A stretch of DNA of 64,000 nucleotides from Xylanimonas cellulosilytica DSM 15894 (GTDB lineage: Bacteria; Actinomycetota; Actinomycetes; Actinomycetales; Cellulomonadaceae): positions 3,348,001 through 3,412,000 of the forward strand of contig NC_013530.1 of the NCBI RefSeq assembly GCF_000024965.1, in the 5' to 3' direction. Positions 1 through 64,000 of the stretch are shown piece after piece. The notes under the pieces were generated by a model. That model was not told where the DNA came from and did not search any database. It was given only the letters and a program-made list of their open reading frames with translations. The stretch's first letter is position 1. Every line of letters starts with the position of its first letter. The position numbers and the translations under genes were made by a program.

Positions 1-2534
1 ATGCCGTTGACGGCGTACGGGCCCAGCACCTTCAGCAGGTTGTCCAGGCGGCGGCGGGCGCCGTCGAGCTGGCCCGTGGAGATCCAGGTCAGGCCGCAGC
101 ACGCCTCGTCCTCGGGCACGACGACGTCGTAGCCCGCGGCGGTGAGCACCCGGACGGCGGCCTGGGGCACGGACGGGGCCATCGCGTCGCTGAACGAGTC
201 CGTCCACAGGACGACCTTCTGCCGCCCCTCGGGGGCGGGCCGCCCGGGCACCTGGCGGTGCGCGAGGCCGGGCACGCCGTGCGTCGCCCCGCCGCGGCGC
301 CACCAGGTGCGGAACGGCACCTCGGCGAACGTCATCATCTCGCGGCGCGGGTCCATGCCGCCCAGCCACAGCACGGTCTTGGCGATCCACCGCACCCCGA
401 GCACCTTGTTGACCAGGGGGGCGAACGGCCCGATGAGCCGGGTCCAGCGGGGCAGCCAGCCGAGCACGTAGTGGTCGATCGGGCGCAGCTTGCCCTTGTA
501 GGTGCGGTGCAGCACCTCCGACTTGTACTGGGCCATGTCGACGCCGGCCGGGCAGTCCGCGGAGCACGCCTTGCACGAGAGGCACAGGTCGAGCGACTGG
601 CGCACCTCGGGGGCGTTGAGGCCGCCGATCAGGGTGCCGTTGACGGCGTCCTGCAGCACGCGGGCACGGCCGCGCGTGACGTCCTTCTCGTCCTTGGTCG
701 CCTGGTAGCTGGGGCACATGAAGCCGCCGCTGGCGTGGTTGTCGGCGCGGCACTTGCCGACGCCCACGCAGCGGTGCACCGCCGTCGTCAGGTCGTGGTG
801 GTCGTGCCGGAACGAGAAGCCCGCGTGACCGGCCTTCTTCTCGATGCCCTGGAGCGCGCCGCCGGAGCGCGCACCGCCGTCGCGCGGGTCGACGGGCCGC
901 GTCGACGGCACCGGGCGCGCCGCCGGGCGCCGCAGGTTCGCGTCCACCGCGGCGGGGCGGACGACGACGCCGGGGTTGAGCACGTCCTGCGGGTCGAACA
1001 GCGCCTTGAACCGTTCGAGCAGCGCGATCGCCTCGGGGCTGTACATGAGCGGCAGCAGCTCGGAGCGGGCGCGGCCGTCGCCGTGCTCACCGGACAGCGA
1101 GCCGCCGTAACGGGCCACGAGCTCCGCGGCCTCCGTCATGAAGGTGCGCAGCACCGAGCCCGACGCCTCCAGCGGGAAGTCGATGCGCAGGTGCACGCAG
1201 CCGTCGCCGAAGTGCCCGTAGGGCAGCCCGTCGACGCCGTACCGGGCCATCAGCGCGTCCAGGTCGCGCAGGTAGGCGCCCAGCTTCTCTGGCGGCACCG
1301 CCGAGTCCTCCCAGCCCGGCCACGCCTGCTCGCCCGACGGCGTGCGCCCGGCCAGGCCTGCGCCGTCGGCCCGGATGCGCCACATCTTGGTGGCGTCCGG
1401 TCCGGGCGGCAGGATCTGCGAGGCCTTGGCGTTCGACGCCGCCACGACGGCCTCCGCGTGGACGAGCGCCTCCTCCACGGTCGACCCGGCGACCTCGATC
1501 ATCAGCCACCCCGCGCCGTCGGGCAGCGGCGGCACCGCGTCGGCGCCGTGGGCGTTGCGCACGACGTCGACCAGGCGGGCGTCGAGACCCTCGATCGCGA
1601 GCGGGGCACCGGCACCGGTGACCCCCAGCAGGGCCGGGACGTCGTCGGCGGCCGACGGCATGTCGGGGTACCCGAGGACCACGAGCGTGGGCTGGAGCGG
1701 CAGCGGCACGAGCCGCAGGGTCGCCTCGAGCACGGTCACGCACGTGCCCTCGGTGCCCACCAGCGCCTTGGCCAGGTCGGAGCCGTTCTCCGGCAGCAGG
1801 TGCTCGAGCGAGTACCCCGAGACCTGGCGGCCGAACCGCCCGAACTGCGTGCGGATCAGCGCGAGGTTCTCGCGCACGAGCTCCTTGAGGCCCGGCACCT
1901 GCGGGAAGTCGGGGTCGCCGGCCCCGGCGACGAAGCGGCGTCCGCGACCGTCGACGACGTCGAGCGCGATCACGTTGTCGGCGGTGCGCCCGTAGGCGAC
2001 GGCGTGCGGGCCGCACGCGTTGTTGCCGATCATGCCGCCGAGCGTCGCGCGGTTCTGCGTCGACGGGTCGGGGCCGAACCGCAGGCCGTGCGGCGCCGCG
2101 GCCTGCTGCAGCGTGGACATGACGGTGCCGGGCTGCACGACGGCGGTCGCAGCGTCCGGGTCGACGGCGACGACGCGGTTCAGGTGCCGTGACAGGTCGA
2201 TGACCGCCCCCGGGCCGACGGCGTTGCCGGCCACGCTGGTGCCCGCGCCGCGCGCGGTCACGGGGACCTTCAGCTCGCGCAGCACCTCGAGCGCGGCGAG
2301 CAGCTCGTCCTGCGTGGCGGGCAGCACGACGACGTCGGGCACCACGCGGTAGTTGGAGGCGTCGGTGGCGTACTCGGCCCGACGGCGGGCACCGGCGTCC
2401 ACGCTGCCGGACGGGACGACGACACGCAGGGCCTTGGCGACGGCCTCACGCGCGGCGGCCGCGGCCCGTTCGGCCTCGACGGCGTCTCCCACGCCGACAG
2501 GGGGCACGGTCGGCTGGGTCATCTCGGGCGGCAC
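1..2534 (-). CDS. FAD-binding oxidase / (Fe-S)-binding fusion oxidoreductase (GlcD-GlpC type), C-terminus cut by window edge
   Basis: This is a membrane-associated-type flavin dehydrogenase for a 2-hydroxyacid-like substrate, fused to an iron-sulfur electron-transfer module; the substrate cannot be read from the sequence. The N-terminal third is a FAD-binding_4 domain (GTSVAGNAVGPG motif near 2240). The middle is the FAD-linked oxidase C domain. A ferredoxin-like segment follows, with CRADNHASGGFMCP near 710-755 and CLSCKACSADCP near 545-580. A CCG-domain cysteine pair (EACCG) lies near 95. The reading frame is still open at base 1, so the C-terminus is missing. GTG at 2534 has GGAG 5 nt upstream; GTG 2549 and ATG 2522 are in-frame alternatives. 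Family assignment is firm, substrate unknown. Confidence 0.88.
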   Translation of the reverse strand, partial: MPPEMTQPTVPPVGVGDAVEAERAAAAAREAVAKALRVVVPSGSVDAGARRRAEYATDASNYRVVPDVVVLPATQDELLAALEVLRELKVPVTARGAGTSVAGNAVGPGAVIDLSRHLNRVVAVDPDAATAVVQPGTVMSTLQQAAAPHGLRFGPDPSTQNRATLGGMIGNNACGPHAVAYGRTADNVIALDVVDGRGRRFVAGAGDPDFPQVPGLKELVRENLALIRTQFGRFGRQVSGYSLEHLLPENGSDLAKALVGTEGTCVTVLEATLRLVPLPLQPTLVVLGYPDMPSAADDVPALLGVTGAGAPLAIEGLDARLVDVVRNAHGADAVPPLPDGAGWLMIEVAGSTVEEALVHAEAVVAASNAKASQILPPGPDATKMWRIRADGAGLAGRTPSGEQAWPGWEDSAVPPEKLGAYLRDLDALMARYGVDGLPYGHFGDGCVHLRIDFPLEASGSVLRTFMTEAAELVARYGGSLSGEHGDGRARSELLPLMYSPEAIALLERFKALFDPQDVLNPGVVVRPAAVDANLRRPAARPVPSTRPVDPRDGGARSGGALQGIEKKAGHAGFSFRHDHHDLTTAVHRCVGVGKCRADNHASGGFMCPSYQATKDEKDVTRGRARVLQDAVNGTLIGGLNAPEVRQSLDLCLSCKACSADCPAGVDMAQYKSEVLHRTYKGKLRPIDHYVLGWLPRWTRLIGPFAPLVNKVLGVRWIAKTVLWLGGMDPRREMMTFAEVPFRTWWRRGGATHGVPGLAHRQVPGRPAPEGRQKVVLWTDSFSDAMAPSVPQAAVRVLTAAGYDVVVPEDEACCGLTWISTGQLDGARRRLDNLLKVLGPYAVNG

Positions 2535-2616
2535 GGTCGCTCCAGGCACGCGCCCGATTCTCGCACCCGACTCACCCCTCGGCGCTCACCCGGCGCCGAG
2601 GGGCGGCGTGTACGGA

Positions 2617-3060
2617 TCAGGACTCGTACGTGACCGCGAGGGTGACCTCGCCGACGCCCGACAGGGCCTTGCTGATCGGGCAGGTCTTCTTGGCCTCCTC
2701 GGCGACCGACCGGAACGTGGCCTCGTCGATGCCGGACGCGTACCCCACGACCGTCAGCGCGATCGTCGGCAGGTGGAAACCGCCCGCCGGGTCCGGGGCG
2801 AGCGTGACGTCCGCGGTCACCTCGACCTGCTCGGGCGTGCCGCCCGCCTCCGCGATCAGCGCGGAGAACTGCATCGCGAAGCACGACGTGTGCGCGGCGG
2901 CGATGAGCTCCTCCGGGCTGGTGACGCCCTCGGCGTCGTCGGCCGCGCGGCGCGGGAACGACACGTCGAACGTCGCGATGCCGGAGCTGGTGAGCTCCAC
3001 CTGACCCGACCCCTGCTCCAGGGTGCCGTTCCAGGCGGTGCGTGCGGTACGGATGGGCAT
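2617..3060 (-). CDS. osmC: OsmC-family peroxiredoxin
   Basis: A 147-aa OsmC/Ohr-family protein, a cytoplasmic thiol peroxidase that reduces organic hydroperoxides. It opens MPIRTARTAWNG and carries the two reactive cysteines in the family contexts HTSCFAMQF (about residue 60) and KKTCPISKAL (about 125). The length matches E. coli OsmC (143 aa). I chose ATG 3060 because AAGGAG sits 5-6 nt upstream; a longer reading frame exists but has no such site. It stands alone between the oxidoreductase and the anti-sigma-like gene, on the same strand. OsmC (the CP-type) is preferred over Ohr from the N-terminal sequence, but the split is not certain. Confidence 0.93.
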   Translation of the reverse strand: MPIRTARTAWNGTLEQGSGQVELTSSGIATFDVSFPRRAADDAEGVTSPEELIAAAHTSCFAMQFSALIAEAGGTPEQVEVTADVTLAPDPAGGFHLPTIALTVVGYASGIDEATFRSVAEEAKKTCPISKALSGVGEVTLAVTYES

Positions 3061-3169
3061 GTCTGCTCCTTCGTGACGGGTTCGCCGCCGAGGATCTGAC
3101 GACGCCGCTACGAACGTAGCCCGGTACGCCCCGGAATGCTCCCCCCGGGCCACTGGGCGGACAGGGCCG

Positions 3170-4555
3170 TCAGCGTCCCGCGAGGTCCAGCCCCGACTCC
3201 GCGACCGCGATCACCGACCAGGTGTTCCCGGCGTCGTCCGTCAGCTCGTAGGCGGGCACGAACAGCACCGCCCCCGACGCCGTCCAGTGCTGCGTCAGGC
3301 CCAGCCGCGCCCCGGTGATGGTCACGTCCGTGACCGGCCAGGCGATGCTGCTGCCCGCCGACGGCGGTGCCGGCACCTCGGGCACCCGCGGTTCGTCCGC
3401 CGGCTCCGCCATGGCGTCGCGGCCGTACGCGATCGGGGAGGTCGACGCGAAGCGCGGGTCGCCCAGCCGGGCCACGGCCTCCGCCGGAGAGATCACCTCG
3501 TAACTGCCCAGCTCGACGACGGCGGCCAGCGAGCCGTGAAGGTTCGCGAGGCCCGCGTCGGTGACGGAGGCGCTCCACGAGGCGCCCGTCAGGGTGCCAC
3601 CCACGACCTGCCGCGCGACCACCCAGCGAACGGCGTCGTCGTCACCCGACCGCGGCTCCACCGAGACCTCGAACTGCGCCGGGTCGACGCCCAGCGCACG
3701 CATGGCGTCCGCGAGCATGGTCGCCGCCGTGACGTCGTCCACGGTCGTGGCCGGCGGCACCGGGCAGACGCCGTCGGCGTCCGGCTCCATGCACATCCAC
3801 GGGTCGAGGGACGGGTCGGAGAACCCGAGCGACGCCGTGCCGTCCACGCCGAGCCACAGCTGCGGGCCGGTGCCGTCCGGGTCGCCGACGGCGAGCGTCC
3901 AGCCGTCGTCCCGCACCTCTCCGGGCACGCCCAGGGCCGCGGCGGCACGCGCCGCGGTCTCGGCGTTCACCGCCGCGCGCGCGTCGAGCGCGTACGCCGT
4001 GGCCGTCCCGCCCTGCTCGGACAGCCCCTGCGCACGGAACGTCGTGTGCTCGAAGGATTGCCCCCAGTACATGTCCGAGGTACCCGCCCGGGTGCTCACC
4101 GGGGCGTCCTGGACGGCCAGCGACTCCTCCTGCGCCCCGTCCCCGGCGCCGTCGCTCGCGGCGCTGTCTCCCGCCGCATCGTCCCCGGCGCCCTCGCGCG
4201 CGGCGATCACATCGTCCGCGCTGCCGGGTCGCGCGAAGCCCGCGGCGTCGGCCACGGACGCCGCGTCGGCGCCGCTCCCACTGCCGGTCACGGTGCCCAG
4301 CACGTAGCCGCTACCCCCGACGACGACGGCACCCGCGACCGCCGCGGCCACCAGGATCCGGCGACGCCGCCGCACGGGCGCCTCGCGGCGGTCCGCGAGC
4401 TCGTCGGCGAGGACGGGGTCCGGGACCCAGGACTCGAGCTGGGCGTCCACCTTGGCGCGCAGCACCCCGGTGCGGGGCTCGGCGTCGGCCCCCGGGTCGG
4501 CGGCGGTCAGGCGGCCGAAAGCCTCGTCTCCGGTCGTCGGCTCGTCCTTGGTCAT
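3170..4555 (-). CDS. single-pass membrane protein, probable anti-sigma factor partner of the ECF sigma gene
   Basis: A 461-aa protein with a cytoplasmic-looking N-terminus (about residues 1-65, rich in acidic residues), one transmembrane helix at about 67-88 preceded by RRRRR, and a large extracytoplasmic domain. It starts at ATG 4555 with AAGGAG 5 nt upstream. No HxxxCxxC zinc anti-sigma motif is visible in the N-terminal part, so the anti-sigma role is inferred from topology and from lying directly downstream of the ECF sigma gene on the same strand. The extracytoplasmic part contains CMEPDADGVCPVPP and no recognised enzyme motif. An unusual 61-bp palindrome (4638-4698) lies between the two genes. 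The alternative is simply a surface protein of unknown role. Confidence 0.7.
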   Translation of the reverse strand: MTKDEPTTGDEAFGRLTAADPGADAEPRTGVLRAKVDAQLESWVPDPVLADELADRREAPVRRRRRILVAAAVAGAVVVGGSGYVLGTVTGSGSGADAASVADAAGFARPGSADDVIAAREGAGDDAAGDSAASDGAGDGAQEESLAVQDAPVSTRAGTSDMYWGQSFEHTTFRAQGLSEQGGTATAYALDARAAVNAETAARAAAALGVPGEVRDDGWTLAVGDPDGTGPQLWLGVDGTASLGFSDPSLDPWMCMEPDADGVCPVPPATTVDDVTAATMLADAMRALGVDPAQFEVSVEPRSGDDDAVRWVVARQVVGGTLTGASWSASVTDAGLANLHGSLAAVVELGSYEVISPAEAVARLGDPRFASTSPIAYGRDAMAEPADEPRVPEVPAPPSAGSSIAWPVTDVTITGARLGLTQHWTASGAVLFVPAYELTDDAGNTWSVIAVAESGLDLAGR

Positions 4556-4637
4556 GACGCTCTCCTTGCGCTCGCTGCGGGCCACCGGCCCGCACCCTGA
4601 CTGTGTTGCCGAACCGTGGACGCTTGCACCTGCCCCC

Positions 4638-4698
4638 TTTGAACGTCCGCCTCACTGTCGTCTGGCGCGCGAGAACGACAGTGGGGCGGACGTTCAAA
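4638..4698. repeat. 61-bp near-perfect palindrome, copy 1 of a dispersed element
   Basis: Two 24-bp arms beginning TTTGAACGTCCGCC surround a 13-nt loop. The arms differ at one position, and that difference still allows a G-U pair in RNA. A second 61-bp copy is at 45332-45392 with the same outer arm (TTTGAACGTnCGCC) and the same CACTGTCGT core. The element sits between the sigma gene and the anti-sigma-like gene, and the TGA stop of the sigma gene (4694-4696) is inside its arm. It may act as an attenuator between the two genes, or it may be a mobile REP-like palindrome; the sequence does not decide. Confidence 0.9.
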
Positions 4699-5254
4699 GC
4701 GAGGGACTGCCGACGTCGGCCGCGTCGTCCGCCGCCCAGGCGACGCGCAGGCGGGCACGCGCCCGGGACAGGGCCGCGTCGGCGCCGCCCCGCGAGACGC
4801 CCAGCACCCCGGCGAGGTCGTCGCCGCCCAGGCCGTCCCACGCCACCAGCAGCAGGATCCGGCGGTCGCGGGGCGTCAGGCGGGCCAGCACCCGCCGCAC
4901 CTGGTCGTCGTCGACGGCCAGCGCCGACGGGTCGACGTCGTCGGGCACGTCGGGGACCGCCGCGACCGGGACCGCCTGCGTCTTGCGGCGGTGGTTGGCC
5001 AGCACGAACCCGGCGGTGCGGTACAGCCACGCGAGCTCCGCGGCGTCGGGCACGTCGTGCCGGCGGCGCCAGGCGGTGGCGAGCACCTCCGCGGCGAGGT
5101 CCTCGGCGGCGTCGGCGCGGGAGCCGTGGTCCGGCAGACGGCGCACGAAGTACCGGTGCAGCGCCCCGGCGTGCGCGGCGAAGAGCGCGTCGAACCACGC
5201 CGCGTCGTGCGTTGCCGCGTCCATGCGTCCAGCATCCTTGCTGCCACCGTCCAT
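4694..5254 (-). CDS. ECF-type RNA polymerase sigma factor
   Basis: A 186-aa sigma-70 family protein of the extracytoplasmic-function class. Region 2 covers about residues 20-90 (WFDALFAAHAGALHRYFVRR, then DAAEDLAAEVLATAW). Region 4 covers about 125-180 (LARLTPRDRRILLLVAWDG, then LAGVLGVSRGGADAALSRAR), which is the promoter -35-binding helix-turn-helix. It has the usual length for the class. ATG 5254 has GGGGG 5 nt upstream; ATG 5224 (residue 11) with AAGGA further away is an alternative. It is presumably controlled by the membrane protein encoded next. The last codons and stop lie within a 61-bp palindrome, so the C-terminus GSPSL may have been made by insertion of that element. Confidence 0.9.
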   Translation of the reverse strand: MDGGSKDAGRMDAATHDAAWFDALFAAHAGALHRYFVRRLPDHGSRADAAEDLAAEVLATAWRRRHDVPDAAELAWLYRTAGFVLANHRRKTQAVPVAAVPDVPDDVDPSALAVDDDQVRRVLARLTPRDRRILLLVAWDGLGGDDLAGVLGVSRGGADAALSRARARLRVAWAADDAADVGSPSL

Positions 5255-5395
5255 GCACCCCCTGTGTCACGGCGCGAGGATTCCTTGCACTCCTCCGGGC
5301 ACTCCACCCGCTGGCATGTCCGGTTCGGCAGGTTCATCCGTAGTTCACCCGCTTCCCGGGCAGACCGGTGCCGGGGCCGGCCCTAGCGTCAGGGT

Positions 5396-7360
5396 GTGTC
5401 GACCTCCTCGCGTGCGCCCGAGCCCACGCCCGCGGTGCCCGCGAGCGCCCCGACGCCCGACCCCGAGGCCCTGTCCGACTCTGCGGCCACGTCTGACCCC
5501 GAGCCGGCGCCCGCGCCGCCCCGGCGCCGTCATCGCGTCCGGCGTGTGGTGACCGCCGTCGTCGTCGTCGGGCTGCTGGGTGTCACCGCGGGCGCGGTGC
5601 TGCTCGCGGTGGACGCGTTCTCCGCGCGCTCGGCGCTGACGGCGGCCGCGGGCCGGGTCTCGACGCTCCAGTCGGGTCTGGCCGACGACGCCGACCGGGC
5701 CACGCTGGCGGCCGAGCTGACGGCGCTGCAGCAGGAGGCAGCGTCGGCGCGCGCGCACACCGACGGCCCGGTGTGGGCCCTCGCGGCCAGGCTGCCGGTG
5801 CTGGGCCCGAACCTCGATGCGGTGGCGCGGATCGCGGCGGGCCTCGACGACCTGGTGACCGACGTCGTGCCGCCGCTGGTCGACACGCGCCTCGCGGTCG
5901 GCGACCTGGAGCGCACGGCCGACGGCGGTGTGGACCTGGCGCCGCTGCGCGACCTCGCCCCGCGGCTGGCCGCGGCGCAGGCGGCCGTGACGGCGACGAC
6001 GGCGAGCCTCGCCGGCATCGATCCGGCCGAGCTGCTGCCGGAGGTCGCCGACCCGTTCGTACAGGTGCGGGCGCGGCTCGCGGACGTGGCGGCCGCGGTC
6101 GCGACGGCCGACCGGGTCGCCGCCGTCGCCCCGCCGATGCTCGGTGTGGACGGTCCGCGCACCTACCTGGTGCTCGCCCTGACGAACGCCGAGCTGCGCT
6201 CCGGGGGCGGCCTGCCGGGTGCAGGGCTGCTGGTGCGGGCCGACGCCGGTCACGTCGAGGTGCTGCGCCAGGTCCCCGGCGTGGAGATCGGGCCGTTCAC
6301 CACCCCGGTGGCGGAGCTGGACGCAGAGACCGCGGCGATCTTCACCGAGCGCCCCGCGCTGTTCATCCAGGACGTCACCCTCACCCCGGAGTTCCCGACG
6401 GCGGCGGCGCTGGCGGCGCGCATGTGGGCGCTGAGCCAGGGCGAGGAGGTCGACGGCGTCGTCGCCACGGACCCGGTCGCGCTCGCGCACCTGCTGGAGG
6501 CCACCGGGCCGGTGGACGTCGCCGCGCCGGACGGGGACGGCACGGTGGGGAGCAGCACGGTGCGGCTCGACGCGGGCAACGCCGTCGCGATCCTGGAGCA
6601 CGAGGTCTACTCGTACGGCGCGGACTCCGGCGCGGTGGCGGACGCGTTCTTCGGGTCGGTGGTGGCCGCGACCGTGTCCCGGCTCGAGTCGCCGGACGTC
6701 AGCCCTGCCGCGGTGCTGAAGGCCGTGGTCGCCGGGGCGGAGCAGCACCGCGTGCAGCTGTGGTCCGCCCATCCCGAGGAGCAGGCCCGGCTGGCGGGGA
6801 CCGTGGTGGCGGGGACGTTCCTGTCGTCGCCGCGTGCCGCCGACGCCGTCGGGGTGTTCTTCGACGACACCATCTCCGGGAAGATGAGCTGGTACCTGGA
6901 GTCGTCGGTGACGTACGTGTCCTCCGCGTGCACGCCCGCCGGACGGGTGGACACGATCGACGTCGCGCTGACCTCCACGGCGCCCGCCGACGCCGCCGCG
7001 ATCCTGCCCACCTACGTGGCCGGCTGGCCGAACGGCACGTTCGTGCCCGGCACGGTGCGCACGGTGGTGCGCGTGGCCGGTGCCGTCGGCTCCCCTGCCC
7101 CGCAGCTCGAGCGCGACGGCGTCGTGCTCGGCATGGACACCCACCCGCTGGCGGGCCGTTCGATGGGGTCGGGCACGATCGAGCTGTACCCCGGCGAGAG
7201 CACGACGGTGCGCATCCGGGCGCTGGCCTCGGCGTCGGCGAGCACGGGCGGCGGCCTCCAGCCCGCGGGCACGCTCGACCTCTGGTCCACGCCGACGGCG
7301 CACGACGGCGGGCTGCGGACCGTGCCGGTGCCCGTCTGCGGACCGTCCGGCAACGGGTGA
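5396..7360 (+). CDS. DUF4012-domain membrane-anchored protein
   Basis: A 654-aa protein starting at GTG 5396, with a Pro/Ala-rich cytoplasmic head of about 45 residues ending in RRRHRVRR, one transmembrane helix (about 50-70), and a long extracytoplasmic region. The order of features and segments such as TYLVLALTNAELRSGGGLPG and DGVVATDPVALAHLLEATGPV match DUF4012 proteins. These are common in Actinobacteria, often beside surface polysaccharide or cell-wall genes, and their function is unknown. It is divergent from the sigma gene and followed by a sortase-substrate gene in the same direction. No strong Shine-Dalgarno is seen in front of the GTG (CAGGG). Confidence 0.85.
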   Translation: MSTSSRAPEPTPAVPASAPTPDPEALSDSAATSDPEPAPAPPRRRHRVRRVVTAVVVVGLLGVTAGAVLLAVDAFSARSALTAAAGRVSTLQSGLADDADRATLAAELTALQQEAASARAHTDGPVWALAARLPVLGPNLDAVARIAAGLDDLVTDVVPPLVDTRLAVGDLERTADGGVDLAPLRDLAPRLAAAQAAVTATTASLAGIDPAELLPEVADPFVQVRARLADVAAAVATADRVAAVAPPMLGVDGPRTYLVLALTNAELRSGGGLPGAGLLVRADAGHVEVLRQVPGVEIGPFTTPVAELDAETAAIFTERPALFIQDVTLTPEFPTAAALAARMWALSQGEEVDGVVATDPVALAHLLEATGPVDVAAPDGDGTVGSSTVRLDAGNAVAILEHEVYSYGADSGAVADAFFGSVVAATVSRLESPDVSPAAVLKAVVAGAEQHRVQLWSAHPEEQARLAGTVVAGTFLSSPRAADAVGVFFDDTISGKMSWYLESSVTYVSSACTPAGRVDTIDVALTSTAPADAAAILPTYVAGWPNGTFVPGTVRTVVRVAGAVGSPAPQLERDGVVLGMDTHPLAGRSMGSGTIELYPGESTTVRIRALASASASTGGGLQPAGTLDLWSTPTAHDGGLRTVPVPVCGPSGNG

Positions 7361-7366
7361 AAGGCC

Positions 7367-7399
7367 GGGTGAAACCACACGTCACCAGCGGTTTCACCC
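7367..7399. terminator. 10-bp inverted repeat after the DUF4012 gene
   Basis: GGGTGAAACC (7367-7376) and GGTTTCACCC (7390-7399) form perfect 10-bp arms around a 13-nt loop, seven bases past the stop codon at 7360. GGGTGAAA also occurs once more, overlapping the stop. There is no T-tract, so it could be a weak terminator or an operator for the next gene, which starts 98 bp downstream. Confidence 0.5.
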
Positions 7400-7496
7400 T
7401 CGGATGGGGATCCGGCCCGCAGGAGTTCGGCTCTAGCGTGGGCCTCACACATCACACGCGACCCACGAGCGATACGAATGTCGACAGGGGACCATC

Positions 7497-8510
7497 ATGA
7501 CCCGCTCCTTGCCTGAGCCGGCGCTGCGCCACCGGGTGCGCGCGGCCGCCGCGGCAGCCGGTGCCGCCGCACTTCTCGTCACCTCCGCAGGCCTTGCGTC
7601 GGCGGCAGCCCCGACGGACGTGCAGTACCCGCCGCCGCCCGCCCCCACCCTCGACGTCAACGTCCTCCAGCCGATCTGCGACGGCGACGTGCCGTACCTC
7701 GAGTACGCGGTCACGGCGACGGGCACCACGAACGACACCGTGACGATCACGTGGCAGAACCCGGCGGGCTCCGACGTCGTCCTGGCCGACCTGCCGCTGA
7801 CGGGACGCGTGCTGTGGCCGGGTGCCGTGGTCGGTGCGAACGGCGAGGCGCTCGACTGGCCGGGCTGGACCCAGCAGGCCGACGGCACCTGGGTCGAGGG
7901 CGACGAGTTCGACTGGGTGCGCCCGTCGGTCGACGTGCTGTTCGAGGTCAACCCGGAGGCGTCGGCCACCGTGGCCTACCCGCCGTCGTCGCCGAGCTGC
8001 GCGACGAACCCGGAGGGCGTCACCCCGACCGTCAAGGTCGACACCCTCACGCCCACGTGCGTGGAGGGCGTGACGTACCTGGAGTACGGCCTCACCGTGA
8101 CCGGCACGCCGGCCACGACCACCACCATCACGTGGGACAACCCCGACGGGCCCGACTTCGTCCAGGAGGGAGTGCCGCTGCGCGGCCGCGTGCTGTGGCC
8201 CGGCGCCTACCCCGAGCGGAACGTCGACCTGCCCGCCTCGCAGGGCTGGGAGCTGGTCAGCAACACCTGGCAGAACACGCGTGACTACGGCTGGGCCGTC
8301 GGCACGGTGGACGTGACCTTCGCGTCCAGCCCGGCCGTCACCGTCCCCGTGACGTACCCGCAGGACACCGCGGGCTGCGTGCGCGCCGCCGGCGTCTCCG
8401 GGCTGCTGCCCCGCACGGGCACCGAGGTGCTCGGGCTGGTCGGGTTCGCGCTCGGCTTCCTCGCACTCGGCACGACCGTCGTCGTGCTGACCCGACGCCG
8501 TCGCGCGTGA
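7497..8510 (+). CDS. secreted LPxTG-anchored surface protein with two internal repeats
   Basis: A 337-aa exported protein. It has a signal peptide (Arg-rich start, hydrophobic core to about residue 35, cleavage around ASAA) and a C-terminal sortase signal: LPRTG at 304-308, then a hydrophobic helix and RRRR. The body holds two copies of an about 130-residue module with shared strings (LEYAVTATGT / LEYGLTVTGT, TITWQNP / TITWDNP, GRVLWPGA in both). The fold looks beta-rich and Ig-like, but I recognise no named family. ATG 7497 follows AGGGGACC. A sortase would link it to peptidoglycan; no sortase gene is in the window. It ends just before a strong terminator. Confidence 0.85.
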   Translation: MTRSLPEPALRHRVRAAAAAAGAAALLVTSAGLASAAAPTDVQYPPPPAPTLDVNVLQPICDGDVPYLEYAVTATGTTNDTVTITWQNPAGSDVVLADLPLTGRVLWPGAVVGANGEALDWPGWTQQADGTWVEGDEFDWVRPSVDVLFEVNPEASATVAYPPSSPSCATNPEGVTPTVKVDTLTPTCVEGVTYLEYGLTVTGTPATTTTITWDNPDGPDFVQEGVPLRGRVLWPGAYPERNVDLPASQGWELVSNTWQNTRDYGWAVGTVDVTFASSPAVTVPVTYPQDTAGCVRAAGVSGLLPRTGTEVLGLVGFALGFLALGTTVVVLTRRRRA

Positions 8511-8537
8511 CGGACGCTCGCGCGACGACGTAGAGAG

Positions 8538-8567
8538 CGGCCCCGGTGGTGCGATCCACCGGGGCCG
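8538..8567. terminator. bidirectional terminator between convergent genes
   Basis: A perfect 12-bp GC-rich stem (CGGCCCCGGTGG with its complement) and a 6-nt loop sit between the ends of the LPxTG gene (+, 8510) and dtd (-, 8593). There is only a short TTC tract on the plus side, as is usual in high-GC Actinobacteria. Confidence 0.85.
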
Positions 8568-8592
8568 TTCCCATCCGTCCTGACGGGAACCG

Positions 8593-9018
8593 TCAGACGT
8601 CGAGGACGAGCGTCACGGGCCCGTCGTTGACCAGCTCGACGGCCATCATGGCGCCGAAGCGACCGGTGGCCACCTCGAGGCCGCGCTCGCGCAGGCCGTC
8701 GACGACGGCGTCGACCAGCGGCTCGGCGACAGGCCCGGGGGCGGCCGCGCTCCAGCTCGGGCGGCGGCCCTTGCGTGCGTCGCCGTAGAGGGTGAACTGG
8801 CTGATCACGAGCACGGGGGCGCCGTCGTCGAGCGCCGAGCGCTCGTCGCGCAGGATGCGCAGCTCGGCGATCTTGCGGGCCAGCGTGTCGGCCTGCGCCG
8901 GGCCGTCGGTGTGCGTCACGCCCACCAGGGCGACCAGCCCGGGGCGATCGATCTTGCCGACGACCTCGCCGTCGACGGTCACGCTCGCGCGCGAGGCGCG
9001 CTGGACGACGGCCCTCAT
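8593..9018 (-). CDS. dtd: D-aminoacyl-tRNA deacylase
   Basis: A 141-aa cytoplasmic proofreading enzyme that removes D-amino acids from mischarged tRNA. Both signature motifs are visible: SQFTLYGD (73-80) and the Gly-cisPro motif NDGPVT (131-136). The N-terminus [13 protein letters not shown] is the family start. Length is normal (about 145 aa in the family). The start ATG 9018 overlaps the stop of the asparaginase gene by four bases (ATGA), so the two are translationally coupled. Confidence 0.97.
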
Positions 9019-10067
9019 GCGTGCACCCCCGGCGCGGCGCCGGTGCTCTCGAACGGCACCCGTACCTCGCCGACGACCTGACCGTGCCCCAGCACCTGCC
9101 ACGAGTCCGCCAGCGCTGCGAGGCCCTCCGCCGTGAGTGCGGCGGGGTCGGTGAGCGCAGCGCGGAGGGTGGCCGCGAGGATGGCCGGGCGAGGGCGGCC
9201 CGCACCGTCGAGCACCTTGAACGCGAACGCCGTGCCGTCGGGCAGCGCGCCCGCGTAGACGCCTTCGGCGCCGTCCTTGGCGATGAGCCCGGGCACGGCC
9301 CGCATGGCGGCGGTGGCGTCCCGGCCCGTGCCGGCGACCAGCTCGGGGCGGGCGGCCATGGCCCGCGCCACCCGCGCCTCGTCCGTGCCGGCGTCGGCGG
9401 TCACGAGCCGCTGGAAGGCGCGCGCGAGCCCGCGCAGCGTCGTCGAGAACAGGGGCGCACCGCACCCGTCCACGGTGACGTGCGGGGGCGCGGTGTCCCC
9501 GGTGAGCTCGGCGACGACACCCGCGACCGCCCGCTGCAGCGGGTGTTCGGCGTCCAGGTACGTCGCGGTGTCCCACCCGCTCGCGACGCACGCGGCGAGG
9601 AACGCCGCGTGCTTGCCCGAGCAGTTCTGGGTGATCGGCTCAGGGCCGTGCCCGGCGGTGCGCCACGCGAACGCGGCCGGCGGGTGCAACGGCAGGTCGG
9701 GGGTGTTGCGCAGCGCCGTGGCGTCGAGCCCGACGGCGCCCAGGATGTCGTGGACGCCGTCGCGGTGGATCTCCTCGCCGTTGTGGGAGGCGGTCGCCAG
9801 GGCGAGCTGTCCGTCGTCGGCGGGCGTGAACCCGGCCCGCAACGCCGCGACGGCCTGGACGGGCTTGAGGGAGGAGCGCGGGTAGATGACGACGTCGGGG
9901 TCGCCCACGGCACGCAGCACGCCGCCGTCGGGCCGCAGGACCACCAGGTGGCCGAGGTGGACGGACTCGACCAGCCCGCCGCGGACGATCTCGGCGAGGA
10001 CGCCGGCGCTCGCGCTCAGCGTGCCCGCGCTCAGGTTGCCCGCGCTCAGGGTGTTGGCGCTCACCAC
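9015..10067 (-). CDS. asparaginase II-family protein
   Basis: A 350-aa protein of the actinobacterial asparaginase_II family (PF06089). Members are annotated as asparaginases but are distinct from the E. coli AnsB fold. Visible signatures are [10 protein letters not shown] (about 62-71), ASHNGEEIH (about 92-100), NCSGKHAAF (about 148-156) and VDGCGAPLF (about 198-206). The GTG start at 10067 gives an N-terminus made of near-repeats ([20 protein letters not shown]) that looks like replication-slippage sequence, so the true start may lie about 20 codons further in, near GVLAEIV. It overlaps dtd downstream and DUF2516 upstream. Confidence 0.88.
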
Positions 10068-10378
10068 TGCGGTCCCTGGGGCCGCTGCGAGCCACCCGTG
10101 CCGTAGGGCTTGATCGTGGGGCGCACGCCGTACCAGTACACGGCGGCGGGGCCGATGGCGATGATGTTGAGGACGATGCCGATCATGCCCAGCGCACCGA
10201 GCACCGCGAAGAGCAGGCCGCCGCCGAGCACGAGCGTCCAGATGGTCTTGGTGGCCTTGCCCTCCGCCGCGAAGGCGCGTTCGGGGCGGCGCGCGGCGTC
10301 GGCGATGGCGATGATCGCGACCACCAGGACGGTCAGGGAGACGGCGAGGGCGACCAGCTCGCGAATGAGGTTCAGCAC
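10061..10378 (-). CDS. DUF2516 small membrane protein
   Basis: A 105-aa protein with two to three transmembrane helices (about residues 7-27 and 48-85) separated by the conserved DAARRPERAFAAEGKATK loop characteristic of DUF2516, an actinobacterial family of unknown function. It starts at GTG 10378. The 3' end overlaps the first codons of the asparaginase gene by seven bases, placing it first in a DUF2516-asparaginase-dtd operon. Confidence 0.85.
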   Translation of the reverse strand: MLNLIRELVALAVSLTVLVVAIIAIADAARRPERAFAAEGKATKTIWTLVLGGGLLFAVLGALGMIGIVLNIIAIGPAAVYWYGVRPTIKPYGTGGSQRPQGPQW

Positions 10379-10389
10379 GAGAACCGAGC

Positions 10390-10815
10390 CTAAGGGAGGA
10401 CGATCAGCGACTGCGCCCGCGCGGCCGAAGCCACCTGGTCGTCCCACGCCGCGACGACCGTCTCGGGGTGCGCGACCGTCAGCGCGGAGGCCACGTGCAC
10501 GGCGTCGTCGGCCCGCAGCGGCACCGTGCCGGCCGCGAGCAGCGCGGCGGCGGTGTGGGAGACCTGGTCCCCCACCTCGACGACGGCGAGGGTGGGCCAC
10601 AGCCGTTCCCAGGCGGTGACGGCGGTGGCGTGCGCCGCGGCGTCCAGCAGCCCGGCGCGGACGCCCGCGGCGAGCGCGGCCCGCACCTCGACGTCGGCGA
10701 TGCGGGAGGTGACGGCGACGTCGGCGCGGTTGTAGAGCGCGGAGGCGAGCTCGGAGCCGGACTCGGCGACCACCAGCTTCACCAGCGCGGAGGCATCGAA
10801 GTAGACGACGGCCAT
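10390..10815 (-). CDS. vapC: VapC-like PIN-domain toxin
   Basis: A 141-aa PIN-domain ribonuclease, the toxin half of a type II toxin-antitoxin pair. The acidic metal-binding residues are present: Asp7 in YFDASALVK, Glu43 in ADVEVRAAL, Asp103/104 in LRADDAVHVASAL and Asp125/126 in AAWDDQV. ATG 10815 is 4 nt past the antitoxin stop. No Shine-Dalgarno is apparent, consistent with translational coupling to the antitoxin. Which RNA it would cleave cannot be predicted. Confidence 0.92.
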   Translation of the reverse strand: MAVVYFDASALVKLVVAESGSELASALYNRADVAVTSRIADVEVRAALAAGVRAGLLDAAAHATAVTAWERLWPTLAVVEVGDQVSHTAAALLAAGTVPLRADDAVHVASALTVAHPETVVAAWDDQVASAARAQSLIVLP

Positions 10816-10819
10816 GGCG

Positions 10820-11095
10820 TCAGCGGCGGATGCGGCGCACGAGGCCCGACACGGCGGCACGCGCCCCGTTGCCGGGCGGTGTCACCGCCACCGGCGGCTC
10901 GTGCACAGGCCGCTCGACCTGGGCGGGGGTGAGCAGGCCGTCGCGCACCAGGCCCTGGACGAGGTCGGCGGCCCCGATGCCGCTGAGCCGGGCGACGGGC
11001 AGTCCGCGGTCGGTGATGATGACCTCCTCACCCTGGCGCGCCCGCTCGATCCACGACTTGAGCTCCGCACGTAGCGCGCTGACCGCAACCTCCAT
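10820..11095 (-). CDS. vapB: Phd/YefM-type antitoxin (VapB)
   Basis: A 91-aa protein whose N-terminal half fits the Phd/YefM fold: ALRAELKSWIERARQGEEV, then IITDRGLPVARLSG, the classic antitoxin stretch that makes the DNA-binding dimer. The Pro-rich tail (VERPVHEPPVAVTPPG) would be the disordered toxin-neutralising part. It lies directly upstream of vapC on the same strand. Such pairs normally autoregulate from the antitoxin promoter; I saw no clear palindrome upstream. Confidence 0.88.
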   Translation of the reverse strand: MEVAVSALRAELKSWIERARQGEEVIITDRGLPVARLSGIGAADLVQGLVRDGLLTPAQVERPVHEPPVAVTPPGNGARAAVSGLVRRIRR

Positions 11096-11151
11096 GCCGC
11101 GACGCTACCGCCCCGGGGCCACCCGAAACCACCTCCCGACGCAACTTCGGG

Positions 11152-12276
11152 TTACAGCTCGGTCAGGAGCGCCCGCGCCGCGGCCGGGGTGACGCCCGTG
11201 GCCTCCAGGAGGTCCACGATCGGGGAGCGCAGCAGGAGCACCAGGGACTGGGCGCCCCAGTCGTCGGCCGCGGTGCGCGGGTCCGCGTCGTGCGCGACCT
11301 CCGCCAGGGTGCCGCGGGCGGCGGTGGCGTCGTGCCCCGTCTCCACGGCCGACGCGAGCTGGCGCGCGCCCGCGGCGTAGCGGTCGAGCAGGTCGGCCAC
11401 GGCGGCCCGGTCGGACGCCGTCGCGTGCGCGATCCCGATCGGCGCCCGCCGGGCCAGCACCCGCACCGACCGCATCGCCCGCTCCACCAGCACGGCCTGG
11501 CTCTCCAGCCGTTCCAGCTCGGCGCGGTGCACGCGGTTGACGCTCACGCGCGCCCGGTCGGTCGCGCTGTGCACCCGGTCGAGCCACTCCAGCAGGGCGG
11601 GGTCCGCGGCCCGCGCCCGCACCAGCGTGGCCTCCAGCCGCTCCACGTCCCCGGCCCGTACGCCCGCCGCCGCCATCTCGACGACGGCGGCGAGGGCCGA
11701 CGTCGCCACGTTTCCCAGGGTGCGCAGCCCGCGCCGCGGGTCACCGGGCGTGAGCAGGGCGAGGGCGAGCGCGACGGCACCGCCGATCAACGCGTCCCCG
11801 GCCCGCCCGAGCGGCCCGCCCGTGAGCGACGGCAGGCCGACGACGACGATGGCCTGCGTCCCGGCCTGCGCGGCGAGCACGGCCCCGCGGTCGATGAACC
11901 GGGCCAGGATCGCGGCGACGACGAGCACGGTGCTGAGCTGCCACCAGCCGGAGCCGATGGCGCGGACCACCAGGTCGCCCACCCCGACGCCCACGGTCAC
12001 GCCCAGCGCGACCTCCGCGATCTTGCGCAGGTCCCGCTCGAACGAGAACCCGAGGCACGCCCACGCGGCGATGGCGGCGAAGAACGGCTGGGCGTGCCCC
12101 AGCAGCCACCCGGCGAGCAGGTACGAGATGCTGGCGGCCGCGGCGGCCTGGACGAGCGGCCAGAACGAGGCGCGCACCCGCGAGTACCCCTGCCGCGCCC
12201 GGGCCCGCAGCACGAGCCGGCGCACGAACCGGTGCGCCAGCCGGGTGCCTGCCCCGCTCAGCCCTTCGGTGCTCAC
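11152..12276 (-). CDS. FUSC-family (aromatic acid exporter-like) membrane protein
   Basis: A 374-aa inner-membrane protein with about six hydrophobic segments in the first 170 residues (ISYLLAGWLLGHAQPFFAAI is diagnostic of the FUSC/ArAE family) and a soluble helical C-terminal half. Family members export aromatic acids or similar amphipaths; substrate unknown here. GTG 12276 was chosen because upstream residues in the same frame are the shadow of ygfZ. It starts only 4 nt after the ygfZ stop, so it is co-transcribed with the ygfZ operon. Confidence 0.83.
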   Translation of the reverse strand: MSTEGLSGAGTRLAHRFVRRLVLRARARQGYSRVRASFWPLVQAAAAASISYLLAGWLLGHAQPFFAAIAAWACLGFSFERDLRKIAEVALGVTVGVGVGDLVVRAIGSGWWQLSTVLVVAAILARFIDRGAVLAAQAGTQAIVVVGLPSLTGGPLGRAGDALIGGAVALALALLTPGDPRRGLRTLGNVATSALAAVVEMAAAGVRAGDVERLEATLVRARAADPALLEWLDRVHSATDRARVSVNRVHRAELERLESQAVLVERAMRSVRVLARRAPIGIAHATASDRAAVADLLDRYAAGARQLASAVETGHDATAARGTLAEVAHDADPRTAADDWGAQSLVLLLRSPIVDLLEATGVTPAAARALLTEL

Positions 12277-12280
12277 GGAT

Positions 12281-13420
12281 CTAGAACGTGCCGAGGTTCC
12301 CGTGCGCGGCCAGGCCGCGCGTGAGCGGCCCGTGGGCCGCGGGCCGGTCGGCGGAGACGCCCTCGCCGGGCACCACGATCTCCTGCGCGGCGGCCACCTC
12401 GACCCGCTCGCCGGAGATGTCACCGGCGACCAGGAGCTCGGCGTCCTCCGGGACGGACCGCTTGACGACCGCGAGCCCGACCGGGCCGAGCTCGTGGTGG
12501 CGGGCCACGGACGTCAGGGTCCCGACGACGCGGCCGTCCGAGGGCAGCAGCACCTCCGCACCGGGCTCGGGCAGCAGGTGACCCGAGCCGTCCAGGTGCA
12601 GGAACACCAGCCGCCGCGGCGGGCGTCCGAGGTTGTGCACGCGCGCAACGGTCTCCTGGCCGCGGTAGCAGCCCTTGTGCAGGTGGACGGCGGTGCGCAG
12701 CCAGTCGAGCTCGTGCGGGATGGTGCGGTGGTCGACCTCGCGCGCCGGTCGCGGGCGGAAGGCCTCGACGCGCAATGCCTCCGTGGCCCAGGTGCCGGCC
12801 AGCCGGGCGCCGGCGGCCTCGCGGGCGGCGACCTCCGCCTCGAGCGACCCTCGCGGCACCAGCACGAGCCGCCACGGCCGCTCGGCCCCGGGGTGCTCGG
12901 CGGTGTCCGGCCCGTAGCGGGTGCCCCCCGCGGCGACGCGTGGCCAGGTGTCCCACCAGGTCAGCGGCCCGTCCGGCGCGCCCTCCGCGGCGACCGGTTC
13001 CCCGATCGCCGCCCAGTCGGCGGTCACGTCCGCGACCTCGACGCGCAGCGTGAACCGCATCCGGTCCAGCCAGGCCGCCAGCGGTGCGGCCTGGTCGGCC
13101 TCGGTAACCAGCCAGGTGGCCTCGCCGTCGTCGACCGCCCCAGCCGCGTGCTCGACGTGCCCCTGCGGGCTGAGCACCAGCAGCTCGGTGGAGGTGCGCG
13201 GGGTGAGGGACGCGAGGTCCTGCGAGGTGATGTCGTGCAGCCACCGCAGCCGGTCGGGGCCCGCGACGCGCACGACGCCGAGGTGCGACTGGTCGACGAC
13301 GGCGGCGCCGCGGGCCAGCGCACGCTGCTCGGCGACCGGGTCGCCGTAGTGCCAGGCGACGCCCGCGTCCGGGCCGGTGGCCGCGACGGCGCCGTGCCGG
13401 GAGAGGAGCGGGCTGCCCAT
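12281..13420 (-). CDS. ygfZ: folate-binding Fe-S cluster assembly/repair protein YgfZ
   Basis: A 379-aa GcvT-like tetrahydrofolate-binding protein that supports iron-sulfur enzymes. The signature KGCYRGQE is present at 249-256 with the redox-sensitive Cys251. The N-terminal aminomethyltransferase-like part includes VVDQSHLGVVRVAGPDRLRW (41-60). The length is slightly longer than E. coli YgfZ (326 aa), as is usual in Actinobacteria. Its ATG overlaps the stop of the nitrobindin-like gene (ATGA). Confidence 0.93.
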   Translation of the reverse strand: MGSPLLSRHGAVAATGPDAGVAWHYGDPVAEQRALARGAAVVDQSHLGVVRVAGPDRLRWLHDITSQDLASLTPRTSTELLVLSPQGHVEHAAGAVDDGEATWLVTEADQAAPLAAWLDRMRFTLRVEVADVTADWAAIGEPVAAEGAPDGPLTWWDTWPRVAAGGTRYGPDTAEHPGAERPWRLVLVPRGSLEAEVAAREAAGARLAGTWATEALRVEAFRPRPAREVDHRTIPHELDWLRTAVHLHKGCYRGQETVARVHNLGRPPRRLVFLHLDGSGHLLPEPGAEVLLPSDGRVVGTLTSVARHHELGPVGLAVVKRSVPEDAELLVAGDISGERVEVAAAQEIVVPGEGVSADRPAAHGPLTRGLAAHGNLGTF

Positions 13421-14037
13421 CAGGACTCGGCTCCCGGGGCAGGCTCGGCGGCGTCGAGCCGCGTGAGCTGACCGGAGGAGTAGGACTGCAGCGGCTGGCC
13501 GAACGCGACCAGGTCCTCGCTCCAGAACAGGCGGCCGTCCACCAGGCCGAGCATGCGGCGCGACCCGCTCACGTCAGGGCTGGTGGAGGTGCGGATGGTG
13601 CGCTGCGAGGCCAGCTCGACGCGTCCGCCGCCCACCCAGCCGAGGAACGCCGTCAACCGGCCCGACGCGTCGGCGAGCAGCACCTCGATGGCGTGCTGGT
13701 CGTCGGCGAGCCCGTCGAGCGTGTCCGTCGACGCCCGCCAGTACCCCGTCTCCGTGGTCCAGACGGCACCGGCCGCCACCTCCTCGTCGGACGGGAGGGC
13801 GAAGTCGGCGTCGGGCGCGCCCAGGTCGATCCGCTCCGGCACGTCGCCGTCGAGCACGCGCAGCGTGGACTCGTACCGCAGGTACGGCCCGCCGTCGTGG
13901 TCGAAGACGACGTCGGCTGCCACCCGCCGGCGTTCGATGCCCGGATAGTCGAGCACGCCCGCGCCACGCCACCGCCCGACGAGCCAGGCGAGCGGGTACA
14001 GCTCCGGCGCCAGCGTCTCGTCGAACGCGAAGGGCAT
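13420..14037 (-). CDS. FABP/nitrobindin-like beta-barrel protein lacking the heme-ligand histidine
   Basis: A 205-aa protein of the nitrobindin/THAP4-like family (formerly DUF1794), a small beta-barrel that normally binds ferric heme and nitric oxide. The family start motif is present (LAWLVGRWRGAGVLDYPGI, 17-35), as is the C-terminal LGLVDGRLFW and FGQPLQ. The residue after GQPLQ-x, where nitrobindins carry the proximal His (GQPLQ-D-H in the mycobacterial protein), is Tyr186 (GQPLQSYSS). It may therefore not bind heme in the usual way. The start ATG 14037 shares bases with the stop of the 36-aa peptide upstream (TGATG). Confidence 0.88.
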   Translation of the reverse strand: MPFAFDETLAPELYPLAWLVGRWRGAGVLDYPGIERRRVAADVVFDHDGGPYLRYESTLRVLDGDVPERIDLGAPDADFALPSDEEVAAGAVWTTETGYWRASTDTLDGLADDQHAIEVLLADASGRLTAFLGWVGGGRVELASQRTIRTSTSPDVSGSRRMLGLVDGRLFWSEDLVAFGQPLQSYSSGQLTRLDAAEPAPGAES

Positions 14038-14147
14038 CAGCGCTGCCCGGCGAACAGCTTGTAGACGACGTAGCCGGCGAACCACGTGATGGCGACCGCG
14101 GTGACGACCAGCAGACCGATGAAGAAGGCTTCGAGTCCGGCGTACAT
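14037..14147 (-). CDS. 36-aa single-pass membrane micropeptide
   Basis: A short reading frame encoding MYAGLEAFFIGLL, then a hydrophobic helix (about residues 8-30) and an end in YKLFAGQR. It has one predicted transmembrane segment and a positive C-terminus. The stop TGA overlaps the ATG of the nitrobindin-like gene (TGATG), which is strong evidence that it is translated and coupled to that gene. AGGATC lies about 8 nt upstream of ATG 14147. No family is recognised. Confidence 0.72.
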   Translation of the reverse strand: MYAGLEAFFIGLLVVTAVAITWFAGYVVYKLFAGQR

Positions 14148-14176
14148 GGCTCGATCCTATCCGCGCGCGGCGGCCG

Positions 14177-14662
14177 TCAGGCCGCCGCGCCGCCGGAGGG
14201 CCGGAGCCGCCGGCCCAGCAGGTACAGCTCGCAGCCCAGGCACAGGCCGACGACGGCGTTGAGCGCGGCGGCCACGAACGCGAACGCGGCGGCGATGGGC
14301 ACGGCGAGCTCGACGCCCGCCAGGCCCAGCACGACGCCGACGCCGGTGACCAGCAGGCCGACGAGCTGGGCGAACCGGGGCGGGCGCGGGTCCTCGAGCT
14401 CGGCGGGCGGGGCGAGCCGCGGGCGCACGAACGTCCGGTACACCCAGCCCTGCCAGGTGCCCTGCGCACCGAGCACCGCGCCGACGGCGAAGCTCAGCGC
14501 GAGCACGATCAGCAGCACGAGGGCCGCGGTGCGCGTGGACTCGCCGACGCCGAGCAGCACGACGACGGCGAGCAGGACGGCGGTGATCCCCGCGGCGACG
14601 CGCGGCCCGCGGGGGTCGATCCCGGCGGGGGTGGTCGTTCCGGTCGAAGATGAGGTGGTCAT
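14177..14662 (-). CDS. DUF4395 membrane protein
   Basis: A 161-aa protein with four hydrophobic segments. It carries IDPRGPRVAAGITAVLL near the N-terminus and GLCLGCELYLLGRRL near the C-terminus, both typical of DUF4395. The CLGC cysteine pair in the last helix is a family hallmark and suggests a redox partner role. It is encoded 21 bp downstream of a thioredoxin-like gene, a recurrent pairing in Actinobacteria. Function is unproven. Confidence 0.85.
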   Translation of the reverse strand: MTTSSSTGTTTPAGIDPRGPRVAAGITAVLLAVVVLLGVGESTRTAALVLLIVLALSFAVGAVLGAQGTWQGWVYRTFVRPRLAPPAELEDPRPPRFAQLVGLLVTGVGVVLGLAGVELAVPIAAAFAFVAAALNAVVGLCLGCELYLLGRRLRPSGGAAA

Positions 14663-14683
14663 CGTGGCTCCAGGTTCAGTGGC

Positions 14684-15151
14684 TCAGTGGCTCAGTGCGA
14701 GGGCCTGCTGGGCCTGCGCGGGTGACATGGCTCCGCTGGCGCGGGCGATCTCGACGCCGTCGGGATCGAGCACGAGAACGGTGGGGGTGGTCAGCACCTT
14801 GAGCCGCTTGACGAGGTCCAGGTGCTGATCGACGTCGAGCTCGTGGTGCACGACGCCGTCCTCGGTCGCGGCGACGCGGGTGAGCACGCGTGCCGTCGCC
14901 CGGCACGGGGAGCAGACCTCGGCCGAGAGCTGGAGGAAGGTGGCGCGCTCGCCGAGCGTGAGGCCGAGAGCAGCCCACGGGGTGCCGGGCTGCGGCGTGT
15001 CGGGCTGCAGGTTCGCTGTGGCATCACTCTCATTCGCCCCGCGTCCGCGTCCCGGTGCCGTGACGCGGATGCGGCCCTGACGGGCATGCCACAGGCCGCC
15101 GACCAGCGCCGTGACGGCGAGGAGAGCGACGAGCGCGACGAGCTGAGGCAC
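14684..15151 (-). CDS. membrane-anchored thioredoxin-like protein
   Basis: A 155-aa protein with an N-terminal membrane anchor (about residues 3-22), a linker, and a thioredoxin fold. The active site is Cys80-Ser-Pro-Cys83 in SAEVCSPCRATARVL, and the cis-Pro loop is LTTPTVLVLD. CSPC replaces the usual CGPC. The GTG start at 15151 has GAAGGGAG 7 nt upstream. It is probably an extracytoplasmic disulfide-exchange protein working with the DUF4395 protein encoded next. Confidence 0.87.
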   Translation of the reverse strand: MPQLVALVALLAVTALVGGLWHARQGRIRVTAPGRGRGANESDATANLQPDTPQPGTPWAALGLTLGERATFLQLSAEVCSPCRATARVLTRVAATEDGVVHHELDVDQHLDLVKRLKVLTTPTVLVLDPDGVEIARASGAMSPAQAQQALALSH

Positions 15152-15346
15152 GCGCTTCTCCCTTCTTGACCAGCGGGACGACCTGCCGGTATGGCTGCAG
15201 TTGAACCTTGAATCTATAGAGTGTTCATCGCCCGGCGATCAATGATCGCGCGGATGTCCACATGGTCGCCACCATGCGTCCGAATGCTGGACGGTGCGCC
15301 TGACGGCGCTGCCGGACCCGTCCGTCGCCCTCCGGAGGAGCTCACG

Positions 15347-16021
15347 ATGACCGATCTGCCCGTGCGGACCTGGAACGACCTGGTCGTCCCCGCACCCGGT
15401 CCCTACCACCTCGACACCGAGCACATGCGGCTCGGCTTCCAGGCGACGCACATGATGGTCAGCGCCGTGCGCGGCGAGTTCACCGAGGGCTCCGCGAACG
15501 TGTGGGTGGCCGAGGACCCGCTCGAGTCCTGGGCGTCCGCCACCCTCGCCGCGGCGTCGATCGACACCGACAACGCCGAGCGCGACGGTCACCTGCGCAG
15601 CGCCGACTTCCTCGACGCCGCGAACTTCCCGGCGATCTCGTTCCGGTCCACCGGGATCTCCTGGCAGCCGCAGCCCGACCCGATCTTCTCGTGGGCCCGC
15701 CTCAAGGGCCGCAGCACGGGCAGCGCGGGCGTGCCCGCCGCGGCGACGGCAGCGGTCACCCGCTTCGAGCTGCACGGCGATCTCACGATCCGCGACGTCA
15801 CGAGGCCGGTCACGCTCGACGTCGAGTACGGCGGCGCCCGACGCGACCTGTTCGGTCGCGACATCTTCGGGTTCTCCGCGACCACGCACGTCGACCGCGA
15901 GGAGTACGGCCTGCTGTGGAACGTCGCCCTCGAGGCCGGCGGCGTGCTCGTCGCCAAGACGGTGCGCCTCGAGCTCGCCGGGGAGTTCATCCGCTCGGAC
16001 GGCATCACCACCCGGAGCTGA
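15347..16021 (+). CDS. YceI-family lipocalin-like protein
   Basis: A 224-aa protein with the YceI signatures: HLDTEHMRLGFQATHMMV (about 20-37), SIDTDNAERDGHLRSADF (about 70-87) and HGDLTIRDVTRPVTLDVEY (about 140-160). YceI proteins are beta-barrels that bind isoprenoid-type lipids. No signal peptide is seen, so it is cytoplasmic as in many Actinobacteria. The start ATG 15347 has a near-perfect GGAGGAG six bases upstream. The 195-bp gap to the divergent thioredoxin gene includes an A/T-rich patch (15190-15220) that probably holds both promoters. Confidence 0.92.
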   Translation: MTDLPVRTWNDLVVPAPGPYHLDTEHMRLGFQATHMMVSAVRGEFTEGSANVWVAEDPLESWASATLAAASIDTDNAERDGHLRSADFLDAANFPAISFRSTGISWQPQPDPIFSWARLKGRSTGSAGVPAAATAAVTRFELHGDLTIRDVTRPVTLDVEYGGARRDLFGRDIFGFSATTHVDREEYGLLWNVALEAGGVLVAKTVRLELAGEFIRSDGITTRS

Positions 16022-16092
16022 GGTTGCGGCAGCCGAGCACCGAGCCCGGGCCGACGGCCAACCTGCGCCCCTTGACAGAACCCGACTACATA

Positions 16093-16830
16093 TCAGCCGA
16101 GCAAGACGCGTCCCACGGCGAACACCAGCATCCCGCCGACGGCGATCGGCACGCTCGCGGCGGCCAGCCCGGCCCGGCGACCGCGCACCTGCGGCACCCG
16201 TTCGAGCAGCACCCGCATCGCGCCCACGCCGAGCCCGCCCGTGACGCCCGCGACGAGCCCGGTCAGCGGCTCGACGTCGGGCACGACCGCCCCCGCCGCG
16301 GCACCGGCCACGGCAGCGGCGGCGACGGCGAGCAACGCACCGAGCCAGCCGCGCGCGGCCGCGAGCGCCGAGACCACCGCCGCGACGGCGATGGCCACGG
16401 CCGCGGTCACCACGAGCGACGCCCCGCCCACGGACCGGACGGTCGCGATCCAGCCGGCGGCCGCGGCGGCGACGAACGCGCCCGCGACGGTGCCGGTGAC
16501 GGACTCGACGAGCCGGGGGCGCCCGTCGCGGCGCAGCATCTCGGCGAGGAACGCCAGCACGAGCGCCATCGCGACGACGATCGGCAGGTGCCGCAGGACG
16601 GGCTCGCCCTGGGTGCGCCACGCGACGGCGGCCCCGCCGAGCCCGGCGCCGAGCACCACGATGGTCGCGCCGCCGCGGGCGGGGGCGTCGAGCAGGTCCG
16701 GCCAGCCGATCGCGAGGAGCGCCACGAGCAGCACGATCACCCCGACGGTGGGCACCTCGCCGACGTAGGCGGCGCCGGCCACGGCGGCACTGAGGACGGC
16801 TGTCGTCACGGCGCGGGTGCTGAGGCTCAC
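16093..16830 (-). CDS. multi-pass membrane protein of unknown function
   Basis: A 245-aa protein that is almost entirely hydrophobic, with six to eight predicted transmembrane helices. One short polar loop carries LRRDGRPRLVES (about 104-115) and another RVPQVRGRR. GTG 16830 is the assigned start; there is no evident Shine-Dalgarno, so it may be leaderless. It is convergent with the YceI gene and divergent from glnR. I recognise no transporter motif. Confidence 0.7.
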   Translation of the reverse strand: MSLSTRAVTTAVLSAAVAGAAYVGEVPTVGVIVLLVALLAIGWPDLLDAPARGGATIVVLGAGLGGAAVAWRTQGEPVLRHLPIVVAMALVLAFLAEMLRRDGRPRLVESVTGTVAGAFVAAAAAGWIATVRSVGGASLVVTAAVAIAVAAVVSALAAARGWLGALLAVAAAAVAGAAAGAVVPDVEPLTGLVAGVTGGLGVGAMRVLLERVPQVRGRRAGLAAASVPIAVGGMLVFAVGRVLLG

Positions 16831-17010
16831 GAGGACGAGTATCGCGGACCGACCCGTTTCCTCGCGTCCGCGGACGGAGCCGTGACACATGCTTGACACA
16901 CGGCGCGTGCATACTGCGCCACCAGGCGGGTGGCCCGCCTCATGTGCGAACGGGCGCCGGGACGGTAGTTTGCTGCCGGGCCCCCGGGGAAGACCGGGAG
17001 GAGGGACGCG

Positions 17011-17742
17011 ATGGCCGAGCTGCTGATCCTCACACCCGCCTCGGGCGGGTCGGTCGAGGTGCTGCCCGCGCTGGGCCTGCTGTCCCACCGGGTCCGGGTG
17101 CTGCCGATGGAGCCGTCGGCGCTGGTCGACGCGCCGGACTCCGACGTCGTGCTCCTGGACGCGCGCCGTGACCTGGTCGCCGCGCGCACCACCGCCCGCC
17201 TGCTGCACGCCACCGGGCTCACGGTCCCGCTGGTCCTGGTGCTCACGGAGGGCGGGCTCACCGTCGTCACGCACGAGTGGGGGGCCGACGACCTGCTGCT
17301 GGAGAACGCGTCGCCGGCGGAGGTCGAGGCGCGCCTGCGGCTGGTCATCGAGCGGGCCGCGCACGGTAGCGTCGACGACGGCCCTGAGGAGATCTCCGCG
17401 GGCGACCTGGCGATCGACGCGGGCGGCTACACGGCCCGGCTGCGCGGACGCCCGATCGACCTGACGTACAAGGAGTTCGAGCTGCTCAAGTACCTGGTGC
17501 AGCACCCGGGCCGCGTCTTCACCCGCGCCCAGCTCCTCCAGGAGGTGTGGGGCTACGACTACTACGGGGGTACCCGCACCGTGGACGTCCACGTCCGGCG
17601 CCTGCGCGCCAAGCTCGGCCCGGAGCACGAGCAGCTCATCGGCACCGTCCGCAACGTCGGCTACCGGTTCGACCCGCCCAAGGACCGCGCGCCGCGCGAC
17701 GAGGCGGCCGACGGTCAGCCGACCGTGACCCGGAACGCCTGA
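17011..17742 (+). CDS. glnR: GlnR, OmpR-type orphan regulator of nitrogen metabolism
   Basis: A 243-aa response-regulator-like protein. The N-terminus (residues 1-115) is an atypical receiver opening MAELLILT, with [20 protein letters not shown] (Asp50) and the winged-helix domain from about 130. [13 protein letters not shown], then [20 protein letters not shown] and [20 protein letters not shown] match the near-invariant GlnR DNA-binding domain. It activates or represses genes for ammonium, nitrate and glutamine metabolism. No histidine kinase is encoded next to it, as is typical of GlnR. GGGAGGAGG precedes ATG 17011. Its stop overlaps the start of the hydrolase gene. Confidence 0.95.
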
Positions 17743-18674
17743 TGGCGGGCAGCTCCGCCGTCGCGGACTACTCCGCCGCCCTCGTCGAAGGGCCGTGGAA
17801 GCACGAGTTCGTGCCCGCGAACGGCGCCCGCTTCCACGTCGCCCTGGCCGGTCCCGAGCGCGGCTCGGCGCCGCTGGTGGTGCTGCTGCACGGGTTCGGG
17901 CAGTTCTGGTGGACGTTCCGCGACCAGATCACCGCGCTCGCCGACGCCGGATACCGGGTCGCCGCGATGGACCTGCGTGGCACGGCCGCGTCCGACAAGC
18001 CGCCGTCGGGCTACGACACGCCGACGCGCACGCGCGACGTCGCGGGCGTCGTCCGTTCGCTCGGTCATGACCGGGCCGTCGTCGTCGGGCACGGGTTCGG
18101 CGGCGCCGTGGCGTGGTCGATGGCGTCGCTGCAGCCGGCGATCACGGCGGGCGTGGCCGCGCTGGCCTGCCCGCACCCTGCGCGGGTGCACGCGCCGCTC
18201 GTACAGCAGCTCACGCCGCAGGCGCTGCGGCTCATCGCGTTCGCCCAGCTCCCGACGCTGCCGGAGCGGCGCCTGCGCGAGACGGACCTGCTGGAGCGCG
18301 TCTTCGCCCTCGGTGCGGCGCAGCCCTTGCCGGCCGACGCCGTCGCGCTCTACAAGACCGTGCTGCGCATCCCGTTCGCGGCCCACACGGCGGCCGAGGC
18401 GCTGCGCTGGAACGTGCGCTCGACGTCGCCGCGCCCCGACGGTCGCCGCTTCACCGCGGCCGTGCGCCGCGTGGTGACCCTGCCGACCCTTCAGGTGCAC
18501 GGCGCGCTCGACGGCCTGGTCCGCCGTGACCGGGCCGACGCCGACGGCGCCGCGTTCAGCCGCGACTTCCGCTTCGAGGTGCTCGACGACGTCGGGCACT
18601 ACCTCCCGGAGGAGGCGCCGGAGCGCACCACGGAGCTGCTCCTGGACTGGCTGCCACGCGCCACGGCCCGGTGA
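17742..18674 (+). CDS. alpha/beta-fold hydrolase-like protein with a glycine at the nucleophile position
   Basis: A 310-aa alpha/beta-hydrolase fold protein. The oxyanion loop HGFGQFWWTF (50-59), a core strand DLRGTAASDKP, a late acid region HGALDGLVRRD and the C-terminal His in DVGHYLPEEAP are all present. The nucleophile elbow is GHGFGG (116-121), so the expected Ser or Asp at 118 is Gly. It may be catalytically inactive or use another residue. The start ATG 17742 overlaps the glnR stop (TGATG), tying its expression to glnR. Family fold is sure, activity is not. Confidence 0.85.
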   Translation: MAGSSAVADYSAALVEGPWKHEFVPANGARFHVALAGPERGSAPLVVLLHGFGQFWWTFRDQITALADAGYRVAAMDLRGTAASDKPPSGYDTPTRTRDVAGVVRSLGHDRAVVVGHGFGGAVAWSMASLQPAITAGVAALACPHPARVHAPLVQQLTPQALRLIAFAQLPTLPERRLRETDLLERVFALGAAQPLPADAVALYKTVLRIPFAAHTAAEALRWNVRSTSPRPDGRRFTAAVRRVVTLPTLQVHGALDGLVRRDRADADGAAFSRDFRFEVLDDVGHYLPEEAPERTTELLLDWLPRATAR

Positions 18675-18699
18675 ACGGCCCGGCGAGTCCGTCGGTGAG

Positions 18700-19446
18700 C
18701 TAGCGCGGCGGACCGGTCTTCACGAGCTTCGCCGCGGCCACCGGGTCGGTCTCCCCCGCCCCGTACGACGGGCACAGGCTCGCGACGGGGCACGCCCCGC
18801 AGGCGGGGCGCTTCGCGTGGCAGATCCGCCGCCCGTGCCAGACGACGTGGTGCGACAGCATCGTCCAGTCCTTCCGGGGGAAGAGGCCGCCCACCTCGTG
18901 CTCGACCTTCACCGGGTCGTCCGACGTCGTCCAGCCGAACCGGCGGGCCAGACGCCCGAAGTGCGTGTCCACGGTGATGCCCGGGACGCCGAACGCGTTG
19001 CCCAGCACCACGTTGGCGGTCTTGCGCCCGACGCCGGGGAGCGTGACCAGGTCCGCCATCCGGGCCGGCACCTCGCCGCCGAACCGCTCCACGAGCGCCT
19101 GACCGAGCCCGATCACCGCCCGGGCCTTGGCACGGAAGAACCCGAGCGGCCCGAGGATCTGCTCGAGCTCGGCCGGGTCCGCGGAGGCGTACGCTGCGGC
19201 GTCGGGGTAGCGCCCGAACAGGATGGGTGTCGTCGCGTTGACCCGCACGTCCGTGGTCTGTGCGCTGAGCACGGTCGCCACGAGCAGCTCGAGCGGCGTC
19301 GTGAAGTCGAGCTCGGCCTTCGCGTCGGGGTACCGCTCGGCGAGCAGGCGGTCGATACGGCGCGCACGACGCACGAGCGCGACCCGGCTCTCGCCGGTCG
19401 GCGTGCTTGTCGGCGGCGTGGTCGTCGGCGGCTTCGTCGTCGGCAC
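18700..19446 (-). CDS. nth: endonuclease III (DNA glycosylase/AP lyase)
   Basis: A 248-aa base-excision-repair enzyme that removes oxidised pyrimidines. The helix-hairpin-helix [12 protein letters not shown] carries catalytic Lys142, and Asp160 lies in [13 protein letters not shown]. The 4Fe-4S cluster cysteines (209, 216, 219, 225) have exact C-x6-C-x2-C-x5-C spacing. GTG 19446 adds a Thr/Pro-rich N-terminal tail of about 17 residues. It is divergent from the Crp-type regulator, an arrangement often seen in Actinobacteria. Confidence 0.97.
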
Positions 19447-19602
19447 CCGGGCAGCGTAACCGCCCGCACCGACACCCACGCGGGCTGTGCGCCGAACGCC
19501 ACCTGACCGGCGAAACCGCCGGTGTGAGGCAGTATTGAGAACTGGAACACATTTTGGCCCGGGCGCACCCGCCGCCCGGCCCCGAGAACGTGAGGAACCT
19601 TC

Positions 19603-20280
19603 GTGGACGACACCACCGTGCTCTCCGCCCCGCTCTTCGCCGACATGGACGACGTCGAGTCGCGCGGCCTTCTGGAGACGATGGTCCCGGTCGAGCTCTC
19701 CCGCGGTGACGTGCTGTTCCGCGAGGGCGACCCGGGCGACCGCCTGTACGTGATCGCCCAGGGCAAGATCAAGCTGGGCCGCCGCTCCAGCGACGGCCGG
19801 GAGAACCTGCTCTCGGTGCTCGGCCCTGGCGAGATGTTCGGCGAGCTGTCCCTGTTCGACCCGGGCCCTCGCACGGCGACGGCGTCGTCGGTCTCGGACT
19901 CGGTCTGCTACGAGCTGCGGCACTCCGCGCTGGTGCAGTGGGTCAACGCCCACCCGAGCGTCGCCACCCACCTGCTGGGCGCGCTGGCCCGCCGCCTGCG
20001 CCGCACCAACGAGACGCTGGCGGACCTGGTGTTCTCCGACGTCCCCGGCCGCGTCGCCAAGGCGCTGCTCGACCTGTCGACCCGCTTCGGTGAGCCGTCG
20101 GACGAGGGCGTGCGCGTGGCCCACGACCTCACGCAGGAGGAGCTGGCCCAGCTCGTCGGCGCGAGCCGCGAGACGGTCAACAAGGCCCTGGCCGACTTCG
20201 CGTCGCGCGGCTGGGTGCGCCGCGAGGGCCGCGCCGTCGTCCTCCTGGACCTCGACCGCCTGGAACGCCGCGCCCGCTAG
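19603..20280 (+). CDS. Crp/Fnr-family cAMP-binding regulator (GlxR type)
   Basis: A 225-aa global transcription regulator. The cAMP-binding domain (about 1-120) includes [20 protein letters not shown] and the phosphate-binding cassette [20 protein letters not shown] long dimerisation helix follows, then a winged helix-turn-helix (about 170-205: [20 protein letters not shown]). No Fnr-type cysteine cluster is present. GTG 19603 has TGAGGAA six bases upstream. The gene order nth-crp supports the GlxR/Crp ortholog. A partial TGTGA half-site (about 19524) upstream hints at autoregulation but is not convincing. Confidence 0.93.
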
Positions 20281-20367
20281 AAGCCGGCCAGCCAGCCAGC
20301 CCGACCACCGCCGTCGTCGTCGGAACCCACGACGCACCGCCGTCGTCAGAACACGACAACGCCAAGA

Positions 20368-20470
20368 GCGCTCAGCACAGGGCCTCGACGCCCGGCCGTA
20401 TCCCTCCCGAAGTGGAGCGCCCCCAGGGGCGCGTGAACGCGGCCGGGCGTCGAGGCCCTGTGCTGAGCGC
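20368..20470. repeat. long perfect inverted repeat (31-bp arms) between convergent genes
   Basis: Arms 20368-20398 and 20440-20470 are perfect 31-bp complements (left arm contains CTCAGCACAGGGCCTCGACG). The 41-nt loop contains its own GC hairpin (GCGCCCC with GGGGCGC, about 20418-20432). It lies 87 bp after the crp-type gene and 29 bp before the ridA stop. It probably acts as a two-way transcription terminator; the stem is far longer than needed for that. Confidence 0.88.
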
Positions 20471-20499
20471 GGCCCGGAGATGACCGGGCGAGCGAGAAC

Positions 20500-20973
20500 C
20501 TACGACTTGAGCTCGACGATCAGCTCGACCTCCACCGGGCTGTCCAGCGGCAGCACGGCCACGCCCACCGCGGACCGGGCATGCACCCCTGCCTCGCCGA
20601 ACACCTCGCCGAGCACGGTCGACGCCCCGTTGATCACGCCGGGCTGCCCGGTGAACGCCGGGTCGGAGGCCACGAAGCCGACGACCTTGACGATGCGTGC
20701 GACGTCGTCGAGCGACCCGGTGAGCGCCTTGACGGCCGCGAGCGCGTTGAGCGCGCACTGGCGCGCGTACCCGGCGGCCGCCTCGGGGGTGACCAGCCCG
20801 TCGCCGACGCCGACCTTGCCGGCCTCGGGCAGCGCGCCGTCCACGAACGGAAGCTGCCCCGAGGTGTACACGTACGAGCCGCTGCGGACCGCGGGCACGT
20901 ACGTCGCGACGGGCGCCGCGACGTCGGGCAGGGTGATGCCGAGCTCGGCGAGGCGGGCCTCGACCGCGGTCAT
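20500..20973 (-). CDS. RidA-family protein
   Basis: A 157-aa RidA/YjgF-like protein, a family that hydrolyses reactive enamine/imine intermediates. Typical segments are YVYTSGQLPFVDG (about 35-47), YARQCALNALAAVKAL (about 70-85) and the C-terminal VEVELIVEL. It is longer than classic RidA (about 128 aa) because of an N-terminal extension typical of an actinobacterial subgroup. The catalytic-subfamily Arg of true RidA is not obvious, so the biochemical role is open. It overlaps the upstream DUF4177 gene (ATGA). Confidence 0.87.
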   Translation of the reverse strand: MTAVEARLAELGITLPDVAAPVATYVPAVRSGSYVYTSGQLPFVDGALPEAGKVGVGDGLVTPEAAAGYARQCALNALAAVKALTGSLDDVARIVKVVGFVASDPAFTGQPGVINGASTVLGEVFGEAGVHARSAVGVAVLPLDSPVEVELIVELKS

Positions 20974-21137
20974 CAGCGCTCGCCGGTGGGCCGCTTGAGG
21001 TAGGCCACCAGGCCGGTGCCGTCCGGTCCGGGGACCACCTGCACGAGCTCCCACCCGTCGGCACCCCACTGATCGAGGATCGCCTTGGTGTTGTGGATGA
21101 GCAGGGGGATGGTTGCGTATTCCCACGTCGTCGCCAT
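20973..21137 (-). CDS. DUF4177-like small protein
   Basis: A 54-aa protein with the compact family sequence: TTWEYATIPLL at the start, then WGADGWELVQVVPGPDG and a C-terminal LVAYLKRP. It is full length for this family; function unknown. The stop overlaps the start of the ridA-like gene (ATGA), making a two-gene operon. In many actinobacteria this pair sits by a WhiB gene; none is present here. Confidence 0.85.
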   Translation of the reverse strand: MATTWEYATIPLLIHNTKAILDQWGADGWELVQVVPGPDGTGLVAYLKRPTGER

Positions 21138-21235
21138 GGGGCAAACAGTAGCCCGCACGCGTGCACAGGACCTGCACACGGGATCCTGAGCGTCGGCCTG
21201 CCGCAGCCCAAGGCCGAGCACGTACCCTGACACGC

Positions 21236-23575
21236 ATGGCGAGCAGACAAGTCGCGACCCCGCACGAGCCGAGACGCATGACGCGGACGATTCCCGCGAC
21301 CCAGCTTGTCGCACTCCTGCTGGCGTTCGTGCTGGTCGCCGGGGCGGGCGGTGTGCTCACCGCCGGGCTCACGATCCCGCTGGCGGCCGGTGCCGACGCC
21401 CTCACCGAGCAGTCCGTCACGCTGTTCGACGAGGTCCCTGACGAGCTCGTGCCGGGGACGCTCTCGCAGGCGTCGACGGTGCTGGCGGCCGACGGGTCAC
21501 GGCTGGCGACGTTCTACGCGCAGAACCGCATCGTCGTCCCCCTGGACGAGGTGTCCGACGCGATGAGGAACGCCGTCATCGCGATCGAGGACGAACGGTT
21601 CTACGAGCACGCGGGCGTCGACCCGTACGGCATGATGCGCGCGTTCGTCAACAACGCGCTCCAGCGCCCGCAGCAGGGCGCCTCGACGCTCACGCAGCAG
21701 TACGTGAAGAACGTCCTCATCGACGAGGCCGACCGCAACAACGACCCGTTCGGCATCATCGAGGCTCGCGAGGACTCGAACGCCCGCAAGGCGCGCGAGG
21801 CGAAGCTCGCGATCGCTCTCGAGCAGACGATGTCGAAGGACGAGATCCTGCAGGGGTACCTCAACGTCGCCCAGTTCGGGAAGTACAACATCTACGGCGT
21901 CGAGACCGCCGCCCGGTACTTCTTCGACAAGTCCGCCAAGGACCTCACGCCCGTCGAGGCGGCGACGATCGCGGGCATCACGAAGGCGCCGTCGAAGTTC
22001 GACCCGTCCGTCGAGGAGAACCAGAGGCTCGCCCAGGCGCGCCGCGACGCCGTCCTGAACAAGATGTGGGGTCTCGGGTATCTGCCGACGGACGAGCGGG
22101 ACGAGGCGCTGGCCACCCCGATCGCCGACACGCTCCACATCACCCCCGTGCCGACGGGGTGCCAGGCGGCAGGCGGGTCCGCTTTCTTCTGCCAGTACGT
22201 GATCTCCGAGATCATGACGAACAGCGTGTTCGGCGAGACCGCGGCCGACCGCGAGGCGCTGCTGTACCGCGGTGGCCTGACGATCCGCACGACGCTCGAC
22301 ATCGGCAAGCAGGTGGCGGCCGAGCAGACGGTCGCGGCGCACGTGCCCAACGGCAACGACGCGGGCCTGGAAGCGGCAGTCGTCACGGTGGAGCCCGGCA
22401 CGGGCAAGATCCTCGCGATGGCCCAGAACGTGCCGTTCGACGGCCGCACCGAGCGAGACCCGGGCACGACGTCGGTGAACTACTCCGCCGACCCGTTGCA
22501 CGGCGCGTCGAAGGGCTTCCAGCCCGGCTCGAACTTCAAGCCGTTCGTGCTCGCCCAGTGGCTCAAGGAGGGGCACACGCTGTGGGAGTCGGTGAACGCG
22601 ACCAGGGTCGTGCGGCCGCAGTCCGCGTTCCACTCGTCGTGCAGCACGTTCGGGGGCAACCCCTGGGGACCGCGCAACGCCGAGGGCAGCCTGTCCGGCA
22701 ACATCTCGGTGCTGCGCGCCACCTATGAGTCGGTCAACACGGCGTACGCGTCCATGGCCGCGGAGATCGACCTGTGCGGGCTGCGCAACACCGCCTGGGA
22801 CGCCGGCTTCCGCCCCACCCAGTCGGACCGGAGCGGCACGCTGTTCAACCCGACCGTCGAGGACGTCGACATCACCCCCGCGATGGTGCTGGGCACGCAG
22901 ACGACGTCGCCGCTGCAGCTCGCAGCCGCGTTCGGCACGCTGGCCAGCAACGGCACGTACTGCGCGCCGATCGCGATCACGCAGGTGACGCAGCCGGACG
23001 GCACGGACCTGCCGGTGCCCTCGGCGGACTGCAACCCCAACGCCCTCGCCCCGAACATCGCCTCGACCGTGGTGTACGCGATGGAGAAGGTGTTCACCGA
23101 GTCCCGGGGCACGGGCCGCAACAGCCGGCTCGCGGACGGACGCGTCGCCGCCGGCAAGACGGGTACGAACCAGGGCCACGCGCAGACGTGGTTCACCGGC
23201 TTCACCCCGCAGCTCGTCACCACGGTGTGGGTCGGTGAGGCGTCCGGCGAGACCTCGCACGACGACATCTGGCTCAACGGCGTGCGCCACCGGCCGATGT
23301 ACGGAAGCCGGGTCGCCGCCCCGCTGTGGCAGGACTACATGAACCAGGCCCTCGCCGGGGCCCCGCTCCTCGACTTCCCCGCGCCGGACCAGAGTCTCGT
23401 CGGCACGCCCCCGCCGCCGCCGGCCCCGACGCCGCCGCCCGTCACCACCCCAGAGACGCCCGGCACGGAGGTGCCCGGCGTCCCGACCGACCCGATCGTC
23501 CCTCCCCCGGCTGACAACGGTGGCCGCGGCGACGGGAACGGCGGCGAAGGCCGCGACGGCGGGGGCGGCAACTGA
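21236..23575 (+). CDS. bifunctional class A penicillin-binding protein
   Basis: A 779-aa peptidoglycan synthase. It has one transmembrane helix (about residues 22-50). A glycosyltransferase family 51 domain follows with IEDERFYEHAGVD (about 117-129), GASTLTQQYVKN and EQTMSKDEILQGYLN. A transpeptidase domain carries the SxxK box in QPGSNFKPF, an SxN box in SVNTA and the KTG box in AGKTGT. The tail is Pro-rich, then Gly/Asp/Asn-rich (about the last 55 residues). ATG 21236 is the assigned start; ATG 21278 is an alternative. It is the usual ponA-type protein of this gene neighbourhood. Confidence 0.94.
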   Translation: MASRQVATPHEPRRMTRTIPATQLVALLLAFVLVAGAGGVLTAGLTIPLAAGADALTEQSVTLFDEVPDELVPGTLSQASTVLAADGSRLATFYAQNRIVVPLDEVSDAMRNAVIAIEDERFYEHAGVDPYGMMRAFVNNALQRPQQGASTLTQQYVKNVLIDEADRNNDPFGIIEAREDSNARKAREAKLAIALEQTMSKDEILQGYLNVAQFGKYNIYGVETAARYFFDKSAKDLTPVEAATIAGITKAPSKFDPSVEENQRLAQARRDAVLNKMWGLGYLPTDERDEALATPIADTLHITPVPTGCQAAGGSAFFCQYVISEIMTNSVFGETAADREALLYRGGLTIRTTLDIGKQVAAEQTVAAHVPNGNDAGLEAAVVTVEPGTGKILAMAQNVPFDGRTERDPGTTSVNYSADPLHGASKGFQPGSNFKPFVLAQWLKEGHTLWESVNATRVVRPQSAFHSSCSTFGGNPWGPRNAEGSLSGNISVLRATYESVNTAYASMAAEIDLCGLRNTAWDAGFRPTQSDRSGTLFNPTVEDVDITPAMVLGTQTTSPLQLAAAFGTLASNGTYCAPIAITQVTQPDGTDLPVPSADCNPNALAPNIASTVVYAMEKVFTESRGTGRNSRLADGRVAAGKTGTNQGHAQTWFTGFTPQLVTTVWVGEASGETSHDDIWLNGVRHRPMYGSRVAAPLWQDYMNQALAGAPLLDFPAPDQSLVGTPPPPPAPTPPPVTTPETPGTEVPGVPTDPIVPPPADNGGRGDGNGGEGRDGGGGN

Positions 23576-23586
23576 GCGCGGCGGGC

Positions 23587-24540
23587 GTGCGCGGCGTCGG
23601 CTCCGTGCTCGGCGGGACGCTCGCGTTCACCGCAGCCGGGGTCGCGTACGCGTACGTCGAGACGAAGCTGTTCACGGTCCGGCACGTGACGGTGCCGGTC
23701 CTGCCCGCCGGGCAGGCCGACGTGCGCGTGCTGCACGTCAGCGACCTGCACCTGGTGCCCCGCCAGCGACGCAAGCTGGCATGGGTCCGCTCGCTCGCCG
23801 ACCTCCGGCCCGACCTCGTGGTGGACACGGGTGACAACCTCGCGGACGTCGACGCCGTCGGGCCGCTGCTGGACGCGATGGAGCCGCTGCTCACGACGAC
23901 GCCGGGGGTGTTCGTCATGGGCTCCAACGACTACTGGGGGCCGCGGCCGAAGAACCCGGCCCGCTACCTGCTCCCGGACGCGCGTGTCTTCCACCACGAG
24001 CCGATCCCGCTGCCCTGGGAGCGCCTGGCCGCAGGATTCACGGCCGCCGGCTGGAAGGACCTCGACAACCGTCGCGACGACGTCGTGCTCGCCGACGGGC
24101 GCCGCCTGTCGTTCGTCGGCACGGACGACGCGCACCTCGACCTCGACAAGGTCCCGGCACGCCCCGCGGACGCCCCCGCGACGGGCGCCACGTACGACGA
24201 CGCGGTGCTGCACCTGGGGGTCACGCACGCGCCCTACACGCGGGTGCTGCAGTCCTTCCAGGACGACGGCGCAGCGATCGTCCTCGCCGGGCACACCCAC
24301 GGCGGGCAGCTGCGCGTCCCCGGCTTCGGGGCGCTGGTGACCAACTGTGACCTCGACCGGCGCCGGGCATCCGGGCTGCACGGCTGGCCCGGTGCCCGCC
24401 CCGACCGCCGCAACGGCAGCGACTCGACCTGGCTGCACGTCTCGGCCGGTGCAGGCACCTCGCCGTACGCGCCCGTGCGGTTCGCGTGCCGCCCGGAAGC
24501 GACGTTGCTGACCCTCACGGCGGCCGCGACAGCGCACTAG
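23587..24540 (+). CDS. calcineurin-like metallophosphoesterase (YkuE type), membrane-associated
   Basis: A 317-aa protein with an N-terminal hydrophobic segment (about residues 4-23) and the dimetal phosphoesterase motifs in order: HVSDLHLVP, DTGDNLAD, GSNDYWGP (in place of GNHD) and GHTHGGQLRVPG. The GTG start at 23587 is 11 nt past the penicillin-binding protein stop, so they are likely co-transcribed, as in many Actinobacteria. Substrate unknown; cell-envelope role inferred only from the neighbour. Confidence 0.9.
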   Translation: MRGVGSVLGGTLAFTAAGVAYAYVETKLFTVRHVTVPVLPAGQADVRVLHVSDLHLVPRQRRKLAWVRSLADLRPDLVVDTGDNLADVDAVGPLLDAMEPLLTTTPGVFVMGSNDYWGPRPKNPARYLLPDARVFHHEPIPLPWERLAAGFTAAGWKDLDNRRDDVVLADGRRLSFVGTDDAHLDLDKVPARPADAPATGATYDDAVLHLGVTHAPYTRVLQSFQDDGAAIVLAGHTHGGQLRVPGFGALVTNCDLDRRRASGLHGWPGARPDRRNGSDSTWLHVSAGAGTSPYAPVRFACRPEATLLTLTAAATAH

Positions 24541-24640
24541 GGCGCCCGCCCGACACCCGTTTTCGTCCTGGGCCGATGCTCCGCTATGCTGGGCAGGCTT
24601 CACCGCGCGGGTAGCCCCCGGATCGGTGCGAGCAGTCCCT

Positions 24641-24748
<108 letters not shown>

Positions 24749-24815
24749 GAAGTCGGGGGGCCTTTCGTCATGCTCCGAGCGGCGTACGAAGCACTTCTGC
24801 GGGTAAACGGCGGCA

Positions 24816-24887
24816 ACGAAGAGGTCGCAGGTCCCGGCGTTGGCTTGTCGGCCCGCCAGGCGTCACTCTGACCAGCGGAGACGCCGA
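24816..24887 (+). repeat. decayed third copy of the attachment repeat
   Basis: The 17-mer ACGAAGAGGTCGCAGGT (24816-24832) matches the repeat exactly. CTCTGACCAGCGGAGACGC (24866-24884) matches with one change. The distance between the two blocks (50 bp) is the same as in the intact 76-bp repeats, while the middle has diverged. This is best read as an old attachment site left by an earlier insertion. Confidence 0.8.
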
Positions 24888-24932
24888 GTTGGAGACGGAC
24901 AGCCGCATCGCTTGATCGCCTCGAAACTGCCA

Positions 24933-24956
24933 CTGCTGTACCAACTGCTGCACTAA
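24933..24956 (+). repeat. tandem 12-mer pair, left end of island
   Basis: CTGCTGTACCAA is directly followed by CTGCTGCACTAA. The same 12-mer occurs as a tandem pair in the same orientation at 28954-28977, near the right end. These could be binding sites for a recombination protein; this is inference. The rest of 24770-25021 holds no gene I can support. Confidence 0.75.
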
Positions 24957-25021
24957 GAGATCGCGCGGGTGGGTCATGGGCGTCGGCGGGTCCGGGCCGG
25001 CGAGCACGAATGAGGTGTCGC

Positions 25022-26143
25022 TTACGGCTCCTCATCGTCCACGAACGTGACCTTTCGGCGGTTCGCGTGGTTGACGGCCAGGCCGAAGTTGCTTCCGTCG
25101 TTCAGGCCGATCAGGTGGCCGCGACTAGGTGGGCTTCCATCGGGCCGATAGGTCACTGGGTGCCGCATCCCGAGCACTGAACTGCCGAGCAACTGTGCCG
25201 GTGTCGGGCCCAGCGGCAGTGACGGGTACGGAGCGACCTCACCGACACCGTCGCTCCAGTCGGCGTACCGCGCGGCAGCGACATGGAACAAGCAGCCGTA
25301 AAGCGTGGCGAGCAACGTCGACTCGACGAGCAACGAGGGGACGTCCAGCCCCATACGGGTCAGCTCCAGCCCGTGCTTGCCCTCCTCGTCCTTGGGCGGC
25401 TCGGACAGGTAGGCGACGACGGGCGTCTCGAACAGAAGGACTTCTTTCGCCGCGGCGCTCAGTGGAATGGTGTCTCCGGTGCTGGGGATTGCACCGGCGG
25501 GAAAGAACGCGATCCGTTCGTCGAGGCGGGCCCGAACGGCGAACCCATGCTTGTACTTGTTGTTCGCGGCGGCGATGTTGATGTCAGACCGCGTCAGGAG
25601 GTCCACCGTGCGATCCAGCCACTGATGTACGACGTCGACGCCTTGGCGAACGAGCTCGTTCTCCCGGAACTCTATGTGCCGGTCCTTCGGCAGGAGCAGG
25701 TCGAGATGTGCCTGCCCGTCGTTCCATCCATCGCATTCCCGGATCTTGTCGAACACCTGAAGGTTGCTCATCGGGGTCCTCGATAGCGTCGCCCACACGC
25801 TCACGCTCCCTGGTTCAGCCGTCCGTGTCTGCATCAGCGCAAGCCACAGCCGAGCCACCGCTTCTGCGACGTGCTGCCGCAGCGACATCGCATCGACCGC
25901 AACCTGGGTCTGAAGTGCGTCTGAGGTGTGGGCGAGGAAGTCAGTGTCGCCGATCCAGCGCAACTTTGACCTGAACTCGGCGGCCAACCCCTTCGCGTAG
26001 TCGGCCTCAGCACCGTCGGCGTACGCGATCAGGGACCTGACCCGTGCCGAGAAGTAGCCGTGCGGGTCCGACCCGAAGAAGGCGTCGTCGAGCTCGCGAA
26101 CCTGCTCGAGGCTTGGCTCTCGCCCGGTTGGAGGAGGGAACAC
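25022..26143 (-). CDS. island gene 4: uncharacterised 373-aa protein with NNKYKHG motif
   Basis: The family is not recognised. It is a 373-aa soluble, helix-rich protein with no signal peptide or membrane segment. Features are SLRQHVAEAVARLWLALMQ (about 85-105), then IREC and a mid-protein IAAANNKYKHGFAVRAR (about 200-216). An N-x2-Y-K-H-G string is reminiscent of some all-alpha HEPN-like families, but an Rx4-6H active site is not evident, so I make no functional claim. The GTG start at 26143 has AAGG about 10 nt upstream. It is the last gene of the island operon and is separated from the preceding gene by 137 bp holding a 20-bp palindrome. Confidence 0.75.
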   Translation of the reverse strand: MFPPPTGREPSLEQVRELDDAFFGSDPHGYFSARVRSLIAYADGAEADYAKGLAAEFRSKLRWIGDTDFLAHTSDALQTQVAVDAMSLRQHVAEAVARLWLALMQTRTAEPGSVSVWATLSRTPMSNLQVFDKIRECDGWNDGQAHLDLLLPKDRHIEFRENELVRQGVDVVHQWLDRTVDLLTRSDINIAAANNKYKHGFAVRARLDERIAFFPAGAIPSTGDTIPLSAAAKEVLLFETPVVAYLSEPPKDEEGKHGLELTRMGLDVPSLLVESTLLATLYGCLFHVAAARYADWSDGVGEVAPYPSLPLGPTPAQLLGSSVLGMRHPVTYRPDGSPPSRGHLIGLNDGSNFGLAVNHANRRKVTFVDDEEP

Positions 26144-26249
26144 GTCGCGGCGACCTTCTGTCGGTGGCTGAGTCAGGATGTGGGTTCACGAGGCTTACGA
26201 CTCGTACGTTTTCGGCTTCCGCCTCCAGTTCAATTGCAGCGCCGGACGA

Positions 26250-26269
26250 CCGTGCAACGCGTTGCACGG
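26250..26269. promoter_or_regulatory. 20-bp perfect palindrome between island genes 3 and 4
   Basis: CCGTGCAACG followed by its exact complement CGTTGCACGG, with no loop. A spacer-free palindrome is poor as a terminator and suits a dimeric DNA-binding protein. The HTH protein encoded in the same operon is the obvious candidate, though this is not shown. It lies 11 bp past the gene 3 stop and 106 bp before the start of gene 4. Confidence 0.7.
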
Positions 26270-26280
26270 CACGCCAGCCA

Positions 26281-27243
26281 TCAGGTTGAGGCGCCCGTCG
26301 AGTCGGACAGGACCTCCAGATCGAGGCTCTCGGTCTGCTGGTACTGCCGATATGTCATCTCGGCATCCGACAGGACCTCTACCCCGAAGGACACGACTTC
26401 GGTGTCGAGTGACGGGGCCAGCAACTTCGACTCGACCGTCGCCCCGAACATCCTCCAGAGATGTGCGAGCGAGGTCCGGTCGCCATCGAGGTTGGCGAGG
26501 AGGAGCTCGCATGCGCGGTCGAGCGACAGACCGCTCTCCGCTTCACCCGCACGAAGGCCGGCGACGCGCGAGGGATTCCACTGCCAGTTCGGGTCCATCT
26601 CGTCCGGCGGCACCAAGCGCTCCTCTGCCACGACGATGTACAGCGTCAGGTTCCGACCTGGGCTCGCCCACTGGTCCGCGCAGACACGAAGGTCCTCCAC
26701 GAGGTCGAGCACGCGGCCGAAGTTCCCCGCCGAGCCAGCCTTGTCCTGTGCTTGCCGTCGGAGCTTGCTGAACGCCGGGTATACCTCGTCCGGGAATGGG
26801 AAGCGGTTGAATGCCCGGCCGACCCGCCATGCGACTGCCCGCGCTTCACGCCCGCTCGCCTCCGCCACGTACCGAGCCACAAGCCGTGACCCAGAAAGGT
26901 CGGACTTGAGGATCGACACGGCCCGTTCCATGTCCGCGATGCATCGGACCGGCTCGGTTCCACCAGTCTCCAGGTAGAGGTGCAGAGGCTTCTGTCCCTT
27001 CCGGGCACCGGAGAGCGCGGCATCCGTCGGATCGACGACAACCGGTGCGACGAGACATCGGGCCTTGCTCGGCTGCACGACATCGCATGTCTGGCTCAGG
27101 ATCGCAACGCCCGCAGGTGTCGCCACGCTCTCGAACTCGCCGCCAGCGACGGGAAGGCGCAACTCTGCCAGGTCGACGACATCGCCTTGTCGGAGGTTCG
27201 AGCAGTCGTCCGCCACCACCTGCCCGTCGGTGGCATCACTCAC
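26281..27243 (-). CDS. island gene 3: uncharacterised 320-aa protein with ILSQTCDVV motif
   Basis: The family is not recognised. It is a 320-aa soluble protein. The N-terminal part has a beta-rich run LRQGDVVDLAELRLPVAG, then GVAILSQTCDVVQ (about 45-57) and VAPVVVDP. The SQTCD string with a following hydrophobic strand is the most striking motif. The middle carries AWRVGRAFNRFPFPDEVYPA, and the C-terminus is acidic. The start ATG 27243 overlaps the stop of the HTH gene (ATGA), so it is translationally coupled to it. No catalytic site can be assigned. Confidence 0.78.
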   Translation of the reverse strand: MSDATDGQVVADDCSNLRQGDVVDLAELRLPVAGGEFESVATPAGVAILSQTCDVVQPSKARCLVAPVVVDPTDAALSGARKGQKPLHLYLETGGTEPVRCIADMERAVSILKSDLSGSRLVARYVAEASGREARAVAWRVGRAFNRFPFPDEVYPAFSKLRRQAQDKAGSAGNFGRVLDLVEDLRVCADQWASPGRNLTLYIVVAEERLVPPDEMDPNWQWNPSRVAGLRAGEAESGLSLDRACELLLANLDGDRTSLAHLWRMFGATVESKLLAPSLDTEVVSFGVEVLSDAEMTYRQYQQTESLDLEVLSDSTGAST

Positions 27244-27812
27244 AGCCCGATCCGCTCCCTCGCCGACACACCCGCAACTTGCAGCCGCTCCGCCTCGCTC
27301 CTCGTCGCGATGAGCTGATGGAACAGACTCGCGCCACGGCTTGAGTCAAGAAGCGCGGAGCGACGCTCCTCTGGGGTTGCGCCCGGCAGTGCCTGGACGA
27401 TGGCGAGAACCGCGGCAGCCCGCTCCTCGTGCTGCGGAGCCATCGCATTGCCGCTAATCCAGTTGTGCACAGATCGTCGCGAGACACCGAAAAGCCGCCC
27501 GACTTGATCGGTCGTGAGACCGGCCAGCGCTCGAATCTCGGCGATGCGCTGGGACAGCGATGCTGCCACCCCACTAGCCACTGAGCCATCCGTCTTCAGC
27601 ACGCCCGAACTCGTCTGGCCCACCTGGGCGGCGAACTCGGGGACGGAAGCGGGTGAGTAATCCTGACGGACCGAGGTGGTCATCCACGGGTGCGCAGGCG
27701 GAGCGACTCCCACTGCCGACGAGGTCACGAGCGCGCAACCGAACGCCAGAGCGAACGGTGCGCCAGCGCCGACACGGCGTCGCTCAAGCGTTGCGCCTGA
27801 AGTCGAGGTCAC
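27240..27812 (-). CDS. island gene 2: helix-turn-helix DNA-binding protein
   Basis: A 190-aa protein whose centre (about residues 85-135) is an XRE-like helix-turn-helix: RIAEIRALAGLTTDQVGRLF, then GVSRRSVHNWISGN. The first 60 residues are low in charge and include a mildly hydrophobic stretch (APFALAFGCALVTSSAVGV) that could be a tail or an over-extended start; an internal start is possible. It overlaps the genes on both sides by four bases. It is probably the regulator or the DNA-targeting part of the island operon. Confidence 0.82.
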   Translation of the reverse strand: MTSTSGATLERRRVGAGAPFALAFGCALVTSSAVGVAPPAHPWMTTSVRQDYSPASVPEFAAQVGQTSSGVLKTDGSVASGVAASLSQRIAEIRALAGLTTDQVGRLFGVSRRSVHNWISGNAMAPQHEERAAAVLAIVQALPGATPEERRSALLDSSRGASLFHQLIATRSEAERLQVAGVSARERIGL

Positions 27813-28621
27813 TCGGCATCACCGAACTCCTTGAGGAACCCCTCAGTCGAGACTTGCTTGAAGAAGTCGTAGGCGAAGTCGGACAGCCTTCCGGCAGTCG
27901 ACAGCACGCTCGACGCGTCGAACGGAGCCACGCGTTCCGACGACGCATCCAGGTCGAGGACCCACGACGGGACCTGTGCAGGTGAAACGGCGGGATCGAC
28001 GGTCTCGCCCGCAGGCACGATCCCCGAACGCACTTGCAGCGCAGCGTCGTCGACCACGTATCGGGCCTGGTTGGCGCTCGACGCAAGACGAACATAGTCC
28101 GACACTCCAGCCAGGCCGGAGTACCCCAAGACTTCCGGACGCACGTACTCTCCGAGGTTCTCAACGAGCCGCGAGTCCGTGACCTGGTTGACGTACCGAA
28201 CACCGACCCGCTCGACGAGCGGCACCTTGACCTGCGTCTCGACGGCTTCCAGGACAGACTCGAGCCGCTCCAGGAAGTCCGGGAACGAAGTGTACGTAGT
28301 GCAGTACAGAGTCACGAACCGGCGGCTCAGGCTGATGTGCCACACGCCGTCGATCGAGTGCCACTGGAAGATCTTCTCGCCGGGCTGCTGCGTGACGCCC
28401 TCAGGCGTGATCGTGTAGGCCACCTCATGCAGGTTTGAGATGACCGGGTACTCGTCGAGCACCGAGCCGAACGCCTGCGCGGTCTCGCCCAGATCGCCCC
28501 GGAGATGCTGGAACTCGGGCCAGCGGATCTGGCACAGCACGAGGGCCAGAGGGGCGTTTTTCAGACGGATCTTCTTCTCCGTGTCGCCAGTGAACGGTCG
28601 GAAGCGCTCTCGATCTGCCAT
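27809..28621 (-). CDS. island gene 1: TIGR04255-family-like protein
   Basis: A 270-aa soluble protein resembling the sporadically distributed TIGR04255 family by its opening (RLKNAPLALVLCQIRWPEF, about 19-37) and the mid-protein pair FVTLYCTTYTSFPDFLERL and VERVGVRYVNQV (about 136-147). The family has no known function; members occur singly in many phyla, which fits horizontal transfer. The start ATG 28621 is preceded by repeated TGTGAAG units rather than a clear Shine-Dalgarno. It is the first gene of the four-gene island operon, with its stop overlapping gene 2. Confidence 0.8.
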   Translation of the reverse strand: MADRERFRPFTGDTEKKIRLKNAPLALVLCQIRWPEFQHLRGDLGETAQAFGSVLDEYPVISNLHEVAYTITPEGVTQQPGEKIFQWHSIDGVWHISLSRRFVTLYCTTYTSFPDFLERLESVLEAVETQVKVPLVERVGVRYVNQVTDSRLVENLGEYVRPEVLGYSGLAGVSDYVRLASSANQARYVVDDAALQVRSGIVPAGETVDPAVSPAQVPSWVLDLDASSERVAPFDASSVLSTAGRLSDFAYDFFKQVSTEGFLKEFGDAE

Positions 28622-28622
28622 G

Positions 28623-28662
28623 CTTCACACCCTACTTCACACCTCTGACAGTACCCTGTGAA
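28623..28662 (-). promoter_or_regulatory. repeat cluster over the start region of the island operon
   Basis: On the plus strand CTTCACACC occurs at 28623-28631 and again at 28635-28643 (12-bp period). TGTGAA at 28657-28662 forms an inverted repeat with TTCACA at 28636-28641. The cluster touches the start codon of island gene 1, an ideal place for an autorepressor. No -10/-35 pair could be picked with confidence. Confidence 0.6.
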
Positions 28663-28953
28663 CCCGCGACACCTGCTCGGGCAAGGGCCGCGCCAAGCTC
28701 GTCAGAGGTGGAACCGGTGCGTGGTCCTCGCTGGGTCGCGCCAAGGAGTGTATCGGCGAGGACCGGGCTCCTTGCGGCCCTGTTCCCCCGCGCCCTCGTC
28801 CGCGGGATGGGAGCGGCCCGCGTATCGGCGTCGAGCTCAAGCACTTCCCAGGTCAAAGGCGCGGCCATCGGCGGATGCAACGGCTCCGACGCGCCGATCG
28901 GGCCACGCGAGATTGCCGAGGTACACCTGCCGGCAGCGCGTGCCGCGAACCCT
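28663..28953. other. non-coding or decayed stretch inside the island
   Basis: No reading frame here has a family match or a convincing start. Translation on either strand gives low-complexity Arg/Ala/Pro text. It may hold remnants of a lost integrase gene, but no integrase motif (Arg-His-x-x-Arg or Ser-recombinase) can be seen. Confidence 0.5.
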
Positions 28954-28977
28954 TTGCTGCACTAACTGCTGCACTAC
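28954..28977 (+). repeat. tandem 12-mer pair, right end of island
   Basis: TTGCTGCACTAA is directly followed by CTGCTGCACTAC, the same unit and orientation as at 24933-24956. It lies 64 bp inside the right attachment repeat. Confidence 0.75.
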
Positions 28978-29040
28978 GCCGGCGAACGGCCGCGCGCGGA
29001 ATCGCAACGCTCAAGGCGCGTTCTGGCCCGTCACAGTCGC

Positions 29041-29116
<76 letters not shown>

Positions 29117-29296
29117 TGGCGCAGGGGGCCTTTCGTCGTACCCGGAGGGACTCCTTCGTTGTCTGCTGGCGCTACTGCTGGGTTAGCGGCGATGGTCCGG
29201 AGCCGGCGTCTGGGTCTCGGCCGGGTCGCCGTTCGCGAGTGCGGCCTCACCGGTGTGGTCGGCGGTGGTTGAACCGTCGCCGCGCACGAGCCGAGC

Positions 29297-30250
29297 TTGA
29301 GGCTGTCCTGTGCCCGGGCTCGTCTGGCTGAGATCGAGCGGATGCGACAGGCGTACCTGGCCTCGCTGGACGGGGTGCCGCAGCACGATATCGCCGCAGC
29401 GGTGCACCTCTCGCAGGTCAGAGCGGGAGTCCGTCGAGGAGGTCGTGCTGCAGCGGTTCGTGGGGCAGATCTCCACTGCGCAGATGTTCGACCGCCTGGC
29501 CTCGATCGAGTCGTGGGTTCCGCGTGTGGTCGACCCTGTCGACGGCGGCACCCTGCGTCCGTTGGAGCTGTCGCCGCTACTGCAGACCATGTCCACCGAA
29601 GTGGCCAACGCGGTGCGCCGCGACGCCAGGTCATCTCACAGATCGAGCAGACCGAGAACGTGCACGTCGAACGCCTCGAGGGGCACTCGTTCGCGTCGGT
29701 GCGTGCGGCGTACCTCGGTGCGACGCACCCCGATCTCGTCGTCGCGGTCGGGACGCAGTTCCCCGTCGGAGCGCCCGCGACCGCATTCTTCGGTGCGACG
29801 CCCTCCTCCCCTGCTCCGGCCGGTCTGTACACCTGGACGTTGGCTTCTGACGCCGCTGCGGCGTACTACCAGATGACCGGCCTGACGACGGACGACATGG
29901 ACCCCACGGTCGCTGGTCGTGCGTTGTGGCAGACGGACTCCGACGGGCAGGTGTCGCTGTCACGCGTCGGGTACCTGTCGGAGATGTGCCGGTCCTTGAC
30001 GGAGTGGGACGCGACGTCCACCGCGGACACCCTTGGCAACCCGATGCTGAACGCGCAACGATCTGTGCGCGCAGCGTGCAACGGCTTCGAGCTCGACAGG
30101 CAGATGATCCTGCCGGAGCAGACTTGCTTCACCGTGCTGACCAACGGCATTCCAACCCCCTGGGTCGAGTCGGAACTGACCGCTGGAGCCCAGATCGACG
30201 TATCGGAGGCAGGGAAGCATGGACAGGTCGACATCCCCGAGTGTGGCTAG
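29297..30250 (+). pseudogene. frameshifted gene remnant with an N-terminal HTH-like segment
   Basis: Coding-like sequence runs through two frames. Residues AEIERMRQAYLASLDGVPQH, then DIAAAVHLSQ (to about 29425) are in one frame. ESVEEVVLQRFVGQISTAQM through LLQTMSTEVANAVRRD (about 29430-29625) are in another. QVISQIEQTENVHVERLEGH onward (to 30250) returns to the first. Two compensating indels are the simplest explanation. The first part looks like a short helix-turn-helix; the C-terminal part (about 190 residues, with TWTLASDAAAAYYQMTGL) is unrecognised. Two separate genes merged by decay is an alternative. Confidence 0.68.
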
Positions 30251-30740
30251 CCAAGACATCGACCGGCAGCCGTTCACGGTCACGAGCAAGCGCCTGTGGT
30301 CGGCGATCTGGGTCGCGTTCGCAGCTGCGATGAGCGTGGCCGCCGTGGACTACGTGACGCTGTTCATGAGCGCGCTGTTCCCCGGGTGGGTCTGGTGCGT
30401 CACAACCGGTGGTCTTCTGCTCGCCGCTGGCGTCGTGACGGTGTTCATGGACGTGGCGTTCGTGCGTCGCGAGCGCGGTTCGCTGCGACGTGATGTCGTG
30501 GCGAAGGTCGTCGCGTGTGTCGTGTTCGCGGTGTGGGCGCTGGAACTGTGGCGTGCGCTGGGTACCGGCTGCTTCGGGCAGGAGTGCGCGGCGGTGCCTC
30601 AGGCGGTGACGCTGTTCGTGGTGTTCCCGGTCGTCCCGCTGGCTGCTCTGACGCTTGTCGGGTACCTGGTGCGCCGCGGGCGGGTCAGGACTCCTCACCC
30701 GACCAGACGCAGCGGCGCGCGCCGCGTTGACACGGCATGA
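30219..30740 (+). CDS. small multi-pass membrane protein, uncharacterised
   Basis: A 173-aa protein with four predicted transmembrane helices (about residues 27-50, 58-82, 95-113 and 128-152). A loop carries two Cys (GTGCFGQECAAV). ATG 30219 lies inside the 3' end of the preceding pseudogene and has GGCAGGGAAGC before it. No family is recognised. It stands in a decayed neighbourhood but its frame is clean. Confidence 0.65.
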   Translation: MDRSTSPSVASQDIDRQPFTVTSKRLWSAIWVAFAAAMSVAAVDYVTLFMSALFPGWVWCVTTGGLLLAAGVVTVFMDVAFVRRERGSLRRDVVAKVVACVVFAVWALELWRALGTGCFGQECAAVPQAVTLFVVFPVVPLAALTLVGYLVRRGRVRTPHPTRRSGARRVDTA

Positions 30741-31278
30741 CGGGCCAACCCCTCGACGGCATCGACCAGAACTCCGCCGGGCGTCGGAAGCAAGAGGGTC
30801 CACCGGTCCGTCATACCGCTGGGCGTCCGGGCGACGTCAGGCTCGCAGCGTCGCAGCTGGCTCACCAGGTCAGAGCGTCGCCCTGATCGGGCGGACTCTC
30901 GCCTCGACGACGGAGCCGACGAGCGCATCGGGCTGATTTTCGAGTCGCGCCGTTGGGACTTGGATCTCGCGGAGCTCAGCATCCATGACGCAAATGTGAC
31001 CGCAGTGGTTACATTTGAGGTTACATTTTGCTCGGCGGTACGTGCGGCATGCGGCGAAACGCCGACGGTCGACCTGAGATCGCACCGAGGCGGAGTTCGG
31101 CGGCGTCGACGTCGTCGTGAACTCCGCCGGCCGACTGACGTGAAGGTCTTGGGCACCGGTTGATCACCACCCACGACCGCCCCTGTTCAACGGGCGATTG
31201 TGGCGATTCGCCCGTGACGGGCGCGCCCGGTTCGGGCAGACTCGGTGCGGTCCGTGACCCCAGCACGCAGGAGATCTC
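30741..31278. other. 538-bp intergenic region with gene scraps, including a short-chain dehydrogenase fragment
   Basis: No intact gene is seen. The plus strand at 31087-31143 reads EAEFGGVDVVVNSAGRLT and stops. FGGVDVVVNSAGR is the NAG-motif region of short-chain dehydrogenases, so this is a gene scrap of about 19 codons. GAACTCCGCCGG also occurs at about 30772, near the left edge of the region, perhaps from the same lost gene. A lower-GC patch at 30985-31030 (GTTACATTTGAGGTTACATT) contains the repeat GTTACATTT and differs from its surroundings. Confidence 0.6.
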
Positions 31279-31938
31279 GTGTCCGACCAAGACCCCTTCG
31301 CCCCGCGCCCGGATTCCTCGGGCCAGTTCCCACCGCCTCCGCAGGCCCCATCCCCCGCGACCCCACCGCGGTACAGCGAGTCCGCGAGCCCGTCGGGCGG
31401 TCTGCCCCAGTACGGCCAGGCGCAGTACGGCGAGGCCCAACCGGGGTACGGCGCGCCTGGCTACGGTGAGCCGGCACCCGCTGTGCAGCCCAAGTCGATC
31501 GCGACGGCCGTCAAGCTCATGTACGTCGGGGCGGCGCTGTCCGTGCTCGGCCTGATCCTCAACCTCACCCAGCGTGATGCGATCGCCGACGCGGTCCGCG
31601 CCGCCTCGCCCGCCGGCTCGACCGTCGACGTCGACGCCCTGGTGGGCGTCACGATGGCCATCGCGACGGTGTCCGCCCTGATCGGTGCGGGCCTGTGGAC
31701 CTGGATGGCGATCATGAACGGCAAGGGCAGGTCGTGGGCTCGCGTCCTGTCCACCATCCTCGGCGGGCTCTCGATCCTCAGTCTCCTCGCGAGCCTTGCC
31801 CAGCCGGGAAGCACGCCCATCGCCCTGATCCAGGGGCTGGTCTCGGTCGCCCTCGCCGCGACCATCCTGGTGCTGCTCTGGCGGAAGGAGTCGTCGGCCT
31901 ACTACCAGGCGGTGTCGGCGCAGCGCTTGGCCCGCTGA
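31279..31938 (+). CDS. membrane protein with Pro/Gly/Tyr-rich N-terminal tail
   Basis: A 219-aa protein starting at GTG 31279. Residues 1-75 are a disordered Pro/Gln/Tyr-rich cytoplasmic tail (QYGQAQYGEAQPGYGAPGYG). Four transmembrane helices follow (about 80-100, 120-140, 155-172 and 180-198). This tail-plus-four-helix layout is common among actinobacterial proteins of unknown role. It was probably the original neighbour of the siderophore operon before the insertion at 32.3 kb. Confidence 0.78.
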   Translation: MSDQDPFAPRPDSSGQFPPPPQAPSPATPPRYSESASPSGGLPQYGQAQYGEAQPGYGAPGYGEPAPAVQPKSIATAVKLMYVGAALSVLGLILNLTQRDAIADAVRAASPAGSTVDVDALVGVTMAIATVSALIGAGLWTWMAIMNGKGRSWARVLSTILGGLSILSLLASLAQPGSTPIALIQGLVSVALAATILVLLWRKESSAYYQAVSAQRLAR

Positions 31939-31964
31939 CGACACCGCCAGCCGCCCGCCGGGGC

Positions 31965-32277
31965 GCCGTCAGTGCCGCGATCGTGCCAGCAGCCACACGA
32001 AGTAGGGCGCCCCGAGCAGCGCGACGACGAGCCCGGCGGGCAGCTGGGCGGGCGCGATGACGGTGCGGCCCAGCAGGTCGGCCAGGCCCAGGAACACGGC
32101 CCCCAGCAGCATGGCCACGGGCAGCACGCGGGCGTGCCGGCCACCGACGAGGGCGCGCGCCGCGTGGGGTGCGACCAGGCCCACGAAACCCGACGACGCC
32201 CACGGCGGTGACGCTCGTGGCGGCGAGGGCTGCGGCGACGGCGAGGACGAGGAGCCGGGTCCGTTCGAGCCCGATGC
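31965..32277 (-). pseudogene. duplicated 3' fragment of the FecCD permease gene
   Basis: This 313-bp segment matches 33751-34062 with five substitutions and one extra base (an A in a run near 32188), about 98 percent identity. It covers the last hundred or so codons of the permease, including the stop, in the same orientation. The extra base breaks the frame and there is no 5' part, so it is not functional. It marks the left border of the insert carrying the AAA ATPase gene. Confidence 0.92.
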
Positions 32278-32336
32278 ACACTCCACACCGTCACCTCCAG
32301 TCAAGACGCCTCGAGAATTCCGTCCACCGGCGCTCA

Positions 32337-32428
32337 GTCCGGGAGACACTCAACAGAGTGTCCGGGAAACGCCTCATAGAACGTCGGGCATCTGCCTAGT
32401 TGGCTGTCCGGGAGATGCCAGGTTGGGT
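32337..32428 (+). repeat. four 14-mers with 23-bp period upstream of the AAA ATPase gene
   Basis: GTCCGGGAGACACT at 32337, GTCCGGGAAACGCC at 32360, GTCGGGCATCTGCC at 32383 (10 of 14 matching) and GTCCGGGAGATGCC at 32406 are spaced exactly 23 bp apart and end three bases before the start codon at 32432. GACACTC-AACA-GAGTGTC within 32345-32362 forms a hairpin. Since 23 is not a multiple of three, coding repeats are excluded. It may be an iteron-like operator or promoter array. Confidence 0.8.
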
Positions 32429-32431
32429 GCT

Positions 32432-33703
32432 ATGGGCTACCGGCGACGGACCATCGATGACGCACTCGACGGCTTGTTCCCGCACCTCGCGGCAATCGCG
32501 ATCGAGGGCGCGAAGGGCGTCGGGAAGACCGCCACCGCCGCCCAGCGGGTGACGACGGTGCTTGACCTGAGCCGAGGGCCGCTCCAGGAGACGATCGCGG
32601 CAGACCCCGACCAGATCACTGCCGAGTCCCCTCCAGTCCTCATCGACGAGTGGCAACTTGTGGCGCCGGTGTGGGACGCCGTCAAGCGCGCCGTCGACCG
32701 GGATTCCGCGGGCGCCCAGTTCCTCCTCGCTGGTTCCGCTTCTGCGGATCCCAAGGCCCGCCTGCACTCCGGGGCGGGCCGGATCGTCTCGCTCCCCATG
32801 CGCCCTCTTTCGATGGCGGAACGCGGGTTGGCGACCCCCACCGTCTCCCTCGCCGAACTCCTTACCGGCTCCCGGCCCGCAATCGGCGGTTCCAGCAGCC
32901 TGACACTGTCCAACTACACCGACGAGATCCTCGCGTCCGGGTTCCCAGGGATCCGCGACCTCCCCGAGCTCGCACGTGAGACGCAACTGGACTCCCACCT
33001 TGCGCGAATCGTTCAGCGCGACTTGCCCGAAGCCGGCGTGATGGTCCGCAAGCCGCGCGCTCTGACGGCTTGGCTTGCCGCGTACGGCGCCGCGACGGCA
33101 ACGACCACCACGTACACGAGCATCCTCGACGCGGCGACAGCGGACGAGGAAGTGAAGGCCTCCCGGGCGACGCTCGACGCCTACCGGGAGCACCTCACCA
33201 GGCTCTTCATCCTCGACCCCGTGCCCGCGTGGACGCCCGCGTTCAACCCTCTCAAGCGGCTCACCAAGTCCGACAAGCACCACCTCGTCGACCCGGCCCT
33301 CGCCGCGCACCTCGTGGGAGTCGGCAAGCGTGGGCTGCTGCACGGAGACGGGCAGCGCGTCAACGGCGCGACAGGCACCTGGTTGGGCGCGCTCTTCGAG
33401 TCTCTCGCCGCGCAATCGGTCCGCGTCTACGCCGATGCGGCACGTGCCCAGGTCGGCCACCTACGCACGGAGGAAGACCACCGCGAGATCGACCTCATCG
33501 TCGAAGGCCGTGACCGCTCCGTCGTGGCCATCGAGATCAAGCTCGCCGCCACGATCACTGCCAAGGACGTCCGCCACCTCAACTGGCTCGACGACACGCT
33601 CGGCGACCGCCTCGCCGACAAGGTCATCGTCACCACAGGCGAACGCGCCTACCGCCGCCCCGATGGCGTCGCCGTCATCCCCCTCGCACTCCTCGGACCC
33701 TGA
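32432..33703 (+). CDS. AAA ATPase with C-terminal DUF4143 domain
   Basis: A 423-aa protein of the AAA_14/DUF4143 class. Walker A is GAKGVGKT (about 29-36) and Walker B is PPVLIDEWQ (about 69-77). A middle helical region follows. The C-terminal DUF4143 domain has a PD-(D/E)xK-like pattern: REIDLIVEGRD, then VVAIEIKLA. Family members are mobile and have no settled function; roles in DNA interaction or stress have been proposed on fold grounds. ATG 32432 follows an array of 23-bp-spaced repeats. The gene is bracketed by a duplicated permease 3' end, so it arrived by insertion. Confidence 0.9.
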   Translation: MGYRRRTIDDALDGLFPHLAAIAIEGAKGVGKTATAAQRVTTVLDLSRGPLQETIAADPDQITAESPPVLIDEWQLVAPVWDAVKRAVDRDSAGAQFLLAGSASADPKARLHSGAGRIVSLPMRPLSMAERGLATPTVSLAELLTGSRPAIGGSSSLTLSNYTDEILASGFPGIRDLPELARETQLDSHLARIVQRDLPEAGVMVRKPRALTAWLAAYGAATATTTTYTSILDAATADEEVKASRATLDAYREHLTRLFILDPVPAWTPAFNPLKRLTKSDKHHLVDPALAAHLVGVGKRGLLHGDGQRVNGATGTWLGALFESLAAQSVRVYADAARAQVGHLRTEEDHREIDLIVEGRDRSVVAIEIKLAATITAKDVRHLNWLDDTLGDRLADKVIVTTGERAYRRPDGVAVIPLALLGP

Positions 33704-33754
33704 CGGCGGCCGGCGCCTCGACATGCGTCGCACGACCTTGTGCCGCGGCGGCCG

Positions 33755-35881
33755 TCAGTGCCGCGATCGTGCCAGCAGCCACACGAAGTAGGGCGCCCCG
33801 AGCAGCGCGACGACGAGCCCGGCGGGCAGCTGGGCGGGCGCGATGACGGTGCGGCCCAGCAGGTCGGCCAGGCCCAGGAACACGGCCCCCAGCAGCATGG
33901 CCACGGGCAGCACCCGGGCGTGCCGGCCACCGACCAGGGCGCGCGCCGCGTGGGGTGCGACCAGACCCACGAACCCGACGACGCCCACGGCGGTGACGCT
34001 CGTGGCGGCGAGGGCTGCGGCGGCGGCGAGCACGAGGAGCCGGGTCCGTTCGAGCCCGATGCCCACCAGCTGGGGGGTGTCGTCGTCGAGAGCGAGCAGG
34101 TCCAGCTCGCGTGGCATCGACGTCGCGAGCGGGATGGCGAGGGCCAGCAGCACCAGGAGGGGCAGCACCTCGGCGAAGTCGCGCCCGTAGGTGGTGCCGG
34201 ACAGCCAGGTGTAGATGCGGGGCGTGTTCCACGGGTCGGAGCGCAGGAGGAGGAAGGTCGTCAGGGCCGCCGTCAGGTTCCACAGGCCGATGCCGACGAG
34301 CACGAGCCGGTCGGCGAGGAGCCCGGATCGCCACGCCAGCAGGTAGACCAGCGCGAACGCGAGCATGCCTCCGATGACCGCCGCGATCAGCGTGGCGCCG
34401 GTGCCGGCCGCGATCCCGTTGCCCCAGGCGGTGCCGGCGACGGTGGTCACGACGATCACCGCGCCGAGGCCGGCGCCTCCGGTGATGCCGAGGATGCCGG
34501 GCTCGGCCAGCGGGTTGCGCGCGGTGGCCTGCACCATCGTGCCGGACAGCGCGAGTGCCGCCCCGGCCACCACGGCAGCCGCGACGCGGGGCGCCCGCTC
34601 GTCGAGGGCGAACCGCACCACGGCGGGGCCTTCGCCCTGCATCCACAGGGCGATGTCCCCCGTGCGCAGCCACGTCGACCCGGCAAGCAGCCCGGCGACG
34701 ACGACGACGACGGCGAGCACCGCCACCGACGTCAGCACGAGGACGAAGCGCCGCGTGCTGCGCGGCCCGCCGACCGCGGCGGGCGGCCGCCGTGTCGGTC
34801 CGGCGTCGCGGAGCTGACGGGCGAGCAACACCATGATCACGGCGCCCACCATCGTGGTCGCCACCCCGGTGGGCACGGCGAGCGCCGCCTGCGCACCCAG
34901 CAGGGAACGGACCACCGCATCGGCGAGCACGACGACGAGCGAGCCGAGCAGGCCCGCGGTCGGCAGGAGGAACGCGTGCCGGTTCAGGGCGGGGACGACG
35001 CGCGAGAGCAGGCGGGCCACCACGGGTGCGGCAAGGCCGACGAAGCCGATCGGTCCGGCAAGCGTGATGGCCGCGGCGGTCAGGACGACGGCGAGCAGCA
35101 CACCGATGGCACGGGTCGCGCGGACGGGTACGCCCAACGCCCCGGCCGTGTCGTCACCGAGGCCGAGCACGTCGAGACGACGCGAGAGCAGCAGCCCGCC
35201 GGTCGAGGCGATGACGACGACGGGCAGGGCGCGCCAGAACGCGGTGAGGTCGAGCTGGCTCAGCGAGCCGCTGCCCCAGGCGAACAGCCCGGTCGTCTCG
35301 GTCTGGAACAGGATCAGCAGGGCCGAGACGGCGGCTTGCAGGGCCATCGCGACGGCGGCGCCTGCCAGGACCAGGCGGCTTCCGCCGGCACCGGCCCCGC
35401 CGGCGAGGCCGAGCACGAGCGCAGCGGCTGCGAGCCCGCCGGCGAAGGCGACCGCCCCTGACGCCCAGAACGGCACGGTCAGACCGAAGGCTGCGACGGC
35501 AACGATCGCAAGGTAGGAGCCCGCGGTGACCGCGAGAGTGTCGGGCGAGGCGAGGGGGTTGCGCGAGATGGACTGGAAGAGAGCACCGGCCACCCCGAGC
35601 GCGAAGCCGACGCTCACGCCTGCCGCAAGGCGCGGCAGGCGTGAGCCGACGAGGATGTTGCGGACCGCCACGTCACCGTCGCTGCCGGTCAGCAGCCCGA
35701 GCAGCTCACGCGGGCCGACGTCCGAGGTGCCCTGGGTCAGATGCCAGGCTCCGACCAGGACGACGGCGACGACGAGGGCGAGCACGGCTGCCGTTCCCGT
35801 GGCCCAGCCGGGGAGCCGCGGCGTCGCCGCGAGGTCTCCGACCTGCGGTGGCGCGTCGGGGGCAGTCTTCGTGGCGGTCAT
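33755..35881 (-). CDS. fused FecCD-type iron-siderophore ABC permease (FhuB-like)
   Basis: A 708-aa inner-membrane protein in which two FecCD permease domains are fused head to tail (about residues 40-345 and 370-705). Each has the family pattern RLPRLAAGVSVGFALGVAG or RAPRVAAAVVAGAALALSG, then ARNPLAEPGILG, and a late GFVGLxAPxxAR (GFVGLAAPVVARLL; GFVGLVAPHAARAL). About 18-20 helices in total, as in FhuB. The start ATG 35881 is 4 nt past the stop of the binding-protein gene. Its last 310 bp are duplicated at 31965. Confidence 0.95.
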   Translation of the reverse strand: MTATKTAPDAPPQVGDLAATPRLPGWATGTAAVLALVVAVVLVGAWHLTQGTSDVGPRELLGLLTGSDGDVAVRNILVGSRLPRLAAGVSVGFALGVAGALFQSISRNPLASPDTLAVTAGSYLAIVAVAAFGLTVPFWASGAVAFAGGLAAAALVLGLAGGAGAGGSRLVLAGAAVAMALQAAVSALLILFQTETTGLFAWGSGSLSQLDLTAFWRALPVVVIASTGGLLLSRRLDVLGLGDDTAGALGVPVRATRAIGVLLAVVLTAAAITLAGPIGFVGLAAPVVARLLSRVVPALNRHAFLLPTAGLLGSLVVVLADAVVRSLLGAQAALAVPTGVATTMVGAVIMVLLARQLRDAGPTRRPPAAVGGPRSTRRFVLVLTSVAVLAVVVVVAGLLAGSTWLRTGDIALWMQGEGPAVVRFALDERAPRVAAAVVAGAALALSGTMVQATARNPLAEPGILGITGGAGLGAVIVVTTVAGTAWGNGIAAGTGATLIAAVIGGMLAFALVYLLAWRSGLLADRLVLVGIGLWNLTAALTTFLLLRSDPWNTPRIYTWLSGTTYGRDFAEVLPLLVLLALAIPLATSMPRELDLLALDDDTPQLVGIGLERTRLLVLAAAAALAATSVTAVGVVGFVGLVAPHAARALVGGRHARVLPVAMLLGAVFLGLADLLGRTVIAPAQLPAGLVVALLGAPYFVWLLARSRH

Positions 35882-35885
35882 CGGG

Positions 35886-36908
35886 TCAGCGCGCGAAGAC
35901 GTCGACGTACGCGTCGACGATCTTCTCGGCCGAGCGGGGTCCGCCGAACGTCCAGATGTGCTCGGGGAACGCGTGGGTGCGACCGTCGACCACGGACGGC
36001 AGGTTCGCCCACACGGCGTTCTTCGCCAGCGACGCGGTCCAGTCGTCGCCGTCCTGGGTGCCGGTGTACAGGAAGGTCGCGTCACCGACGGCGGACATGC
36101 CCTCGATGTCCGACTGGCCCAGGCCGTAGGCCGGGTCGACCTCGCCCGTCCACGCGTTGTTCAGGCCGAGCGCCTCGCCGAGCTCGCCGACGAGCGACCC
36201 CTGGCCGAACGGGCGCAGGGCGACGTTGCCGCCGTCGACCCAGCCGTCGAAGTAGACGAAGTCGGTGTGCTCGGGCGCGGCGTCCGCGATCCGCTGCGTC
36301 GCGTCGGCGAGGTGCGCCTCGAACTCCTCGGCGACCGCCTCGGCCCGGTCGGTGCGGCCGGTCGCCTGGGCGATGAGGTCGAACGTGGCGAACATGTTCG
36401 CGATCGGGTCGGCGGCGTCGGCACCCTTGGTGGCCAGGACCGGGACGCCGTACGCCTCGAGCGTCGCGATGATCTCGTCGTCGGGCGTGTACGCCTCGAC
36501 GATCACCAGGTCGGGGTCGGCCGCGTAGAGGGTGTCGAGGTTGGGCTCACCGCGCGTCCCGACGTCGGTCACGCCCTCGGGGAGCTTCTCGGCGTCGTTC
36601 CACGTCGTGTATCCGGCGACGTCGGCGACCGCGACCGGTGTGACGCACAGCGTGAGCGTGTCCTCGATCTGCTGCCATTCGAGCACGGCGACCCGCTCGG
36701 CGGGCTTGTCGAGCTCGACCGTGCGGCCGAACGAGTCCGTCAGCGAGACGGGACCGGTGGAGGTGGCGACGTCGGCGCACTCGCCGTCGGCGGTCCCGGC
36801 CGGGGCGGCTGCGGCCGCACCCGGGTCGGTCGTGCCGCAGGCCGACAGGCTCAGGGCGAGCAGGAGGGCGGCGGAGCTCGCCAGGGGCGCGGTTCTGCGC
36901 AGAGACAT
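35886..36908 (-). CDS. iron-siderophore ABC transporter substrate-binding lipoprotein
   Basis: A 340-aa exported lipoprotein: signal peptide with lipobox LSACG (Cys24), then an Ala-rich linker and a periplasmic-binding-protein type III fold (DSFGRTVELDKPAERVAVLE near 58-77, DPDLVIVEAYTPDDEIIA near 130). It captures a ferric siderophore outside the membrane and hands it to the fused permease; which siderophore is not readable. It is the second gene of a three-gene operon (ATPase, binding protein, permease). Confidence 0.94.
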   Translation of the reverse strand: MSLRRTAPLASSAALLLALSLSACGTTDPGAAAAAPAGTADGECADVATSTGPVSLTDSFGRTVELDKPAERVAVLEWQQIEDTLTLCVTPVAVADVAGYTTWNDAEKLPEGVTDVGTRGEPNLDTLYAADPDLVIVEAYTPDDEIIATLEAYGVPVLATKGADAADPIANMFATFDLIAQATGRTDRAEAVAEEFEAHLADATQRIADAAPEHTDFVYFDGWVDGGNVALRPFGQGSLVGELGEALGLNNAWTGEVDPAYGLGQSDIEGMSAVGDATFLYTGTQDGDDWTASLAKNAVWANLPSVVDGRTHAFPEHIWTFGGPRSAEKIVDAYVDVFAR

Positions 36909-36955
36909 AGGGGTTCCTTGGGCGGTCGTGACGGGTGTCGTGGGTTTGGGGGGTT

Positions 36956-37777
<822 letters not shown>

Positions 37778-37815
37778 TCTGTTTTCTCCTCAGGAGCGAA
37801 GCCCTGGCCCGGTAC

Positions 37816-37834
37816 TTAGGCTTGGCTTGCCTAA
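37816..37834. promoter_or_regulatory. DtxR/IdeR iron box upstream of the siderophore operon
   Basis: The 19-bp imperfect palindrome TTAGGCTTGGCTTGCCTAA fits the DtxR/IdeR consensus (TTAGG, 9 bases, CCTAA), with both half-sites exact. It lies 38 bp upstream of the ATPase start codon. Iron-loaded DtxR would block transcription. Confidence 0.9.
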
Positions 37835-37992
37835 AGTAATTTCGCAACGGGACGCTTGGCAAATTCCTGCGAGCCGCTCGCTCAGTGACTGAGACGGGTG
37901 GTGCTCGACGTCGAGGTGCCTCGGGAGACTCAGGGGTGGTTCGGGGTGCGTTCCGGGGAGCACCCCATACAGATCACGCCTGAGGCCACGAA

Positions 37993-38037
37993 CGATGGTG
38001 AACAGGGTCGCGACCGTCGCCGCCCGTCTCACCATCG
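37993..38037 (+). promoter_or_regulatory. 9-bp inverted repeat in the leader of the ABC exporter operon
   Basis: CGATGGTGA (37993-38001) and TCACCATCG (38029-38037) could form a stem around a 27-nt loop, 13 bp before the start of the exporter ATPase. Two perfect palindromes lie upstream, CTCAGTGACTGAG (37881-37893) and CTCGACGTCGAG (37904-37915). The 273-bp gap therefore looks regulatory, but no regulator gene is adjacent. Confidence 0.5.
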
Positions 38038-38050
38038 AAAGGTCGACGCC

Positions 38051-38818
38051 ATGGGCACGCACGACGGACCGATCGCCACCGCACGCGAGCTGGTCAAGAC
38101 GTACGGGGCAGGTGAGACCGCGGTCCACGCCCTCGACGGGGTGGACGTGGACTTCGCCCGTGGCGAGCTGACGGCCATCATGGGCCCGTCGGGCTCGGGC
38201 AAGTCGACGCTCATGCACTGCATGGCCGGGCTCGACCGACCGGACTCGGGCGAGGTCGTCGTCGACGGGCACCGGGTCAGCGCGATGGACGAGCGGCGCC
38301 TGACGAAGCTGCGGCGCACCCGGCTGGGGTTCGTCTTCCAGGCGTTCAACCTGGTGCCGACGCTCACGGCGCTGGAGAACATCACGCTGCCGCTCGACAT
38401 CGCCCGCGCTCCGGTCGACAAGGCGCACCTGGCGGCCGTGATCGCCGCCGTCGGCCTCGGCGACCGCCTCGACCACAAGCCGGCGCAGCTCTCCGGCGGC
38501 CAGCAGCAGCGGGTCGCGTGCGCGCGTGCCCTCGTGACCCGCCCGTCGGTCGTGTTCGCCGACGAGCCGACCGGCAACCTCGACTCGACGTCGGCGGCGG
38601 AGGTGCTCGGGTTCCTGCGACGCAGCGTCGACGACGGCGGGCAGTCGATCGTCATGGTCACCCACGACCCGACCGCGGCGTCGTACGCCCACCGCGTCCT
38701 GTTCCTCGCCGACGGGCGCCTCGTGGGCGAGCTGACCGACCCGACCCAGCAGTCGGTGCTGGACCGCCTGGGCGCGCTGCAGCGCGCCGCCGTGCCGGTG
38801 CGGGCGGGGGCGCTCTGA
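38051..38818 (+). CDS. MacB/LolD-type ABC transporter ATPase
   Basis: A 255-aa ATPase of the MacB/LolD/FtsE-like class. It has Walker A GPSGSGKST (about 46-54), FVFQAFNLVPTLTALENI (the family Q-loop region), signature LSGGQQQRVACARAL, Walker B VVFADEPTGNLDS, and H-loop MVTHDP. It works with the FtsX-type permease encoded next, whose ATG overlaps its stop (TGATG). Such pairs export lipoproteins, peptides or drugs, or act as mechanotransmitters; the substrate is unknown. Confidence 0.94.
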   Translation: MGTHDGPIATARELVKTYGAGETAVHALDGVDVDFARGELTAIMGPSGSGKSTLMHCMAGLDRPDSGEVVVDGHRVSAMDERRLTKLRRTRLGFVFQAFNLVPTLTALENITLPLDIARAPVDKAHLAAVIAAVGLGDRLDHKPAQLSGGQQQRVACARALVTRPSVVFADEPTGNLDSTSAAEVLGFLRRSVDDGGQSIVMVTHDPTAASYAHRVLFLADGRLVGELTDPTQQSVLDRLGALQRAAVPVRAGAL

Positions 38819-41379
38819 TGGGCCGCATCGCGCTGCGCGGCATCCGCGCACACCTCGGACGCTTCGTGATGTCCGTGCTCGCCGTGGCTCTCGGGGTCGC
38901 GTTCATGGCCGGCACGCTCAGCCTGCGCACGATGCTGTCGAGCACGTTCGACGGCATCGTCGAGGCGGGAACCGCCGCGGACGCCTACGTGCGCGGCACC
39001 CAGACCACCGCCGGCAGCAACCCCATGGACGTCGGCGCCTCCGGCCTCAACCCGGTCGACATGGCGATGGCCGAGCAGATCGAGGCGCTCGACGCCGTCG
39101 CCGCCGCCATCCCGGAGACGACCGCACCCGTGGTGCTCGTGGGCAAGGACGGCACCGCGGTGCAGTCCACCCAGGCCCCGAGCTTCGCGATCGGGTTCGA
39201 CGCCGACCGCGACCCGACGACGACGATCGTCGCGGGCCGGGCCCCGCAGGGTGCGGACGAGGTCGCCCTCGAGGAGGCCACGCTGAAGTCCTCAGGACTG
39301 GCCATCGGTGACAAGACGACGCTCGTGGTCAACGGCCAGGTCACGCCGGTCGAGGTGGTCGGCGAGGCCTCGCTCGGCGGCCCGATGGCGGGCGCGACCA
39401 TCGTGCTGCTCGACCCGGCCGAGGCCGCCGAGCTGTTCGCCCCGGACGGCCGCGTGCAGACCATCGCCGTGTACGCCGCAGACGGGGTCGGCGAGCGCGA
39501 GCTCGTCGACGCGATCACCCCGGTGCTCAGCGCCGACTCCGCGGCGGTGACCGGCGAGTCGCTGCGCGCCGAGACCCGCGACGACATCCAGGAGATGCTC
39601 GGCTTCCTGACCACGTTCCTGGTGGTGTTCGCCGCGATCGCCCTGTTCGTCGGGGCGTTCATCATCGCCAACACGTTCTCGATGTGGGTGCGGCAGCGGA
39701 TGCGGGAGCTCGCCCTGCTGCGCGCGGTGGGCGCATCACCGCGGCAGGTGTTCGGGTCGATCGTGCTGCAGGCCGCCGCCGTCGGGCTGATCGGTTCCGC
39801 CGTCGGCGTCGTGCTCGGGCTCGGGCTGGTGGAGCTCGCACGGGTCGGGCTCCAGGCCGTCGGGATGGACCTCGCCGGTGACATCCCCCTGACGGTGCCG
39901 ACGATCGTCGTCTGCCTCGTCGTCGGCGTCGGCGTGTCGGTGGTCGCTGCCGCGATCCCCGCACGGCGGGCGGCGCTCGTGCCGGCCGTCGAGGCGATGC
40001 GCGACGAGGTCACCACCGACGACCGCTCGTCCACGTGGCGTGTCGCCGTGGGCCTCGCGCTCACCACGGCCGGCGCCGGGCTGATCGTGACCTCCGGTGT
40101 GAGCGCAGAGTCCGACTGGGCCGTCGGCGCGCTAGGCGCCGGGACGGCCGCGGTGCTGATCGGGGCGATCATGCTGTCCCCGTGGCTCGCGCGGGTCGTG
40201 ATCCGCTGGCTCGGCGCCCCGTTCGCGGCGCTCGCCAAGCCCATGGGCGCGCTGGCGCGCGGCAACGCCGTCCGCAACCCGAAGCGGACCGCGGCCACCG
40301 CGGGCGCGCTGATGATCGGGATGGCGCTCGTCGCGGCCGTCTCGGTGCTGGCCGCGAGCGTCAACGCGTCGGTGTCCACCGCCGTCGAGACGGAGGCGCG
40401 TTCCGACCTCGTGCTGCAGGGTCCGATGACCGGGACGATCCCGGTCGGCGCACTCGACGCCGTCGCCGGGCTGCCCGCCGTCGGCCGCATCGACCCCGAC
40501 TGGTGGTCGACGCTGCTGGTCACCACCGACGGCGCCGCCCCCGCCGACGACGACGCCCGCATCGTCATGGGCGCGCAGCCCGGCATGCTCGGCGGGACGC
40601 TGCGCCCCGAGCTCGTCTCCGGAGAGTTCTCGGCGCTCGACGGCGGCCAGGCGCTCGTCGCCCAGAGCGCCGCGGAGGACGAGGGCTGGGAGGTCGGCAA
40701 CACCCTCACGCTGACCTCCGCCGACGGCAGCCGCGACATCGTCATCGCGGGCGTCGTCGACACCCAGACGCTCGGCACCAGCGTCATCGTCGGCCGCGAC
40801 GTGCTCGACGAGCTCGTCCCGACCGAGCGCCAGATCGTCGACGCGGCGTTCGTCGTCGCGGCCCCCGGCGTCGGGGTCGACGAGCTTCGCGCGCAGGTCG
40901 CCCACGCCGTCTCCCCCTACGTCGTGGTCTCGGTCATGGACGCGGAGGAGTTCGTCGACGGCCTGGCGGGCCAGATCAACCAGGTGCTCGCCGTGCTGTA
41001 CGCGCTGCTCGGACTGTCGATCCTCATCGCCGTGCTCGGCATCGTGAACACGCTCGCGATGTCCGTCCTGGAGCGGACACGGGAGATCGGCCTGCTGCGC
41101 GCCGTGGGTCTCGGTCGCGCGCAGCTCGCCGGGACGGTGACCATCGAGTCGCTGCTCACGGCCGTGTTCGGAACCGTCCTGGGACTCGTGATCGGCGTCG
41201 GGATCGCCGCGGTGTTCCCGCGGGTGCTGGCCGACCAAGGGCTGAACGAGCTCGTGATCCCCTGGGGCAGCCTGGGCGCGATGCTCGCGCTCGCCGGCGT
41301 CGTCGGCGTCGTCGCGGCGGCCTGGCCTGCGCGACGCGCGGCGCGGCTCCGCGTGCTGGACGCCATCGCCTACGCGTAG
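38818..41379 (+). CDS. FtsX-like ABC permease with duplicated core
   Basis: An 853-aa membrane protein with an N-terminal helix and large extracytoplasmic domain (about 17-245). The first FtsX core follows (about 250-400, LGFLTTFLVVFAAIALFVGA). Two further helices and a second extracytoplasmic domain come next, then a second FtsX core at the C-terminus (about 715-850, LYALLGLSILIAVLGIVNTL, then TREIGLLRAVGLGR). RELALLRAVGASPRQVFGSI is the matching string in the first core. The length fits the duplicated MacB-like permeases of Actinobacteria. Confidence 0.93.
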   Translation: MGRIALRGIRAHLGRFVMSVLAVALGVAFMAGTLSLRTMLSSTFDGIVEAGTAADAYVRGTQTTAGSNPMDVGASGLNPVDMAMAEQIEALDAVAAAIPETTAPVVLVGKDGTAVQSTQAPSFAIGFDADRDPTTTIVAGRAPQGADEVALEEATLKSSGLAIGDKTTLVVNGQVTPVEVVGEASLGGPMAGATIVLLDPAEAAELFAPDGRVQTIAVYAADGVGERELVDAITPVLSADSAAVTGESLRAETRDDIQEMLGFLTTFLVVFAAIALFVGAFIIANTFSMWVRQRMRELALLRAVGASPRQVFGSIVLQAAAVGLIGSAVGVVLGLGLVELARVGLQAVGMDLAGDIPLTVPTIVVCLVVGVGVSVVAAAIPARRAALVPAVEAMRDEVTTDDRSSTWRVAVGLALTTAGAGLIVTSGVSAESDWAVGALGAGTAAVLIGAIMLSPWLARVVIRWLGAPFAALAKPMGALARGNAVRNPKRTAATAGALMIGMALVAAVSVLAASVNASVSTAVETEARSDLVLQGPMTGTIPVGALDAVAGLPAVGRIDPDWWSTLLVTTDGAAPADDDARIVMGAQPGMLGGTLRPELVSGEFSALDGGQALVAQSAAEDEGWEVGNTLTLTSADGSRDIVIAGVVDTQTLGTSVIVGRDVLDELVPTERQIVDAAFVVAAPGVGVDELRAQVAHAVSPYVVVSVMDAEEFVDGLAGQINQVLAVLYALLGLSILIAVLGIVNTLAMSVLERTREIGLLRAVGLGRAQLAGTVTIESLLTAVFGTVLGLVIGVGIAAVFPRVLADQGLNELVIPWGSLGAMLALAGVVGVVAAAWPARRAARLRVLDAIAYA

Positions 41380-41398
41380 CGGTGCCAGCAGGCTTTCC

Positions 41399-41418
41399 CT
41401 TTAGGCACCCTGCTAAAG
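41399..41418. promoter_or_regulatory. inverted repeat CTTTAG-N8-CTAAAG in front of the AlbA_2 gene
   Basis: Perfect 6-bp half-sites lie around an 8-bp spacer, 11 bp before the start codon at 41430. AGCAGG (41387) and CCTGCT (41409) form a second overlapping inverted repeat. It is likely the operator of the downstream gene; it could be mistaken for an iron box but lacks the TTAGG/CCTAA pair. Confidence 0.65.
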
Positions 41419-41429
41419 TGAAACCTGTG

Positions 41430-43229
41430 ATGCGTGAGGACGGGACCGTTTCCTTTCAACCGGGTACTGAGCTGCTTGCGGACCGAGCCCGAACCCGGGA
41501 GGCAGTCCAGGGCTGCCTGGAGACGCTGCGCGCAGGTGTCCTGCCGGACGATATCGAACGTCAGCGGGTGGACTTCAAGGAGGAGGCTGGTCGCCGCGGG
41601 GTCGGGGGCGTCTTGCTCTCCGGTTCACCCGAGAACATCAAGGCCGCCGACCAGCTCGCAGACGAGGTCGCCGCGATGGCCAACACCCCGGGCGGCGGTG
41701 CGCTCATCGTCGGCGTGGAGAGCCGCAGCGGAGACCTGCTCGGGACCGAGCTCGAGCGCGAGTGGCTGCGCCAGCAGATCTACCGGCGGGTCGATGTCGC
41801 CCCTGACATCGAGGTCATCAACGAGCGGGGAATCCGGCTCCTGGTCATCTATGTCGCCGAGTCCAGGGAGCCGGTCGAAGACACCGGCAACAGGATCCGG
41901 TGGCGCGCGGGCGCAGCGTCGGTCCCGGTCGACCGCAGCGAATGGTGGACACACCGCCAGGGCCGAGCCGGATGGGATGCCATGTCGCGCCCGAGCGGCC
42001 TGGATGTGAGCGCAGTCCGTGCTGGTGCTGTCGCCGTCGCCAGGGAGTACCTGCGCCGACGCGATACGTCCGATGACGCACAGCGCGACATCGCCGGCGC
42101 TCCGACCCGCGACCTGCTTCGCCAGCTCGGCGTGCTGACCGTCGATGGGGTCCTCACAGAGGCCGGTGCACTGCTGTTCTGTCCCGCACCCCGTGCCTGG
42201 CTGACGTGGACCAGACTCGACGTCGAAGGCGGCGACATTCTCGCCCGCAACGAATCACCCGCAGGCGTGAGCTTGCTGGAGCAGATCCAGCGGGTCGAGA
42301 CGCTGCTCGACGCGGCCAACGACCTCGTCACCATCCCCGGTCAGTTCGCCGAACGCACACTGCGAAAGCTCCCGATGCGCTCAGCCCGCGAAGCGGTGCT
42401 CAACGGCGTCGTCCATCGCGACTGGAACCTCCACGAACCCACGACGGTCACATGGGTTGAAGAGGACTCATCCCTGACGGTGGTCTCCCCCGGCGGGTTC
42501 GTCGGGGGCATCACCTCCGACAACGTGCTGACACAGCGTTTCAGCCGTTCCCCCGCCCTGGCCGACGCGGTTCGCGCACTGGGCCTGGTCGACAAACAGG
42601 GCATCGGCATGGACCGCATGTATCGCGAGATGGTCACCCTGGGCCACCGCCCCCCGATCGTGATCGAGGAACCCGGCCCGAGAGTCCGGACCCGGCTCGT
42701 CGGCGGCAGCCCAGTCATCCCAGTGATGCGTCTGACCTCCCACATCCAGCCCACCGCCCGGCAACGCGACGTCCAGGTCGCCCTGGTCGTCTACACCCTG
42801 CTCCACCACCCTTTCACCACGGCCCGACAGATGGCGGCCATCCTGCAACGCACCGCCCCGGAGGCCGAGGAAGCACTGGAGACCACTCACCGGTGCGTGA
42901 TCGATGAACAGCCGTTGATCACGCCCTACAAGGACACGTGGCTCCTCTCGCCAGCCGCGCGTGGGCTCCTGACCTCGACGAAGGCCGACCGCGACCTGCT
43001 CCATCGCTTGCGAGTCCTCTGGTACGAGGCCCCCACCCCCCTGGACGCGCCGACCGTCGCCGCTGCTTGGCTCGCGGTCCACGACAGGATCACCTCAGGC
43101 GACTACGCCACGTTGACCGGCCTCACCACTGCCGGAGCCCGCGGCGTCCTCGACCGACTTGTCGGCGATCTTCAGCTGACTCGCGGGGACGCCGCCGGAC
43201 GCAATGCGCACTACGTCAGACGAGTGTGA
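41430..43229 (+). CDS. AlbA_2 (Schlafen-type) domain / RecG-like putative regulator
   Basis: A 599-aa protein. The N-terminal part (about 45-150) fits AlbA_2: RVDFKEEAGRRG, then ADEVAAMANTPGGGALIVGV and IYRRVDVAPDIEV. The middle (about 290-400) fits the HATPase_c_4 domain found in RecG-related transcription factors: MRSAREAVLNGVVHRDWNL, then LTVVSPGGFVGGIT and KQGIGMDRMYREM. The C-terminus has winged-helix-like segments. Such proteins are annotated as ATP-binding regulators; many are encoded on mobile DNA. It starts 50 bp after the exporter permease and has its own inverted repeat, so it is likely autoregulated. Confidence 0.87.
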   Translation: MREDGTVSFQPGTELLADRARTREAVQGCLETLRAGVLPDDIERQRVDFKEEAGRRGVGGVLLSGSPENIKAADQLADEVAAMANTPGGGALIVGVESRSGDLLGTELEREWLRQQIYRRVDVAPDIEVINERGIRLLVIYVAESREPVEDTGNRIRWRAGAASVPVDRSEWWTHRQGRAGWDAMSRPSGLDVSAVRAGAVAVAREYLRRRDTSDDAQRDIAGAPTRDLLRQLGVLTVDGVLTEAGALLFCPAPRAWLTWTRLDVEGGDILARNESPAGVSLLEQIQRVETLLDAANDLVTIPGQFAERTLRKLPMRSAREAVLNGVVHRDWNLHEPTTVTWVEEDSSLTVVSPGGFVGGITSDNVLTQRFSRSPALADAVRALGLVDKQGIGMDRMYREMVTLGHRPPIVIEEPGPRVRTRLVGGSPVIPVMRLTSHIQPTARQRDVQVALVVYTLLHHPFTTARQMAAILQRTAPEAEEALETTHRCVIDEQPLITPYKDTWLLSPAARGLLTSTKADRDLLHRLRVLWYEAPTPLDAPTVAAAWLAVHDRITSGDYATLTGLTTAGARGVLDRLVGDLQLTRGDAAGRNAHYVRRV

Positions 43230-43335
43230 CGACGGCGTGGCGCGTGGCTCCCCGCCGGGACCACCCGGTCCAGAGCCAGTCGAACAACTACCAACCACCC
43301 CATCGAGGTTGTCGACAGGCTTTAGCCTGGTGCGC

Positions 43336-43581
43336 ATGGGCGTGAACCACTCGTTGTACGGCCCGAACGGCGAGTACCTGGGCAGCGATGGCGACGGCGG
43401 CGGGACCGGGGCGCTCGGCGAGCTGATCAACGTCTTTCAGCCCTCTCGGCATCACCTCGTCGACGAGCAGGAACGCCAGCGGATCGACATCGTTCAGCGG
43501 CCGTCCACGGCGGACCCGAACGGCGAGATCGACCTCGACTCCGGGGTCGTCGTGATCGCCCCGGTCGCCCCGGAGTCGTAG
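43336..43581 (+). CDS. small hypothetical protein (81 aa)
   Basis: No family is recognised. It is a soluble acidic protein opening MGVNHSLYGPNGEYLGSDGD and ending DSGVVVIAPVAPES. ATG 43336 is chosen because the upstream in-frame sequence is low-complexity; a longer start at 43204 is possible. It is convergent with the next gene. Confidence 0.5.
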   Translation: MGVNHSLYGPNGEYLGSDGDGGGTGALGELINVFQPSRHHLVDEQERQRIDIVQRPSTADPNGEIDLDSGVVVIAPVAPES

Positions 43582-43590
43582 TCGCTGAGC

Positions 43591-43968
43591 TCAGAGCGCA
43601 CCGATCTCCGAGAACGGTGTGCCGTCAGCAGGGCACGACCACACGGCGACGTCGTCTCGGACGGTCGCCCGCATCGGATGACTGTCCGGATGACGTGGAC
43701 ACTCCGGCCAGCTCGTCGACGCCCGGCCCCACAGCTCCTCGATCGCCCACTCCTGGACCTGATCGGCCATCGCCGCGACCCGGTCGTACAGGGGCGCTGA
43801 TCGCGAGACCGAGACACCGGTCCCGCTGCCGTCCGGACTCCACACCATCACCGACACCACGTCGGGGTGATCGGCCCAGTCGTGATCCTCGATCCGCGGC
43901 ACGACCAAGCCCGCACCCCGAAGATCGCGCAGCACCGGCTCCATCGCCTGCCGCAGCAGCTCGTCCAC
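43591..43968 (-). CDS. hypothetical protein with C-terminal Cys/His cluster (125 aa)
   Basis: No family is recognised. Residues 1-85 look like a small alpha/beta domain (MDELLRQAMEPVLRDLRGAG). The C-terminal part contains CPRHPDSHPM and then WSCPADGTPF, a Cys/His spacing that could bind zinc. Similar short proteins occur scattered in Actinobacteria as hypotheticals. Start ATG 43968. Confidence 0.65.
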   Translation of the reverse strand: MDELLRQAMEPVLRDLRGAGLVVPRIEDHDWADHPDVVSVMVWSPDGSGTGVSVSRSAPLYDRVAAMADQVQEWAIEELWGRASTSWPECPRHPDSHPMRATVRDDVAVWSCPADGTPFSEIGAL

Positions 43969-44069
43969 CGCTCCATGATCACAGGCAATGTTCGGCTGGC
44001 CCCACCTCCGCGTTCGCAGGGCGTCGGGCTGTCCTGGCGCCCCGTTGCCGTTGCGGGCAGGATCGACGC

Positions 44070-45326
44070 ATGGCCAGCGAACCGATCGTCGTCGTCGGGG
44101 GTGGGCTTGCCGCCGCCCGCGCCGTGGAGACCCTGCGCACCGAGGGATTCGACGGCGACGTCGTCGTCGTGACCTCCGAGCCGCACCGGCCGTACGAGCG
44201 GCCGCCGCTGTCGAAGGACTATCTGCGGGGGCAGGCGGAACGCGAGTCGGTGTTCCCTCTCGGTGAGGACTGGTACCGCGAGCACGCGGTCGAGGTGCGG
44301 ACGCACGCCACCGCCGTCGGGCTGTCCGCCACGGAGCACCGGCTCACGCTCGCGGACGGCGCCACGCTGCCGTTCGGGAAGCTGCTGCTCGCCACGGGGT
44401 CGACGCCGCGGCCGCTGCAGCTGCCGGGCAACGACCTGCGCGGGGTGCACCTGCTGCGCACGCTCGACGACGCCGACCGTCTCTCGGGTGCGCTGCTGCA
44501 GGCGTCCCTGGAGGGCACCGAGCTGCACGAGGGACCGGCCCGTGTCGCCGTCGTCGGGGACGGGTGGATCGGGTTGGAGGTGGCGGCGTCGGCCCGGCAG
44601 CTCGGGCTGGACGTCACCGTCATCGGGCGCGATGCGCACCCGCTGGAGCACGTGCTGGGGCCGGAGCTGGGCGAGGTGTTCGCGCAGCTCCACGAGCGGC
44701 ACGACGTCAGGCTGCACCGCCACGCGACGGTCACGGGGTTCACGGGCAGCGACGGGCAGGTGACCGGCGTCGACATGGCCGACGGGACCCACGTGGACGC
44801 GTCGATCGTCGTCGTCGGCGTCGGGGTGACGCCCAACGTCGGCCTGGCGGAGGCGGCTGGCCTCGACCTGCGGGACGCCGCCGAGGGTGGCGGCGTCGCC
44901 GTCGACGGGACGCTGCGCACCTCCCACCCGGACGTGTGGGCGGCCGGGGACATCGCCTCCATCCCGTCGCCGACCTACGGGCGGCCGCTACGGGTGGAGC
45001 ACTGGGCGCGGGCGAACGACTCCGGCCCGCACGCGGCCCGCGCCATGCTCGGGGCCGCGGACGAGTACGACATCCTGCCGTACTTCTTCACCGACCAGTT
45101 CGAGCTGGGCATGGAGTACACCGGCTGGGTGGACGGCCCGGGCGGGTACGACGACGTGGTCCTCAGCGGCGACCCGGCCGGTGAGGCGTTCGCGTTCTGG
45201 CTGCGCGACGGGCGCGTGCAGGCGGGCATGGGCCTGAACGTCTGGGACCGCATGCCCGAGGTGGAGGCCCTGATCCGGAGCGGGAAGCGGCCGGACCGGG
45301 CAACGCTGGAGGCTTTCGTGCCCTGA
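44070..45326 (+). CDS. FAD/NAD(P)-dependent ferredoxin reductase-like oxidoreductase
   Basis: A 418-aa pyridine-nucleotide:disulfide-oxidoreductase-fold flavoprotein of the rubredoxin/ferredoxin reductase type. It has a FAD dinucleotide-binding motif VVVGGGLAAARAVETL (about 6-21), RPYERPPLSKDYL (about 40-52), ATGSTPRPLQLPG, the second GxGxxG-like motif VVGDGWIGLEVAASARQLG (about 160-178) and WAAGDIASIP for FAD ribityl binding. VEHWARANDSG and a C-terminal reductase dimer domain follow. It would pass electrons from NAD(P)H to a small iron-sulfur protein; no partner is encoded beside it. Confidence 0.93.
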   Translation: MASEPIVVVGGGLAAARAVETLRTEGFDGDVVVVTSEPHRPYERPPLSKDYLRGQAERESVFPLGEDWYREHAVEVRTHATAVGLSATEHRLTLADGATLPFGKLLLATGSTPRPLQLPGNDLRGVHLLRTLDDADRLSGALLQASLEGTELHEGPARVAVVGDGWIGLEVAASARQLGLDVTVIGRDAHPLEHVLGPELGEVFAQLHERHDVRLHRHATVTGFTGSDGQVTGVDMADGTHVDASIVVVGVGVTPNVGLAEAAGLDLRDAAEGGGVAVDGTLRTSHPDVWAAGDIASIPSPTYGRPLRVEHWARANDSGPHAARAMLGAADEYDILPYFFTDQFELGMEYTGWVDGPGGYDDVVLSGDPAGEAFAFWLRDGRVQAGMGLNVWDRMPEVEALIRSGKRPDRATLEAFVP

Positions 45327-45331
45327 CCCCG

Positions 45332-45392
45332 TTTGAACGTACGCCCCACTGTCGTTCTGGCGCCCAGAACGGCAGTGGGGCGTACGTTCAAA
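45332..45392. repeat. 61-bp near-perfect palindrome, copy 2
   Basis: Two 29-bp arms beginning TTTGAACGTACGCCCCACTG with a single mismatch (G-U capable) enclose a 3-nt loop; flanking CCCC and GGGG extend the pairing. It has the same length, outer arms and core as 4638-4698. It lies between the convergent ends of the reductase gene and aro gene, where it can serve as a two-way terminator. Confidence 0.92.
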
Positions 45393-45398
45393 GGGGGG

Positions 45399-46574
45399 TC
45401 AGAGCGCGCGGCGCGTACCGACCGCGTCCGCCAGCTCGCGCAGCAGGTCCGCCGTCGTGTCCCAGTCGATGCACTTGTCCGTGACGGACCGGCCGTACGT
45501 GAGCGTGCTCAGCGGGCCCGGGTTCTGGGCGCCGGCCTCGATGAAGCTCTCCATCATCAGGCCCGTGATGCCCTGCTCACCCTCGGCGAGCCGAGCCGCG
45601 AGCTCCCGCACCACGGCGGCCTGCCGCACGTGGTCCTTGCCGGAGTTGCCGTGCGAGGCGTCGACGATCAGGCCGTGCGAGACGGCCCCCACGAGCCCGG
45701 ACCGGCGGGCCACGTCCAGCGCCGCCTCGACGTCGGGGCGCGAGTAGTTGGGGCCGGAGCGGCCGCCGCGCAGGATGATGTGGCAGTCGGGGTTGCCCGC
45801 CGTGGTCACGGACGCGGCCCGCCCCTCGGAGTCCGCGCCGAAGAAGGTGTGCTCGCTCGCGGCGGTGATGCAGGCGTCGACGGCGGTCTGCACGTCGCCG
45901 TCGGTCGCGTTCTTCATGCCCACGGGCATGGACAGGCCGGACGCGAGCTGGCGGTGCACCTGCGACTCGACGTTGCGCGCACCGATCGCGCCCCAGGTGA
46001 CGGCGTCGGCGATGTACTGCGGGCTGGTCGGCTCCAGGAACTCGGTCGCGGCGGGCACCCCGGCGTCGAGCACGCCGAGCAGCACCTCGCGGGCGAGCCG
46101 GAGCCCGTGCAGCACGTCGTGCGAGCCGTCCAGGTGCGGGTCGTTGATGAGGCCCTTCCACCCGACGGTGGTGCGAGGCTTCTCGAAGTACACGCGCATG
46201 ACGACGACGAGCTCGTCGGCGAGCTCGCGCGCCAGGAGGGCCAGGCGGGAGGCGTAGTCCAGCGCGGCGGCCGGGTCGTGCACGGAGCACGGGCCGACGA
46301 TGACAAGGAGGCGATCGTCCTCACCGGTCAGCACGTCACGCACCTCGCGGCGCGAGAACGCGACGAGGTCGCTGCGCTCGGTGCCGAGCGGCTGCTCGAC
46401 GCGCACGTCGCGCGGCGCGGGCAGCGCGTCGAGGGCGCGGATGCGAAGGTCGGAGGTCTCGGCCAACAGCTCAGCCTTCCGGTCGTTGGCGGCAGGGCCC
46501 GCGGCGGCAGCCGGGCCGCCCGCAAGGCTATCGCTCGGGGTGGCTGAGTTCAGGGCGGTGGGGCTCACGGTCAT
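45399..46574 (-). CDS. 3-deoxy-7-phosphoheptulonate synthase (class I DAHP synthase)
   Basis: A 391-aa enzyme that joins phosphoenolpyruvate and erythrose 4-phosphate, the first step of the shikimate pathway. Family strings are LVIVGPCSVHDPAAALDYA (about 87-105), RVYFEKPRTTVGWKGLINDP (about 124-143), PVGMKNATDGD (about 213-223), RGGRSGPNY, and IVDASHGNSGKDH. It is the AroF/AroG/AroH-type (class I), longer at the N-terminus than E. coli AroG (350 aa). ATG 46574 has AGGAG about 10 nt upstream. It is controlled by the leader peptide and terminator at 46694-46814. Confidence 0.96.
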   Translation of the reverse strand: MTVSPTALNSATPSDSLAGGPAAAAGPAANDRKAELLAETSDLRIRALDALPAPRDVRVEQPLGTERSDLVAFSRREVRDVLTGEDDRLLVIVGPCSVHDPAAALDYASRLALLARELADELVVVMRVYFEKPRTTVGWKGLINDPHLDGSHDVLHGLRLAREVLLGVLDAGVPAATEFLEPTSPQYIADAVTWGAIGARNVESQVHRQLASGLSMPVGMKNATDGDVQTAVDACITAASEHTFFGADSEGRAASVTTAGNPDCHIILRGGRSGPNYSRPDVEAALDVARRSGLVGAVSHGLIVDASHGNSGKDHVRQAAVVRELAARLAEGEQGITGLMMESFIEAGAQNPGPLSTLTYGRSVTDKCIDWDTTADLLRELADAVGTRRAL

Positions 46575-46693
46575 GGCTTCTGGCTCCTGGTGTTCCGGGT
46601 CTGGTCGAACAGGGCGGCGTCGTCGGTCGTGCGACGGCGTCCCAGCCCCGGGACCGACCCGGGCGGCGACCGGAGCGCCTCGTCTCACGACGA

Positions 46694-46724
46694 AGGCCCC
46701 CGACGCGTCCTGCGTCGAAGGCCT
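46694..46724 (-). terminator. attenuator terminator hairpin of the DAHP synthase gene
   Basis: Thirteen-base arms, 46694-46706 (AGGCCCCCGACGC) and 46712-46724, pair fully (two G-U pairs in the minus-strand transcript) around the 5-nt loop. It lies 25 bp after the leader-peptide stop and 120 bp before the structural gene, where an attenuator belongs. There is no strong U-tract, as is common in high-GC Actinobacteria. Confidence 0.82.
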
Positions 46725-46748
46725 GTGCTGGCTCCGGTGGGGTGCTGG

Positions 46749-46814
46749 TCAGGCGTTCGCCCGCCCTGCTCCACACGGAGCCGGCGTAAAGCGCCAATAC
46801 CAACGGGGGTTCAC
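46749..46814 (-). CDS. aromatic amino acid leader peptide (attenuation peptide) for DAHP synthase
   Basis: A 21-codon reading frame from GTG 46814: M-N-P-R-W-Y-W-R-F-T-P-A-P-C-G-A-G-R-A-N-A, stop. Trp-Tyr-Trp-Arg-Phe puts all three aromatic residues, the products of the pathway, within five codons. Ribosome stalling there when aromatic aminoacyl-tRNAs are short would change folding of the RNA and prevent formation of the terminator at 46694-46724. There is no Shine-Dalgarno, so translation from a leaderless or near-leaderless transcript is likely. It fits the ribosome-mediated attenuation scheme of trp-type operons. Confidence 0.88.
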   Translation of the reverse strand: MNPRWYWRFTPAPCGAGRANA

Positions 46815-46817
46815 GGC

Positions 46818-46834
46818 GCTGACGATACGTCAGC
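46818..46834. promoter_or_regulatory. palindrome GCTGACG-ATA-CGTCAGC at the leader promoter
   Basis: Perfect 7-bp arms around ATA, four bases upstream of the leader start codon. TATCGT within it (minus strand) could be the -10 element, so a protein bound here would block the promoter. No regulator can be named. Confidence 0.5.
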
Positions 46835-46870
46835 ACCTGAGGGCGGCCCAAACCCGTTCCAGGATGCGGG

Positions 46871-47368
46871 CTACGCCGAGAAGACCGCCGCGCCCGAGCC
46901 GCCTGCCTCGAACCGCTCCAGCAGGCCGAGCCGGAACCGTGTGGAGTCCATGAGGTCGGCGGGCAGCGCATCCGGCACGAACCAGCCGACGGCGAGGTTC
47001 TCGTCGTCTCCCACGGCCGCCGCCGCGACCGCCCTGACCGACGCCGGGCGTGCGGTGAACAGCAGGTCCAGGTACACCGACCGGTCCCCGTTCGGGTAGA
47101 CCAGCTCCGGCGTCGTCGACACGGCCGCGAGCGCCTGCACGACGACGTCGACGCACGTCTCCTCCGCGACCTCGCGCGTGGCAGCGACCGCGGGCTCCTC
47201 CCCCGGGTCGACGATGCCGCTGACGAGCGCCCACCGGCCGGTGTCGGCGCGCTGGGCCAGCAGGAGCCGTCCGTCGTCGTCACGCACGACGACGGTGACG
47301 CCCGGGAGCCACAGCTGCCGGTGCCCGACGAGCGAACGCAGCTCGGCGACGTAGGGAGGGATCGGCAT
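46871..47368 (-). CDS. NUDIX hydrolase
   Basis: A 165-aa NUDIX-fold pyrophosphohydrolase. The box (residues 51-73) is G-x5-E-x7-RE-x2-EE with Cys72 where Gly is usual (EETCVD). A preceding LLLAQRADTGRWALVSG is typical. Substrate unknown; members of this size in Actinobacteria are often annotated as ADP-ribose- or nucleoside-diphosphate-type hydrolases, which cannot be distinguished here. Monocistronic. Confidence 0.9.
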   Translation of the reverse strand: MPIPPYVAELRSLVGHRQLWLPGVTVVVRDDDGRLLLAQRADTGRWALVSGIVDPGEEPAVAATREVAEETCVDVVVQALAAVSTTPELVYPNGDRSVYLDLLFTARPASVRAVAAAAVGDDENLAVGWFVPDALPADLMDSTRFRLGLLERFEAGGSGAAVFSA

Positions 47369-47411
47369 GGCAGGAGCCTACGGGTCGCGCCGGCGTGCCT
47401 AGGGTGACGAC

Positions 47412-48572
47412 ATGGAGTTCCCCGTGAGCGCCGAGTCGATCGCCGCGCTGGTCCAGGGCGCGGCCGAGCTGGAGGCCACCGCCGTCGGGCTGCGGCCGCA
47501 CCGTCTGCCGACGTGGGCGCGGGCTCGCGGCGACGCCCAGCTCAAGCTGGCCGAGTCCCAGCCGGCGGGCGTGCGGATCGCGTTCACGACGACGGCGCCG
47601 CGCGTCACGCTGACGGCGCTCGCGACCAGGTTCGGCTACGCGGGCGTCCCGCCGCGCGCGCCGGGGGTGTTCGACGCCGTCGTCGACGGCTCCGTGGTGG
47701 CGTCGGCGTCGCTGGGCTCCGCCGTCGTCGTCACGCTGGACATGTCCACCGGGCGCACGACGACGACGCAGGCCGAGCCCGAGGCGCTGACCTTCGACCT
47801 CGGGCCCGACGACGGGACCGCGCGGCGGGTGGACCTGTGGTTGCCGCACACCGAGTCGGTGGAGCTCGTGGCGCTCGCGGCGGACGCCCCGCTGCGTCCG
47901 GCGCCGGCGGCGGAGCGGACGTGGCTGCACCACGGGTCGTCGATCAGCCAGGGCTCCAACGCGGCGACGCCGACGGGCACCTGGGCGTCGATCGCCGCGC
48001 GGGCGGCAGGCGTGGACCTGGTGAACCTGGGGTTCGGCGGGAGCGCGCTCCTGGACCCGTTCGTGGCGCGCGTCATGCGGGACACCCCGGCGGACCTGGT
48101 GTCGGTCGGCGTCGGGATCAACATCGTGAACGGCGACGTCATGCGCCGGCGTGCCTTCACGCCGGCGGTGCACGGGTTCCTCGACACGATCCGGGACGGG
48201 CACCCGGACGCGCCGCTGCTGCTGGTCACGCCGATCCTGTGCCCGATTCACGAGGAGACGCCGGGGCCGGGGGCGTTCGACGTCGCGGCGCTGGCCGAGG
48301 GCGTGACACGGTTCCGTGCGACGGGTGACCCGGCCGAGGTCGCGGCCGGGAAGCTGACCCTGCAGGTGGTGCGCACGGAGCTCGCGCGGGTGGTCCGCGA
48401 CCGGCGGGACGCGAACCTGCACCTGGTGGACGGGCTGTCGCTCTACGGCCCGGCCGACGCGGCGGAGCACCCGTTGCCGGACGCCTTGCACCCGGACGCG
48501 GCGACGCACCGGCTGATCGGCGACCGGTTCGGGGCGGCGGTGTTCGCGCCGGGGGCGCCGTTCGGCGGGTGA
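47412..48572 (+). CDS. SGNH/GDSL-type esterase with N-terminal beta domain
   Basis: A 386-aa protein. The C-terminal SGNH hydrolase domain begins at HHGSSISQG (173-181; nucleophile Ser177 within the GDS-like GSSIS), then LGFGGSALLDP (block II Gly), VGINIVNGD (block III Asn) and the catalytic DALHPDAATH near the C-terminus. Residues 1-160 form a beta-rich domain like that of carbohydrate esterase family-type proteins. No signal peptide, so it is cytoplasmic. Probably deacetylates a sugar or short ester; substrate unproven. Confidence 0.85.
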   Translation: MEFPVSAESIAALVQGAAELEATAVGLRPHRLPTWARARGDAQLKLAESQPAGVRIAFTTTAPRVTLTALATRFGYAGVPPRAPGVFDAVVDGSVVASASLGSAVVVTLDMSTGRTTTTQAEPEALTFDLGPDDGTARRVDLWLPHTESVELVALAADAPLRPAPAAERTWLHHGSSISQGSNAATPTGTWASIAARAAGVDLVNLGFGGSALLDPFVARVMRDTPADLVSVGVGINIVNGDVMRRRAFTPAVHGFLDTIRDGHPDAPLLLVTPILCPIHEETPGPGAFDVAALAEGVTRFRATGDPAEVAAGKLTLQVVRTELARVVRDRRDANLHLVDGLSLYGPADAAEHPLPDALHPDAATHRLIGDRFGAAVFAPGAPFGG

Positions 48573-48607
48573 GGCGAGCGGTGGTGCGGGCGCTGGTCAG
48601 CGGCCGA

Positions 48608-49171
48608 TCACAGGGCTGCGAGCGCCATGAGGGCGACGGACCCGGCTCCGGCCAGGATCTCGGCCCGTGCGAGCGTCCCATCGCGGGCGCCGGGTGACCG
48701 CCGCGTCCGCGCGGCCACGAGCACGCTCGCGCCGACGAAGGCGGCAGCCCCGGCGAGCGCGAGCCCGGTCAGCGGGTCACCGCCCGCACCGTGACCGCCG
48801 TGCCCGTGACCGCCGTGCCCGTGGCCTGCCGCGAGCCCGGCCGTGAGAGCCGTCCCCGCCGTCGGGCTCGCCATGGCCGCCGTGAGGACGCCCATGGTGA
48901 GCAGGCACATGACGTGCAGCAGGTGCAGCGGGTGGCAGGCGTCGTCGACGGCGCGGCCGGCGAGCGCCGCGGCCACGCCTGCCACCAGCAGCACGGCTGC
49001 CCAGACGAGCGACGGCAGCCCGCCCGGAAGGAGCGCGACGTCGGCCATGGCCAGCACCATGATCAGGCCGGTGGCGACGGCGACCGTGCGCCCGCCCCCG
49101 GCGGGGCGGCGGGCGGCGCAGGCCGCCGCCACACCCGCCGGGAGCAGGGCCGCCGCGTGGAGCCAGTGCAT
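48608..49171 (-). CDS. DUF5134-like membrane protein with His-rich loop
   Basis: A 187-aa membrane protein with about five hydrophobic segments and a short loop HGHGGHGHGGHGAGG (about 133-148) that could bind Cu or Zn. DACHPLHLLHVMCLLTMGVL (about 75-95) is the best-preserved stretch, resembling DUF5134. It begins one base after the stop of the copper amine oxidase gene, so it is co-transcribed. A copper-related role is suggested by both the loop and the neighbour, and is inference. Confidence 0.75.
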   Translation of the reverse strand: MHWLHAAALLPAGVAAACAARRPAGGGRTVAVATGLIMVLAMADVALLPGGLPSLVWAAVLLVAGVAAALAGRAVDDACHPLHLLHVMCLLTMGVLTAAMASPTAGTALTAGLAAGHGHGGHGHGGHGAGGDPLTGLALAGAAAFVGASVLVAARTRRSPGARDGTLARAEILAGAGSVALMALAAL

Positions 49172-49172
49172 G

Positions 49173-51197
49173 TCAGCCGTGGTGGTGCGGGCAGGGGCCG
49201 TCGCCGTGCGTGCCGCCGCAGCACTGCCCGGCCGCACCCGACGACGCCGCGGGGGCGCAGTGCGACGACGTCGATGCCGCGAGGCCGAGCGTGGGGTTCC
49301 GGTCGAAGAACCCGTAGGGCTTGAGCGTGAACTTCGCGTAGTCGACGGGCATGACGGGCCAGTCCTCCGGGCGGGGGAAGTGCGTGAGACCGAACGTGTG
49401 CCAGACGACGACGTCGGTGCCCTCGAGCGAGCGGTCGGCCGCCTGGAAGGCCGGCAGGCCGGCCCCGCCCGCGTGCTGGTTGACGTGCGTGCCGGCGGCG
49501 TAGCGCTCGTCGTCGGCGAACTGCGTGACCCACACGTGCTTGGTGGCGAACGCGGCGCGTGCCGCGATGGACGAGTCCGGGGCGGCCATCAGCGTGGGCG
49601 TCTCCTGCGCGTAGAGCGCGTACGCCGTCGGGCGGCCCAGGCGGTTGGTGCGCTCGGTCGAGCTGATGTGCCACGTGCGGCCGACGGCGCCGTCGGCGAC
49701 GCGCGCGGCCTGGGCCTCCGAGACCAGGCGCGTGCGGCGGGCGGTGAACGCGTTGCCCCACGGGTTGGTCTCGCTGATCGGAAGGCGCACGGCGTCGACC
49801 TCGTCGACGGCGTTGGGGGTGCCGTCCACGTCCAGGTCCAGGCGGGCCGAGAACAGGTGCTGGTGGTAGGGGGCGCCCAGGCCGGGGGCCACCTCCGAGG
49901 CGAAGGCGTACGGCTCCCCGTCCGCCCCGGCACCGGGGTAGGCCGACGAGAACAGGAACCCGGTGAGCTTGGCCTCGCACTCGATGGTGCCGTCGAGGTA
50001 CAGGTACCAGTAGAAGCCGTAGTCGTAGTTGCCGACGGTGGTAAAGAAGGAGATGACGAGGCGGCGCTGGCGGCGGGTCTCGTTGATCCCGGTGAAGATG
50101 TCGGAGTGCTTCCACAGCACGCCGTAGTCCTCCTCGTGCATGCAGATGCCGTTCTTGACGACGCGCGGGGCGCCGGACTCGTCGGCGAGCGTGACGTCGA
50201 GGTAGTGGATCTCCCCCAGGCAGTCACAACCCAGCTCGAGCGAGTTCACGTACCGGCCGAACAGGTACTCGCCGGTGTCGAAGTAGTTCTGCCAGTAGCG
50301 CGTGGGCGACGGGTCGGCGTAGGGCACGACCATCTCGGAGATGGAGGCGCGGTAGACCACGGGGCGCTGCTCGTCGCCGTCGGCGACCGACATGCGGTGC
50401 AGCACCAGGCCCTCGCGGGCGTCGAAGGACACCCGCAGGCGCCAGCCCTCCCACGTGACCTCGCCGTCGTCGGACACCTGGAACGAGGCACCCTGCGGCT
50501 GGGTGATCTCGATGGGCTTGAGCGTGGTGCGCGGCGTCCCGGCGAGCGACGGGTCGGTGTAGTTGCCGTGCTCGGCGGGCACGGGCATCACCGCGTGGTC
50601 GATGACGCGCGTGACCTCCCGCGTGGTGAGGTTGACGTAGGCGACCAGCCCGTCGACGGGGTGGGCCCACGGGTGGTCGGCGGGGTGGTCCATGCGGAAC
50701 GCGAAGACGCGCGCCATGCGCTTGCCCACCTCGTCCTCGTGCCCGAAGACGCCGGCCGAGAGCGGCACGGTCACGACCTGCTCGGGGGTCAGGCCGCGGG
50801 CCGCGAGGGCGGCGGCCCACTCGGTGGAGGCGGCGACGATCTCGGGGATCAGCTCGAACTCGGTGTCGAGGATGGGCAGCTGGCCCACCTCGGCGGTGTC
50901 GAGCTGCTCGACCGAGACGACGGCGCCGGCCGTCACATCGGCGACGACGTCGTGCTGGACGCCGGTGGCGAGCTCGAGGAGCTGCACGCGCACCTGACGC
51001 GCGGGCAGCGAGCCCGTGCCGGCCTCCCAGGCCAGGACGGCGGACTTGGGCGCCTCGAGCAGCCCGACGTAGACGAACTTGGTGGTGTCCTGCACCAGCC
51101 CGGCGTCGGCGACGATCGCGGCGGCGGCCGCGATCTCGTCGGCGCGCAGCGTGGCCAGCGGGTGGGTGATGGTCGTGGTGGTGAGCGTGACGGTCAT
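49173..51197 (-). CDS. copper-containing primary-amine oxidase
   Basis: A 674-aa enzyme that oxidises a primary amine to an aldehyde with release of ammonia and hydrogen peroxide. Tyr391 in TTVGNYDYGFYW is the precursor of the topaquinone cofactor (consensus NYD/E). The catalytic base is Asp307 (FDTGEYLFG). The copper ligands are His445 and His447 (YHQHLF) and His606 (LTHFPRPEDWP). A Cys/His-rich tail (CCGGTHGDGPCPHHHG, last 16 residues) is not part of the family core. No signal peptide. It is preceded by an APC permease gene, probably for amine uptake. Confidence 0.96.
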   Translation of the reverse strand: MTVTLTTTTITHPLATLRADEIAAAAAIVADAGLVQDTTKFVYVGLLEAPKSAVLAWEAGTGSLPARQVRVQLLELATGVQHDVVADVTAGAVVSVEQLDTAEVGQLPILDTEFELIPEIVAASTEWAAALAARGLTPEQVVTVPLSAGVFGHEDEVGKRMARVFAFRMDHPADHPWAHPVDGLVAYVNLTTREVTRVIDHAVMPVPAEHGNYTDPSLAGTPRTTLKPIEITQPQGASFQVSDDGEVTWEGWRLRVSFDAREGLVLHRMSVADGDEQRPVVYRASISEMVVPYADPSPTRYWQNYFDTGEYLFGRYVNSLELGCDCLGEIHYLDVTLADESGAPRVVKNGICMHEEDYGVLWKHSDIFTGINETRRQRRLVISFFTTVGNYDYGFYWYLYLDGTIECEAKLTGFLFSSAYPGAGADGEPYAFASEVAPGLGAPYHQHLFSARLDLDVDGTPNAVDEVDAVRLPISETNPWGNAFTARRTRLVSEAQAARVADGAVGRTWHISSTERTNRLGRPTAYALYAQETPTLMAAPDSSIAARAAFATKHVWVTQFADDERYAAGTHVNQHAGGAGLPAFQAADRSLEGTDVVVWHTFGLTHFPRPEDWPVMPVDYAKFTLKPYGFFDRNPTLGLAASTSSHCAPAASSGAAGQCCGGTHGDGPCPHHHG

Positions 51198-51213
51198 CGT
51201 GATCGTCTCCTTG

Positions 51214-52710
51214 TCAGCCGATGGCGTCGGTGATGCGGGCATAGGTCTGGGGGCGCCGACGGCGCAGGGCGGTGGCCTGCACCCAGCCGACGAGCGGGCA
51301 CAGCACCACCACGGCGAGCAGCACGGCCGAGACGAGACCGAACCGCTGGGCGCCGGAGGCGTCGACGTCGCCCACGAGCAGCGGGAAGTTCGCAACGATC
51401 GCGACGGCCGCGACCGCCAGCCCGAGCAGACCGAGGGCAGGTGCCACGAGGGTGTTCCAGCGACGGGTGCGGCCGCGCGACCGGCGGAACCACACGATGA
51501 CGGCCAGCGACGTGACGGCCATGAGGATCGCGATGGCGAGCGTGGCCACGCCGGCGAACCACGTGAACACCTGCAGCACCGGGTCGAGCCCCAGCACCGC
51601 GAACAGGCCCACGAGCAGCACCGACGTCGCCGTCTGCACGAGCGAGGAGGCGTACGGCGACAGGTGCTTCGCGTGCACCGCACCCACACCCGACGGCAGC
51701 AGGCCGGCGTTCGACATCGTGTGCTGGTAGCGCGTGATGACGTTGTGGAAGCTCAGGACGCAGGCGAGCATGCTCGTCACCAGCAGCACCTGGACGACCA
51801 CCTCCCCCGCGGTGCCGAGGTACTTGGCCGTGGTGGTCACGATCATGGCGCCCGGGTCGGCCGCGGCGACGTCGACGACGTGACCGGGACCCCACGCCAT
51901 GACCAGGCCCCACGAGGCCAGCGTGTAGAAGATCGCGATGCCGATGACGGCGCCGTAGGTGGCGCGCGGGATGGTGCGCTCGGGGTCACGGGCCTCGTCA
52001 CGGAAGATGGCCGTCGCCTCGAAGCCGATGAACGCGGCGATCGCGAACATCAGGCCGATCGCGGGCGAGCCCGACATGACCGTGGACGGCTCGAACGGTG
52101 CGGCCGACAGGCCCTCGGCGCCGCCCGTGACCAGCACCCCGGCGACGACGGCCAGCACGATGCCGACCTCGCCGACCAGCAGCACGCCCAGCACCTTCGA
52201 CGACAGGTCGATGTGCCGGTAGCCGAGCACGCCGACGACGGCGGCGACGACGAGCGCCCACAGCCACCAGGGCAGCACAGGCAGGCCGAGGCTCGCCATC
52301 GTGCCCGACAGGATGAAGCCGACGTAGCCGTACACCGACACCTGGATGGTCGTGTACGTCAGCAGGGCCAGGTACGCGGCGGCCAGCCCGGGACGCCGCC
52401 CGAGCCCGTAGCCGACGAACGAGAAGAACGCTCCCGGGCGGGGCACCTCGCGCGTCATGGCGGCCAGCCCCACCGAGAAGCACAGCAGGATCACGCCGCT
52501 CAGCGCGTACAACGCCGGGAAGCCGACACCGTTGCCGAGCAGGATCCCGAGCGGCGCCGCACCGCCGACGACGGTGAGCGGCGCGGCGGCCGCGACGACC
52601 ATGAAGACGATGGCGACCGGGCCGAGCTTGCCGGTCAGGGCACGGGCACCGACGGTGCCGGACGGCGTGACGTCCGGCGGGGCGCCGGTGGTCTGGGTGG
52701 GGGCGGACAT
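51214..52710 (-). CDS. APC-family amino acid/amine permease
   Basis: A 498-aa membrane transporter with twelve to fourteen hydrophobic segments. The APC signature region is near residues 35-80 (FMVVAAAAPLTVVGGAAPLG), with FAIAAFIGFEATAIFRDEAR (about 220-240) as the family string. GGAGG lies 5 nt before ATG 52710. It is the first gene of the minus-strand operon permease-amine oxidase-DUF5134, and likely imports the amine. Confidence 0.92.
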   Translation of the reverse strand: MSAPTQTTGAPPDVTPSGTVGARALTGKLGPVAIVFMVVAAAAPLTVVGGAAPLGILLGNGVGFPALYALSGVILLCFSVGLAAMTREVPRPGAFFSFVGYGLGRRPGLAAAYLALLTYTTIQVSVYGYVGFILSGTMASLGLPVLPWWLWALVVAAVVGVLGYRHIDLSSKVLGVLLVGEVGIVLAVVAGVLVTGGAEGLSAAPFEPSTVMSGSPAIGLMFAIAAFIGFEATAIFRDEARDPERTIPRATYGAVIGIAIFYTLASWGLVMAWGPGHVVDVAAADPGAMIVTTTAKYLGTAGEVVVQVLLVTSMLACVLSFHNVITRYQHTMSNAGLLPSGVGAVHAKHLSPYASSLVQTATSVLLVGLFAVLGLDPVLQVFTWFAGVATLAIAILMAVTSLAVIVWFRRSRGRTRRWNTLVAPALGLLGLAVAAVAIVANFPLLVGDVDASGAQRFGLVSAVLLAVVVLCPLVGWVQATALRRRRPQTYARITDAIG

Positions 52711-52957
52711 CGGACCTCCAGGGGAGACCGCTCTGACGAGCGGGCGGGTCGTGGTGCCACCAGGGTGTGCGGCGGCGGTTGCCCTGCCGTCTCGGCCCCG
52801 TAAACGTTCGCCGCCGCCGCGCGAGACACCACCGCCCGCGGCGTCTCGTTCGCAGTCACACACCGGAAACACGACACCGGACGGGGCGCAACGGGCGCCC
52901 GCTACAGTCCGGCGCGTGCGCGCCGCCCGGGTGCGCCGCCGACGGAAGGAAGCACCC

Positions 52958-54478
52958 GTGAGCCCACGACCGGCCCACGACCGGCCCGTCGTCGCCACAC
53001 GCTCGCCGGTGCACGGCCTGGCCCGGCGCTCGCTGCCGTTCACCGACGTGCTCGCCCAGCCGCTGGCGGCCGTCGCGCCGTCGGCCGCGGCCACGACGCT
53101 GCCGCTGCTCGTCGCGACCGTCGCCGGCACGGGCTCGGTGCTCATGGCCCTGGCGATCGCGCTCGTCCTGGCCACGGCGGTCGCGGCATGCGTCAACCAG
53201 TTCACGCGCCGCATCGCGGCGACGGGCTCGCTGTACACGTTCGTGGTGCGGGGCCTCGGCCCGCGGGCGGGGATCGTCACGGGCGTCGCCATGCTGCTCG
53301 GCTATGGCGCGATCACGACGTTCGCCCTGGCCGGGGGCGGCTGGTACGTCCAGCTGCTGGCCACGCGCGCCTGGCCGGCCCTGGCAGGCGACGGCGCCGC
53401 GGGCGACCTGCCTGCGCTCGCGACCGTCGTCGTCCTCGGCGGTGTCGTGTGGTGGGTGCTGCGCCGCGGCATCCGGCGTTCGGCGCGCGTGACGCTCGTG
53501 GTCGAGACCGTCTCCGTCGCGCTCATCGGCGCGCTGGTCATCGCGCTCCTGACGACGGCGGACCCGGGCGCCGTCGTGCACGCCGCCGTGCCCGGCACGT
53601 CAGCCGCCGACGTCGCGGTGGGCACCGCCATCGCCCTCACCGCGTTCGTCGGGTTCGAGAGCGCCGCCACGCTCGGTGCCGAGGCACGGCGGCCGTTCCG
53701 CACCGTGCCGCGCGCCATCCTGTGGACCGCCGTCGGCGCGGGCGTGCTCTACCTCGGCGCCGCGGCCGCGCAGCTCGTGGGGTACTCCGCCGCGGGGCTC
53801 GACCTCGCCCGTGCCACCTCGCCCGCCGACGAGCTCACCGCCGCCTTCGGCGTCGGCTGGGCCGGGCCCGTGCTCGACGTCGGCGTCATCGCCTCGTTCC
53901 TCGCGTGCGCGACGGCGTCGAGCACGGCGCTGGCGCGCGTGCTGTTCACGATGGGGCGCGAGGGTCTCGTGCCCCGCCGGTTCGGCGACGCCCACCCCGT
54001 CCACGGGACGCCGTCGGCGGCGCTGACCGCGACGCTGCCGGCGCTGACCGTGATACCCGTCGCGGCCGTCCTGGCCGGCGCGCGGTTGTGGGAGGCGATG
54101 CAGGTGCTGCTCGTCGTCGCGGCGGGCGGGTACATCACGGCCTACGTGCTGGTGTGCACGGCCGTACCGCCGTTCCTGCGGCGGATCGGCGAAGCCACAC
54201 GCGGCGCGGTGACGCTCGCGACGTGCACCGCCGTCGTCCTCACCGGTGCCCTCGTGACCATGCTGGCGGTGCAGGGCGGCAGCCCGCGGCGGGCGGGGGT
54301 GTGGGCGTTCCTCGCGCTGCTCGCTGCCGGAGCTGCCGGCGGGCTCCTCAGGCTGCGGCAGCGGCCACGGCTGCGGACGCACCTCGGCGTGCACGACGAA
54401 CCGGTCGTGTCCGACCTGCTCGCAGTGCCGGAGCACCGCCGCCCGCGCACCGCCGGCCTCGACGGCGAGGCCGCCTGA
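52958..54478 (+). CDS. second APC-family permease, divergent from the first
   Basis: A 506-aa transporter with about twelve transmembrane segments. AFVGFESAATLGAEARRPFR (about 228-247) and FLACATASSTALARVLFTMG (about 315-334) are typical of the APC family. GTG 52958 has GGAAGGA 8 nt upstream. The C-terminal tail of about 40 residues is polar. It is divergently transcribed from the amine-oxidase operon and followed by an IclR regulator gene. The 247-bp shared gap (52711-52957) should hold both promoters; I see no clear operator in it. Confidence 0.92.
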   Translation: MSPRPAHDRPVVATRSPVHGLARRSLPFTDVLAQPLAAVAPSAAATTLPLLVATVAGTGSVLMALAIALVLATAVAACVNQFTRRIAATGSLYTFVVRGLGPRAGIVTGVAMLLGYGAITTFALAGGGWYVQLLATRAWPALAGDGAAGDLPALATVVVLGGVVWWVLRRGIRRSARVTLVVETVSVALIGALVIALLTTADPGAVVHAAVPGTSAADVAVGTAIALTAFVGFESAATLGAEARRPFRTVPRAILWTAVGAGVLYLGAAAAQLVGYSAAGLDLARATSPADELTAAFGVGWAGPVLDVGVIASFLACATASSTALARVLFTMGREGLVPRRFGDAHPVHGTPSAALTATLPALTVIPVAAVLAGARLWEAMQVLLVVAAGGYITAYVLVCTAVPPFLRRIGEATRGAVTLATCTAVVLTGALVTMLAVQGGSPRRAGVWAFLALLAAGAAGGLLRLRQRPRLRTHLGVHDEPVVSDLLAVPEHRRPRTAGLDGEAA

Positions 54479-54479
54479 G

Positions 54480-55169
54480 GTGGGCCGCCCGATCTTCTCC
54501 AGCCCCGACGATGCGGCACGCCTGCTCGGCGCCGCCGGCCCCGCCCGCCCTGACCACGACGACCTCCGCGGACGCCAGCCGCGGGCCGTGCGCCACGGGC
54601 TCCAGGTCCTCGAGTGCGTCGCCGCGGCCGGGGCGGGCATCACGGCACAGGAGATCTCGACCGCGCTCGGCCTCTCGCGCGCCACGACCTACCGTCTCGT
54701 CCAGGTGCTCGTCGAGGACGAGTACCTGGTGCGGCTGCCCGACCTGCGCGGCTTCGCCCTCGGCCGACGCGTGGCCGCGCTCGCCCCGGCGCCGCCACCG
54801 CGCCCGCCCCGTGCGGCCCGCGAGGTGCTCGCCCGCGTGCGTGCCGGCACGCGCGGCGGCATCCACCTCGTGCACCTCGACGCGGCGGTGCCCGTCGTCG
54901 TCGACGAGGACCCCGACTTCCCGCTCGTCGCCGGCCCCGGCGTGCGCGACCTGCTCGACGCCGTGTGCGGCGAGCTCGCGGGCGGCCAGGGCGCCGTGCA
55001 GCGCAGCACGGACGAGTGGATCGCCTCGGGGCACACCGTCGACGACGAGAGCGGGCGGCCCGTCGCGGCGCTCGTCATGCTCGCCCTGGCGAACCGGATG
55101 CCCGACCCCGGCGAGACGGCCGCCGCGCTGCGTACGGCCGCAGAACGGCTCGGGCCGCTGCTCGCGTGA
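54480..55169 (+). CDS. IclR-family transcriptional regulator
   Basis: A 229-aa protein with an N-terminal winged helix (about 40-95: HGLQVLECVAAAGAGITAQE, then LGLSRATTYRLVQVLVEDEY) and an effector-binding domain (about 115-229) that is shorter than usual for IclR (about 250 aa total). GTG 54480 is two bases after the permease stop. It is the likely local regulator of the amine oxidase/permease genes; effector unknown. Confidence 0.87.
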   Translation: MGRPIFSSPDDAARLLGAAGPARPDHDDLRGRQPRAVRHGLQVLECVAAAGAGITAQEISTALGLSRATTYRLVQVLVEDEYLVRLPDLRGFALGRRVAALAPAPPPRPPRAAREVLARVRAGTRGGIHLVHLDAAVPVVVDEDPDFPLVAGPGVRDLLDAVCGELAGGQGAVQRSTDEWIASGHTVDDESGRPVAALVMLALANRMPDPGETAAALRTAAERLGPLLA

Positions 55170-55266
55170 GCACACCTCCCTCCGGCACCTGCTGGACCCG
55201 CGGAGCCGGCGGTGCTGGCGGGGCGCGGCGTGAGAGAACGCCTCACCGTGCCGTAATCTCAGGGGT

Positions 55267-55342
55267 GCCTCGGTAGCTCAGCGGTTAGAGCTGCGGACTT
55301 TTAATCCGTAGGTCCTGGGTTCGAATCCCAGCCGGGGCACCA
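55267..55342 (+). tRNA. tRNA-Lys (anticodon TTT)
   Basis: Acceptor GCCTCGG pairs with CCGGGGC (one G-U). The D-arm is GCTC-AGCGGTTA-GAGC. The anticodon stem GCGGA/TCCGT encloses the loop CTTTTAA, anticodon TTT. The T-arm is CTGGG-TTCGAAT-CCCAG. CCA is encoded at 55340-55342. Intact, with no duplicated 3' end in the window. Confidence 0.98.
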
Positions 55343-55361
55343 GACTCCGGAGGCTCGGCGG

Positions 55362-56012
55362 TCAGCCCTCGCACAGGCGCGGGGGCGCGGCCGAGTCGTG
55401 CCCTGTCGACGCGTCGAAGCCGTCGACGATCATGAGGAGTGCCGCACGGAAGTCTCCGCCGAGGGCGTCGTCGTGCGCGGCGACGGCTGCTGCGGGCGTG
55501 AGGCCTTCACGGGGTGCGAGGAGGCCGAGGGAGTCTGCCTGCTGACGTTGCTGCTCGTGGAAGACGTAGCCGACGACGAAGTGGGTGACGGTGTCGGCGG
55601 CGATGCGGGAGAGGTCTGCGGAGATCCCTGCCCGGCGGGCGACCGCCGCCAGCCGTGGGCGGACGGGCGACTCTGCGAGGCCGAGAGCCAGCGAGCTGGA
55701 CACCAGTTCCGCGCCGTCGCGGTAGGCGAGCAGGCGCTCCCGGAGCCCGCTTCCCAGGGCGATCAGTGCGTCGCGTGGGGGGAGGGTGTCGACGCGGGTG
55801 TCCAGGACGGGCGCGATGATGCGCTCGCTGACGGCGGCGAGCAGTGCCTGCTTGTTCGGGAAGTGCCAGTAGAGCGCGCTGGGCCGCACGCCCAGGGCGT
55901 CCGCGATATGACGCATCGTCAGGTCGGGCAGGCCGTACTCGTCGAGCAGACGCAGGGCCGTGTCGGCAACGTCTTCTCGGCTGCGTCGGCGCGAGTTTTG
56001 CGAGCTTGGCAC
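55362..56012 (-). CDS. TetR-family repressor of the biotin uptake operon (BioQ-like)
   Basis: A 216-aa protein with a TetR N-terminal helix-turn-helix (about 12-58: DVADTALRLLDEYGLPDLTM, then HIADALGVRPSALYWHFPNK) and a TetR C-terminal domain. GTG 56012 lies 15 bp from a double palindrome shared with the divergent bioY gene. The operator TGAAC-N3-GTTCA resembles the site known for the actinobacterial biotin regulator BioQ. Naming it BioQ rests on that motif and on its place beside bioY. Confidence 0.86.
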   Translation of the reverse strand: MPSSQNSRRRSREDVADTALRLLDEYGLPDLTMRHIADALGVRPSALYWHFPNKQALLAAVSERIIAPVLDTRVDTLPPRDALIALGSGLRERLLAYRDGAELVSSSLALGLAESPVRPRLAAVARRAGISADLSRIAADTVTHFVVGYVFHEQQRQQADSLGLLAPREGLTPAAAVAAHDDALGGDFRAALLMIVDGFDASTGHDSAAPPRLCEG

Positions 56013-56027
56013 GCGGCCAGTATATAT

Positions 56028-56055
56028 TGAACGCCGTTCAGGTGAACGGCGTTCA
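56028..56055. promoter_or_regulatory. double 13-bp operator between the TetR gene and bioY
   Basis: TGAACGCCGTTCA (56028-56040) and TGAACGGCGTTCA (56043-56055) are two 13-bp palindromes separated by GG; the pair is also symmetric as a whole. TATATAT at 56021 gives a -10-like sequence beside it. One repressor could control both directions. Confidence 0.9.
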
Positions 56056-56069
56056 GGTAGGAGTGTGTG

Positions 56070-56684
56070 ATGGTTGACGGTCGAACGAGCGTGTCTCGGT
56101 GGGATGCGACGGACATGGCACGGGTGGCGGTGTTCGCCGCCCTGGTGGCGGCACTGGGCCTGCCGGGCGGGTTCACGGTGGCCGGCGCGGTGCCGATCAC
56201 CGCGCAGACCCTGGGCGTGATGCTCGCGGGCGCGGTTCTCGGACCATGGCGAGGCGCGTTGTCGATCACGGCGCTCCTTGCCCTCGTGGCCGCAGGGCTG
56301 CCGCTGCTCGCGGGCGGCCGGGGCGGCATCGGCGTCTTCGTCGGTCCTTCGGCCGGCTTCTTGGCGGGGTGGATCGTCGGAGCATTCGTCATCGGTCTGA
56401 TCGTGCACTCGGGCGGGCGGAAGCCGCGGCCGTGGCGCACGCTGGTCGGAGTTCTCGTGGGCGGGATCGTCGTGGTGTACGCGTTCGGGATCCCGGTGCA
56501 GAGCCTCGTCACCCGCGTGCCCCTGCCGGAGACCGCCCTGATGAGCCTCGCGTTCGTTCCGGGCGACGTGATCAAGGCGGCCATCGCGACGGCCGTCGTC
56601 GGCACGCTCGTACGCACGTACCCCCGCGCGTTCCGGCGGACCTGGACCCGCCCGGCGGAACGCGCCGTCGCGCCGGCCAGGTGA
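56070..56684 (+). CDS. bioY: BioY, biotin-specific S component of an ECF transporter
   Basis: A 204-aa membrane protein with six helices and the BioY strings PITAQTLGVMLAGAVLGPWR (about 43-62), GRGGIGVFVGPSAGFL and the C-terminal FVPGDVIKAAIATAVVGTLV. It binds biotin and works with the BioMN module encoded downstream in the same operon. AGGAG six bases before ATG 56070 favours this start over GTG 56067. Likely repressed through the double operator when biotin is sufficient. Confidence 0.95.
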   Translation: MVDGRTSVSRWDATDMARVAVFAALVAALGLPGGFTVAGAVPITAQTLGVMLAGAVLGPWRGALSITALLALVAAGLPLLAGGRGGIGVFVGPSAGFLAGWIVGAFVIGLIVHSGGRKPRPWRTLVGVLVGGIVVVYAFGIPVQSLVTRVPLPETALMSLAFVPGDVIKAAIATAVVGTLVRTYPRAFRRTWTRPAERAVAPAR

Positions 56685-57808
56685 CGACGGTGGCGCGGAT
56701 CGTCCTCGTGGAGGGTGCCGCAGACACGCTCGTCGAGCGACTGCGCGACGTACGCAGCCGTGGCGACATACCGCTCGTCCATGACGACCGCTGGCCTGAC
56801 GCGCAGCGGGAGTCGCTGCAGGCGCTGACGCGAGCGTCGCGGCCGCCCGTGCAGACCTCGTGGGCGACGCTGACCTCCGGGAGCAGCGACGAGCCCCGTC
56901 TCGTTCTGCGCAGCGCCGCCTCGTGGGGTGCGTCCTACCCGGTGATCTCCGAGATGCTGGGCACCGATGATGGTGGTGTGGTCCTGTCGGCTCCGCCGTC
57001 GTCGTCGTTGACCCTGTTCTCGCTGGCGCACTTCGTGGAGGGATCGGGCCCACGACCCGTCTTTCCTGCACTCGACCCGGGTGCAGCGCGGGCCGCGACC
57101 GCCTTCCACGGCACCCCGCACGGGCTCGGTGCACTGCTGGACACAGGCTCGATCCCCCACGTGCGCACAGCGCTCGTGGGCGGCTCGCATCTCGACCCGC
57201 GCCTGCGTGCACGGGCAGAGAGCCATGGCATCCGCGTCATCGCCTACTACGGTGCCGCCGAGCTGTCGTTCGTCGCCGTCGACCACGGTGACGGGCTGAG
57301 AGCCTTCCCCGGGGTCGAGCTGGATGTACGGCACGGCGAGCTGTGGGTGCGCTCGCCCTACCTCGCGCTCGGCTACGCGGGTGCCGGGGGCTCGCTGCGT
57401 CGGGACGGGGACTGGGCCACCGTGGGGGACCTGGCACAGGTCACCGACGGCGTCCTGCGGCTGCGGGGCAGGGCAGACGGCGCCATCCTCACCGCCTCGG
57501 CCACGGTGATCCCCGAAGAGGTGGAGGCCGCCCTCCGGCTCGTCCCGGGTGTGCGGGACGCAGTCGTGTTCGCGCTGCCCGTGGCGCGGGTCGGCTCGCT
57601 CGTCGCCGCGATGATCGAGGCGGAGACGGCTGACGTCCGGCTCAGCGCGAGCGTCCTGCGTCGCGATGCGGGGCTGCGGCTTGCACCCGCGCACCGCCCG
57701 CGGGTCTGGTTCGCCGGCGAGCTGCCACGAGGCGCCTCCGGAAAGCCCGCGCGAGCCGAGGTTCTCCGGCGCGCCCTTGCCGGGCAGGTTCCCCGTGTCA
57801 CCGCATGA
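56681..57808 (+). CDS. short AMP-dependent acyl-CoA ligase-like enzyme in the bio operon
   Basis: A 375-aa member of the ANL superfamily, shorter than typical acyl-CoA ligases (about 500 aa) because the N-terminal subdomain is reduced, as in some MenE-type enzymes. It has the P-loop TSGSSDEPRLV (65-75), YYGAAELSFV, a GDLAQVTDGVLRLRGRADGA hinge, and a C-terminal lysine in PRGASGKPARAEV. It overlaps bioY by four bases (GTGA). Its place between BioY and BioMN suggests activation of biotin, pimelate or a related carboxylic acid; this is inference. Confidence 0.85.
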   Translation: MTTVARIVLVEGAADTLVERLRDVRSRGDIPLVHDDRWPDAQRESLQALTRASRPPVQTSWATLTSGSSDEPRLVLRSAASWGASYPVISEMLGTDDGGVVLSAPPSSSLTLFSLAHFVEGSGPRPVFPALDPGAARAATAFHGTPHGLGALLDTGSIPHVRTALVGGSHLDPRLRARAESHGIRVIAYYGAAELSFVAVDHGDGLRAFPGVELDVRHGELWVRSPYLALGYAGAGGSLRRDGDWATVGDLAQVTDGVLRLRGRADGAILTASATVIPEEVEAALRLVPGVRDAVVFALPVARVGSLVAAMIEAETADVRLSASVLRRDAGLRLAPAHRPRVWFAGELPRGASGKPARAEVLRRALAGQVPRVTA

Positions 57809-58925
57809 GCCCGTCGTCGTCGCCGCGCGCCGCACTCCGATCGGCACCCGCGGACGGCGGCTCGCGCACCTGCGGGTGGAGCAGCTCGCCGCCCCCGTGA
57901 TCGGCGCGGCGATCGCCGATGCGGCGAAGGCGACCGGCCGCAGAGTCGACGTCGCGGACGTCCTGCTCGGCAACTGCATGGGGCCTGGCGGCAACCCGGC
58001 ACGCCTGTCGGCCCTCGCCGCCGGGCTCGGCATCGGTGTGCCCGGGGGCACCGTCGACCGGCAGTGCGGCAGCGGTCTGGCGGCCGTGCTCGACGCGGCG
58101 ACCGCCATCCGGTCCGGGGATGACCGTGCACGCATCGCGGGAGGGGGCGAGAGCGCGTCCACCGCGCCGACGCGGGCGGTGGACGGGGTTGCCTACGACC
58201 GGGCCCCCTTCACCCCGGCCGGCTGGCCCGACCCCGACATGGTCGGCGCCGCCCAGGATCTCGCCGACGCCGACGGGATCGACCGGACGCGGCAGGACGC
58301 GCATGCCGCACGCAGCCATCGCCGCGCTCGCACGGCTCGCGATGCCGGACGGTTCGACGCAGAGCTGGTGCCGCTGGGCGGGCTCGCCTCCGACGACACC
58401 ATCGGCGTGGCCGAGCCCGTGCTGCGACGGCTGCCGCCACTGATCCCGGGCGGTTCCCTCACCGCGGCAACCGCGACGCGGATCAGCGACGGCGCAGCCG
58501 CCGTCGTGATCGTTCCGCGACGGCTCACCGGCGGCGCTCCAGGGCTCGCCATCCGCGCCGGGGCGGTCGTGGGATGCGACCCTGCCCTGCCCGGGATCGG
58601 CGCAGCCCTTGCCGTGCTCGACGCACTCGCCTCGGCGGGCGTCGGCGTCGACGACGTCGCAGCGTTCGAGATCGTGGAGGCGTTCGCCGCGCAGTCGCTC
58701 GCGGTCCTGGACCGGCTCGGCATCGACGAAGCCGACCCTCGCGTGTGCGGGGACGGTGGTGCGCTCGCGCTCGGGCACCCCTGGGGAGCCAGCGGTGCGG
58801 TCAGCATGGTCCGCCTGTTCAGCCGCCTCGTGCGCGCAGGCGCCGCGGCAGGCACCCTCGGCGTCGCCGCGGCATCCATCGGGGGCGGCATGGGCGTCGC
58901 CGCCGTGGTGGAGGTGATCCGGTGA
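57795..58925 (+). CDS. thiolase-family protein with one catalytic Cys replaced by Ser
   Basis: A 376-aa thiolase-fold protein. It has nucleophile Cys91 (DRQCGSGLAAV), the VEAFA segment (295-299) and His328 (ALGHPWGASG). The last block, normally CxGGGxG, reads SIGGGMG with Ser361 in place of the second catalytic Cys. It is about 20 residues shorter than usual. It overlaps the ligase by 14 bases (GTG 57795) and the ATPase by four. A condensing or scavenging role together with the ligase is inferred. Confidence 0.85.
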   Translation: MSPHEPVVVAARRTPIGTRGRRLAHLRVEQLAAPVIGAAIADAAKATGRRVDVADVLLGNCMGPGGNPARLSALAAGLGIGVPGGTVDRQCGSGLAAVLDAATAIRSGDDRARIAGGGESASTAPTRAVDGVAYDRAPFTPAGWPDPDMVGAAQDLADADGIDRTRQDAHAARSHRRARTARDAGRFDAELVPLGGLASDDTIGVAEPVLRRLPPLIPGGSLTAATATRISDGAAAVVIVPRRLTGGAPGLAIRAGAVVGCDPALPGIGAALAVLDALASAGVGVDDVAAFEIVEAFAAQSLAVLDRLGIDEADPRVCGDGGALALGHPWGASGAVSMVRLFSRLVRAGAAAGTLGVAAASIGGGMGVAAVVEVIR

Positions 58926-59608
58926 GCGGCATCGAGCTCAGCAAGGGAGGGGTCCGCCTGGGCGAGACCGACGTCCTGCACGACGTGACGCTGTCGCTCC
59001 CAGCCCGCAGCGTCGCGATCATCGGCGACAACGGCTCGGGCAAGTCCACCCTCGCGAGGCTCATCGCCGGACTCGTCCCGGCGACCTCGGGCACGGTCCG
59101 GGTCCTCGGCCTCGACCCGGCACGGCAGGGCGCCGAGCTCCGTCGCCGGGTCGCCGTGATCTTCAGCAACCCCGATGCGCAGATCGTGATGCCCACCGTG
59201 CGCGACGACGTCGCCTTCTCCCTGCGCGCCGAGAAGCTGTCTGCGGACGACAGGGCCACCCGGGTCACCGCAGCACTGGAGAGGTTCGGGCTCGCCGACC
59301 TTGCCGACCGCTCCTGCCACGACCTCTCGGGCGGCCAGAAACAGCTCCTCGCGCTGTGCGGCGCCTTCGTGCGGCGTCCGGAGCTCGTGATCGCCGACGA
59401 GCCGACCGCCTACCTCGACGCACGCAATGCCCGCCTCGTCGCCGACCACCTCCTCGCGGGGACCGCGCACCGCCTGGTCCTGGTGACGCACGACCTCGCT
59501 CTCGCCCGACGTTGCGACACCGCGGTGCTCGTCGACGGTGGACGTGTCGCTGCCACCGGGCAGTCCGCACAGACCGTGGACCACTATGAGCGGATGCTGC
59601 GATGCTGA
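58922..59608 (+). CDS. bioM: BioM, ATPase of the biotin ECF transporter
   Basis: A 228-aa ABC ATPase. It has Walker A GDNGSGKST (about 34-42), Q-loop region IFSNPDAQIVMPTVRDDVAF typical of ECF-type ATPases, signature LSGGQKQLLAL, Walker B LVIADEPTAYLDA and H-loop LVTHDL. A single ATPase (not an EcfA1/A2 pair) fits the dedicated BioMNY type. It overlaps the thiolase (GTGA) upstream and bioN by seven bases downstream. Confidence 0.94.
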   Translation: MSGIELSKGGVRLGETDVLHDVTLSLPARSVAIIGDNGSGKSTLARLIAGLVPATSGTVRVLGLDPARQGAELRRRVAVIFSNPDAQIVMPTVRDDVAFSLRAEKLSADDRATRVTAALERFGLADLADRSCHDLSGGQKQLLALCGAFVRRPELVIADEPTAYLDARNARLVADHLLAGTAHRLVLVTHDLALARRCDTAVLVDGGRVAATGQSAQTVDHYERMLRC

Positions 59609-60198
59609 CGATGTACCGGCCGGGCAGCAGTGCGTGGCATCGGCTGCCGGCCGGACGGAAGACCGTGCTGCTGCTCGCGCTCGTGCTCGGCGTGTGTCTG
59701 CTTCCGGCGACCTGGTCGACCGCAGGTGTCGTCGCGGTGCTGTGCGTCACCTGCTACGCGTTCCTCGACCTCCGCCTGCGAGAGCTCGCCCGGCAGGTGT
59801 GGGCGGCGCGCTGGATCGTCGTGATCACCCTCGCAGGTCAGCTCCTGTTCCTCGGGCCGGAAGACGCCGCGGGAAACACCGCCCGGGTGACGGCGGCCGT
59901 CGTGATCGCAGGGCTGCTGATGCTGACGACCCCGACCACCTCCGTGCTCGCCGTGCTGGAGCGCGCGATGGGGCCGCTCGCGCGCCTGGGCGTGGATCCG
60001 CAACGTGCGGCACTCCTGCTGACCGTGACCCTGAACACGCTCCCCGTGCTCGCACAGCTCGCGCGAGACCTCCACGAAGCGCAACGCGCACGCGGGGTGC
60101 GCGGCAACCTGCGGCTGTTCGTGACGCCGTTCCTGATCCTGGCTCTCAAGCACGCCGACCAGCTCGGCGAAGCCCTCACCGCGCGAGGAGTCCGGTGA
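59602..60198 (+). CDS. bioN: BioN, transmembrane coupling (T) component of the biotin ECF transporter
   Basis: A 198-aa membrane protein of the CbiQ/EcfT family with five to six helices. The two cytoplasmic coupling motifs near the C-terminus include EAQRARGVRG (Ala-Arg-Gly pattern, about 157-166) and LTARGVR at the very end. It connects BioY to BioM. Its stop overlaps the start of the CHY zinc-finger gene. Confidence 0.92.
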   Translation: MLTMYRPGSSAWHRLPAGRKTVLLLALVLGVCLLPATWSTAGVVAVLCVTCYAFLDLRLRELARQVWAARWIVVITLAGQLLFLGPEDAAGNTARVTAAVVIAGLLMLTTPTTSVLAVLERAMGPLARLGVDPQRAALLLTVTLNTLPVLAQLARDLHEAQRARGVRGNLRLFVTPFLILALKHADQLGEALTARGVR

Positions 60199-60518
60199 GC
60201 CCGACCGTGCTCGGCCCCACCGTGGACGAGCAGACCCGCTGCATCCACTACCGCACAGCGCTCGACATCGTCGCGATCCGCTTCGCCTGCTGCGGCGACT
60301 ACTACCCCTGCCACCGCTGCCACGAACAGGCCGCCGACCATCCCTCCCGCCCCTGGCCGCCCGAGGCAGGCGACGAGCGCGCCGTGCTCTGCGGGAGCTG
60401 CCGCGAAGAGCTCACCATCGCCCAGTACGTGGCATCCACCCACTGCCCGGCCTGCGGCGCCGCCTTCAACCCCCGGTGCGCGCTCCACCATCCGATGTAC
60501 TTCGAGCTGCCAGCGTGA
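60195..60518 (+). CDS. CHY zinc-finger protein
   Basis: A 107-aa protein with the CHY zinc-finger pattern: C-I-H-Y near the start (RCIHYRTALDIVAIRFACC), then YPCHRCHEQAADH, LCGSCREELTIAQYV and HCPACGAAFNPRCALHH. Nine or more Cys/His pairs could hold three zinc ions. In eukaryotes the domain is part of E3 ligases; the bacterial role is unknown. It is the last gene of the bio operon (GTGA overlap with bioN), perhaps by chance. Confidence 0.88.
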   Translation: MSPTVLGPTVDEQTRCIHYRTALDIVAIRFACCGDYYPCHRCHEQAADHPSRPWPPEAGDERAVLCGSCREELTIAQYVASTHCPACGAAFNPRCALHHPMYFELPA

Positions 60519-60527
60519 TCCGGCGGA

Positions 60528-63470
60528 TCAGTCGATGAGCGTCGAGTGGAAGTAGTCGAAGAGGGCCGTCTCGACGGGCTTCTCGAAGCGCAGGATCATG
60601 CGGACGACGTCGAGCGAGTTGCCCGACGCATCCGGCATCGTCGCCTCCTCGGCGTCATGCGCCGTGGCCTGACCAAGGAAGTAGAAGCCCGTCCCCTCGG
60701 CGTCGTCCTTCTTGACGAAGACGTACAGCGCCACGTCGCCCGAGACGATCGCTTGAACCTCGGAGCTCCGCAGCGTGCGGCGGCTTCGCGTGTACCAGAG
60801 CATCGACGACGGATCGAGGAGGGCATCCTCGTACGCGGTGCTCGCCGAGATCTCGTCGGACTTGTGCAGGGTGACGAAGATCGGGCAGGCGCCGCTCGCA
60901 CGGTCGACCTTGTACCCATAGACGGTGGATGCCCAGCTCCGTGGCCAGCAGAGCTGTCGCAGCGCTTCCTTGCGGGAGTACTGGCGGCCGACCGTGAAGC
61001 GAGCAGACGGGTCGAACCCCTTGCGGACGAGCGACAGTCCCGTGTCGATGATGTCGTCGACCGCACTCGGGAAGTCCGTCGGCGACGCATAGGCGGACGC
61101 GACCTCGCTCTTGAGCGTCACGGCGGAGCCGTCGCGGACGGCGATACCGCTCCCGTAGCGTCTGACGTCCGCCTCGGCAAAGCCGTCCAGGGTGAGCGTG
61201 TCGACCGCGCTCTTGACGTAGGCGGGCGACGTCGGCAGACCCGCCGCGGCAAAGCGTTCGTCGATCTGCGACGACGTCAATCGGCCGTCATTGAGCAGTG
61301 CGCGGAGCAGGACGAACTCGTGGCCTCGCTTCGCTGGAAGCACCTCGTGAGACAGGAGCTGCAAGGCCCGACTGCTCGTCTCCGACAGATCGATCTCCTC
61401 CTTGAGAAGGGACCTGACCAGGGCCGGGTAGTGCTCCTTCTTCGTCGCGAGCACGACGGGGTCGACAGACTCGAAGCGGAAGAAGTCCCAGAGCCGGGGA
61501 ACCGCGCCCACCCGGTTGCGCATCGCGACGACGGCTGCCTTGAGACGCGCCATGTCGTCGAGCTTCGTGTCCCGGATCGACTCGAGGACCCGCTGCTGCG
61601 CGATCTTGTCGAACTGCACGCTGGACAGTCCCGGGAGCGCCCCTGCTTCCTCGACGGCGATGAGGTTCTGGCGCAAGGACTCCTTGTTGAGCGAGTCATC
61701 GCCGAACAACGCAATCGGGATCAGGAAGTTGTTGGCATAGTTCCCGATGAAGTCGAGGACGACCAGGTACTCCTTCTGGTCGCACTTGCGCAGCCCGCGC
61801 CCCAGCTGCTGGACGAACACGATGGCCGACTGCGTCTGGCGCAGCATGATGACCTGGTTGATCGAGGGGATGTCCACGCCCTCGTTGAACACGTCCACGG
61901 TCAGGATGTAGTCGAGCTCGCCCGACTCCAGCTGCTCAACGGTTCTCTCGCGGTGCTCGATCGAGTCCACGCCGGTGAGCGACGCCGTACGCAACGGGCG
62001 GCCACGCAGCAGCGAGCGGTTCAGCACGTCCGAGAGCCGGCGTGCCTCCTGGGTGCGACTGCAGAAGATCAACCCGCGCGGGGCCGTGCCGGCCTGGGCG
62101 TACGTCTCCAATGCCCAGATCAGATGGCTGACCCGCTGCGGCGAGACGAGCAGGTCGAGATCACTGAGGGCGTCGACGGTCGTGTCGTCGTCGAACGTGG
62201 CGTCCGTGATCCCGTAGTAGTGGAACGGGGTCAGCATGTCCTCGTCGAGTGCCCGGTTGAGCCGGATCTCGTACGGCACGTTGTAGTGAAAGAGCTCGAA
62301 GACGTTGAACCCGTCGGTGCGCTCGGGTGTCGCCGTCATGCCGAGCATGAACACCGGGTCGAAATGTCCGATGACCCGCCGATGCGTCGGGGATCCCCCA
62401 CGGTGGGCTTCGTCGACGATGACGTAGTCGAAGACGTCAGCGGGGAACCGGGCGAGCACGTCGGGCTGAGCCAGCGTCTGCACGGTGGCGAACAGGTAGC
62501 GGGCGGCGAAGTCCTTCGACGATCCGGTCAGCTTGCCGTAGTCGCTCGCGTCGCCGCCCAGCACCTTGCGGTACTCCTGGATGGTGCGGTCGAGGATCTG
62601 TTCACGGTGGACGACGAAGAGGAGGCGCCGCGGGTTGACGGCCCGTACGTCGAGCGCAGACAGGATCGTCTTGCCCGTACCGGTCGCCGAGATGACGATG
62701 GCACGCTTCTCGCCACTGTCCCGGACCGCGGCGAGCGCGTTCAGCGCATCACGCTGCATCCGGTTGGGTGTGATCGTCGTCGGCAGGAGCGACGGCGACC
62801 GTTCCTCAAGCGGCGCCGTCGGGTGCGGCACCAGGGCTGAGACGTCGCGGGGCACCCGTGGCGGTCGCTGCGCAGGCCGCACGTACGTCTTCGCGTACTG
62901 CTCGATCCATTCCTGGGTGATCGGGACCGAGTCCGCGACCTGGAGCTCGACGAGGTGTGCGAGCTGCGCGGCGAGGTCACTGTCCGGCGATGCCGAAACC
63001 TTGAGGTTCCACTCGTGGTTCCTGAGCAGGGCGCTTGGGGTGAGATTCGAGCTGCCCATCATCGTCGTCACGGCGTTTGCGTGTTCGAAGATGTAGCCCT
63101 TGGGATGGAACCCGTCGGCATTGTGCAAGCGCACGTCGATCCCGAGGGCCCGCAGATTGTGCAGCTCGGCGAAGGCCTCGGGTGAGTTGAAGCCGAGGTA
63201 GTCGGAGGTGATGATCCGCCCGACACCGTCGAACTCCACGAGGGCTTGCTTGAGCTGGGCAACAGCTGCGGGCGCGACGAAGGCGACGGAGAACGTGAAG
63301 GAGCTGCAGCGACGCAGCTCGCTGAGGATCTCGTGCAGCACCGTGCTGCCGTCGCCGTTCAGGATGATGCGTGGATTGTGGTGTCGCGGTGCTCCGTGCG
63401 TCTGCGTGCTGAGGAAGCCGAAGTCGACATCGAGCCTGAACTGCTGGTTCCAGGTGAAGTCCGTGGTCAC
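60528..63470 (-). CDS. PLD-nuclease / superfamily 2 helicase / DUF3427 protein
   Basis: A 980-aa multi-domain protein. A phospholipase D-type nuclease domain is at the N-terminus (about 20-200) with GFHPKGYIF (HxK) and GSSNLTPSAL. A helicase core (about 235-650) has Walker A SATGTGKTI, DEAH-type IVDEAHRGG, MTATPERTDG and motif VI QQLGRGLRKCDQ. The C-terminal DUF3427 region runs from about 700 to the end. A GTG start at 63470 overlaps the NUDIX gene by four bases. This architecture occurs sporadically in bacteria and points to DNA or RNA processing, possibly phage defence; not proven. Confidence 0.9.
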   Translation of the reverse strand: MTTDFTWNQQFRLDVDFGFLSTQTHGAPRHHNPRIILNGDGSTVLHEILSELRRCSSFTFSVAFVAPAAVAQLKQALVEFDGVGRIITSDYLGFNSPEAFAELHNLRALGIDVRLHNADGFHPKGYIFEHANAVTTMMGSSNLTPSALLRNHEWNLKVSASPDSDLAAQLAHLVELQVADSVPITQEWIEQYAKTYVRPAQRPPRVPRDVSALVPHPTAPLEERSPSLLPTTITPNRMQRDALNALAAVRDSGEKRAIVISATGTGKTILSALDVRAVNPRRLLFVVHREQILDRTIQEYRKVLGGDASDYGKLTGSSKDFAARYLFATVQTLAQPDVLARFPADVFDYVIVDEAHRGGSPTHRRVIGHFDPVFMLGMTATPERTDGFNVFELFHYNVPYEIRLNRALDEDMLTPFHYYGITDATFDDDTTVDALSDLDLLVSPQRVSHLIWALETYAQAGTAPRGLIFCSRTQEARRLSDVLNRSLLRGRPLRTASLTGVDSIEHRERTVEQLESGELDYILTVDVFNEGVDIPSINQVIMLRQTQSAIVFVQQLGRGLRKCDQKEYLVVLDFIGNYANNFLIPIALFGDDSLNKESLRQNLIAVEEAGALPGLSSVQFDKIAQQRVLESIRDTKLDDMARLKAAVVAMRNRVGAVPRLWDFFRFESVDPVVLATKKEHYPALVRSLLKEEIDLSETSSRALQLLSHEVLPAKRGHEFVLLRALLNDGRLTSSQIDERFAAAGLPTSPAYVKSAVDTLTLDGFAEADVRRYGSGIAVRDGSAVTLKSEVASAYASPTDFPSAVDDIIDTGLSLVRKGFDPSARFTVGRQYSRKEALRQLCWPRSWASTVYGYKVDRASGACPIFVTLHKSDEISASTAYEDALLDPSSMLWYTRSRRTLRSSEVQAIVSGDVALYVFVKKDDAEGTGFYFLGQATAHDAEEATMPDASGNSLDVVRMILRFEKPVETALFDYFHSTLID

Positions 63471-63871
63471 GACGCGAGGTCTGCCTGGATCTTCTCGACA
63501 GCGGGAATGTCCGCGGGCGCCCACCGAAGCGTGTCCAGCTCGGCGGGTGGAAGCCATCGCACGTCGGAGTGCTCGGTCAGCGTCGGTGTTCCAGAGACGA
63601 GCTCGCAGTAGTGCGTCGTGAGGGTGACGACGCCGAAGTCGTACTCGTGGGACGTGGTCTCGACCCGCTCCCCGACCTCGACGACGCAGCGCAACTCCTC
63701 GTTGATCTCACGCTTCAGCGCTTCCCGCGGGCTCTCGCCCGGCTCGATCTTCCCCCCTGGGAACTCCCACATCCCGGCGAGGCTGCCCTGTGGGCCACGC
63801 TGCGCACAGAGGATCAGGCCCTGGTCGATGACGACGGCGCCAACGACGTTGATCTGCTTTTTCGATCCCAC
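63467..63871 (-). CDS. MutT-like NUDIX pyrophosphohydrolase
   Basis: A 134-aa protein close to the MutT type: INVVGAVVIDQGLILCAQRG, then MWEFPGGKIEPGESPREALK. The NUDIX box spans 40-62 (G-x5-E-x7-RE-x2-EE). It is typically specific for (deoxy)nucleoside triphosphates such as oxidised dGTP. It is translationally coupled to the PLD-helicase (GTGA overlap), so its substrate may be linked to that enzyme. GTG start at 63871. Confidence 0.93.
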   Translation of the reverse strand: MGSKKQINVVGAVVIDQGLILCAQRGPQGSLAGMWEFPGGKIEPGESPREALKREINEELRCVVEVGERVETTSHEYDFGVVTLTTHYCELVSGTPTLTEHSDVRWLPPAELDTLRWAPADIPAVEKIQADLAS

Positions 63872-63942
63872 ACGCGGAGCTTTCCACGGCCAGCCGGCCG
63901 GACCAAGCGCCCAGCCGGCTCACGTCCAGGTTTCGCCCGCCC

Positions 63943-64000
63943 TCAGGTGCCGTCGTCGCCCGCGTCGAAGGCCCGCGCGTAGAGGTCCCTCGCCTCGCGC
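63943..64000 (-). CDS. C-terminal end of a gene cut by the right window edge
   Basis: The minus strand reads R-E-A-R-D-L-Y-A-R-A-F-D-A-G-D-D-G-T then TGA at 63943. The amino-acid composition is protein-like, but only 18 residues are visible, so no family can be named. The 71-bp gap to the NUDIX start holds nothing recognisable. Confidence 0.4.
   Translation of the reverse strand, partial: REARDLYARAFDAGDDGT

Follow-up and report, generated by a model that had tools for sequence, protein, structure and literature searches.

Background

The described systems closest to the locus analysed here come from several directions. Type II and tripartite toxin-antitoxin operons whose regulator is encoded separately resemble it in autorepression (predicted in our case), compact overlapping genes, mobility and patchy occurrence; the passages searched of a 2009 survey of toxin-antitoxin gene pairs (PMC2701414) contain no such triad. 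The MazF/PemK toxins, mRNA interferases of the Kid/CcdB superfamily, have the fold that we predict for one of its proteins. Actinomycete integrative elements (AICE) likewise combine a tRNA gene as target, here tRNA-Pro, with att repeats. Finally, NCBIfam TIGR04255 is a sporadic family of unknown function, and the first gene of our operon encodes a full-length member.

The locus lies in a 64,000-nucleotide stretch of the Xylanimonas cellulosilytica DSM 15894 chromosome (NC_013530.1, positions 3,348,001 to 3,412,000), referred to below as the window. Its genes encode a TIGR04255 protein, an HTH protein and two proteins named after their motifs, SQTCD and NNKYKHG. Here we report that TIGR04255, HTH and SQTCD form a previously undescribed operon, which travels as a single unit among bacteria and is present in at least seven phyla.

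Results

The features of the locus are listed in Table 1; the operator and the tRNA-Pro gene with its att repeats had escaped the original prediction. Exact 4-base overlaps join the TIGR04255 gene to the HTH gene (27809-27812) and the latter to the SQTCD gene (27240-27243), just as the original prediction had it for three of the four genes. These overlaps suggest translational coupling, and NTGA is the context of the TIGR04255 stop codon for about 74 of 82 loci; the fixed stoichiometry that had been read from them does not follow from overlaps of four bases. For the three ORFs, dN is 0.14-0.39 against dS above 1, and the resulting dN/dS of approximately 0.1-0.2 indicates purifying selection, so that they are real genes. 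The resemblance of the first product to TIGR04255 proved to be full membership (149.9 bits where the cut-off is 30, model positions 1-252 of 252), and the XRE-like character of the second was borne out by matches to HTH_23 and HTH_31 at about 2e-5. For the SQTCD and NNKYKHG proteins, to which no family name had been given, Pfam, NCBIfam and PADLOC indeed returned none.

Table 1. Positions of the operon, its predicted regulatory sites and the surrounding element in the window
Feature	Positions	Strand	Remarks
tRNA-Pro (cgg)	24641..24717	+	integration site; ARAGORN
attL-type repeat, 76 bp	24673..24748	+	identical to 29041-29116; 107 nt at 91%
inner paired repeat CTGCTGTACCA-ACTGCTGCACTA	24933..24955	+	candidate integrase arm site
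NNKYKHG protein, 373 aa	25022..26143	-	separate cargo gene in element; outside conserved operon
SQTCD protein, 320 aa	26281..27243	-	operon gene 3; predicted MazF/PemK-fold effector; AF2, Foldseek
HTH protein, XRE-like, 190 aa	27240..27812	-	operon gene 2; predicted autoregulator; HTH_23/HTH_31 matches
TIGR04255 family protein, 270 aa	27809..28621	-	operon gene 1; NCBIfam TIGR04255.1, E 1.1e-43
predicted operator TGTGAAGTAGGGTGTGAA	28624..28641	-	12-bp direct repeat, 2 bases before ATG of TIGR04255 gene
possible -10 element TAGGGT	28629..28634	-	inside operator, 7 nt before ATG
inner paired repeat TTGCTGCACTA-ACTGCTGCACTA	28954..28976	+	candidate integrase arm site
attR-type repeat, 76 bp	29041..29116	+	identical to 24673-24748

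A scan queried with the SQTCD protein alone yielded 93 loci. The HTH gene lies directly upstream of SQTCD in 89 of them, always in the same order, and in 85 of the 93 a TIGR04255 gene is also present upstream, giving the order TIGR04255-HTH-SQTCD. The evolutionary distances of the three genes correlate pairwise (0.91, 0.85 and 0.84, with a permutation maximum of 0.25), and the triad is patchily distributed, being found in 6 of 297 genomes of the host's order. Two doubts attached to the original prediction, namely that its genes might not co-occur elsewhere or might belong to ordinary metabolic families, are thus answered in its favor for the triad: the genes do co-occur, and no profile places the proteins in a metabolic family. 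Pfam and PADLOC searches with the component proteins gave generic HTH matches only, weak ones in the case of the PADLOC-DB 2.0.0 defence models (E 0.0035 or worse), and our literature search found no paper naming the TIGR04255 family or the operator sequence. The third position of the operon may have diversified, with genes of the SQTCD, HDCD and perhaps HPC type. The HDCD-type product is homologous to SQTCD (97.8%, E 1.3e-12); homology of the HPC type was considered and not retained (E 0.056, not significant).

The AF2 model of the SQTCD protein (pLDDT 89.5) predicts a MazF/PemK fold; the alignments for structure prediction left out rows from plasmid records. In Foldseek, the top 50 PDB matches are all MazF, with probabilities up to 1.00 and a best E of only 4e-3, and the TM score is approximately 0.5-0.6 of the target. 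The order of features also agrees: an RGD-like start, a turn that reads QND in MazF and QTCD in SQTCD, and an EQxRTV segment corresponding to ADLxRxxTVxK. Nonetheless, the similarity is at the level of the fold only. The protein is not an ordinary MazF: it has no Pfam match to PF02452 at E up to 10, profile-profile comparison (hhalign) gives E 0.097, and, in a register that is partly inferred, the catalytic Arg (RPVLV) and Thr (AxxT) of MazF are replaced by Gly45 and a hydrophobic residue. Q51-T52-C53-D54 are invariant, and the invariant Cys-Asp together with several nearly invariant Arg residues suggests that the protein carries out some chemistry. The TIGR04255 protein is modelled with a pLDDT of 92.6; its matches in the PDB are weak and mixed, and a library of viral proteins contains one unnamed match (E 4e-8) as well as weaker ones to TBP and early transcription factors, so that its predicted fold is, at most weakly, TBP-like. 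Sequence searches of solved structures with either protein gave no match. In a class-level sample, some genomes carry TIGR04255 genes alone or with other third genes; the family is therefore not necessarily tied to a toxin.

Upstream of the TIGR04255 gene we find a sequence with the consensus TGTGAA-N6-TGTGAA. Of 82 upstream regions, 55 contain it without a mismatch and 69 with at most one (shuffled controls gave 0 to 0.05, random stretches about 1). It is conserved from actinobacteria to cyanobacteria. The host genome carries a single copy even when up to 3 mismatches are allowed, and none of 396 genomes of the phylum has a second site. An exact copy occurs at 59 loci in viral contigs, only 2 of which lie at a TIGR04255 gene; we take the remaining viral sites as chance and, given the absence of second sites in the 396 genomes, reject the idea that other genes stand under this operator. 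In divergent triads the 12-bp spacing is kept with TGGGAA or TGTAAA as the repeat, and these variants track the VDRR and xRQ versions of the recognition helix of the HTH protein (VSRRSVHNW in the window). Because of this covariation, autoregulation of the operon by the HTH protein through the predicted operator is well supported. The TAGGGT inside the operator is a possible -10 element, which would imply a leaderless transcript, although its conservation is confounded with that of the operator. A role of the HTH protein as a membrane-anchored sensor was not retained, as no more than 12 of 91 members have a hydrophobic stretch with a mean above 1.6.

In the window the operon is located in a 4.4-kb tRNA-Pro element, whose GC and GC3 are below those of its neighbours. 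The host genome has the inner paired repeats at just two places, the two ends of the element. None of the four genes that the att sites enclose encodes an integrase; the element would therefore depend on one supplied in trans, or else it is stranded. In another genome of the genus (G299) this att core recurs on both sides of an island of 11 kb that does carry an integrase; the inner repeats there differ from those of the 4.4-kb element. Elsewhere, triads are found next to tRNA genes, in prophages and viral contigs, on conjugative plasmids, in one case adjoining the conjugation genes, and in chromosomes, with no constant neighbours, transfer and phage genes included. The triad operon is thus horizontally mobile. 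Its neighbours include genes of the defence type (type I R-M, pAgo, Wadjet JetA), and the PADLOC context is modestly above that of a 99-protein control, which is small and whose counts are per model; this proximity is only suggestive of a defence role.

Discussion

We propose that the operon is most likely a mobile conflict module, related in its logic to abortive infection or toxin-antitoxin systems. In the specific form that we give even chances of being right, it is a self-repressed, mobile operon of three genes, with a coupled SQTCD effector that is released by a trigger and stops growth. The HTH protein would bind TGTGAA-N6-TGTGAA at the promoter and keep expression low, a step strongly supported by the conservation of the site. 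The TIGR04255 and SQTCD proteins would be co-produced by coupled translation, SQTCD being the effector and TIGR04255 the protein that senses for it, carries it or holds it back. Repression would be lifted, the effector released, or both, in response to a trigger, most probably a phage or some other element entering the cell, and SQTCD may then act through its QTCD site on RNA, protein or a nucleotide to bring growth to a stop. In the window this operon would travel in the tRNA-Pro element, with att and candidate arm sites and without an integrase of its own. It is tempting, if more speculative than the above, to consider a new immune module that crosses phyla, in which a TBP-like TIGR04255 protein recognises a molecule of the invader, a dedicated repressor acting at the broadly conserved operator provides control, and an enzyme of the PemK fold with a novel Cys-Asp active site executes the response; its third gene would vary (SQTCD, HDCD, perhaps HPC) while the other two are constant.

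Alternatively, the triad could be an addiction module that retains plasmids and islands and has no specific antiphage role, with SQTCD as the toxin and TIGR04255, the HTH protein or both as antitoxin and repressor. The predicted autorepression at a tandem operator, the MazF-like fold predicted for SQTCD and the location on plasmids and islands are consistent with this scenario, but three proteins of 190-320 aa exceed the usual size of a type II pair, no known antitoxin family is present and SQTCD lacks the catalytic residues of MazF; we therefore consider it unlikely. We also regard as improbable that the triad is a small accessory operon for regulation or sensing (of stress, a metabolite or DNA damage), in which SQTCD would be a binding protein retaining only the PemK fold. 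The missing catalytic pair, the weakly TBP-like fold and the solo TIGR04255 genes would agree with such a role, while the patchy, mobile distribution with no constant neighbours and the residues suggestive of chemistry argue against it. Competition between elements (counter-defence or exclusion to the benefit of the carrier plasmid, prophage or island) could be read from the triads on conjugative plasmids and in viral contigs, but it is very doubtful in view of the chromosomal triads, and of the variable surroundings of the triad in general.

A four-gene module including the NNKYKHG protein hardly deserves credence: all four genes share one strand of one element in the window, but none of the 93 loci contains an NNKYKHG homologue, the gene begins 137 bp beyond SQTCD with no overlap, and its homologues reside on Arthrobacter and Glutamicibacter plasmids that lack the triad. 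The original prediction of an undescribed four-gene system with an HTH regulator thus holds for the triad and fails for this gene, which is an unrelated passenger, a separate cargo of the element. Its product, with the motif conserved as N-K-x-K-H-G, was found neither in viral contigs nor, by sequence search, among solved structures.

The operon brings its own predicted regulation and could function in many hosts; it is unusual that a mobile operon keeps its operator nearly letter for letter from phylum to phylum and shows covariation between helix and bases. For TIGR04255, a curated family without a function, the analysis supplies a constant pair of partners, a DNA site of predicted regulatory role and a predicted fold for one of the two partners, which makes its role directly testable.

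In comparison with known systems, the NCBIfam model describes a single protein, to which we add the two constant partners, the operator and predicted structures. The triad is an autoregulated, compact operon in the sense used for type II toxin-antitoxin systems, as judged from its overlaps and from binding inferred at the operator, yet none of its three proteins belongs to a listed toxin-antitoxin family. Unlike AICE, the element in the window is only 4.4 kb long and has no integrase, replication or transfer genes. With respect to MazF/PemK, SQTCD differs in lacking the PF02452 signature and the conserved active-site Arg and Thr, in being approximately 200 aa longer, and in standing beside no antitoxin of the MazE, AbrB, PHD or RHH kind. 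If the effector is a toxin, SQTCD would combine a MazF fold with an active site of another kind.

A three-gene evolutionary unit

The four ORFs of the original prediction are borne out by the sequence together with their coordinates, as are the exact 4-base overlaps, of which two are present. The first gene, said to resemble TIGR04255, proved to be a full member of that family and is classed there, and the HTH of the second is confirmed by a Pfam match. The third and fourth proteins (SQTCD and NNKYKHG, named after their motifs), for which no family could be named, indeed gave no family match in Pfam, NCBIfam or PADLOC. GC3 is 0.72-0.82 in the four genes versus 0.94-0.95 in two neighbouring host genes.

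Features of the locus and of related loci (window positions unless a locus handle, L, is given)
Feature	Location	Remark
tRNA-Pro	24641-24717	four genes lie between it and a duplicate of its 3' end
76-bp perfect repeat	24673-24748 and 29041-29116	flanks the four genes
Integrase-less 4.4-kb tRNA-Pro element	24673-29147	each end carries a perfect att repeat and a pair of inner repeats
P0001 (NNKYKHG) homologues	L176 5860-7107; L177 3873-5036	Arthrobacter and Glutamicibacter plasmids
TIGR04255-HTH pairs	L160 115-861; L162 2915-3622; L166 2932-3696	third gene with GDVF...HPC motif
Clavibacter triad	L031 5501-15267	tRNA-Arg to 48-nt identical copy of its end; ~9.7-kb island
Acidimicrobiaceae triad	L024 12-4664	4.7-kb contig; tRNA-Ile to partial copy of its end

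Among 297 genomes from the order, 6 (own genome counted) carry an SQTCD homologue, as do four plasmids from three phyla; all nine homologues outside the window have HTH and TIGR04255 genes immediately upstream. A scan of 84,980 species, queried with the SQTCD motif pattern only, gave 101 loci, of which 80 were kept; four SQTCD loci lie on viral contigs. The same gene order holds for HTH in 89 of 93 loci and for TIGR04255 in 85, and several of the loci missing either gene are at contig ends (e.g. L036, L039, L088). Three duplicates among the 93 (L004, L005, L007) were omitted from later counts. The hosts include Actinomycetota, Cyanobacteriota, Pseudomonadota, Myxococcota, Planctomycetota, Acidobacteriota and Rokubacteria. 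In the TIGR04255 tree the window adjoins Propionibacteriaceae sequences, and Pseudomonadota, Myxococcota, Acidobacteriota and Planctomycetota are intermixed.

Computation shows that the three ORFs are real genes and that TIGR04255-HTH-SQTCD is a three-gene evolutionary unit, because the genes co-occur in fixed order, the pairwise distances of their proteins are correlated (0.91, 0.85 and 0.84 across 68 loci, against no more than 0.25 in permutations), and dN is 0.14-0.39 with dS above 1. The proposed four-gene system therefore stands for these three, which co-occur in order, but not for the NNKYKHG protein P0001, which has a homologue at none of the 93 loci. Its homologues occur elsewhere, on plasmids, near recombinase, Abi family, AbiE and DUF4365 genes, and the N-K-x-K-H-G motif is invariant in all three proteins compared.

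Mobility and genomic context

The triad is mobile, as computation shows. No integrase is present among the genes between the two att repeats of the window element. The tRNA locus was matched full-length in five genomes of the same genus: in G299 the same att core borders an island of 11 kb in which an integrase-like ORF adjoins the tRNA, and in G298, G302, G297 and G306 different content follows the tRNA. Paired 11-12-nt repeats (ACTGCTGCACTA type) lie just inside each att site of the window element and occur nowhere else in the host genome; the G299 island carries repeat pairs of different sequence at its two ends. The paired inner repeats are candidate integrase arm sites, and on that reading the window element would be mobilised in trans or stranded.

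Two further triads (L024, L031) have a tRNA on one side and a copy of that tRNA's end on the other, a LanC-like gene being the sole other cargo seen in L024. Integrases, resolvases, relaxases and transposases are found near triads, as are defence genes (type I R-M, pAgo, reverse transcriptase, Wadjet); defence matches were few among 99 control proteins taken from those genomes, in what is a rough comparison.

Elsewhere in the same genome, a second, 4.1-kb stretch (L121 1621-5857; host genome C1 about 2013621-2017857) is flanked by a repeat of a tRNA-Val end (89%, 94 nt); it contains a patatin-like ORF, and by eye no integrase was seen in it.

A conserved operator

Between the closest relatives, the DNA upstream of the TIGR04255 gene is unrelated except for the last ~30 bases, TGTC....TGTGAAGTAGAGTGTGAAGC-ATG. 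The operator, a direct repeat TGTGAA-N6-TGTGAA, is conserved: the best match has no mismatch in 55 of 82 loci and at most one in 69 of 82, versus 0 and 0.05 in shuffled controls and about 1 and about 2 in random stretches drawn from these loci. Most actinobacterial loci have it directly against the start codon; most non-actinobacterial ones have it at a greater distance upstream and in reverse orientation. A single site at up to 3 mismatches is present in the host genome (window 28624-28641), and none of the other genomes in a set of 396 from the phylum has an exact match to the core.

In divergent operons the 12-bp spacing is kept and the repeat letters change. All four loci with TGGGAA repeats (L054, L059, L087, L164) have VDRR for VSRR in the recognition helix (Fisher p 4.6e-5, counts approximate), and those with TGTAAA (L173, L174, L175, probably L153) all have Q replacing the second R. 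This covariation is support rather than proof, because three of the four TGGGAA loci belong to a single clade and TGTGAA is retained in further members with VDRR. Autoregulation of the operon by the HTH protein via the predicted operator is well supported. TAGGGT, within the operator and 7 nt before the ATG, would fit a leaderless promoter, inseparable from operator conservation.

The SQTCD and TIGR04255 proteins

For the SQTCD protein (model from 81 sequences, pLDDT 89.5), the best 50 PDB matches are all MazF, with probability up to 1.00 and a best E of 4e-3. Profile comparison with MazF relatives (E 0.097, not significant by itself) pairs ADLxRxxTVxK with EQVxTV, in agreement with the fold prediction. 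In the profile register, the catalytic Arg of MazF corresponds to Gly45 of SQTCD and its catalytic Thr to a hydrophobic residue. Among 87 SQTCD sequences Q51-T52-C53-D54 is invariant, and R143, R147, R186, W192 and D308 are nearly so. Filing the protein under MazF was rejected, since neither its sequence nor its active site agrees with that family. The simplest reading of the model is a MazF-fold member with a different active site; a PemK-fold effector is plausible, and the protein may function as effectors of the MazF fold do.

The TIGR04255 model (pLDDT 92.6) has no firm match in the PDB, and TBP-fold proteins recur among its viral matches. TIGR04255 genes occur in 19 of 297 genomes of a class-wide sample, about one third with an SQTCD-type third gene, one third with HTH and another third gene, and one third alone. 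The HDCD type, found on Pseudomonas and Meiothermus plasmids, is genuinely related to SQTCD (97.8%, E 1.3e-12); for the HPC type, comparison did not establish a relationship, and at its loci (L160, L162, L166) the operator is diverged or different. TIGR04255 genes without an HTH partner were seen at L155, L156, L157, L163 and L165, all of one genus, probably Mycobacterium as judged by PPE-like neighbours.

Conclusions

For the triad we infer a conflict function, along with its trigger and chemistry. As a layout, an autorepressed mobile operon that includes a MazF-fold protein is of a known kind; the composition of this one is not.

Follow-up and report, generated by a model that had tools for sequence, protein, structure and literature searches.

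Does the short aromatic-rich open reading frame (ORF) upstream of the type I DAHP synthase gene control entry into the shikimate pathway, and through which RNA switch? We analysed this locus in the window, i.e., the whole 64-kb stretch of DNA, for which an initial annotation had proposed an attenuator that senses three aromatic amino acids. Very probably, the element acts on the type I DAHP synthase gene as a ribosome-mediated attenuator with a leader peptide, and it is likely an ortholog of aroR-aroF of Corynebacterium glutamicum. To judge from the sequence comparisons below, the cell probably gauges its aromatic amino acid supply by the movement of ribosomes over the leader.

Layout of the locus

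On the minus strand, a possible -35 hexamer, a -10 box, a 21-codon leader ORF, a 13-bp hairpin, and the type I DAHP synthase gene follow each other in this order (Table 1). The Trp-Tyr-Trp-Arg-Phe leader that the initial annotation had pointed out can be read directly, with codons R4, W5, Y6, W7, R8, and F9 being CGT, TGG, TAT, TGG, CGC, and TTT (46805-46788). It is the only small ORF on either strand of the 64-kb window with at least four aromatic residues in five codons. The 13-bp stem described between leader and gene is likewise present, separated from the leader stop codon by a 24-nt gap and followed by a tail poor in T/U (TCGTCG). A scan for consensus promoters and terminators, which is uninformative in GC-rich DNA, gave no match at the locus; it missed the hairpin because the T tail is poor.

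Table 1. Features of the leader region and the downstream gene, in the order of the minus strand (coordinates of the window)
Feature	Coordinates	Strand	Details
Possible -35 hexamer, TTGGGC	46846..46851	-	18-nt spacer; putative, from sequence reading
-10 box, TATCGT	46822..46827	-	TAnnnT; ends 7 nt upstream of GTG
Leader peptide ORF	46749..46814	-	21 codons, GTG start, no Shine-Dalgarno, MNPRWYWRFTPAPCGAGRANA; kept across Actinomycetota
Leader start and stop codons	GTG 46814-46812; TGA 46751-46749	-	Direct sequence reading
Presumed sensing codons W5 Y6 W7 R8 F9	46788..46802	-	TGG TAT TGG CGC TTT; rare synonymous codons
Region 1a, GGCTCCGTGTGG	46771..46782	-	Codons 11-15; its partner is a GGAGC inside the leader (H0) or region 2
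ACCAGC at the stop codon	46744..46749	-	Forms the outer stem of the leader hairpin with GTTGGT (46804-46799), which lies on the sensing codons
Region 2, CCACCGGAGCC	46730..46740	-	Past the leader stop; complement of region 1a
Terminator hairpin (3:4)	46694..46724	-	5' arm AGGCCTTCGACGC (46724-46712), loop AGGAC (46711-46707), 3' arm GCGTCGGGGGCCT (46706-46694); 13 pairs including G-U
Type I (AroF/G/H-type) DAHP synthase gene	45399..46574	-	Likely ATG at 46574; Shine-Dalgarno AGGAG at 46588-46584

The DAHP synthase assignment is based on matches to TIGR00034 (467.7 bits; cut-off 173) and NF009395 (491.1 bits), and the gene is the sole PF00793 match in the genome. A second DAHP synthase, of type II, is encoded elsewhere in the same genome (G000:C1:2155029-2156321; L191). 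No aromatic leaderless ORF was found upstream of it under the strict definition of a leader, which demands a TAnnnT 5-9 nt before the start codon and at least three Trp, Tyr, or Phe residues in six codons.

Conservation, start, and codon usage of the leader

Conserved leaders in related genera had been proposed as a check of the initial annotation. By the strict definition given above, an equivalent leader ORF is found upstream of the DAHP synthase gene at 126 of 163 distinct Actinomycetota loci and at none of the 163 in the antisense control; the loci were partly picked by similarity to the window's protein, and the fraction is no unbiased census. The leader is not a chance ORF. Trp, Tyr, and Phe, whose codons had been noted together in the window, are all present in 117 of these 126 leaders. 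The cellulomonad leaders read RWYWRFTxAPGGA; others are RWYWRYEPAPGGA in a Streptomyces, RAYWRFIEAPGGA in Mycobacterium, Gordonia, and Dietzia relatives, YFWFSRPAPGGS in Nocardia and Rhodococcus, and RWYAYFSLALEGPAS in Arthrobacter. The order of aromatic residues differs by clade (WYWRF, RAYWRF, YFWF, WYAYF, and WRFYF) and the aromatic content is kept. This pattern favours selection for decoding over selection for a fixed RNA motif.

A type I gene is absent from the sampled genomes that we take to be Streptomyces and from several Mycobacterium genomes, so the leader is easily missed. Two other arrangements were observed. In one family of the window's taxonomic order, the genomes have a pair of neighbouring type I DAHP synthase genes with no strict leader (L177-L180, L186-L187). 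A DAHP synthase gene of Polyangiaceae (L092) has MASRRFFWFGYWRAETAATGSSL upstream, along with a strong terminator that ends in a run of T.

The Tyr and Phe codons of the leaders are rare ones. Among the genes of the window, TAT accounts for four of 141 Tyr codons and TTT for two of 216 Phe codons. The leaders have TAT:TAC and TTT:TTC ratios of 146:14 and 119:27, versus 11:379 and 14:377 in the downstream genes. The corresponding odds ratios are 359 for TAT and 119 for TTT, and the Fisher test behind them counts related leaders as separate observations, so that its p-values overstate independence. Within the leaders, T occupies the third position in a fraction of 0.84 of the Tyr/Phe codons versus 0.18-0.19 of the other codons, and the Asn codons AAC and AAT occur 72 and 4 times, respectively; hence, the preference for TAT and TTT is no general AT bias. 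As the aromatic order shifts between clades yet TAT and TTT persist, we infer selection on decoding, and hence sensing by the ribosome. In single clades, a structural need for the U may be an alternative source of the preference.

Of 105 actinobacterial leaders, 104 have a TAnnnT that ends 6-8 nt before the in-frame start codon, versus two of 941 control start codons located elsewhere in the upstream regions, and Shine-Dalgarno-like cores are nearly absent ahead of the actinobacterial leaders. From this position of the -10 box, the leader peptide is very probably leaderless, as had been suspected from the single sequence. The predicted transcription start coincides with the first base of the leader's GTG, at 46814. 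At the -35 position, TTGG- or TGGAC-like hexamers occur in most congeners. The 17-bp palindrome reported to overlap the promoter does exist (GCTGACGTATCGTCAGC, i.e., GCTGACG-TAT-CGTCAGC, 46835-46819) and spans the -10 box TATCGT. The role implied for it did not hold up: the palindrome is not kept in congeners, so that it was rejected as an operator and is probably incidental.

Helices of the leader RNA and the candidate switch

For 57 diverse leaders, we set the pairing energy of each cognate pair of segments against that obtained with partners permuted among the leaders. The arms of the terminator pair with a z of -21, and the 3' half of the leader pairs with the post-stop segment (1:2) with a z of -11.4; neither the leader nor the post-stop segment pairs significantly with the terminator 5' arm. 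Partner swaps across clades also reflect differences in clade base composition, dinucleotide shuffles do not, and the shuffles agree with these results for the terminator, 1:2, and 5'-arm pairings. In Micrococcaceae-like leaders, covariation occurs at seven of ten terminator pairs and at six of 14 pairs of the 14-bp counterpart of the 1:2 helix. The upper terminator stem of cellulomonads has 17 double-change cells; the core of their 1:2 helix is invariant, and this clade gives no covariation signal for it. The outer leader stem GUUGGU:ACCAAC shows compensatory changes in relatives, including two covarying pairs, and its observed pairing was matched by none of 500 shuffles. The U tail of the terminator is clear in mycobacteria and Actinoplanes relatives, U-rich in most clades, and poor in the window. 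Judged by these comparisons, the hairpin between leader and gene is a conserved terminator hairpin with covariation.

We propose the following course of events. A leaderless mRNA would begin at the leader GTG and be translated by a 70S ribosome. A shortage of charged tRNA for Trp, Tyr, or Phe would slow it at W5-Y6-W7-R8-F9 with its rare TAT and TTT codons. The position of the ribosome would then decide the downstream fold, i.e., the leader hairpin, the 1:2 helix between codons 11-15 and the post-stop segment, or the terminator 3:4, and the fold would set the amount of RNA polymerase read-through into the gene. The output of such stalling would be premature termination, with induction of the gene upon starvation.

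We inspected how a stalled ribosome affects these helices with two simplifications: the ribosome is taken to cover 13 nt beyond its A site, and the RNA is folded at equilibrium. In cellulomonads, 2.1 and 1.7 bases of the terminator 5' arm are sequestered when the ribosome stalls at the first and middle aromatic codon, respectively, versus 6.4 when it is at the stop codon. This runs opposite to the classical attenuation model, in that the stall frees the terminator arm. A stall on Trp or Tyr leaves region 1a free for region 2, and the resulting 1:2 helix and the terminator 3:4 have no bases in common; only on the Phe codon does the stalled ribosome cover region 1a. Across actinobacteria, neither the leader nor region 2 sequesters any part of the terminator more than expected from shuffled sequences. 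Stalled-ribosome folding thus reveals no textbook antiterminator in the window's clade or in most actinobacteria. Of the attenuator proposed in the initial annotation, the leader, which is conserved, and the terminator stem, which covaries, are supported.

Two candidate antiterminators were rejected. Pairing of region 2 with the terminator 5' arm has a z near 0 against both permuted partners and shuffles, and in the window it amounts to a 7-bp bulged hairpin of -9.3 kcal/mol versus about -28 kcal/mol for the terminator. Pairing of the leader with the terminator 5' arm is absent in actinobacteria.

In alpha-proteobacterial analogues (Bradyrhizobium, Mesorhizobium, and Devosia; e.g., SYFWYFSYDSSLAAGG), the post-aromatic leader codons pair with the terminator 5' arm on stall, sequestering 8.4 of its bases versus 1.7 at the stop codon. 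These leaders (SYFWYF...LAAGG; L063, L081, L097, L105) lie ~340 nt upstream of the GPCS motif and have a U-run terminator. By the folding model, they are textbook attenuators, antiterminator included. We found no published description of an alpha-proteobacterial aromatic leader attenuator before DAHP synthase.

A wider reading is put forward tentatively. One ancient leaderless leader with rare Trp/Tyr/Phe codons may integrate the three aromatic amino acids across Actinomycetota and control DAHP synthase without a textbook antiterminator, by means of a 1:2 helix beside the terminator that in some clades is possibly relayed to the ribosome binding site.

A different output, translational attenuation, seems unlikely to us. 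Here the leader would govern the Shine-Dalgarno sequence of the DAHP synthase gene via a chain of helices (1:2, 2:5, 5:6, and 6:SD), and the hairpin 3:4 would be incidental or a second layer. The post-terminator segments do pair with each other and with the Shine-Dalgarno sequence above permuted partners (z of -4.8 and -5.1), but against shuffled sequences the z values are weak (-0.8 to -1.1). Opening the Shine-Dalgarno sequence costs more with the ribosome at the stop codon than with it stalled in Nocardia-type (+4.2 kcal/mol), alpha-proteobacterial (+4.1 kcal/mol), and mycobacterial (+1.7 kcal/mol) leaders. This effect is not seen in the window's family, where the mean is -0.7 kcal/mol and the window itself has 7.8 stalled versus 4.1 at the stop codon, and in the alpha-proteobacterial and Nocardia leaders it largely survives shuffling of region 2. 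Although the hairpin past region 2 in Nocardia-type leaders has no U run, as translational attenuation would have it, a terminator with a U-rich tail is kept in most clades, which speaks against it.

Leaders of the Nocardia, Rhodococcus, and Amycolatopsis type (L053, L056, L059, L065, L074, L204-L212) have a post-stop GAGCCGG/CCGGCUC hairpin, mostly with no U run. Modelling suggests that these leaders control the ribosome binding site instead.

Rho-dependent attenuation, with the C-rich post-stop segment as a loading site that 1:2 pairing conceals on stall, is quite improbable: the segment is indeed C-rich and G-poor in many clades and would be partly masked by 1:2, but it measures only about 25 nt, and a covarying conserved hairpin with a U-rich tail sits past it. 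Still less credible is a riboswitch or operator with the ORF as a by-product, since, despite the strong nucleotide-level conservation of TGGTATTGGCGCTTTACG within the window's family, no Rfam cis-regulatory model matches the element at gathering or relaxed thresholds, the aromatic codons are reordered between clades yet remain aromatic and in frame, the spacing from start codon to -10 box is fixed, and the palindrome is not conserved. Because the 1:2 and 3:4 helices share no bases and the Shine-Dalgarno route is unsupported in the window's family, we commit to attenuation by the leader peptide and not to an antitermination step.

Relation to known attenuators and meaning for the phylum

The aroF DAHP synthase gene of C. 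glutamicum lies downstream of the aroR leader, which carries the residues Phe-Tyr-Phe (Neshat et al. 2014, J Biotechnol 190:55-63, described in PMC11802643 and PMC11525245; PMC4046766 also shows the leader). According to PMC11802643 and PMC11525245, that study demonstrated transcriptional attenuation by Phe; transcription goes up when Phe is limiting but does not respond to the availability of Tyr. The locus in the window resembles aroR-aroF in having a short aromatic-rich leader ORF directly upstream of a DAHP synthase gene and in its predicted attenuation in response to an aromatic amino acid, but differs in its control residues, Trp-Tyr-Trp-Arg-Phe. Two small-genome (2.4-2.7 Mb) Mycobacteriaceae of one genus, probably Corynebacterium, carry the WRFYF leaders MRMWRFYFSKAPEAETS and MRNWRFYFEWGSGR, each followed by CCGGAGCC. 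These leaders match the Phe-Tyr-Phe of aroR and, together with CCGGAGCC, probably link aroR to the window's element. Compared via the description of aroR-aroF and the WRFYF relatives, the window element is likely orthologous to it. On sequence grounds, it is an aroR relative with altered control codons, Trp among them, rather than one of the same control-codon type.

Other leaders share parts of this design. The mycobacterial cysteine sORF attenuator candidates (PMC4633059; Seliverstov 2005, PMC1262725) are likewise leaderless sORFs before an amino-acid operon with the pathway's amino acid in the peptide, but for another amino acid than the window's; Seliverstov 2005 reports no obvious terminator for the cys leaders. 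The trp attenuators of Corynebacterium and Streptomyces (PMC1262725; S. lividans trpL1, PMC8079986) also combine a leader peptide, leaderless in S. lividans, with a GC-rich terminator. They have Trp codons only and, unlike the fold predicted for the window's leader, an antiterminator overlapping the terminator. The uORFC-13-1 motif of Acholeplasma aroF (PMC8632094) is likewise a predicted uORF with a terminator before a DAHP synthase gene, but it has Phe codon(s) only, a ribosome binding site, and an unrelated lineage. An aromatic leader ahead of DAHP synthase appears neither in the available text of Seliverstov 2005 (PMC1262725) nor in the S. lividans leader list (PMC8079986), plausibly because model Streptomyces lack the gene; the main text of Naville 2010 has none either. 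We found no description of an attenuator of the aroR kind for the window's lineage.

The element is very probably an attenuator of a known kind, and what is new is the lineage and the presence of Trp among the control codons. With a leader before most of the actinobacterial type I DAHP synthase genes examined, C. glutamicum aroR looks like one case of phylum-wide control of shikimate pathway entry. Because the leaders use TAT and TTT almost exclusively although the genomes are GC-rich, they offer a clean natural test of whether leader codons are selected for being decoded slowly, and helices that share no bases call the textbook antiterminator model into question for actinobacteria. Three features merit testing by specialists: the tri-aromatic design shared phylum-wide, the rare codons, and the absence of a visible antiterminator. 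In producers of aromatic compounds, the leader attenuator also offers a practical point at which control could be relieved.
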